The translations under genes and the position numbers were made by a program. Positions 1 to 23,605 of a stretch of 23,605 bases of DNA are shown here, in pieces. A model generated the notes under the pieces. It saw nothing but the letters and a program-made list of their open reading frames with translations. It ran no database searches and had not been told where the DNA came from. Source of the DNA: a virus; the IMG/VR virus record IMGVR_UViG_3300025435_000096, positions 1 to 23,605 of that record; one strand, written 5' to 3'. Every line of letters begins with the position of its first letter. Position 1 is the stretch's first letter.

Positions 1-99
1 TTTTACTTATCATGGATAGACATACAAGGTAGATATGAATTCATGGGTGAGGGAGCAAGCGAATGTGCTGGTGCAATCCGAGCAAGGGGACAAGAATGA
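1..99 (+). CDS. 3' end of a small phage protein of the IRARGQE-tail family (partial)
   Basis: Frame 1 is open from the left edge to a TGA at 97-99 and encodes 32 residues ending in ASECAGAIRARGQE. The gene starts upstream of the window, although an internal ATG at 43 exists. This tail matches a widespread family of short phage proteins that end in an xCAxAIRARG-type sequence; their function is unknown. The last codons (AGG GGA CAA GAA TGA) also supply a Shine-Dalgarno-like AGGGGA for the next gene, whose ATG overlaps this stop as ATGA. The same ending recurs at 323 and in modified form at 5620. The identification rests on the tail only, since the body of the protein is not visible. Confidence 0.6.
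   Translation, partial: FYLSWIDIQGRYEFMGEGASECAGAIRARGQE
75..99 (+). repeat. 25-bp direct repeat, copy 1 (gene end plus next gene's RBS)
   Basis: These 25 bases are identical to 299-323. They encode the IRARGQE ending and at the same time hold the AGGGGA ribosome site and the ATGA start/stop overlap of the next gene. Confidence 0.9.
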
Positions 100-323
100 T
101 TAGCGACACAGAAAAATTAGCTCTTATAAGAGCTTCTAAAGATTTGACAATACTTGAGTTGATAGAAGCTACTTGTGAAGCGTGTAAGGCCACTTTTATC
201 AATTCAGACATTGCCAGAGCAGAACGTAAAGCGTGTGCAAAGATAGTAGACGAATGGGTGCTTGCTTATCCACACCCATCAAAAGCTATTGCTGAACAAA
301 TCCGAGCAAGGGGACAAGAATGA
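96..323 (+). CDS. Small IRARGQE-tail phage protein (75 aa), unknown function
   Basis: The start at 96 is chosen because it overlaps the preceding stop as ATGA and has AGGGGA 7-12 bases upstream; an in-frame ATG at 63 lacks such a site. The 75-residue product is mostly helical in appearance, with a central AERKACAKIVDEW segment and the ending AIAEQIRARGQE. The AERKACAKI-then-IRARG arrangement is typical of a common small phage protein family of unknown function. A diverged member lies at 5405-5620, and another family ending lies immediately upstream. It sits in an early-type cluster of overlapping small genes. No catalytic motif is visible. Confidence 0.8.
   Translation: MISDTEKLALIRASKDLTILELIEATCEACKATFINSDIARAERKACAKIVDEWVLAYPHPSKAIAEQIRARGQE
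299..323 (+). repeat. 25-bp direct repeat, copy 2
   Basis: Identical to 75-99. It again forms the end of an IRARGQE protein, the ribosome site and the ATGA overlap with the following gene. Confidence 0.9.
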
Positions 324-460
324 CTGACGAAGAAATCATAGCCAAAATTATGGCTAACCAATGGTGGCCGTTCGACCGAGTGGATCCCAAGATACTTGAG
401 GAGATACAACGTAGGGATAAGCAGAAGGCCGTCGCTGAGATGGAGGAAGCACCACTATGA
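320..460 (+). CDS. 46-aa hypothetical acidic protein
   Basis: A short open frame starts with an ATGA overlap at 320-323 and ends in another ATGA overlap at 457-460. The AGGGGAC ribosome site comes from the repeat at 299-323. The product begins MTDEEIIAKIMANQWWPF and ends AEMEEAPL. It is helical and charged, with a WW pair near residue 15. I do not recognise the family. Support comes from the exact start/stop overlap on both sides and from filling what would otherwise be an uncoded gap in a compact operon. Confidence 0.6.
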   Translation: MTDEEIIAKIMANQWWPFDRVDPKILEEIQRRDKQKAVAEMEEAPL

Positions 461-570
461 CTGAACTTGGATTTTTTGTAGTTGCGTTTGCGTTTGTATG
501 CGCATTGATGAACGCAGGTTTGGTGATGTTTTTAATATGGATGGTTTACAGGAGCATGAACAATGATTGA
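457..570 (+). CDS. 37-aa single-span membrane protein
   Basis: The ATG at 457 overlaps the previous stop (ATGA). The product is nearly all hydrophobic from residue 4 to 31 (GFFVVAFAFVCALMN, then GLVMFLIWMVY), followed by a short tail RSMNND, so one membrane helix with a short cytosolic end is expected. It overlaps the next membrane-protein gene by 8 bases. Tiny membrane proteins in phage early clusters can be holin-like, host-takeover or exclusion factors, but nothing here discriminates between these. The upstream site GAGATGGAGGAAG is a reasonable ribosome site. Confidence 0.6.
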   Translation: MTELGFFVVAFAFVCALMNAGLVMFLIWMVYRSMNND

Positions 571-754
571 ATTTACACTTACGGAGATAGTCCTATTGGC
601 ATGGGCGGGCATTGCCACAGGCATGGCACTGCACTATTGGGAGGAAGATAGGAACCACAGGAAATTTGTGACTACCTTGATTGAGAACAAGGGGTTACGA
701 GAAGAATTTTATAGCAAGATTGATAAACACATTGAGGAGCACAAAGAATGTTAA
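563..754 (+). CDS. 63-aa membrane-anchored small protein
   Basis: The start at 563 lies inside the end of the previous gene (8-base overlap), with AGGAGC 7-12 bases upstream. Residues about 5-24 (LTEIVLLAWAGIATGMALHY) form one predicted membrane helix. The rest (WEEDRNHRKF to EEHKEC) is charged and probably faces the cytosol. The pairing with the 37-residue membrane protein just upstream, through translational coupling, suggests they act together. No family is recognised. A function in host envelope modification or exclusion would be a guess. Confidence 0.7.
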   Translation: MIEFTLTEIVLLAWAGIATGMALHYWEEDRNHRKFVTTLIENKGLREEFYSKIDKHIEEHKEC

Positions 755-1011
755 GTAGCATAAAACAACTGATAAGTGCAAGTAAATCACAAGAAGTTTT
801 ACATGCAAGAAACCCCAACGAATTACGCACAGATACCAACGTGAAGTTTGGTGTAATCCAAGCGTTGAATGGCAAGATCATTGAGATCAGTACGTACAAA
901 CCCAACCACAATGGGCCTGACTGGACACACCAATGCTATATCGTAAAAGACGAAGAGACGCTAGCAGAAGCTATGGCGACTGTGATTACGATGAAAGGGC
1001 TAGAGCAATGA
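748..1011 (+). CDS. 87-aa hypothetical protein
   Basis: The ATG at 748 overlaps the preceding gene's end by 7 bases, with GAGGAG upstream. The product looks like a small alpha/beta protein: an N-terminal helix, a region like VKFGVIQALNGKIIEISTYK that suggests beta strands, then a C-terminal helix (EETLAEAMATVITMKG). The stop overlaps the next start as ATGA at 1008-1011. The layout resembles small phage proteins of unknown function that bind neither metal nor nucleotide by any visible motif. I do not recognise it. Confidence 0.7.
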   Translation: MLSSIKQLISASKSQEVLHARNPNELRTDTNVKFGVIQALNGKIIEISTYKPNHNGPDWTHQCYIVKDEETLAEAMATVITMKGLEQ

Positions 1012-1253
1012 AGAAATGGGACGGATTCGACGGAGCGATCCTTGGGCCAGCGAACATTTGGAATGGCAATACTAGAGTAGAGGTATTGGTTTACGATGGC
1101 GATGCTATGCGAGATATTTTGATGAAGCGTGACTCCATGAGCATGGAAGATGCACGTGAGTTCATTGAATACAATCTTGAGGGGGCCTACATTGGTGAGG
1201 ATACACCTGTCATCGTATGGACAAATGATTTATATTGGGAGGAGGAAGAATGA
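1008..1253 (+). CDS. 81-aa hypothetical acidic protein
   Basis: The start at 1008 is preferred over an in-frame ATG at 933 because it gives the ATGA overlap used throughout this operon. The product is acidic, with IWNGNTRVEVLVYDGDAMRD in the middle, a helix MSMEDAREFIEYNLEG, then TPVIVWTND and a run of glutamates at the end. Similar small acidic proteins are common in phages, where some are DNA mimics or enzyme inhibitors, but no such role is shown here. The 3' end GGGAGGAGGAAGA doubles as the ribosome site of the next gene. Confidence 0.7.
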   Translation: MKKWDGFDGAILGPANIWNGNTRVEVLVYDGDAMRDILMKRDSMSMEDAREFIEYNLEGAYIGEDTPVIVWTNDLYWEEEE

Positions 1254-1459
1254 TATTCGACCGTATCGACGAGTTGAAAGCGGGAATGGAAAAGAAAAAG
1301 CATGGGCGAGGTCTTGGTAAGAAGCCTGCGCTCAAGCACTTGAGTTTGCGATTGCCAGTGGAGGTGCACGAGTTCTTTGACAAGCACTACCCCTACAAGA
1401 AACAAGCCAAGATCAGAGAAATTCTTACTAATTTTGTTAAACAGGAGAAAACCAAATGA
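1250..1459 (+). CDS. 69-aa basic protein, possible ribbon-helix-helix DNA-binding protein
   Basis: The start at 1250 overlaps the prior stop (ATGA) and follows a strong GGAGGAGGA site. Residues 1-30 are Lys/Gly-rich (GMEKKKHGRGLGKKPALKHL). Residues about 31-64 (SLRLPVEVHEFFDKHYPY, then KKQAKIREILTNFVKQ) read as one strand followed by two helices, the pattern of ribbon-helix-helix repressors such as the Arc/MetJ class. The family assignment is inferred from pattern only. If correct, it could regulate phage or host promoters. It is coupled to the DUF3310 gene downstream. Confidence 0.6.
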   Translation: MIFDRIDELKAGMEKKKHGRGLGKKPALKHLSLRLPVEVHEFFDKHYPYKKQAKIREILTNFVKQEKTK

Positions 1460-1959
1460 AAAGTAGAGCACAAACGGTACGTGAGTACATGGAAGCAAAC
1501 CCCAAAGCAACCCCTGCGGAGGTAGCCAAGAAGTGCAAGGTCACGACTCAGTACGTGTACCAAGTCAAGTCTGACGAGAAGAAAAGGTTAACTAAAAAAA
1601 TAGAAGAGCATATGGATAATATCAATGCTATGAACAGAGAACTTGTGTACAAGGAGCGTTTGGGCAGAGCCAAATTAAAGATGCAAGCGTCATTCGATAG
1701 AGAACCGCCCGCACCTGAACCAATCCCCGTGCTCCGCATTACGACGGAAGAGCCAAAGGCCGACAACGTCAATCACCCACCACATTACAAGACTGGTGGT
1801 ATAGAAACTATTGACTTCATCGAAGCAAAAGAATTAGGCTATCATTTGGGTAATGTTGTCAAGTACGTTACTAGAGCCAAGCACAAGGGCAATGAAATCG
1901 AAGACCTTAAGAAAGCACAGTGGTATTTAGAACGTGCTATTATGAAGCTACACATTTAA
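1456..1959 (+). CDS. DUF3310-domain protein with N-terminal helix-turn-helix (167 aa)
   Basis: Residues 1-40 (REYMEANPKATPAEVAKKCK, then VTTQYVYQVK) look like a helix-turn-helix of the kind that counts tandem steps in phage regulators. Residues 41-75 are a charged helix. Residues about 105-165 match DUF3310: NHPPHYKTGGIETIDFIEAK, GNVVKYVTRAKHKG and DLKKAQWYLERAI. DUF3310 is common in phage genomes and often annotated as nucleotide-kinase-like, but its reaction is not established. The fused HTH suggests a DNA- or RNA-associated role. This is the last gene before the structured spacer at 1958-2168. The domain identification is strong; the function is open. Confidence 0.85.
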   Translation: MKSRAQTVREYMEANPKATPAEVAKKCKVTTQYVYQVKSDEKKRLTKKIEEHMDNINAMNRELVYKERLGRAKLKMQASFDREPPAPEPIPVLRITTEEPKADNVNHPPHYKTGGIETIDFIEAKELGYHLGNVVKYVTRAKHKGNEIEDLKKAQWYLERAIMKLHI

Positions 1960-2054
1960 AGCGGGTTGCTTAAATCACGTGTAAGGAAACCTTGCAGATG
2001 CGAACTTATACGTGCTACGTACGTTCCCGCTTTTAAGATTTTTAACGTACGTAG
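1958..2054 (+). other. Structured RNA element with possible pseudoknot
   Basis: Three sets of complementary segments are seen. AAAGCGGG (1958-1965) pairs with CCCGCTTT (2026-2033). CACGTGTAAG (1976-1985) pairs with CTTATACGTG (2005-2014), with one G-U pair. CTACGTACGTT (2015-2025) pairs perfectly with AACGTACGTAG (2044-2054). The first two nest into a 76-base hairpin. The third has CCCGCTTT in its loop, so it is either an alternative fold or forms a pseudoknot. T-rich runs follow at 2031-2034 and 2039-2043. It could be a 3' UTR/terminator, an attenuator or a small RNA. No gene overlaps it except the first two bases, which lie in the upstream stop codon. Confidence 0.6.
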
Positions 2055-2070
2055 ACCTTTCCAACCATGA

Positions 2071-2098
2071 GGGGGGCATGGAATCTGCATAACCCCCC
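2071..2098 (+). other. G6/C6 hairpin between two operons
   Basis: GGGGGG (2071-2076) pairs with CCCCCC (2093-2098). ATG (2078-2080) and CAT (2088-2090) can extend the stem inside. It is not followed by a clean T-run (ACCATAATATTTG), so it is a weak intrinsic terminator at best. It could protect the 3' end of the upstream message or insulate the promoter at 2134. Confidence 0.55.
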
Positions 2099-2133
2099 AC
2101 CATAATATTTGTTATCGCTACCTATATTTACTC

Positions 2134-2161
2134 TTGACAAAGTCTAATGCGCATTTATAAT
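2134..2161 (+). promoter_or_regulatory. Consensus sigma70 promoter P1 (leaderless start expected)
   Basis: A perfect -35 TTGACA (2134-2139) and a perfect -10 TATAAT (2156-2161) are separated by 16 bases. The expected transcription start, 7-8 bases after the -10, is 2168-2169, and A2169 is the first base of the next gene's ATG. There is no Shine-Dalgarno sequence in the 8 bases between. The first 14 bases match the promoter at 9001 at 13 positions, including GTCTAA after the -35. Confidence 0.85.
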
Positions 2162-2168
2162 CAAGCGC

Positions 2169-2465
2169 ATGGCACAAACCCCCGAAGCAAAAGTTAAAAA
2201 GCAAATCAAGGCTATCCTTGAGAAGCATGGTGTGTACTACGCTATGCCGATTGGGTCAGGCTTTGGTAACGCAGGTGTCCCTGACTTTTTGTGTTGCGTG
2301 AACGGCAAGTTCTTGGCGATCGAAGCCAAGGCAGGGAATAATCAACCGACTGCATTACAAGATAAACACCTACGTCGGATTGAGGAAGCGGGCGGTGATG
2401 CGTGGGTAGTTAATGAAACTAACTTAATTCATTTAGAAGATTTTGTAGCGGAGAATATGAAATGA
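2169..2465 (+). CDS. VRR-NUC domain nuclease (98 aa)
   Basis: This is a stand-alone VRR-NUC (PD-(D/E)XK superfamily) nuclease, the domain also found in eukaryotic FAN1 and in many phage proteins; it is thought to cut branched DNA. Seen are GVPDFLCC with D39, IEAKAG with E52 and K54, and QPTALQ with Q64, the usual metal-binding and catalytic positions. The length is normal for the phage form. The start at 2169 is the only one possible: an in-frame TAA lies at 2145-2147, and the next Met (residue 26) would remove the first helix. No ribosome site precedes it, consistent with the leaderless transcript expected from the promoter at 2134. It probably acts in recombination or in processing replication intermediates. 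Confidence 0.92.
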   Translation: MAQTPEAKVKKQIKAILEKHGVYYAMPIGSGFGNAGVPDFLCCVNGKFLAIEAKAGNNQPTALQDKHLRRIEEAGGDAWVVNETNLIHLEDFVAENMK

Positions 2466-2689
2466 CAACGCTTGAAATTAAAAATCAGTTACTACCCATT
2501 TTTAACAAAATGTTTGAGGAAGTATACAACGCACACAAACCCACTGAATACCGAATGAAGTTTAGCTACGGCAAGTATTCCATATACCGATGGGATTATG
2601 AGAATGGTAAAAGAACAAGCTCAACCTTAGCAAAAGGGCTGAGTAAAGAGGAAGCAACTGGAATGATGAAACTTTTACAGGAGGACTAA
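2462..2689 (+). CDS. 75-aa hypothetical protein
   Basis: The start overlaps the nuclease stop (ATGA, 2462-2465), so the two are probably co-translated. The product has an N-terminal helix (EIKNQLLPIFNKMFEEVYN), a central section rich in Tyr and Lys (RMKFSYGKYSIYRWDYENGK) that suggests beta strands, and a C-terminal helix (SKEEATGMMKLLQED). I do not recognise the family. Its coupling to the VRR-NUC gene makes a partner or modulator of that nuclease possible, but this is inference only. Confidence 0.7.
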   Translation: MTTLEIKNQLLPIFNKMFEEVYNAHKPTEYRMKFSYGKYSIYRWDYENGKRTSSTLAKGLSKEEATGMMKLLQED

Positions 2690-2690
2690 A

Positions 2691-2987
2691 ATGAGTGAAA
2701 TATCAGCAGGAGTGCAAGCATTGGTAAGCAGGATGGGGTCTCACCCCGAAGAATTCTTTGACCCCAAAGAGAATAGCGAGTGGGCTTTCATTTACAAAGA
2801 AACATTTAGAGACGTGATGACGGAGCCTGAGAAAGCCGCCATTCACACTGCACTTAAGGCAGTACGCAGAAAAGAGTTTGAGTCCAAAGTATTAAAACAG
2901 ATTCTCCGTGCGGACGTACAAGATAGCGTACCACCCAACACTTCCCTAGCATACAAGATGCTGACAACGGAGGGATCATGGAAATAA
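2691..2987 (+). CDS. 98-aa hypothetical protein, tandem paralogue A
   Basis: A strong CAGGAGGAC site precedes the ATG at 2691, one base after the previous stop. The start SEISAGVQALVSRMGSHPEE resembles EIISPMVTMLAERMRTNPED of the next gene, and EPEKAAIHTALKAVRRKEFE resembles DTEKEMLMGAYRDLCRKRFE there, so the two are tandem paralogues. The shape is all-helical. It overlaps the next gene by 10 bases. It sits between a nuclease and the DNA polymerase, so a role in replication is plausible. No known domain is recognised. Confidence 0.75.
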   Translation: MSEISAGVQALVSRMGSHPEEFFDPKENSEWAFIYKETFRDVMTEPEKAAIHTALKAVRRKEFESKVLKQILRADVQDSVPPNTSLAYKMLTTEGSWK

Positions 2988-3475
2988 TCTCCCCAATGGT
3001 GACGATGCTCGCCGAGCGTATGCGCACGAATCCCGAAGACTTTGTTTCTACCAATAAGAAAAATTTGGTTGGTAGTACTCCCCCTAAGTTTTACGAGATC
3101 GCACAGATACTCGCTGATATTGTCGCTGAACCTAATGCAAAATACTATTGGTTTCTTAGCGATACCGAAAAGGAAATGCTGATGGGTGCGTACCGTGATC
3201 TGTGCCGAAAGCGTTTTGAAGACAATTGCATGGAAAGATTACTTGAAGATAAACAAGAATATGAAGGCCCCGCTTTAGGCCCCACTATTATCAGAGCGCA
3301 AGGTAGGTATCAAACAATGCCTTGGATAGACCCACGATCACTTTACGGACAACGTGAAGATTTACGTGAAGACTTAGTACGAGTGGGCGTAGGCGAGAAC
3401 GGTGTAAACACAGTACATACGTCATCTCTTGCGCAACGAATAAACGGTGCATTGAATAAGATGATAAACAAATGA
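2978..3475 (+). CDS. 165-aa hypothetical protein, tandem paralogue B
   Basis: It begins inside the previous gene (10-base overlap) after GGAGGG. Residues 1-100 are homologous to the 98-residue protein upstream (matching RM-x2-P-E-(D/E)-F and xEK-to-RKxFE segments). Residues about 100-165 are an extra segment (GPTIIRAQGRYQTMPWIDPR, then a helical SLAQRINGALNKMINK end). The extra C-terminal part suggests a gained binding function after duplication. The stop overlaps the polymerase start (ATGA, 3472-3475), so it should be made with the polymerase. Function unknown; a polymerase accessory role is a guess based on position. Confidence 0.75.
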   Translation: MEIISPMVTMLAERMRTNPEDFVSTNKKNLVGSTPPKFYEIAQILADIVAEPNAKYYWFLSDTEKEMLMGAYRDLCRKRFEDNCMERLLEDKQEYEGPALGPTIIRAQGRYQTMPWIDPRSLYGQREDLREDLVRVGVGENGVNTVHTSSLAQRINGALNKMINK

Positions 3476-5286
3476 GCATAATTACAATTGACTTTGAAAC
3501 TTTTTACTCTAGAGAGTTCAGTCTTACCAAGATGACAACCGAGGAGTACGTAAGAAGCGAGCAGTTCGAGGTGATCGGCGTGGCGGTGCAAGTGGATGAT
3601 GGTGAGCCCAAATGGTTCACTGGAAACATGAGCATGACGAAACTCTTTCTCGATAGCTTTGAGATGCACAAACACATGGTGCTAGCCCACAATGCTCAGT
3701 TCGACGGGGCCATATTGAGTTGGCTATTTGACATTAAGCCTAAGAAGTGGTTGGATACGCTGAGCATGGCACGAGCTATTCACGGTACTGAAGTAGGCGG
3801 TAGCTTGAAGAAGCTGGCTGAACACTACGATGTCGGGGTCAAAGGCGAGGAAGTGGTCAATGCACTGGGGTTGCGCCGAGAGGATTTTCCCGCCGACCAA
3901 CTGGCACGCTACGGTGAATATTGCCGAAACGACGTGGCGCTAACTTATGCTATCTTTAACCTGATGATGCAGGACTTCCCAACGTTTGAGCTAAGCCTGA
4001 TTGACTTGACCTTGCGTATGTTCACCGAGCCAGTATTGGTGTTGTCCACAGACTATTTGCATACCCATTTACTTACAGTTCGCCTACACAAAGAAAACCT
4101 GTTGCAGAATTTTGATAAAGACATCTTGATGAGCAACCCCAAGTTTGCCGAGCTACTTATTGAACACGGCATTGAGCCCCCAATGAAGACTAGCCCCGCC
4201 ACAGGTAAGCAGACGTTTGCGTTCTCTAAAACGGATGAAGCGTTCAAAGAGTTGCTTGAGCATGACGACCCGCAGGTGCAAGCTCTAGTGGCAGCGAGGT
4301 TAGGCACTAAGTCTACGCTAGAAGAAACAAGGACTGCTCGGTTTCTGGACATGGCAAACCGTGGGCCAATGCCAGTTCCCTTAAGATACTATGCCGCCCA
4401 CACAGGTCGATGGGGCGGTGATGACAAAATCAATCTACAAAATCTGCCCCGCCAATCTCCCATCAAACGTGCGATCTTAGCCCCTGAAGGTTATTTGTTG
4501 GTCGACTCAGATTCATCTCAGATTGAAGCAAGAACTCTAGCATGGCTAGCCGAGCAAAACGATTTAGTGGAGGCATTTGAAAATGGACAAGACGTATACA
4601 AGATCATGGCATCTGCTATCTATGCTAAAGGAGAAGCAGAAATTACAAAAGACGAAAGGTTCGTTGGTAAGACAACGATTCTCGGTGCGGGGTACGGCAT
4701 GGGGGCGACTAAGTTTAAAGCGCAACTTAAAACGTTTGGAGTGGAGATCGAGGAGGAGGAATCAAAAAGAATTATTACGACGTATCGAGAAACGTACCCG
4801 TCTATTGTTGAATTATGGAGACAGGGGGCAATAGCCCTTAAAGCCATCATGAACAATGAAACTACCAAGCTAGGCCGAGAGGGAGTCCTTATGGTCGACG
4901 GCAAGAAAGGCATCAAGTTGCCTAATGGTTTATACCTACGTTACCCTAACTTGAGAGTGCAGACCACCGACGGCAAAGATGAACTTGTTTACGATAACAA
5001 AAAGGGCCGGATGTCTGTGCCAACTAGAATATACGGTGGTAAGGTGATTGAGAATGTGTGTCAAGCTCTAGCCCGCATCGTGATCGGTGAGCAGATGCTA
5101 ATGATTGCTAAGAAATACAAAGTCGTCATGACTGTGCATGATGCGATTGCTTGTATCGTCCCGGAGCAGGAAGTTGAGACTGCTAAAGAATATGTTGAAT
5201 TGTGTATGCGTATACGCCCACAGTGGGCCCCCGACTTACCATTAAATTGCGAATCGGGTTTTGGTAAAAGTTATGGAGATTGCTGA
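3472..5286 (+). CDS. Family A DNA polymerase with 3'-5' exonuclease (604 aa)
   Basis: This is the phage replicative DNA polymerase. Residues 1-190 are the DnaQ-like proofreading exonuclease: ITIDFETF (D7, E9), AHNAQFDG (D78) and YCRNDVALTY (D154). The polymerase domain shows motif A DSDSSQIEAR (D347), the O-helix motif B RFVGKTTILGAGYG (R396, K400, Y408) and motif C TVHDAIACI (H556, D557). The 5'-3' exonuclease domain of bacterial Pol I is absent, as is usual in phages. All key catalytic residues are present, so it should be active in synthesis and proofreading. It is coupled by ATGA to the upstream gene and by TGATG to the next. The priming partner is probably the AEP-DUF927 protein at 10601. 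Confidence 0.97.
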   Translation: MSIITIDFETFYSREFSLTKMTTEEYVRSEQFEVIGVAVQVDDGEPKWFTGNMSMTKLFLDSFEMHKHMVLAHNAQFDGAILSWLFDIKPKKWLDTLSMARAIHGTEVGGSLKKLAEHYDVGVKGEEVVNALGLRREDFPADQLARYGEYCRNDVALTYAIFNLMMQDFPTFELSLIDLTLRMFTEPVLVLSTDYLHTHLLTVRLHKENLLQNFDKDILMSNPKFAELLIEHGIEPPMKTSPATGKQTFAFSKTDEAFKELLEHDDPQVQALVAARLGTKSTLEETRTARFLDMANRGPMPVPLRYYAAHTGRWGGDDKINLQNLPRQSPIKRAILAPEGYLLVDSDSSQIEARTLAWLAEQNDLVEAFENGQDVYKIMASAIYAKGEAEITKDERFVGKTTILGAGYGMGATKFKAQLKTFGVEIEEEESKRIITTYRETYPSIVELWRQGAIALKAIMNNETTKLGREGVLMVDGKKGIKLPNGLYLRYPNLRVQTTDGKDELVYDNKKGRMSVPTRIYGGKVIENVCQALARIVIGEQMLMIAKKYKVVMTVHDAIACIVPEQEVETAKEYVELCMRIRPQWAPDLPLNCESGFGKSYGDC

Positions 5287-5405
5287 TGCGTGTACTGTGG
5301 AAGTACATCAATAAACGCACAAGGGACGTACATTTTTCATGGGGAAGATGGAGCCGAGGCGATGCTTATGGCTTTTGGGAATTTAGATTACCTCCGGAGG
5401 GATAA
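5286..5405 (+). CDS. 39-aa hypothetical basic, Trp-rich protein
   Basis: The ATG at 5286 shares one base with the polymerase stop (TGATG), and the stop shares one base with the next start (TAATG at 5403-5407), so the frame exactly fills the gap. The product is MRVLWKYINKRTRDVHFSWG followed by RWSRGDAYGFWEFRLPPEG: short, basic and rich in aromatic residues. No family is recognised. Its last codons (CCT CCG GAG GGA) contain the GGAGG ribosome site of the next gene. Evidence is positional only, and the ribosome site for its own start is poor, so it would depend on re-initiation after the polymerase. Confidence 0.55.
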   Translation: MRVLWKYINKRTRDVHFSWGRWSRGDAYGFWEFRLPPEG

Positions 5406-5620
5406 TGACTGATGATATTGTAGAGATGGCTAAACAAGCAGGTTTTGAAAGGCTTGGTGTATATGCTCAATTTGGCAATGATTGGGTGGGTTTTACTAAA
5501 GACCTTGAGACTTTTGCCAAACTAGTAGCAGAAAAAGAACGTAGGGCATGTGCAAGGATATGTGCTGAAGTTGGCATGTGGGATTTAGTACATGAAATTG
5601 AAGGAAGGGGACAAGAATGA
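5405..5620 (+). CDS. Small IRARGQE-tail phage protein, diverged copy (71 aa)
   Basis: A GGAGGG site lies 6-8 bases before the ATG. The product contains FAKLVAEKERRACARICAEV and ends HEIEGRGQE. This is the same plan as the 75-residue protein at 96-323 (AERKACAKI then IRARGQE), so the two are distant paralogues of the common small phage family. The N-terminal MTDDIVEMAKQAGFERLGV is also typical of the family. The ending again provides AGGGGA plus an ATGA overlap for the following gene. Function unknown; two or more copies in one phage suggest a dispersed module rather than a single essential enzyme. Confidence 0.8.
   Translation: MTDDIVEMAKQAGFERLGVYAQFGNDWVGFTKDLETFAKLVAEKERRACARICAEVGMWDLVHEIEGRGQE
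5605..5620 (+). repeat. 16-bp match to the gene-end/RBS repeat
   Basis: AAGGGGACAAGAATGA here is identical to the last 16 bases of the repeats at 75-99 and 299-323. It also ends an IRARGQE-type gene and starts the next. Confidence 0.85.
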
Positions 5621-5862
5621 CTAAAGATGAGCCTGTTGCGTGGGGCATGGAAAAAAACGGAGTTATCCTTGATGTAATCTGCCCTGCCGAGCACGAGCGT
5701 GAAGAAGGTGAATACACCATACCTCTTTACACCCAAGCAGAACGCACATGGATAGGACTGACAAAAATGGAACTTGTAAAGTGTGGAGTTTTTCCTTGGG
5801 GGAATTCGTATCAACTTTATCAAGCAATTGAATTCAAGCTGAAGGAGAAAAATCATGGCTAA
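5617..5862 (+). CDS. 81-aa phage protein with EPVAWG and YTIPLYT motifs
   Basis: The start overlaps the prior stop (ATGA), with the repeat-derived AGGGGA site. The motifs DEPVAWGMEKNG and EGEYTIPLYTQAE match a small protein type often seen beside the IRARG-tail family in phages. The C-terminal part (WIGLTKMELVKCGVFPW, then YQLYQAIEFKLKEKN) is helical. I know no assigned biochemical function. The adjacency of the two genes here agrees with the usual pairing. It overlaps the Cas4-like nuclease gene by 8 bases, so the nuclease is probably co-translated with it. Confidence 0.75.
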   Translation: MTKDEPVAWGMEKNGVILDVICPAEHEREEGEYTIPLYTQAERTWIGLTKMELVKCGVFPWGNSYQLYQAIEFKLKEKNHG

Positions 5863-6532
5863 TATCATATGGTCATTCAGTAGCCTTAAGACATTTCAGC
5901 AATGCCCTAAAAAGTATTACCACTTAAAGGTAGCCAAGGATGTTAAAGATACAACAGGTGAAGCGGCGCTGTACGGAACAGAGATGCACCTAGCGGCAGA
6001 GGAGTATATCCGTGACGGTAAAGACTTACCGCCAAAGTTTGAGTACCTGCGTTCTTCTTTAGACAGATTGAATGCAATTGAAGGAGACAAATATTGCGAA
6101 GTAGAGCTTGGTTTGACACGGAACTTAGAAGAGTGCACTTTCGATGCTCCGAATGTGTGGTGGCATGGGGTGGCCGACCTAGTGATTATCAATCGGAAGT
6201 CGGGGACGTGCTATTCGATAGATTACAAGACATCAAAGAATGCGAGATATGCGGACGTGACGCAACTCGATCTCGTCGCTTGTGGGCTATTCGCAAAATT
6301 TCCGGAAGTGAAGAGGATAAAGTCGGCGCTTATGTTTGTAGTGAGCAAGGAATTTATCAAGGCTGAGCACGTAGCGGAAACAAAACAGAAGTACATGGAT
6401 AAAGTTTTACCTCATATTGACCGACTGGAAGCATCATTTCAGAACGGCGTATGGAATGCTAAGCAAGGTGCATTGTGCGGGTGGTGTCCAGTCACCCATT
6501 GTGAACATTACGTAAACAGGAGTAGAAAATGA
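5855..6532 (+). CDS. Cas4/RecB-like PD-(D/E)XK exonuclease with probable Fe-S cluster (225 aa)
   Basis: This belongs to the PD-(D/E)XK exonuclease superfamily of the Cas4/RecB/AddB type, which degrades or resects DNA ends. Seen are WSFSSLKTFQQCPKKYYH at the N-terminus, YGTEMHLAAEEY (H45), WWHGVADLVI (D108) and SIDYKTSK (D123, K125), then TQLDLVACGL as the QxxxY-like helix. Four cysteines, C17 and C208-X2-C211-X4-C216, follow the 1+3 pattern that holds a 4Fe-4S cluster in Cas4 and AddB. There is no CRISPR array or other cas gene here, so a role in phage recombination or replication end-processing is more likely than spacer acquisition. The start at 5855 has GGAGAAA upstream. Confidence 0.92.
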   Translation: MANIIWSFSSLKTFQQCPKKYYHLKVAKDVKDTTGEAALYGTEMHLAAEEYIRDGKDLPPKFEYLRSSLDRLNAIEGDKYCEVELGLTRNLEECTFDAPNVWWHGVADLVIINRKSGTCYSIDYKTSKNARYADVTQLDLVACGLFAKFPEVKRIKSALMFVVSKEFIKAEHVAETKQKYMDKVLPHIDRLEASFQNGVWNAKQGALCGWCPVTHCEHYVNRSRK

Positions 6533-6792
6533 ACGAAGACGAACAAGCGGCGTTAGCCTATTTAAAACTGCAAGATGATGCAAGGAAATTGATTCGAGAT
6601 GTTATTTTTGATTTACTATTGGTCAAAGATGACCCTGCATCTGAGATCGTTCACAGTGTGCTTATTGACATCATTCGGACTGCAATTGAGGACAAAATAG
6701 ATGTGAGTAGTAACGATGTCAATCCCATAAAACTTCCGCAACATAAACTTCAAGATGCAATCCTTAAACTAGTATTTCCACACAGGAGTTAA
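6529..6792 (+). CDS. 87-aa hypothetical protein, triplet family member 1
   Basis: The start overlaps the nuclease stop (ATGA), with CAGGAG upstream. The N-terminus MNEDEQAALAYLKLQDDARK is shared with the next two genes. The middle (SEIVHSVLIDIIRTAIEDK) is an amphipathic helix. The remaining sequence diverges from its neighbours. No known domain is recognised. The shared head and variable tail suggest a common docking segment with different partners or, alternatively, simple tandem duplication with decay of the tail. Confidence 0.75.
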   Translation: MNEDEQAALAYLKLQDDARKLIRDVIFDLLLVKDDPASEIVHSVLIDIIRTAIEDKIDVSSNDVNPIKLPQHKLQDAILKLVFPHRS

Positions 6793-6793
6793 C

Positions 6794-6997
6794 ATGACTG
6801 AAGAGGAAAAACAACAAGCGGTGGCTTATTTAAAACTGCAAGAAGATGTGAAGCAACTGATAATTGACACCATATATAAAGAATTACAAAACTATGGGAG
6901 CCCCTTACATAACCATATTACCACTGCAGTGCTTGGCAATTATTCAACAGACCAAAAAATTAAAGACGTTATCAAAAAACAAATGGAGAAATTCTAA
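6794..6997 (+). CDS. 67-aa hypothetical protein, triplet family member 2
   Basis: A good CACAGGAG site precedes the ATG at 6794. The head MTEEEKQQAVAYLKLQEDVK matches members 1 and 3 closely. It is the shortest of the three, ending KIKDVIKKQMEKF. It looks all-helical and charged, with no signal peptide or membrane segment. The stop shares one base with the next start (TAATG, 6995-6999). Function unknown. Confidence 0.75.
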   Translation: MTEEEKQQAVAYLKLQEDVKQLIIDTIYKELQNYGSPLHNHITTAVLGNYSTDQKIKDVIKKQMEKF

Positions 6998-7368
6998 TGA
7001 CTGAAGAAGAACAACAAGCAACACTAGCGTACATCAAACTGCAAGACGATGTAAAGGGAATGATTGTAGATGTAGTGACCAAAGAATTTATAAACAAAGA
7101 AAGTAAACTTAGTCGTTTTATCGGCAATTACATTGAGCGCACCGTGGTCAATGTAATCGGCAGAACAGTGCACGAAGAACTTGACAAGTACAAACAGCAA
7201 ATGATAATGGAGATCTGCCTAGCAGTAGGTAAAACAATGCAAGTTGCTGATAAACAAGGCCGTACTCCTTTATGGGAAACCGACCCCGCAGAATTTGGAT
7301 TGGGCGAAGCGGATTTAAATAGCCACATGATCGAAGGAAGTCAAAATGCCATACGTAAACAAACCTAG
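6997..7368 (+). CDS. 123-aa hypothetical protein, triplet family member 3
   Basis: The head MTEEEQQATLAYIKLQDDVK is shared with members 1 and 2. After a long helical region (VVNVIGRTVHEELDKYKQQM), residues about 80-123 carry a further segment (ADKQGRTPLWETDPAEFGLG) absent from the other two. The start overlaps the previous stop (TAATG), with GGAGAAAT upstream. The last 23 bases overlap the HNH gene start. Function unknown. The extra tail makes this the likely full-length form, the others being shortened or rearranged duplicates. Confidence 0.75.
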   Translation: MTEEEQQATLAYIKLQDDVKGMIVDVVTKEFINKESKLSRFIGNYIERTVVNVIGRTVHEELDKYKQQMIMEICLAVGKTMQVADKQGRTPLWETDPAEFGLGEADLNSHMIEGSQNAIRKQT

Positions 7369-7621
7369 ACCGTACAAAAAAGAGTACAAGCAACAAGTGG
7401 AGCGTGGTGAACACGAGTCCCGCATGGAGCGTCAGCGTGCCCGCAACGAGATGGACAAGAAGGGCATCGACCGCAAGGGTAAAGACATCGACCACACAAT
7501 TCCCTTATCCAAGGGCGGTACAAATGCTCCGTCGAACTTGAAACTCAAGACCCCAAGCGCCAACCGATCTTTCAGTAGAAACAGTGATCACACGGTCAAA
7601 AAGAACAAACCCAAGAAATGA
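7346..7621 (+). CDS. Small HNH endonuclease (91 aa)
   Basis: The HNH core is DIDHTIPLSKGGTN (D49, H50), then SNLKLKTPSANRSF (N64, N73), with a basic N-terminus (KPRPYKKEYKQQVERGEH) and a basic tail (DHTVKKNKPKK) suited to DNA contact. No paired-cysteine zinc site is present, so it is the compact, zinc-free type found free-standing in many phages. It overlaps the previous gene by 23 bases; GGAAG lies upstream of the ATG at 7346. Free-standing HNH genes can be homing nucleases or work with packaging and repair, and position alone does not decide. The ATGA overlap at 7618-7621 links it to the helicase. Confidence 0.9.
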   Translation: MPYVNKPRPYKKEYKQQVERGEHESRMERQRARNEMDKKGIDRKGKDIDHTIPLSKGGTNAPSNLKLKTPSANRSFSRNSDHTVKKNKPKK

Positions 7622-9027
7622 GCTTAGCTACATACAACTGGCCCCGACCACACGGATACACTCCGTTCGCCCACCAAGTTCAGACTGCGGATTTCTTGAC
7701 CAAACACCGAAAGGCATTCTGCTTTAACGAGCAGGGTACAGGTAAGACTGCGTCAGTCATTTGGGCAACCGACTACCTCATGACACGGGGTATCTTAAAG
7801 CGGGTTTTGATTGTATGTCCACTCTCGGTGATGAAGGCCGCATGGCAGGAAGACTTGTTCAAGTTTGCCATACACCGCAGGGTCAGTGTTGCTTACGGCA
7901 GTGCACGTAAACGCAAAGAAATTGTTCTTGGTGGCGCTGAGTACGTCATCATTAATTTTGATGGGATTGAGATTGTTAAGAATGAAATCATTCAAGGTGA
8001 GTTTGACCTGATCGTGGTTGATGAAGCGTCAGCCTATAAGAACGCACAGACAAACAGATGGAAAGCGATGAGGGATTTGGGCAAGCACATCCATGGACTG
8101 TGGATGTTGACTGGAACGCCAGCCGCTCAAAGCCCTGCGGATGCTTACGGATTGGCAAAGTTAGTCAGCCCAACCAACGTACCAAAGTTCTTTGGTGAGT
8201 TTAAAACACAAGTGATGTACCGAGTCAGTGAGTTTCGTTGGTTACCCAAAGCCGACGCTGATCAAACAGTACACAAAGCTCTTCAGCCCGCTATCAGATT
8301 TGAGAAAGCACAGTGCCTAGACCTGCCACCACTTACCTATACTGATCGAGACGCACCACTCACGCCGCAGCAGTTGGCGTACTACAAGAAACTTAAGAGT
8401 CAGATGTTGATCGAAGCAGCGGGTGAAGAAGTCAGTGCTGTCAATGCCGCATCTAAATTAACCAAGCTACTTCAGATTTCATGTGGTTCAGTGTACACAG
8501 ACACTGGGCAGGTGGTGGACTTTGATGCGTCGAGCCGACTGAAAGTGGTCAAGGAAGTGATTGATGAGTCGAGCCACAAGGTGTTGATCTTTGTTCCATT
8601 CACCCACACGATTGAATTGTTAACGAAATACTTAACCAAGAACGGAATTACAAACGATGTTATTAACGGCGATGTGAGTGCAAACAGACGTGCAGAGATT
8701 ATCAGAGAGTTCCAGAGCAATCCAGAGCCAAAGGTTCTCGTCATTCAGCCACAAGCCGCATCTCATGGTTTAACCTTAACCGCCGCCAACACAATCATAT
8801 GGTATGCTCCGTGCACCAGTGTTGAAACCTATCTCCAAGCAAACGCAAGGATTGATAGACCCGGGCAACGTAATCCAATGACGATCGTACACATAAGAGG
8901 TAGCGCAGTTGAGAAGCGCTTGTACGAAATGCTCAGGAACAATATCAATAACCATGCGAAAATAATTGAGCTTTATAAACAAGAATTAGGGGAAGAAGAC
9001 TTGACAATGTCTAACCCCGACGTATAA
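7618..9027 (+). CDS. SNF2-family DNA helicase/translocase (469 aa)
   Basis: A superfamily 2 ATPase of the SNF2 type, likely a dsDNA translocase that remodels forks or recombination intermediates. Motifs in order: Q-like FAHQVQTADFL (about 20), Walker A EQGTGKT (K43), motif II VVDEASAY (D135, E136), motif III LTGTPAAQS, and the C-lobe with KVLIFVPF, LVIQPQAASHGLTLTAAN and motif VI QANARIDRPGQ (Q407, R411, R414). The length of about 470 is normal for compact phage SNF2 proteins and no extra nuclease domain is attached. The stop (TAA, 9025-9027) lies inside the -10 box of the promoter at 9001-9028, so transcription of the next operon starts right at its end. Confidence 0.95.
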   Translation: MSLATYNWPRPHGYTPFAHQVQTADFLTKHRKAFCFNEQGTGKTASVIWATDYLMTRGILKRVLIVCPLSVMKAAWQEDLFKFAIHRRVSVAYGSARKRKEIVLGGAEYVIINFDGIEIVKNEIIQGEFDLIVVDEASAYKNAQTNRWKAMRDLGKHIHGLWMLTGTPAAQSPADAYGLAKLVSPTNVPKFFGEFKTQVMYRVSEFRWLPKADADQTVHKALQPAIRFEKAQCLDLPPLTYTDRDAPLTPQQLAYYKKLKSQMLIEAAGEEVSAVNAASKLTKLLQISCGSVYTDTGQVVDFDASSRLKVVKEVIDESSHKVLIFVPFTHTIELLTKYLTKNGITNDVINGDVSANRRAEIIREFQSNPEPKVLVIQPQAASHGLTLTAANTIIWYAPCTSVETYLQANARIDRPGQRNPMTIVHIRGSAVEKRLYEMLRNNINNHAKIIELYKQELGEEDLTMSNPDV

Positions 9028-9028
9028 T
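9001..9028 (+). promoter_or_regulatory. Consensus sigma70 promoter P2
   Basis: A perfect -35 TTGACA (9001-9006), 16 bases of spacer and a perfect -10 TATAAT (9023-9028). It lies over the last codons of the SNF2 gene. The predicted start is near 9035-9036, giving a leader of about 24 bases with AAAGGA before the ATG at 9060. The first 14 bases match the promoter at 2134 at 13 positions, including GTCTAA after the -35, which is more than the hexamers alone need. Confidence 0.85.
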
Positions 9029-9059
9029 AACAAAACCATAACAAAGAAAGGAACTAATT

Positions 9060-9479
9060 ATGGACGATCAAGTTCAGGAAGAAAAGCCCTCCGTTGATTC
9101 TCTAGCCCAAACGTATATCAAGATGCGTGACAAGCGAGAGGTACTCAAACGAGACTGGGAAGCTAAAGATACCGAGATTAAAGCTCAGATGGAAGTCATC
9201 GAGCAAGCACTGCTTGATCTTTGCAAAGAGATCAACGCAAACAGTATCTCCACCAATCATGGCACGGTTATTCGATCAGTTAAATCACGGTACTGGACGA
9301 ACGACTGGGATTCATTGTATCGAGTTATCAAAGAACACGATGCATTCGGCCTGCTTGAGAAACGAATTCAGCAAACGCATATGAAAGAGTTTCTACAAGA
9401 GAATCCAGATCTTCTCCCCGCTGGCCTCAACGTGGAGAATCAATACACCGTACTTGTTAGACGTAAAAAGGAAGAGTGA
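9060..9479 (+). CDS. Gp157-like phage protein (139 aa), unknown function
   Basis: A clear AAAGGAAC site precedes the ATG, which follows the promoter at 9001. Residues 10-65 form a charged helix with coiled-coil character (LAQTYIKMRDKREVLKRDWE and on). The rest resembles phage proteins that have STNHGTVIRSVKSRYWTNDW, a DxxxxYxxIKEHDAFxxLEK segment and a C-terminal NPDLLPAGLNVENQYTVLVR. This plan is recalled from phage replication clusters, where such proteins sit next to single-strand-binding-like proteins, and it has some likeness to the Gp157 family. The function has not been shown. It is one base from the next gene, so the two are coupled. Confidence 0.7.
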   Translation: MDDQVQEEKPSVDSLAQTYIKMRDKREVLKRDWEAKDTEIKAQMEVIEQALLDLCKEINANSISTNHGTVIRSVKSRYWTNDWDSLYRVIKEHDAFGLLEKRIQQTHMKEFLQENPDLLPAGLNVENQYTVLVRRKKEE

Positions 9480-9480
9480 A

Positions 9481-10359
9481 ATGAGTAACGTAGCATTATT
9501 TAACCAAGACTTACCCGACTTTCTGCAATCTGCGCCAGTCAGTGAGTTAACCAAAAACTTGGCCGGTAAATCTGGCGTCCCCCGTATTGTGCCCAAGAAC
9601 GGAATCTTCCGTAAGATGCTCGGCACTGATGAGCAGGGCAAAGTTAAAGGCGATTTGGAAGTTGTGATCATCAACGCTTCACCAAAAGTGGGACGTATTT
9701 TCTATGTAAAAGCATGGAATCCTGAGTCAGAGCCAACATCACCCGACTGCTTCTCTAACGATGGCCAAACACCCGATAAAGGTTCAACCAATCCACAAGC
9801 TGAGCGTTGCGATTCTTGCCCCAACAACATCAAAGGTTCAGGTCAAGGCACATCCAAGGCTTGCAGATACACACGACGTATTGCAGTGGTTCTTGAGGAG
9901 GACTTTGGTACTTCATTAGAAGGCCGAGTCTACCAAATGAACTTGGCATCCAAGTCTTTGTTCGGTGAAAGCATCGGCGACAACAAGTTTATTTTTGAAG
10001 ACTACACCAAGCACTTGGCTAATAACGGCAAGAGCATTGAGCACGTTGTCACTTCATTGAGCTTCAATGAGAACAATGATAACCAGTCTATCCTGTTCAC
10101 GCCTATGCGCTATATCAGTAAAGATATTTACGCAGTCACAAGCAACGCCGCCGCCAAGCCTGAAGTGCAGAAGATGGTCATCATGACACCATATGAAGCA
10201 CAAGCAAGTGGTATGAAATCTTTGCCGAAGGCTGAGCCAAAAGCTGAAGCGGTTCAAGAGCCAATCCAAGAGCCAGTCAAACGTCCTAAAGCTGAAGCCC
10301 CTGCGGTTGCGCCCAAGAAAGACTTAGACGATGTTCTCAAAGCATGGAGTGAGGAATAA
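9481..10359 (+). CDS. Putative ssDNA-binding protein with a four-cysteine site (292 aa)
   Basis: The start at 9481 is chosen over an in-frame ATG at 9454 because AAAAGGAAGA lies just upstream and the gene then sits one base after its neighbour. Residues 55-165 have strand-rich sequence (DLEVVIINASPKVGRIFYVK) with C90, C110, C113 and C128, including ERCDSCPNN and KACRYTRR, a probable zinc site. Residues 215-280 are a Pro/Ala/Lys linker and the end is acidic (DLDDVLKAWSEE), like the partner-binding tail of single-strand-binding proteins. T4 gp32 is also a zinc-containing SSB with an acidic tail. Identification is by architecture, not by clear homology; an alternative is another DNA-annealing factor. 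Confidence 0.6.
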   Translation: MSNVALFNQDLPDFLQSAPVSELTKNLAGKSGVPRIVPKNGIFRKMLGTDEQGKVKGDLEVVIINASPKVGRIFYVKAWNPESEPTSPDCFSNDGQTPDKGSTNPQAERCDSCPNNIKGSGQGTSKACRYTRRIAVVLEEDFGTSLEGRVYQMNLASKSLFGESIGDNKFIFEDYTKHLANNGKSIEHVVTSLSFNENNDNQSILFTPMRYISKDIYAVTSNAAAKPEVQKMVIMTPYEAQASGMKSLPKAEPKAEAVQEPIQEPVKRPKAEAPAVAPKKDLDDVLKAWSEE

Positions 10360-10361
10360 GT

Positions 10362-10598
10362 ATGAGCTATGGTTACAGTCAACGTTTAATTGAAGCGAAT
10401 AAAGTAGCAGATGATTCGTTGGGTGTAGCCCTTGGCCGTTTGTGCATTGAACGAAGCATTCCAGTTAACACGGTTGCCGAGTACCTCGGTGTAAGTCGTG
10501 CTACGATTTATAATTGGTTTTGGGGTTCAACACTCCCAACCAAAGGCCACAGTGAACTGATTGTTTCGTTCATGCGTCAGCACAAGAAACGGAAGTAA
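10362..10598 (+). CDS. Small helix-turn-helix protein (78 aa)
   Basis: The ATG at 10362 follows GAGGAA. Residues about 35-58 (VNTVAEYLGVSRATIYNWFW) are a clear Cro/CI-type helix-turn-helix, where SRATIYNW is the recognition helix. The rest is short, so the protein is a single DNA-binding domain. It lies between the SSB-like gene and the primase-helicase. It may control the phage promoters (for example the two sharing GTCTAA) or help with origin recognition, but neither is shown. It is not a typical CI repressor with a dimerisation domain, so it is no evidence for lysogeny. Confidence 0.8.
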   Translation: MSYGYSQRLIEANKVADDSLGVALGRLCIERSIPVNTVAEYLGVSRATIYNWFWGSTLPTKGHSELIVSFMRQHKKRK

Positions 10599-10600
10599 AC

Positions 10601-13432
10601 ATGTTTGATCTACTAGATGCTGTTCTACCAGCAGAGGGTAGGTACTGCGTGTTTGGTTTGGGTAAGTTCCCAGACCAGCGCTTCTGCGATACACGTGCTG
10701 AAGTTGATGTAATAGCGCAAGAGTTTGTCAAAAACAAAGTCAATGCTTTCTATGGCTGTGCCAAGTATGGAGAACTGAACAACAGGACTCATGCGAACGC
10801 ACAGTTCTTTAGAGCACTATGGGTTGACATTGATTGTGGTATTGCAAAAGCTGCTGAAGGCAAGGGCTACGCTACGCAAGCGGAAGGTTTAACTAGGTTC
10901 AAAGAGTTTGTCAGAGCCGCCCATCTACCTACGCCAATCGTAGTGGATTCAGGTTATGGCATCCATGCATACTGGTTGTTGGAAGAAACAATACGCCGAC
11001 CCGAGTGGGAAGCATTGTCCGATAGACTTGAAGAGCTGTGCAAAGAGCACGGACTCATTGTTGACCCTGCTGTTTTTGAAGCATCCCGAGTACTTAGAAT
11101 ACCCGGAACTTTTAACTTTAAAGGTGAAGAGCCTGTTGAAGTAAGAGTACTCTACGAAAATTCTTTGCGTGTTCCATACGCAGAAATGAAAGAACTACTC
11201 GGCGCCCCCGAGCCTAAAGAAGAACGGCCTGATTTTATCCCGAGGACGATGAGCCCTTTGATGACTCAGTTGGTATCCAACAGAGTTAGACGGTTCAAGA
11301 CCATCATGATGAAGTCGGTTGAAGGCACAGGTTGTGCACAGCTTTTGCACTGCTTTCAAAACCAAGACACGATTGAGTATAACCTTTGGCGCAGCGCTTT
11401 ATCCATTGCTGCTTTTTGCGTAGACAGAGATACTGCGATCCACAAGATTTCAAAAGACCATCCTGACTATGACTTTAGAGCAACCGAGCGCAAAGCCGAT
11501 GACGTTGTAAAGACAGGTGCACCGCACCACTGCTCGACATTTGAGAAGAACAATAAAGGATTTTGTGATGGCTGTATGCACAAGGGCAAGATCAAATCTC
11601 CCATAGTGCTCGGCGATGAAGTTGCCGAAGCCGACGATGAAGATAACACGGTTGAGATTGAGAGCGAAGAAGGCACGGTAGAGACGCATCAGATACCTGA
11701 GTATCCGTTTCCATTTTTCCGTGGTAAGAATGGTGGTGTGTACCGCCGTTCAGATGAAGAAGAGGGTGATGTAACCCAAGTGTACGAACATGATTTGTAC
11801 ATCGTTAAACGTTTGGTAGACAACAATGCTGGAGAGGTAGCCCTTGTTAAACTGCACCTGCCAAGAGATGGGGTGAAAGAGTTTGTAATTCCACTGACTG
11901 CAATCACAGTCAAAGAAGAATTGAGGAAAGCGTTAGCTCACTACGGCGTAGTGTTGTTTGCAAAACAATTGGATCAAGTGTACATCTACATGATGACATT
12001 CATTAAAAACATGCAGGTAGAAAGAAAGGCAGACATTATGAGAACACAATTTGGTTGGGTCGAAGGTGACAGTAAATTCATCCTCGGCGAGCGTGAGATA
12101 ACTAAAGATGGGGTGTTTTATAGCCCACCATCCCATGCAACAAAAGGTATCGTTGAGCATGTGCATGCCAAGGGCACATTGGAGAAATGGAAAGAAGCAT
12201 TCAACATGTATGCGTTACCCGGACTTGAGCCCCATGCGTTTGCCGCACTGACATCGTTTGGTTCGCCCTTGCTGAAGTTCACCGGTATGAGTGGTGCGAT
12301 CATTAACTTGATTCACGAGAAGTCTGGATCAGGTAAATCAACAGCTTTGTTTATGTGTAACAGCGTATACGGACATCCTGTTAAGCTGGCATCGCAGTGG
12401 AAGGATACGCCCCAATCCAAGATGCACCGACTAGGTGTGATGAACAACATCTCCAACACGATTGACGAGATTACAAACACATCCCCACTGGAGTTCTCTG
12501 ATCTGGCTTACAGCATATCTCAGGGTAGGGGCAAGGACAAGATGCGAGCCGACCGAAACGAGATGCGGGTCAATAATACAAGTTGGAACAACATGACCCT
12601 GTGCTCATCCAACGCTAGCTTCTATCAAAAGTTGGGTTCCCTAAAGACTTCCCCTGATGGCGAGTCCATGCGCTTGATTGAGTACAAGATTGAGCCAAGT
12701 AATGTGATTGATGTTGCTTTGGGCAAAGAGATGTTTGACCATCAACTCAGGGAAAATTATGGTCACGCAGGGGAAATTTATTGCCAATGGCTTGTGAATA
12801 ACCTTGAGGAAGCCAAAGATTTGGTTCGCCAAATCCAAGCTCGAATCGACAAGGAAGTTAACTTTACTGCACGTGAGCGTTTTTGGTCAGCCGTTTGCGC
12901 TTGTAATATTGCCGGTGGATTGATTGCCAAGAGCCTTAGACTGCACGACTACGACATGAAGTTGGTTTACAAGTGGTTGGTCAAGATGCTCAATGACATG
13001 AGAGAAGACGTGAAACCTCCAGCGGATCTGCCTATTTCAATACTGGGAGACTACATCAACTCACATTTGCCTAACGCTTTGGTTGTGAATGGCGAAGTAG
13101 ACTCAAGGAGTGGACTCAACAGCGCACCGCTACAAGAGCCAAGAAATGAGTTGCTCATCCGTTATGAGCCCGACACCAAGAATCTTTATGTAACAGCCAA
13201 GTCTTTCAAAGACTACTGCGTTAAGTACCAAATTAACCATAAAGAACTACTAGTCAAACTAAAAAATCTAGGTTTGTACAAAGAAACTATTAATAAGCGC
13301 ATGGCCAAGGGCATGAAGGTTGTGTCTCCTGCCGTACGAGTATTGATGTTTGATGCTTCATCAACAGAGTTTTTACAGATCGAATATGAAAATAGAGACG
13401 GTGAGTTATCAGATCAACTGGAAACGGTTTAG
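10601..13432 (+). CDS. AEP-type primase fused to DUF927-like helicase/ATPase (943 aa)
   Basis: A replication protein that should make primers and unwind DNA. Residues 1-215 are an archaeo-eukaryotic-type primase: WVDIDCG (D76, D78), SGYGIHAYW (H122) and IVDPAVFEASRVLRIPGTFN (D155). A cysteine cluster near 310-325 (HHCSTFEK, then CDGCMHKGKIKSP) resembles a zinc finger found in such proteins. Residues about 365-750 are the ATPase: Walker A HEKSGSGKST (K579), Walker B NTIDEITN (D622, E623) and a sensor-like CSSNASFYQKL. The ATPase matches the DUF927 type. The C-terminal 190 residues include another helical segment. The size of 943 is large but usual for this fusion. The start at 10601 follows GGAAG. 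Confidence 0.93.
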   Translation: MFDLLDAVLPAEGRYCVFGLGKFPDQRFCDTRAEVDVIAQEFVKNKVNAFYGCAKYGELNNRTHANAQFFRALWVDIDCGIAKAAEGKGYATQAEGLTRFKEFVRAAHLPTPIVVDSGYGIHAYWLLEETIRRPEWEALSDRLEELCKEHGLIVDPAVFEASRVLRIPGTFNFKGEEPVEVRVLYENSLRVPYAEMKELLGAPEPKEERPDFIPRTMSPLMTQLVSNRVRRFKTIMMKSVEGTGCAQLLHCFQNQDTIEYNLWRSALSIAAFCVDRDTAIHKISKDHPDYDFRATERKADDVVKTGAPHHCSTFEKNNKGFCDGCMHKGKIKSPIVLGDEVAEADDEDNTVEIESEEGTVETHQIPEYPFPFFRGKNGGVYRRSDEEEGDVTQVYEHDLYIVKRLVDNNAGEVALVKLHLPRDGVKEFVIPLTAITVKEELRKALAHYGVVLFAKQLDQVYIYMMTFIKNMQVERKADIMRTQFGWVEGDSKFILGEREITKDGVFYSPPSHATKGIVEHVHAKGTLEKWKEAFNMYALPGLEPHAFAALTSFGSPLLKFTGMSGAIINLIHEKSGSGKSTALFMCNSVYGHPVKLASQWKDTPQSKMHRLGVMNNISNTIDEITNTSPLEFSDLAYSISQGRGKDKMRADRNEMRVNNTSWNNMTLCSSNASFYQKLGSLKTSPDGESMRLIEYKIEPSNVIDVALGKEMFDHQLRENYGHAGEIYCQWLVNNLEEAKDLVRQIQARIDKEVNFTARERFWSAVCACNIAGGLIAKSLRLHDYDMKLVYKWLVKMLNDMREDVKPPADLPISILGDYINSHLPNALVVNGEVDSRSGLNSAPLQEPRNELLIRYEPDTKNLYVTAKSFKDYCVKYQINHKELLVKLKNLGLYKETINKRMAKGMKVVSPAVRVLMFDASSTEFLQIEYENRDGELSDQLETV

Positions 13433-13580
13433 GAAGGGAACTTCTTTCTTCATACCCTGTATTGATGTTAGAGCCGCCCGTGAAACATTGCACACAGTTA
13501 CAAAACGGCTAAAGATCGACACGATTTCAAAATGTGTCGTTGAAGATGGCATAAAGGGATTGCGGGTATGGAGAGTCTAA
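13386..13580 (+). CDS. 64-aa small phage protein (RFxKGTSFFIP type)
   Basis: It starts inside the primase-helicase gene (47-base overlap, other frame). ATG 13386 is taken as the start, although a GTG at 13401 gives a nearly identical product; neither has a strong ribosome site. The product contains WKRFRKGTSFFIPCID, a helix RAARETLHTVTKRLKID and VVEDGIKGLRVWRV. This pattern occurs in small phage proteins next to replication genes, whose function is unknown to me. It is the last + strand gene before the terminator at 13655, and its stop TAA lies just before a TATAAT at 13583-13588. Confidence 0.7.
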   Translation: MKIETVSYQINWKRFRKGTSFFIPCIDVRAARETLHTVTKRLKIDTISKCVVEDGIKGLRVWRV

Positions 13581-13588
13581 TTTATAAT
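13560..13588 (+). promoter_or_regulatory. Weak candidate promoter before a terminator
   Basis: A perfect TATAAT at 13583-13588, with TTGCGG (3 of 6 matches to consensus) 17 bases upstream at 13560-13565. Transcription would start near 13595 and end at the hairpin at 13655-13679, giving an RNA of about 85 bases. The -35 is poor, so this may be chance. Confidence 0.25.
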
Positions 13589-13654
13589 TCAGGCGTTGGC
13601 TTCTTGCAGTTGCCGACATTTCTCCTGTGAAAGTTAGTTCCTTTCATCTTTCAA

Positions 13655-13679
13655 CCCCGCCTATGTGCGGGGATTTTTT
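13655..13679 (+). terminator. Rho-independent terminator for + strand transcripts
   Basis: CCCCGC (13655-13660), a six-base loop, GCGGGG (13667-13672), then A and TTTTTT (13674-13679). It closes the + strand replication module just before the convergent - strand gene. In the reverse direction the stem is followed by TTGAAAG, so it is unlikely to be an efficient terminator for the - strand. The T-run overlaps the reverse-strand stop codon at 13678-13680. Confidence 0.9.
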
Positions 13680-16600
13680 ATGGGCTTTGCCTTTCCCGTT
13701 CGTAAAGAGCTTCCCTAGATGGGCGTATTGCTTGGTCTATTAACGGTACATTATGTTCTGTTAATACTATGCCTTTGTCAGCGCCAGCCCTTTGCTCTGC
13801 ACGTTTTTCAATAGAGTTAAGTATTTCTTCTGGCGTTATGGCGAACGATGGGTACTTGGCGTCAAACTCTTTTATCTTATCCAAATATGCTTCAAACCGT
13901 TCATTATTTGAGTTTCTAAACTCTCTATCAAGATTATTGAGCAATTGAGTTTTTTGGTTATTTATTCGTTGCTCAAGTTTAGATACCTCAAAATTAACAT
14001 ACTGCGCATTTGATAATATATCGGAACGGAAGCCAATGGCCTGCCCAATCAATTCACCTTTTTTGAAGGAGTCAGCTTCAAGTAGTGGGGCACCTTTGTA
14101 ATCTTTAGCACCCTCAGTTGCATACTTATATGCAGTAACGTAATTGCGGAAACCAGCGGGTACACCTTTTTCTACACCTTTTTGGTAATCCCCATTCATA
14201 AACGCTTCGTATGACTCTGCTAGTGACAAGAGCATATTTGCTGCTGGACCAGATTTTTCCAAAGCCATCGCCATTGCACTATCTCTAACTGTCTTGGTCT
14301 CTTTGGTATCCCTTGAGAACATGTTATTGATACCAGCACGGTCGGCTACGTTTAAGCCAGTCAGCTTATTAATAAATCCACGCTCTAGCACATCATGGGA
14401 TGTAGGGAACATCTCGGGTAGAAGTACCGTCCTAAACCATAACTCGGGATTCATTGACCGCAAGTCTTCTGGCATATCGGGGTCTTTGAATATATCTTTC
14501 CATGCTTCACCTAATAACCCCATCACTGCGCTAAACCCGGGCAGCCCCACTGCACCTGCCAATATAAACGTAGTCATAAGTGTACCGAAGAACTTTTTAG
14601 CCGCTTCAGCTTTGGTGCGCCCGTTCATGGGCTTGATCATCTCTTTGAAGTTCTTAACCAAGAATGTCGTCACGTGCAACGGATACATGGTGAACTGTAA
14701 TGCAAGTTTGCCGATCGGCCCCTGCATAACCAAAGGACGATTGTATGTGCCGTAGTTGCCAAGGGCTTCATTGGTGTCGGTTACCGCTTGATCTATGGAT
14801 GTTTTAAAGTCTTTGCCCGCTTGTTGGTTCAAACGGAACGAAGCCAAGTACAGCATCTCACGAGACAAACGTTCAGACGAGTGCATCAAACCGCCGAGCA
14901 CCAATGCATCTACGGTGTTTTTAGCAAGCTCCATTTTGGGGCCATACAACTTTTCTGTTGGTTTGCTCTTGTAGTCAAAGATTGCGCTGGCGTACGTAGA
15001 CTTAGAAACATCCCGCGCCATCATTTCTGTAACCGCTTTGCGCTCCAAGGGAGTTAAATCTTTAGAGTGCTCAAGACTGGGCGCAACCCAGTTAACTGAG
15101 CCGTCGGCGTTGGTCTTTTTGTAACCGTACAAACTCCAGAACTTCATCATTCTTGTGAGTTCTCTAGCAGCATTAACTGCACCGTATCTGGACAACACAG
15201 GCACACCGGTTTGGAACACGCTCAATGGTTGAAGCAACGCAGAAGATGCACCCGATAAATACCAAACAAACGATGCTTTGTTCAATGAACTGGCTATTGC
15301 TCCAGCCGCAGTGGGTGGAGGTGGGTTCAACTGATTGGCCACTCGGTCACGCATCTCGCTGACATAAGGTTCTAACTCAGGATGACCCTCAATACTGGTC
15401 TTGGCATCACGCAAAGAGTTATGCATCTGCGACGCATACTTGATACGGGCTAATTGAATAGCCATCTTTGAAGTTGTACTGGATACGTTCTGCAAAAAGT
15501 CTGTACTGAAACCGGTGATATTCTTACGGTTAATAAACTGTTTGCGGAAACTTTGCTCCGGCATGGTGTTCAAATAGATTTGATAGATTGAATCCATCAA
15601 TGCTTCTTTGGCATCAGGGTCGGTTAAATCAGAAGACTCGATACTGGAGAAGATGCTCTTGAGCAAATCACTGGAGGCATACGACTCAGTGCGCAGACCC
15701 TTGATGTCATTGCCCATCCTGAATTCTTTATCGTGCACCAACTCATCATAATTATCTTTACGACGCTGTTCAAAAGCGGCATCAGATTCACCGGGTTTTT
15801 GCTTAATCTTTTCATCTGCCATAGCCTGTGCAGCGGCATCACGCTCCTGCATAGACTGATACATGTAGAACTGACGAGTCTTACCCGTACCGACAGCCAA
15901 CCAGTAATCTCCACGGCGCACCAATGGGAAGTATGGACTGATCTTTTTGCCTTTTTCGTACAGTTCTCTGAGTTTAGCCATGATGTTGGCTTGCTCAGCA
16001 ATGCTCAATCCTGACTTAGAAACTTGATCGTTCAGCAGTTGTGTGTAGTAGTCGGCCAAATCTTCAAAGTGGTTTTTGACTAACTTAAATACTTCTTGTC
16101 CCTTGGGCCCAAGTTCAGCGTATGCTTTATCTAACCTAGCACTACGTTCTTTAGCCCCAGGATTTGATGGATCAACTTCTGCTATCGTAGATGCAAGCGC
16201 AATATCTTCTAACTTACGTTGTAAACTTGGGTCTTCCAAGTATGCATTGTGGATAATCTTGGATATCTCACCGCCAGAAGCCAACAGGTTCTGCATCATC
16301 CCAGACATCTTCTGCATTAGCAAATAGGTGTTGCTCAACTCAGGCACTCGGTCTTTAGCCCAGTCGGTTAAAAACTCAGTTGTCGATGCTTTGAGAAGCA
16401 ACCTGCGCTTTTCGTAATCAATTTTGGCCCACAATCTTCTAAGTGCAGGGATAGCCGCTTTGGGATTACGTGCAATTTGTACAGCCTGTACGCCCTTGGC
16501 CATTTCTTCAGCGGTTCTAGATTGGTCGACTTTAGCGAATGCCTCGTCAACTGCTCTTTCAACTTGCTTCTGTGTACGTTGGATTTCAGCAGGGGTTTCT

Positions 16601-19600
16601 TCTTCGCCCTCTTCTTCCTGCGTTGTAGCCATTGACATGGTTTTGGCAGCTTCATTCTTTTCGCCACGCTCAACCAAACGCTGCATGGGAGTCTTTTGTG
16701 CTTCTAAGATACCGCCAGTAATATGCACCAAGTCTGACAGGCCAGTGTAATAGCCATCGCCCAAACCAAATACATTTAGGATAGAACGAACAAACTTACT
16801 GAATATAGAGTCTTCAGTGTGTACACCTTTGACCAGATTCAAAAACCCTTGCACATCTTGATCAGACATGCCATAGGCTAAGAACTCATCGGGGTCGGTG
16901 AAGATGGTTAAGTCACCATTGGGTTCTTTGACCGACTCAATACGCTCAATCACATCCTTGGACAAATACCCAGCAGCTTTTTCTTCTAGGTATTGCTTCT
17001 TAGCCCGAGCCATCAAGTCTTGTATATTGCGAGCAAACTTGGCTAGAGGAGAATTGAGATCGTAGCCACCTTTTAGTGATTTCAATCCGATGCGTAACTT
17101 TTGTAGCGTAGCAGCATGCAGTGCTTCGTGAAGCACGTCAATGTTATTGATACCTTGGTGGGGGCCATCTGCCCTAACAAAAATATGTTTTTCACCAGTG
17201 GCCAAGTCATAAACGTACGTAGCACGTGCAGTATTCCACATATCAATGTGGTCTTGCAAAGCTTCGGGCAACGGTTCACCTTCTACAACAGAAGTAAATT
17301 TAACCCCACCTACAAAGCCAATTAGCTTTTTAGCCAAAAGTCTTTGGAATGCATTACCTGTCTTGGCAACAATCTGCAACGCTTGAGTAGCATTCTTGGC
17401 GTAGTTAAACCGAATGTTTGGCGCAGCCCTGCCTGCTCTTGTACCTACCGTAGTAGTGTGACCAACTTCTGTTTTCTTGGCACCCTTGGTCTCATTTGCG
17501 ATTCTTGCTTCCGCTTTTGTGATGTCCTCGGCATTGGCATGTTTAGCTAAAGTTTCCCCGATTCGTTTGGCAACTGCACGCCCTTGCGTAGCCTTTTTGT
17601 GCTTGAGCAAGTTGTATATCGCAGTTTCACGCTCGGCCTTAGATGTTGGGTTCTCAAGTTGAGGAGTTAACTTTTTGTGCGCATCATCCGCAGCTTTGCT
17701 GACTCGGTTGTACTCGTTCTTTTCCTCTTGTGTCTTTGGAACGGTAGTCGGTCTTGGTCCACCTTTAGGCCCACGCTTTTGCTTGGGTTCGGTAGGGACT
17801 GCTTCAGTTTTAGTTATTTGTTCGTTCTTAGGCACAACCCCCAATTTTTTACCGGCCTCAAATATCTTAGTTTTTTCTTCGGGGTTAATAGATGGATCAT
17901 CAGCAATAGATTGTCTAAAATCTGCATTCCCTAAATCAGCGGGTATAAAAGGCCAATCTTGGTTCCATCCAGCTTCTTTTTGAGCGTCTAAAGCTATTTG
18001 ACGTACTGGACTTACAGTAGGTGTTTCTTTTACTGGCTGTTTGGCTGCGGGTGTTTCTTGTCCTTGCGCTTCTGTTTGCTGGGCTTGAGGGGTTTCAGTG
18101 CCACTTGGAGGTACTCCTTGATCTTGAGGCTGAGCTTCGGGTTGAACTTGTTGTTGAGCTTGTTGGGCGAGCAGAGCATTACGCTCAGCGGTAATTGCAT
18201 CCCATTGAGCACGATTCTTTGTGCCTTTACTGGGACGACGGCCTTGGGCTGTTGTGAATTGATTACGCTTTTCTTCAAGCGCTTTGACTTGCTCCGCAAT
18301 TGACAATGCGGGTGCTGGCGTAGGCTCAGCTACTGGAGCGGGCTGCGCTGTTTCTCCAACATTAGTTGGTCCAGCATTCGGCTCAGCAGAAACCATTCCA
18401 TCTCGTTGAGGGGTTCCAAGTCCTGCGGTGGGCTGAGTTGTAATGGGCTGGACAGGTGCTCCAGTGCTAACTCCACTTGTTTCAGTGACAGGCTTTCCAA
18501 CATTTTGTTCCTCCTCTTCAGCAAGCGCATCAGCTTCCCTTTGCTCTTTAATTTGTTTTAATGCCAGTTCCTTGGCTTTCTCAGGCGCATGCCCAGCCGC
18601 AATAAAATCTTGCGTGAGCTGATCCTCTTCGGTTTCAACAGGCGTAGATGGTACTTTACTTGCTTGAGCTTCTTGCGCTTCAAGTGCTTGTTGATCTTCT
18701 AAGTCTACACGACGTTCAGCTTCACGCTGGGCATCTTCAGGTTCCCAACCTTTTAATTTACCAGCAATTTCATCAATGCGAGCTTGACGTTCTGGCGCAG
18801 GTGCAGGTGTAGTTATTGCCGGTTTTTGTTCTTCCGCAGCTAGACCCGGAGCCAAAGGCGCCGTTTGACCGGCAGGGGGTGGGGGAGGTGGAGGAACGTT
18901 TGTTTGCCCAGCAGGGGGTGCAGGGGTTTGTTGCATTGAAGCAGCAAGACGAGCTCGTGCTCCGCCAACACCACCGGGCAGTATTGACATACCGTATGCG
19001 CCAGCAGTTGTATTGATATAGTCTTCAATAGCTTTTTTATCACCTAGCGGCAGCCCTGCACCGTAACGTTCGGCCGCAGTTTGAAGCAGTTCGGGTGGTG
19101 TTTCTTTTGACCCAGTTACAAGAATGCCTTTTGCAACATCAATTAAAAAGTTTTTGGTTGAAGGCGATGCCTTCATAATAGATTCAAGACCAATCTTATT
19201 GGCAACGTAGTCGGCAGTGGCATGTACTGCGGAAGCAATACCGACTTTACTCATGTCGATATCATCAATAGTCTTAGCATTTTCTAATGCGCGGCCGCCA
19301 ACCTCTCCCAAACCATGAGCTATTGCTTGCCCCGCCATGCCTAAATTTGAACCGTATTCTTTAGCACCAACTTTAGCAAGCGCTGTTTTTTCTTCTTTAG
19401 TTAAAGTTTTGGCAGCTTGTTCAGCAGTAAACTTTTCTACTGCTTTAGCCGCAGCTTCTTTACCTTCCTTAGCTGCTGTTTCTTCAAATATAGTCTTAGC
19501 TGCTTCTTTGATGCCTTTTCTAACCAAAGTACCTTCAAGTAAACCCATTGTTGCCCCAGCAACAGTGCCTTCTGGCCCCACTGCGGATCCTAGTAAAGAA

Positions 19601-20088
19601 CCAGCTGCCGTTGTTGCTACCGTTTCAGCTATGTTGGCAACACCCGCACCCATTTGATAGGGGATGTATTTGGTAACAACCGTACCAATACCTTTTTTAT
19701 ATGCATCGGTAAAATTATTAGTGCTTCTAGCAGTTTTCTTTTGCTCCGCCTCAGCTTCTTTATAATTTTGTAGCCCATGCTCAACAAGATAATTAGAAAC
19801 GGGGCCTTCGCCAAAAGCTTTTTTCATACCTTGGCCTATCATAGCTTCAGCACCGCCTAAAATACTTTTGGTTTGCGGTATATAGTCACTAAGCCCACGA
19901 CTAAACGCGGACTCATCCCCAAGTGAAGTGCTGTCTAAAAACTGTTTACGTGCGGTTTCTATGTCGTCCTTGGGGACTTTAGGCGCAACAACTTGATCAA
20001 AATATTGATCTCGTGCAGCAGTTTTCTCTGCATCAGGCAGAGCTTGGTATGCATCACTATCGACTACTTCTGCCCATTTCTTAGCCAT
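13678..20088 (-). CDS. Polyvalent-type virion protein with HEALH metallopeptidase (2136 aa)
   Basis: A giant phage protein, probably injected or internal to the virion. Residues 1-330 are Ala/Gly-rich and helical with possible membrane-inserting stretches (ETVATTAAGSLLGSAVG). Residues about 390-800 are a Pro/Gln/Ala/Glu-rich, coiled-coil-like linker including PPPPPPPAG. Residues about 925-1090 hold a zincin: VLHEALHAATLQKL (H987, E988, H991) and a candidate third ligand in DPDEFLAYGM (E1068). The C-terminal part (1600-2000) has ASFVWYLSGASSALLQPLSV and FGTLMTTFILAGAVGLPGFS, like large polyvalent-protein-associated domains. The start has AAGG upstream. No transglycosylase or RNA polymerase motif was found. 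The activity is inferred from the HExxH site. Confidence 0.85.
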   Translation of the reverse strand: MAKKWAEVVDSDAYQALPDAEKTAARDQYFDQVVAPKVPKDDIETARKQFLDSTSLGDESAFSRGLSDYIPQTKSILGGAEAMIGQGMKKAFGEGPVSNYLVEHGLQNYKEAEAEQKKTARSTNNFTDAYKKGIGTVVTKYIPYQMGAGVANIAETVATTAAGSLLGSAVGPEGTVAGATMGLLEGTLVRKGIKEAAKTIFEETAAKEGKEAAAKAVEKFTAEQAAKTLTKEEKTALAKVGAKEYGSNLGMAGQAIAHGLGEVGGRALENAKTIDDIDMSKVGIASAVHATADYVANKIGLESIMKASPSTKNFLIDVAKGILVTGSKETPPELLQTAAERYGAGLPLGDKKAIEDYINTTAGAYGMSILPGGVGGARARLAASMQQTPAPPAGQTNVPPPPPPPAGQTAPLAPGLAAEEQKPAITTPAPAPERQARIDEIAGKLKGWEPEDAQREAERRVDLEDQQALEAQEAQASKVPSTPVETEEDQLTQDFIAAGHAPEKAKELALKQIKEQREADALAEEEEQNVGKPVTETSGVSTGAPVQPITTQPTAGLGTPQRDGMVSAEPNAGPTNVGETAQPAPVAEPTPAPALSIAEQVKALEEKRNQFTTAQGRRPSKGTKNRAQWDAITAERNALLAQQAQQQVQPEAQPQDQGVPPSGTETPQAQQTEAQGQETPAAKQPVKETPTVSPVRQIALDAQKEAGWNQDWPFIPADLGNADFRQSIADDPSINPEEKTKIFEAGKKLGVVPKNEQITKTEAVPTEPKQKRGPKGGPRPTTVPKTQEEKNEYNRVSKAADDAHKKLTPQLENPTSKAERETAIYNLLKHKKATQGRAVAKRIGETLAKHANAEDITKAEARIANETKGAKKTEVGHTTTVGTRAGRAAPNIRFNYAKNATQALQIVAKTGNAFQRLLAKKLIGFVGGVKFTSVVEGEPLPEALQDHIDMWNTARATYVYDLATGEKHIFVRADGPHQGINNIDVLHEALHAATLQKLRIGLKSLKGGYDLNSPLAKFARNIQDLMARAKKQYLEEKAAGYLSKDVIERIESVKEPNGDLTIFTDPDEFLAYGMSDQDVQGFLNLVKGVHTEDSIFSKFVRSILNVFGLGDGYYTGLSDLVHITGGILEAQKTPMQRLVERGEKNEAAKTMSMATTQEEEGEEETPAEIQRTQKQVERAVDEAFAKVDQSRTAEEMAKGVQAVQIARNPKAAIPALRRLWAKIDYEKRRLLLKASTTEFLTDWAKDRVPELSNTYLLMQKMSGMMQNLLASGGEISKIIHNAYLEDPSLQRKLEDIALASTIAEVDPSNPGAKERSARLDKAYAELGPKGQEVFKLVKNHFEDLADYYTQLLNDQVSKSGLSIAEQANIMAKLRELYEKGKKISPYFPLVRRGDYWLAVGTGKTRQFYMYQSMQERDAAAQAMADEKIKQKPGESDAAFEQRRKDNYDELVHDKEFRMGNDIKGLRTESYASSDLLKSIFSSIESSDLTDPDAKEALMDSIYQIYLNTMPEQSFRKQFINRKNITGFSTDFLQNVSSTTSKMAIQLARIKYASQMHNSLRDAKTSIEGHPELEPYVSEMRDRVANQLNPPPPTAAGAIASSLNKASFVWYLSGASSALLQPLSVFQTGVPVLSRYGAVNAARELTRMMKFWSLYGYKKTNADGSVNWVAPSLEHSKDLTPLERKAVTEMMARDVSKSTYASAIFDYKSKPTEKLYGPKMELAKNTVDALVLGGLMHSSERLSREMLYLASFRLNQQAGKDFKTSIDQAVTDTNEALGNYGTYNRPLVMQGPIGKLALQFTMYPLHVTTFLVKNFKEMIKPMNGRTKAEAAKKFFGTLMTTFILAGAVGLPGFSAVMGLLGEAWKDIFKDPDMPEDLRSMNPELWFRTVLLPEMFPTSHDVLERGFINKLTGLNVADRAGINNMFSRDTKETKTVRDSAMAMALEKSGPAANMLLSLAESYEAFMNGDYQKGVEKGVPAGFRNYVTAYKYATEGAKDYKGAPLLEADSFKKGELIGQAIGFRSDILSNAQYVNFEVSKLEQRINNQKTQLLNNLDREFRNSNNERFEAYLDKIKEFDAKYPSFAITPEEILNSIEKRAEQRAGADKGIVLTEHNVPLIDQAIRPSREALYERERQSP

Positions 20089-20096
20089 AAGTTACC

Positions 20097-21377
20097 TTAT
20101 TCCCAAAGGTGATTATAGTTTCCACTTGTTGTGGGTGTTGCTGTAGGAGCAGAAGCTGGATTTTGTTGTTTATACTTTTTAATAAAATTTGTTTCCCATT
20201 CTGCCTGAGCTGCTTTATCGTTAGGTTTAATTTGCCTATAAGTAGAATCAAGAAGTTTAGCTGAGCGCATAGCAGCATCTAAATTTTTGTTTTCTACAAC
20301 ATTAGTTGCTTGCTCTTTAAGGCTTGCACTTGTTGGGCCCGCCTCAGATATACGCTCGATTGGGTGTGAATACTGCAAAGATTCTTTAGACGCTTGAGCA
20401 TAAGCTGTTTCTTTTGACATCCCTTTAGCTATCAACTCTTGCGCTCTATTCTCTGTGTATATTTCGGGCGTTTTAGTTTGACCCGCACCAGCACCTTTAG
20501 CCAATCTAGCTTGTTGAGCAGCCAAATAACCCAAAGCTTTTGTTTTCTCAAGTTCAAATTGCGTACCTTTAAGGGCGGCAGCATGGCTAGCAGCAACACT
20601 TTCTGCGGCGTCTTTATAAAGCCCCAATTTTTCTTTTCGTTCTGCATCGGCCAAATGGAAACGCATTTCATTTCTGTGTGCTTTAGCAGCTTGGTCAGCC
20701 TTCAATGCCTCGCCATATGCACTGCCAAATTCACCACCTGCGTTACCAAGAGCACGAACAAAGTTATTACCTTGGGCCATGGCCGCAGCCGCTTTAAGAA
20801 GCGCTATGCCTTTACCTTGTTCTAGTTCTTTAGGAGCACCAGCTTCTTGTTCTTGAATGCTACTTCTGTAATCTGCATAAGGATCACCGCCACCCATAAC
20901 TTGTCGGGCGTTCAACATTTCTTGAGCCACTTCGCTATTGATCTGAGCTTTGGTTGGCGCAGTATATTTTGTGTTTTGAATCTGGGTCATATACGGAGTA
21001 ACAGCATTTGGGTTTCCACCACCCTCATTTTTACCGTCATCATCATCGTCACCATCTTCGCTATCCCCACCCTTAGCAAAAGCCACAATACCGCCGGTAC
21101 CGTAGTAATGTTCCAAGTCACTGTCAACACCGGGAGCAACCATTCTGTTTTGGTTGACTGCGGCTACTGTGCTATCTTTAATTGAGGGTTGAGCTTGGGC
21201 GGCAGGAGCCTGTTGAGCGGCCTGTGCCGTCTGCATCATGTTAGATTGTTTTAGCTTTTGCAGAGCATTAAGCGCAGTATAGGGGTCAGTGACCGTGTTT
21301 TGGCCGCCCAACAGAGCTTGCTCTAAAAGCTGGGGCTGATTTTTGTACTTCTCAGCGACGATTAACGACTGATCCAT
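20097..21377 (-). CDS. Virion-associated Ala/Gln-rich protein with GGIVAFAKGG motif (426 aa)
   Basis: A strong GAGGAGG site precedes the ATG at 21377 and the start shares one base with the upstream stop (TAATG). Residues 95-104 are GGIVAFAKGG, followed by an acidic run (DSEDGDDDDDGKNEG). Residues about 190-300 are long Ala-rich helices (ALLKAAAAMAQGNN, AAESVAASHAAALKG), then a helical tail. Such proteins are common next to giant internal virion proteins in podovirus-type phages, and are probably packaged or ejected. I do not know the function. The gene is followed after 8 bases by the 2136-residue gene, so the two are co-expressed. Confidence 0.75.
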   Translation of the reverse strand: MDQSLIVAEKYKNQPQLLEQALLGGQNTVTDPYTALNALQKLKQSNMMQTAQAAQQAPAAQAQPSIKDSTVAAVNQNRMVAPGVDSDLEHYYGTGGIVAFAKGGDSEDGDDDDDGKNEGGGNPNAVTPYMTQIQNTKYTAPTKAQINSEVAQEMLNARQVMGGGDPYADYRSSIQEQEAGAPKELEQGKGIALLKAAAAMAQGNNFVRALGNAGGEFGSAYGEALKADQAAKAHRNEMRFHLADAERKEKLGLYKDAAESVAASHAAALKGTQFELEKTKALGYLAAQQARLAKGAGAGQTKTPEIYTENRAQELIAKGMSKETAYAQASKESLQYSHPIERISEAGPTSASLKEQATNVVENKNLDAAMRSAKLLDSTYRQIKPNDKAAQAEWETNFIKKYKQQNPASAPTATPTTSGNYNHLWE

Positions 21378-22420
21378 TATGCCTCCTCACGCAACTTGCG
21401 TAGTGCAATACCGCCCAAACCATGACTCTTAACATGGCCGCCTTTAGCAAACAACTTAGCCAAACCCGCTGCTCCTAATCCCAAAGAGGCAACGGTCTGT
21501 GCAGTGGTAGGCGGTGCTTGATAAACCGAGCTCGCCGTTGTACTCGTAGGTAGACCCCGAATAATATCCGACATGAAGCCCATTTGCTGGTATGGATAGT
21601 TTTGCGCATTTAAATAGTCTTGATACTGATTGTTTAAGATGTTTTGCGCTTGCTGTTGCTGTTGAGTTCCAGCAGCATTTTGTAGCTGATTGATATCTAC
21701 GTTTTGGGAGAATTGTTGGTTACCTAATGTACCCAATGTATTGGCGGATTGCAACGCCGTATTCAATCCTTGAAGACCAAGATTAGCACCAAACTGTCCT
21801 TGTTGGGCATTGAGCTGAGCTGCGTTAAGCGCTTGCCCTTGCTCGGTATTGAACTGCTGCATAGCGTTGTTGTATGCAGTGTTGTAACCTTGACCAATTA
21901 AGTTTTGATTTGAAAGTTGGTTATTTAAGTTTGTAGCCGCTGCTTGCACGCCAGCTCGTGAGCCACCAAACGCCCCAGCCTGTGCAGCTTGGGCATTTTG
22001 AGTTTGCTGAGCAGCACCTTGAAGTTGCTGTTGAATAGCCAACTGAGGCGCAAGAGACGCATTCAAGTACGGATTCATGTACTGTTGCGCAGTACCGGGC
22101 GCCGTGAAACTTTGGCTTTGGTATGGGTTATAGGTATAACCTGTATTCAATGCACCGAGTCCGGCTTCCCCAGCTATTGCAGTACCCGCTTGTTGTTGCG
22201 GTGCAGTTTGCATAAGCGCCGCATTTTGGAACGCTTGTTGTTGCAAAGGAGTAAACTGAGCAGTCCTGTCCCCCTGATACTGCATGTAGGGATTTTGCGA
22301 TGGGTCAGTGTATGCTTGCGCTTGAGCAAGTAAGTTCTGCTCGGCGGGCGCCATTTCTGGCGTAAAGCCTACTTGGTACTGCTGGTACGTCGTTGGGGAT
22401 GCATTTGTGGTTGTAGTCAT
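21377..22420 (-). CDS. Gln-rich virion protein (347 aa)
   Basis: The start follows AAGGAAAG. The sequence is very rich in Gln, Ala, Asn and Tyr: QNPYMQYQGDRTAQFTPLQQ, AQAGAFGGSRAGVQAA, QFNTEQGQALNAAQL and TQQQQQAQ. The GAFGGSRAG segment and the TPLQQQAF segment are conserved in a phage protein type seen between tail and internal protein genes in podovirus-like genomes. The C-terminus (FAKGGHVKSHGLGGIALRKL) shares FAKGG with the next protein. It lacks a signal peptide or catalytic motif. A structural, possibly ejected, role is inferred from composition and neighbours. Confidence 0.75.
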   Translation of the reverse strand: MTTTTNASPTTYQQYQVGFTPEMAPAEQNLLAQAQAYTDPSQNPYMQYQGDRTAQFTPLQQQAFQNAALMQTAPQQQAGTAIAGEAGLGALNTGYTYNPYQSQSFTAPGTAQQYMNPYLNASLAPQLAIQQQLQGAAQQTQNAQAAQAGAFGGSRAGVQAAATNLNNQLSNQNLIGQGYNTAYNNAMQQFNTEQGQALNAAQLNAQQGQFGANLGLQGLNTALQSANTLGTLGNQQFSQNVDINQLQNAAGTQQQQQAQNILNNQYQDYLNAQNYPYQQMGFMSDIIRGLPTSTTASSVYQAPPTTAQTVASLGLGAAGLAKLFAKGGHVKSHGLGGIALRKLREEA

Positions 22421-22429
22421 GATCTTTCC

Positions 22430-23605
22430 TTATGCGGGAAGGTATTTAGCAGCCTTGGTATTTGTAGCCACTTTGTTTTTACCAACAGTTTTACCACGGG
22501 CTTTTTGAACTCTATCCATCATGGCATAAAGTTGTTTCGCTCCCGCTTCGGTTGAGCCATTACCCAGTTCAGATACGATACGTGCAGGGACGACAAACTC
22601 ACCATCAGCTAAACGAGCAGGTTGCTTATGGCCAATGGTAGCAGGAATATCATCAGACACACCATCGCCGGGTCCACGAAGCAGTCGGCCGCCATCAGAA
22701 TAACCGCCAAGATTGTAACCACCGTCGGCCATGCCACCGTGAGCCATGCTCATCAAACCACCAGTAGCACCGGAGCTAGGGTTGTAACCACTAGGGGTGC
22801 CGTCTGCATTGTAGTATTGGCCATTGATTAAATAATAACCAGATACGGGGTCGTAAACAGCTTTGTTGCCGTTTACATTGATTGAAGTACCAACCAAAGA
22901 ATTACCAGTAGCACCAGAGGTACTTGCAGTATTACCCACCCCCGAACCCGAGCCAGTACTTGCAGTACTGTAATTAGGATTGAGTGTCAATACGTGTGTT
23001 TTAGAATCCACGTAATATTTTTGTGTGTCAGGGATTGTTGCAGATTGTGGGATACCCAAAACAGATTCACTGTATGGGATCATTACTTGGCCTGTAGAGC
23101 TTGAAGGTGCAATTGGGTAATTGCCCTGACCCATTAAATAGTTATAAGCAGCTTTAGTACCACCAGACAAAGTGTTGTACTTGGAATTGAATTCGTCCAT
23201 TGAAGACACAGTCGGCGAAACATAGCCTGTGCTACCACCGCCTTTGGTATAGGTATCAAGCAAATTTTGCATGCCTGTAAAGCCGCCTTGAGGAATACCG
23301 GGGAGCACAGGAGATTCTGTGATGGTTCCGTTGGCGTTAACCACAGTTCCGCCACCTTCAATACCGGGGCCAGTAATACCACTAACACCGGATTTTAATG
23401 TAGATGCGGGGGTATTTTGAATTGCATTGGTTGCATAAGTTGCAGGGTTATAAGTACCGCCACCATCGCCAGTCCCGCCGCCTCCACCTGTGTTAATTAC
23501 AGGTGTTTGTTTTTTAAGGTCCTGATATAGTTGCGCAGAGGTTTTACCTGTTGCGCGCATAACATCGGTTTCATTGATCCCGTACTGACTCATGGCTGCC
23601 TGAGC
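22430..23605 (-). CDS. Gly/Ser-rich virion protein with GDGVSDDIPA module (5' end outside window)
   Basis: The - strand frame stays open to the right edge. An ATG at 23593 exists, but the upstream codons (GCT CAG GCA GCC) are in frame and no ribosome site is seen, so the gene probably continues outside. The first visible residues (QAAMSQYGINETDVMRATGK) resemble the last of short helical repeats found in phage tail proteins. A long Gly/Ser/Thr-rich middle is followed by GGLMSMAHGGMADGG and a conserved module: GPGDGVSDDIPATIG, LADGEFVVPARIVSELGNGS, GAKQLYAMMDRVQKARG. This module recurs in many phage virion proteins. The exact role (tail, fibre or head) is not clear. Confidence 0.8.
   Translation of the reverse strand, partial: AQAAMSQYGINETDVMRATGKTSAQLYQDLKKQTPVINTGGGGGTGDGGGTYNPATYATNAIQNTPASTLKSGVSGITGPGIEGGGTVVNANGTITESPVLPGIPQGGFTGMQNLLDTYTKGGGSTGYVSPTVSSMDEFNSKYNTLSGGTKAAYNYLMGQGNYPIAPSSSTGQVMIPYSESVLGIPQSATIPDTQKYYVDSKTHVLTLNPNYSTASTGSGSGVGNTASTSGATGNSLVGTSINVNGNKAVYDPVSGYYLINGQYYNADGTPSGYNPSSGATGGLMSMAHGGMADGGYNLGGYSDGGRLLRGPGDGVSDDIPATIGHKQPARLADGEFVVPARIVSELGNGSTEAGAKQLYAMMDRVQKARGKTVGKNKVATNTKAAKYLPA

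What the first reader, a model, noticed from the sequence alone, without database searches (positions are those of the whole stretch)
2134..2171. Consensus promoter predicts a leaderless mRNA for the VRR-NUC nuclease
The -10 ends at 2161 and the only possible ATG begins at 2169, which is where transcription should start. Upstream codons in frame run into a TAA at 2145, and there is no Shine-Dalgarno between. Leaderless phage messages are known (lambda cI from PRM) but are rare. Here it is the first gene of a long operon that includes the DNA polymerase, so translation entry would be unlike that of all its neighbours.
Basis: partly seen in the sequence, partly recalled or inferred. Interest (0 to 1): 0.75.

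Follow-up and report, generated by a model that had tools for sequence, protein, structure and literature searches.

The report
Leaderless nuclease message in uncultivated phages
In this lake phage a perfect promoter is placed so that the messenger RNA of a DNA nuclease should begin exactly at the start codon, with no ribosome-binding site; dozens of distinct related uncultivated phage sequences share that spacing, and just upstream lies a conserved RNA pseudoknot that Rfam does not contain.

Summary
TTGACA (2134-2139), a 16-nt spacer, TATAAT (2156-2161), 7 nt, then ATG (2169), with no Shine-Dalgarno (SD) and an in-frame TAA at 2145. A perfect promoter of this kind is not expected by chance (0 in 100 shuffles).

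Comparison with about 200 unique relatives turns one suggestive site into a pattern. Wherever the phage promoter (TTGACANNGTNNA) lies just upstream of this nuclease gene, the distance from -35 to ATG is sharply two-peaked: 33-36 nt with no SD (66 unique sequences), or 47-59 nt with an SD (63). One sequence lies between. In the short class the -10 ends 5-7 nt before ATG and 91% have a pyrimidine before the A, as expected if the A is +1. In these phages other genes behind the same promoter have leaders with SDs. The leaderless reading is therefore well supported, but no start site has been mapped.

At 2065-2098, upstream of the promoter, is an H-type pseudoknot with strong covariation in both stems and an invariant AAUCURC loop. 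In other phages it sits about 22 nt before an SD-led start codon, often of the same nuclease. It matches nothing in Rfam and was not found in cultured phages. The leaderless promoter bypasses it.

The parts
2134..2139 (+). -35 hexamer TTGACA
   Evidence: TTGACA..GT..A conserved in relatives
2134..2146 (+). extended -35 motif TTGACAAAGTCTA (class motif TTGACANNGTNNA), shared with the second perfect promoter at 9001
2156..2161 (+). -10 hexamer TATAAT
2162..2168 (+). 7-nt discriminator CAAGCGC, no Shine-Dalgarno
2168..2169 (+). predicted transcription start: C(-1)/A(+1), A being the first base of the start codon (inferred)
   Evidence: spacing from -10; pyrimidine at -1 in 49 of 54 leaderless-class sequences
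2169..2465 (+). VRR-NUC/Hjc-like PD-(D/E)XK nuclease, 98 aa, predicted leaderless cistron
   Evidence: start codon conserved in relatives
2147..2152 (+). left arm ATGCGC of an inverted repeat around the -10
   Evidence: arms differ but stay complementary in L005/L014 (ATGTACC/GGTACAT)
2165..2170 (+). right arm GCGCAT of the inverted repeat, running into the start codon
   Evidence: weak family-wide support
2065..2098 (+). H-type RNA pseudoknot: P1 2065-2069/2077-2081, P2 2071-2076/2093-2098, conserved loop AATCTGC 2082-2088
2462..5286 (+). rest of the proximal operon: three small ORFs (SD GGAG, AGGAGG, GGAGG) and family A DNA polymerase (3472-5286, overlapping the previous ORF)
9001..9028 (+). 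second perfect promoter of the same class, with a 31-nt SD-containing leader before the gene at 9060 (internal contrast)
1456..1959 (+). upstream DUF3310 gene; 209-nt gap separates it from the nuclease

Best explanation
The site is a sigma-70-type phage promoter placed so that RNA polymerase starts on the A of the nuclease's start codon (or one base before it). The nuclease message is then a leaderless mRNA beginning 5'-AUGGCACAAAC, translated by 70S ribosomes on a 5'-terminal AUG. The following cistrons of the same transcript use SDs or overlap coupling. Shown: promoter sequence, its spacing to a conserved start codon, absence of SD, and conservation of this arrangement in many related phages as one of two discrete states. 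Inferred: the start site, translation of the leaderless end, and the purpose. The purpose I think most likely is to give the nuclease a transcript independent of the upstream pseudoknot-bearing mRNA and a weaker or differently regulated translation start than the replication genes behind it.
For: Two-peaked -35-to-ATG distances in 207 unique starts: 33-36 nt in 66, 47-59 nt in 63, a single one at 40. The short class has -10 at 5-7 nt from ATG, spacer 16-17, Y at -1 in 49/54, and an SD-like match of 4 nt or more in 3/66, against 61/63 in the long class. The same promoter before 59 other start codons in these phages gives leaders of 17-33 nt in nearly all; the exceptions are longer, or a start-codon artefact. 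Perfect promoter pattern: 0 in 100 shuffles. Upstream DNA differs entirely between close relatives while the promoter-to-ATG block is kept. On the protein tree leaderless versus leadered needs at least 9 changes by parsimony; for the leaderless label, starred branches force at least 3. The predicted first 30 nt of the mRNA are unstructured.
Against: No mapped 5' end; sequence alone cannot distinguish 0 from 1-2 nt of leader. No strong terminator separates the pseudoknot from the promoter, so read-through transcripts carrying this gene may also exist. The host is unknown, so its leaderless translation capacity is unknown.
Confidence: 0.83

Rival explanations
1. The promoter is real, but the nuclease is translated mainly from longer transcripts that start upstream and run through the pseudoknot; the abutting promoter serves the downstream genes, and the leaderless 5' end is little used.
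For: No T-tract terminator between 2098 and 2134. In other phages the pseudoknot lies in the SD-led 5' UTR of the same gene.
Against: Read-through RNA would have no SD before 2169. It does not explain the fixed 33-36 nt -35-to-ATG distance. Several leaderless-class relatives have a strong terminator just before the promoter (L053, L073).
Confidence: 0.1
2. Operator reading: the short spacing exists because a repressor dyad (ATGCGC/GCGCAT) overlaps the -10 and start codon, so leaderlessness is a by-product of compact operator design.
For: Perfect arms in the window clade with two different but self-complementary versions; free-register stem lengths exceed swapped pairings after thinning (p about 0.003); no excess in leadered relatives.
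Against: No clear excess in any fixed register after thinning all lineages together; many leaderless lineages lack the repeat.
Confidence: 0.2
3. The promoter-like match is coincidental.
For: Consensus matches alone are not proof of function; promoter-like sites in the window, taken all together, are no commoner than in shuffles.
Against: 0 in 100 shuffles for the perfect form; conserved in sequence and spacing in dozens of phages.
Confidence: 0.02

Closest known systems
Leaderless mRNAs of temperate-phage repressors (lambda cI; cI and cro of phage PY54, mapped by RACE, PMC4488713)
   Same: Promoter immediately upstream of the AUG, no SD, mRNA beginning at AUG
   Different: Those encode lysis-lysogeny repressors. 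Here it is a DNA nuclease at the head of a replication operon, and the arrangement recurs across many phages next to a leadered alternative
-10 region adjacent to ORFs in Deinococcus-Thermus (PMC12340547) and leaderless transcriptomes of mycobacteria (PMC4633059)
   Same: -10 element a few nt before the start codon produces leaderless mRNA
   Different: Genome-wide host habit there; here one gene in phages whose other genes on the same promoter class use SDs; full -35 present
H-type pseudoknot translational operators and riboswitches (T4 gene 32 autoregulation, PMC535899; preQ1 class I, PMC10639078)
   Same: Two interleaved short stems (about 34-38 nt) 5' of a start codon
   Different: Different sequence and invariant AAUCURC loop; no Rfam match; ligand or protein unknown. 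In this window it lies outside the leaderless mRNA. The comparison with these two rests on general knowledge, not on a test

Membership tests
Leaderless mRNA | 5' end at, or within a few nt of, the start codon | not testable with these tools
   No RNA data; predicted from promoter spacing only
Leaderless mRNA | No Shine-Dalgarno upstream of the start codon | tested here: met
   across the class 3/66 versus 61/63 in leadered relatives
Leaderless mRNA | Promoter -10 about 5-8 nt upstream of the start codon, conserved in relatives | tested here: met
   5-7 nt in the leaderless class
Leaderless mRNA | Start codon is AUG | tested here: met
   ATG 2169; ATG in the leaderless-class members listed
Sigma-70-type promoter | TTGACA / 16-18 nt / TATAAT | tested here: met
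   12 of 12, spacer 16
VRR-NUC / Hjc-like PD-(D/E)XK nuclease | Profile match above curated cut-off | tested here: met
   Pfam Hjc 22.7 bits, cut-off 21.1; PHROG 93 endonuclease 1.7e-16; Pfam VRR_NUC not matched at 1e-3
H-type pseudoknot RNA (upstream element) | Two interleaved helices that covary | tested here: met
   Sites found by P2 and loop alone: P1 5/5 in 110 of 132, against 15% with P1 strands swapped; P2 6/6 in 37 of 42 with P1 fixed; on P1-selected rows
Any RNA family in Rfam 15 | cmscan match at gathering threshold or low E-value | tested here: not met
   None at gathering over the window; none at E<=1 for 1940-2200; best E 9.8 for a clean relative

The most novel reading that the evidence does not exclude
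The pseudoknot at 2065-2098 belongs to an undescribed class of phage cis-regulatory RNA that controls entry of ribosomes at the first gene of early/replication operons, and leaderless promoters evolved repeatedly between it and the nuclease AUG as an SD-independent bypass. The two arrangements would be alternative ways of setting the dose of the same nuclease.
Probability: 0.5. Interest if true: 0.78.

Novelty: new variant of a known kind. Interest (0 to 1): 0.62.

Why it matters
The leaderless phage messages found in the literature read here are those of regulators in temperate phages. This shows, by comparison, that uncultivated phages use a leaderless start as one of two discrete options for a nuclease heading a replication operon, and gives natural leadered and leaderless pairs of the same gene behind the same promoter, which is a ready test of what leaderless initiation is for. 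The neighbouring pseudoknot is a covariation-supported RNA element with no Rfam family, next to a tractable reporter gene.

Tried and rejected
(1) A covarying inverted repeat around the -10 looked family-wide at first; a fixed-register test over all lineages gave no clear signal and a free-register test only a modest one, so it is kept only as a lineage-level feature. (2) Rfam for the 5' region: nothing. (3) Cultured relatives: no DNA match in 50,697 phage records. The nearest nucleases are 48% (Pseudomonas phage Rollin) or lower. Neither the pseudoknot nor the promoter motif was found in the stretches examined of Rollin, KPP25 or Rhizobium phage RHph_TM3_14A. (4) Host: not determined; the one genome-contig hit is a MAG contig labelled Omnitrophota, which I do not trust as host evidence. 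(5) The idea that leaderless starts are unique to this nuclease: true for this promoter in its own phage group, but a wider scan found many other phage genes in the same arrangement. (6) count of structure pairs rows were chosen for complementary P1, so its P1 percentages are by selection. (7) MAFFT alignment A1 did not keep the P1 strand in register because loop 1 varies in length, so equal-length subsets were used.

Full report
WHAT IS THERE. The window holds TTGACA at 2134-2139 and TATAAT at 2156-2161, separated by 16 nt. Seven bases (CAAGCGC) follow, then ATG at 2169. The frame runs back to TAA at 2145 without a start codon. The pattern TTGACA-N16..18-TATAAT occurs twice in the window and never in 100 dinucleotide shuffles. 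The other copy, 9001-9028, is the right contrast: it shares the extended motif TTGACANNGTCTAA but is followed by a 31-nt leader containing AAAGGA before ATG 9060. The ORF at 2169 is a 98-aa PD-(D/E)XK nuclease of the Hjc/VRR-NUC kind. It is followed by three small ORFs and a family A DNA polymerase. The three small ORFs have good SDs; polA has a poor one but overlaps the preceding ORF.

COMPARISON. A first scan of IMG/VR gave 80 relatives. Close relatives keep the promoter-to-ATG block while the DNA further upstream is replaced. Further scans gave 207 unique start regions. The distance from the -35 to ATG is two-peaked: 33 (5), 34 (34), 35 (26) and 36 (1) nt, or 47-59 nt (63). Only one sequence lies between, at 40 nt; a few lie at 26, 28 and 60, and 71 have no such promoter near.

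The short class has an SD-like match of 4 nt or more in 3 of 66, the long class in 61 of 63. In the short class the -10 ends 5-7 nt before ATG, the spacer is 16 or 17, and the base before ATG is C or T in 49 of 54; in the long class that base is usually G. A pyrimidine before an A is the preferred initiator of bacterial RNA polymerase (general knowledge), so this is what a start site on the A of ATG predicts. The MAxTPE N-terminus starts at the same ATG in SD-bearing relatives, so the start codon assignment is independent of the leaderless claim.

SPECIFICITY. In the same set of phage DNA the same promoter class stands before 59 other start codons. Nearly all lie 17-33 nt after the -10. The one at 1 nt is an in-frame ATG inside the leader of a leadered nuclease gene, and three lie further away. 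On a tree of the short nuclease, leaderless and leadered states need at least 9 changes by parsimony. For the leaderless label, well-supported branches alone force at least 3. The tree is poorly resolved, so I claim only that the state changed more than once.

WIDER OCCURRENCE. Of the distinct new sites, 54 of 105 open an ORF of at least 60 codons, against 10% of opposite-strand control ATGs in the same stretches. Leaderless starts are thus likely not rare in uncultivated phages. This modest control is not proof for any one gene.

INVERTED REPEAT. ATGCGC (2147-2152) and GCGCAT (2165-2170) flank the -10, and close relatives have a different but again complementary pair (ATGTACC/GGTACAT). Across thinned lineages the free-register excess is modest (p about 0.003), fixed registers show no clear excess when all lineages are pooled, and leadered relatives show none. 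I treat it as a possible operator in some lineages.

THE PSEUDOKNOT. Between the DUF3310 gene and the promoter lies CCATG A GGGGGG CATGG AATCTGC ATAA CCCCCC (2065-2098). Its form is P1-5', P2-5', P1-3', loop, P2-3', an H-type pseudoknot. Defining sites only by P2 and the AATCTRC loop gives 132; P1 is fully complementary in 110 of them (83%), against 15% when P1 strands are swapped between sites. Fixing P1 and leaving P2 free, 37 of 42 have six perfect P2 pairs. Six scrambled loop anchors give none. On two equal-length alignments the interleaved structure far exceeds column shuffles and slid versions, though those rows were chosen for intact P1.

Without a promoter in between, the element ends most often 21-23 nt before a start codon, with an SD in 71 of 83 cases. 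The gene is the nuclease in 51 and another in 32, including DNA polymerase. In leaderless phages it is present in 32 of 65, ending 43-80 nt before ATG, that is, directly 5' of the promoter; in leadered phages in 3 of 63. No Rfam family matches. One pseudoknot variant was searched by DNA similarity in cultured phages and found no convincing match. Literature searches found no description, but the library is incomplete.

HOW IT MOST LIKELY WORKS. Shown: three arrangements of one gene, namely pseudoknot-SD-ATG, terminator-promoter-leader-SD-ATG, and (often pseudoknot)-promoter-ATG. Inferred: in the third, which includes this window, polymerase starts on the AUG; 70S ribosomes enter a leaderless 5' end; the pseudoknot is left on the upstream transcript and no longer controls the nuclease. 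A likely benefit is separate and probably lower expression of the nuclease relative to the SD-led replication genes behind it. That benefit is a hypothesis.

VERDICT. As a kind, leaderless phage mRNA is known (PY54 cI and cro were mapped by RACE, PMC4488713). What is new is the gene class, the breadth, the discrete alternative states, and the adjoining pseudoknot.

Noticed in passing
2065-2098: H-type pseudoknot with covarying stems and invariant AAUCURC loop, upstream of VRR-NUC-like or other first genes in many uncultivated phages; no Rfam match.
   Followed up: yes
1961-2051: Gap after the DUF3310 gene contains a long-looped AGCGGG...CCCGCTTTT stem and two ACGTACGT-type palindromes; 1955-2135 folds better than shuffles (z -2.85).
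   Followed up: partly
9001-9028: Second perfect promoter with the same extended -35; relatives L014, L036, L037 and L048 have the same promoter class before the homologous gene, with an SD leader.
   Followed up: partly
L578-L693: Other uncultivated phage genes (QueE-like and many unknowns) also sit 5-7 nt after a TTGACANNGT...TATAAT promoter; about half open long ORFs.
   Followed up: partly
L120 and L223, 26 nt before ATG: The -35 motif survives directly before an SD with the -10 missing (TTGACAAAGTACAATATTGGAGTATCATG), possibly a relic of a promoter deletion.
   Followed up: no
L005-L011, L037: Identical 75-nt upstream sequence and first codons precede nucleases that differ downstream (93-96% versus 70-80% identical to the window protein), which suggests recombination just inside the gene.
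   Followed up: no
13678-20088: Opposite-strand ORF of 2136 aa, followed on the same strand by three further long ORFs; not examined.
   Followed up: no
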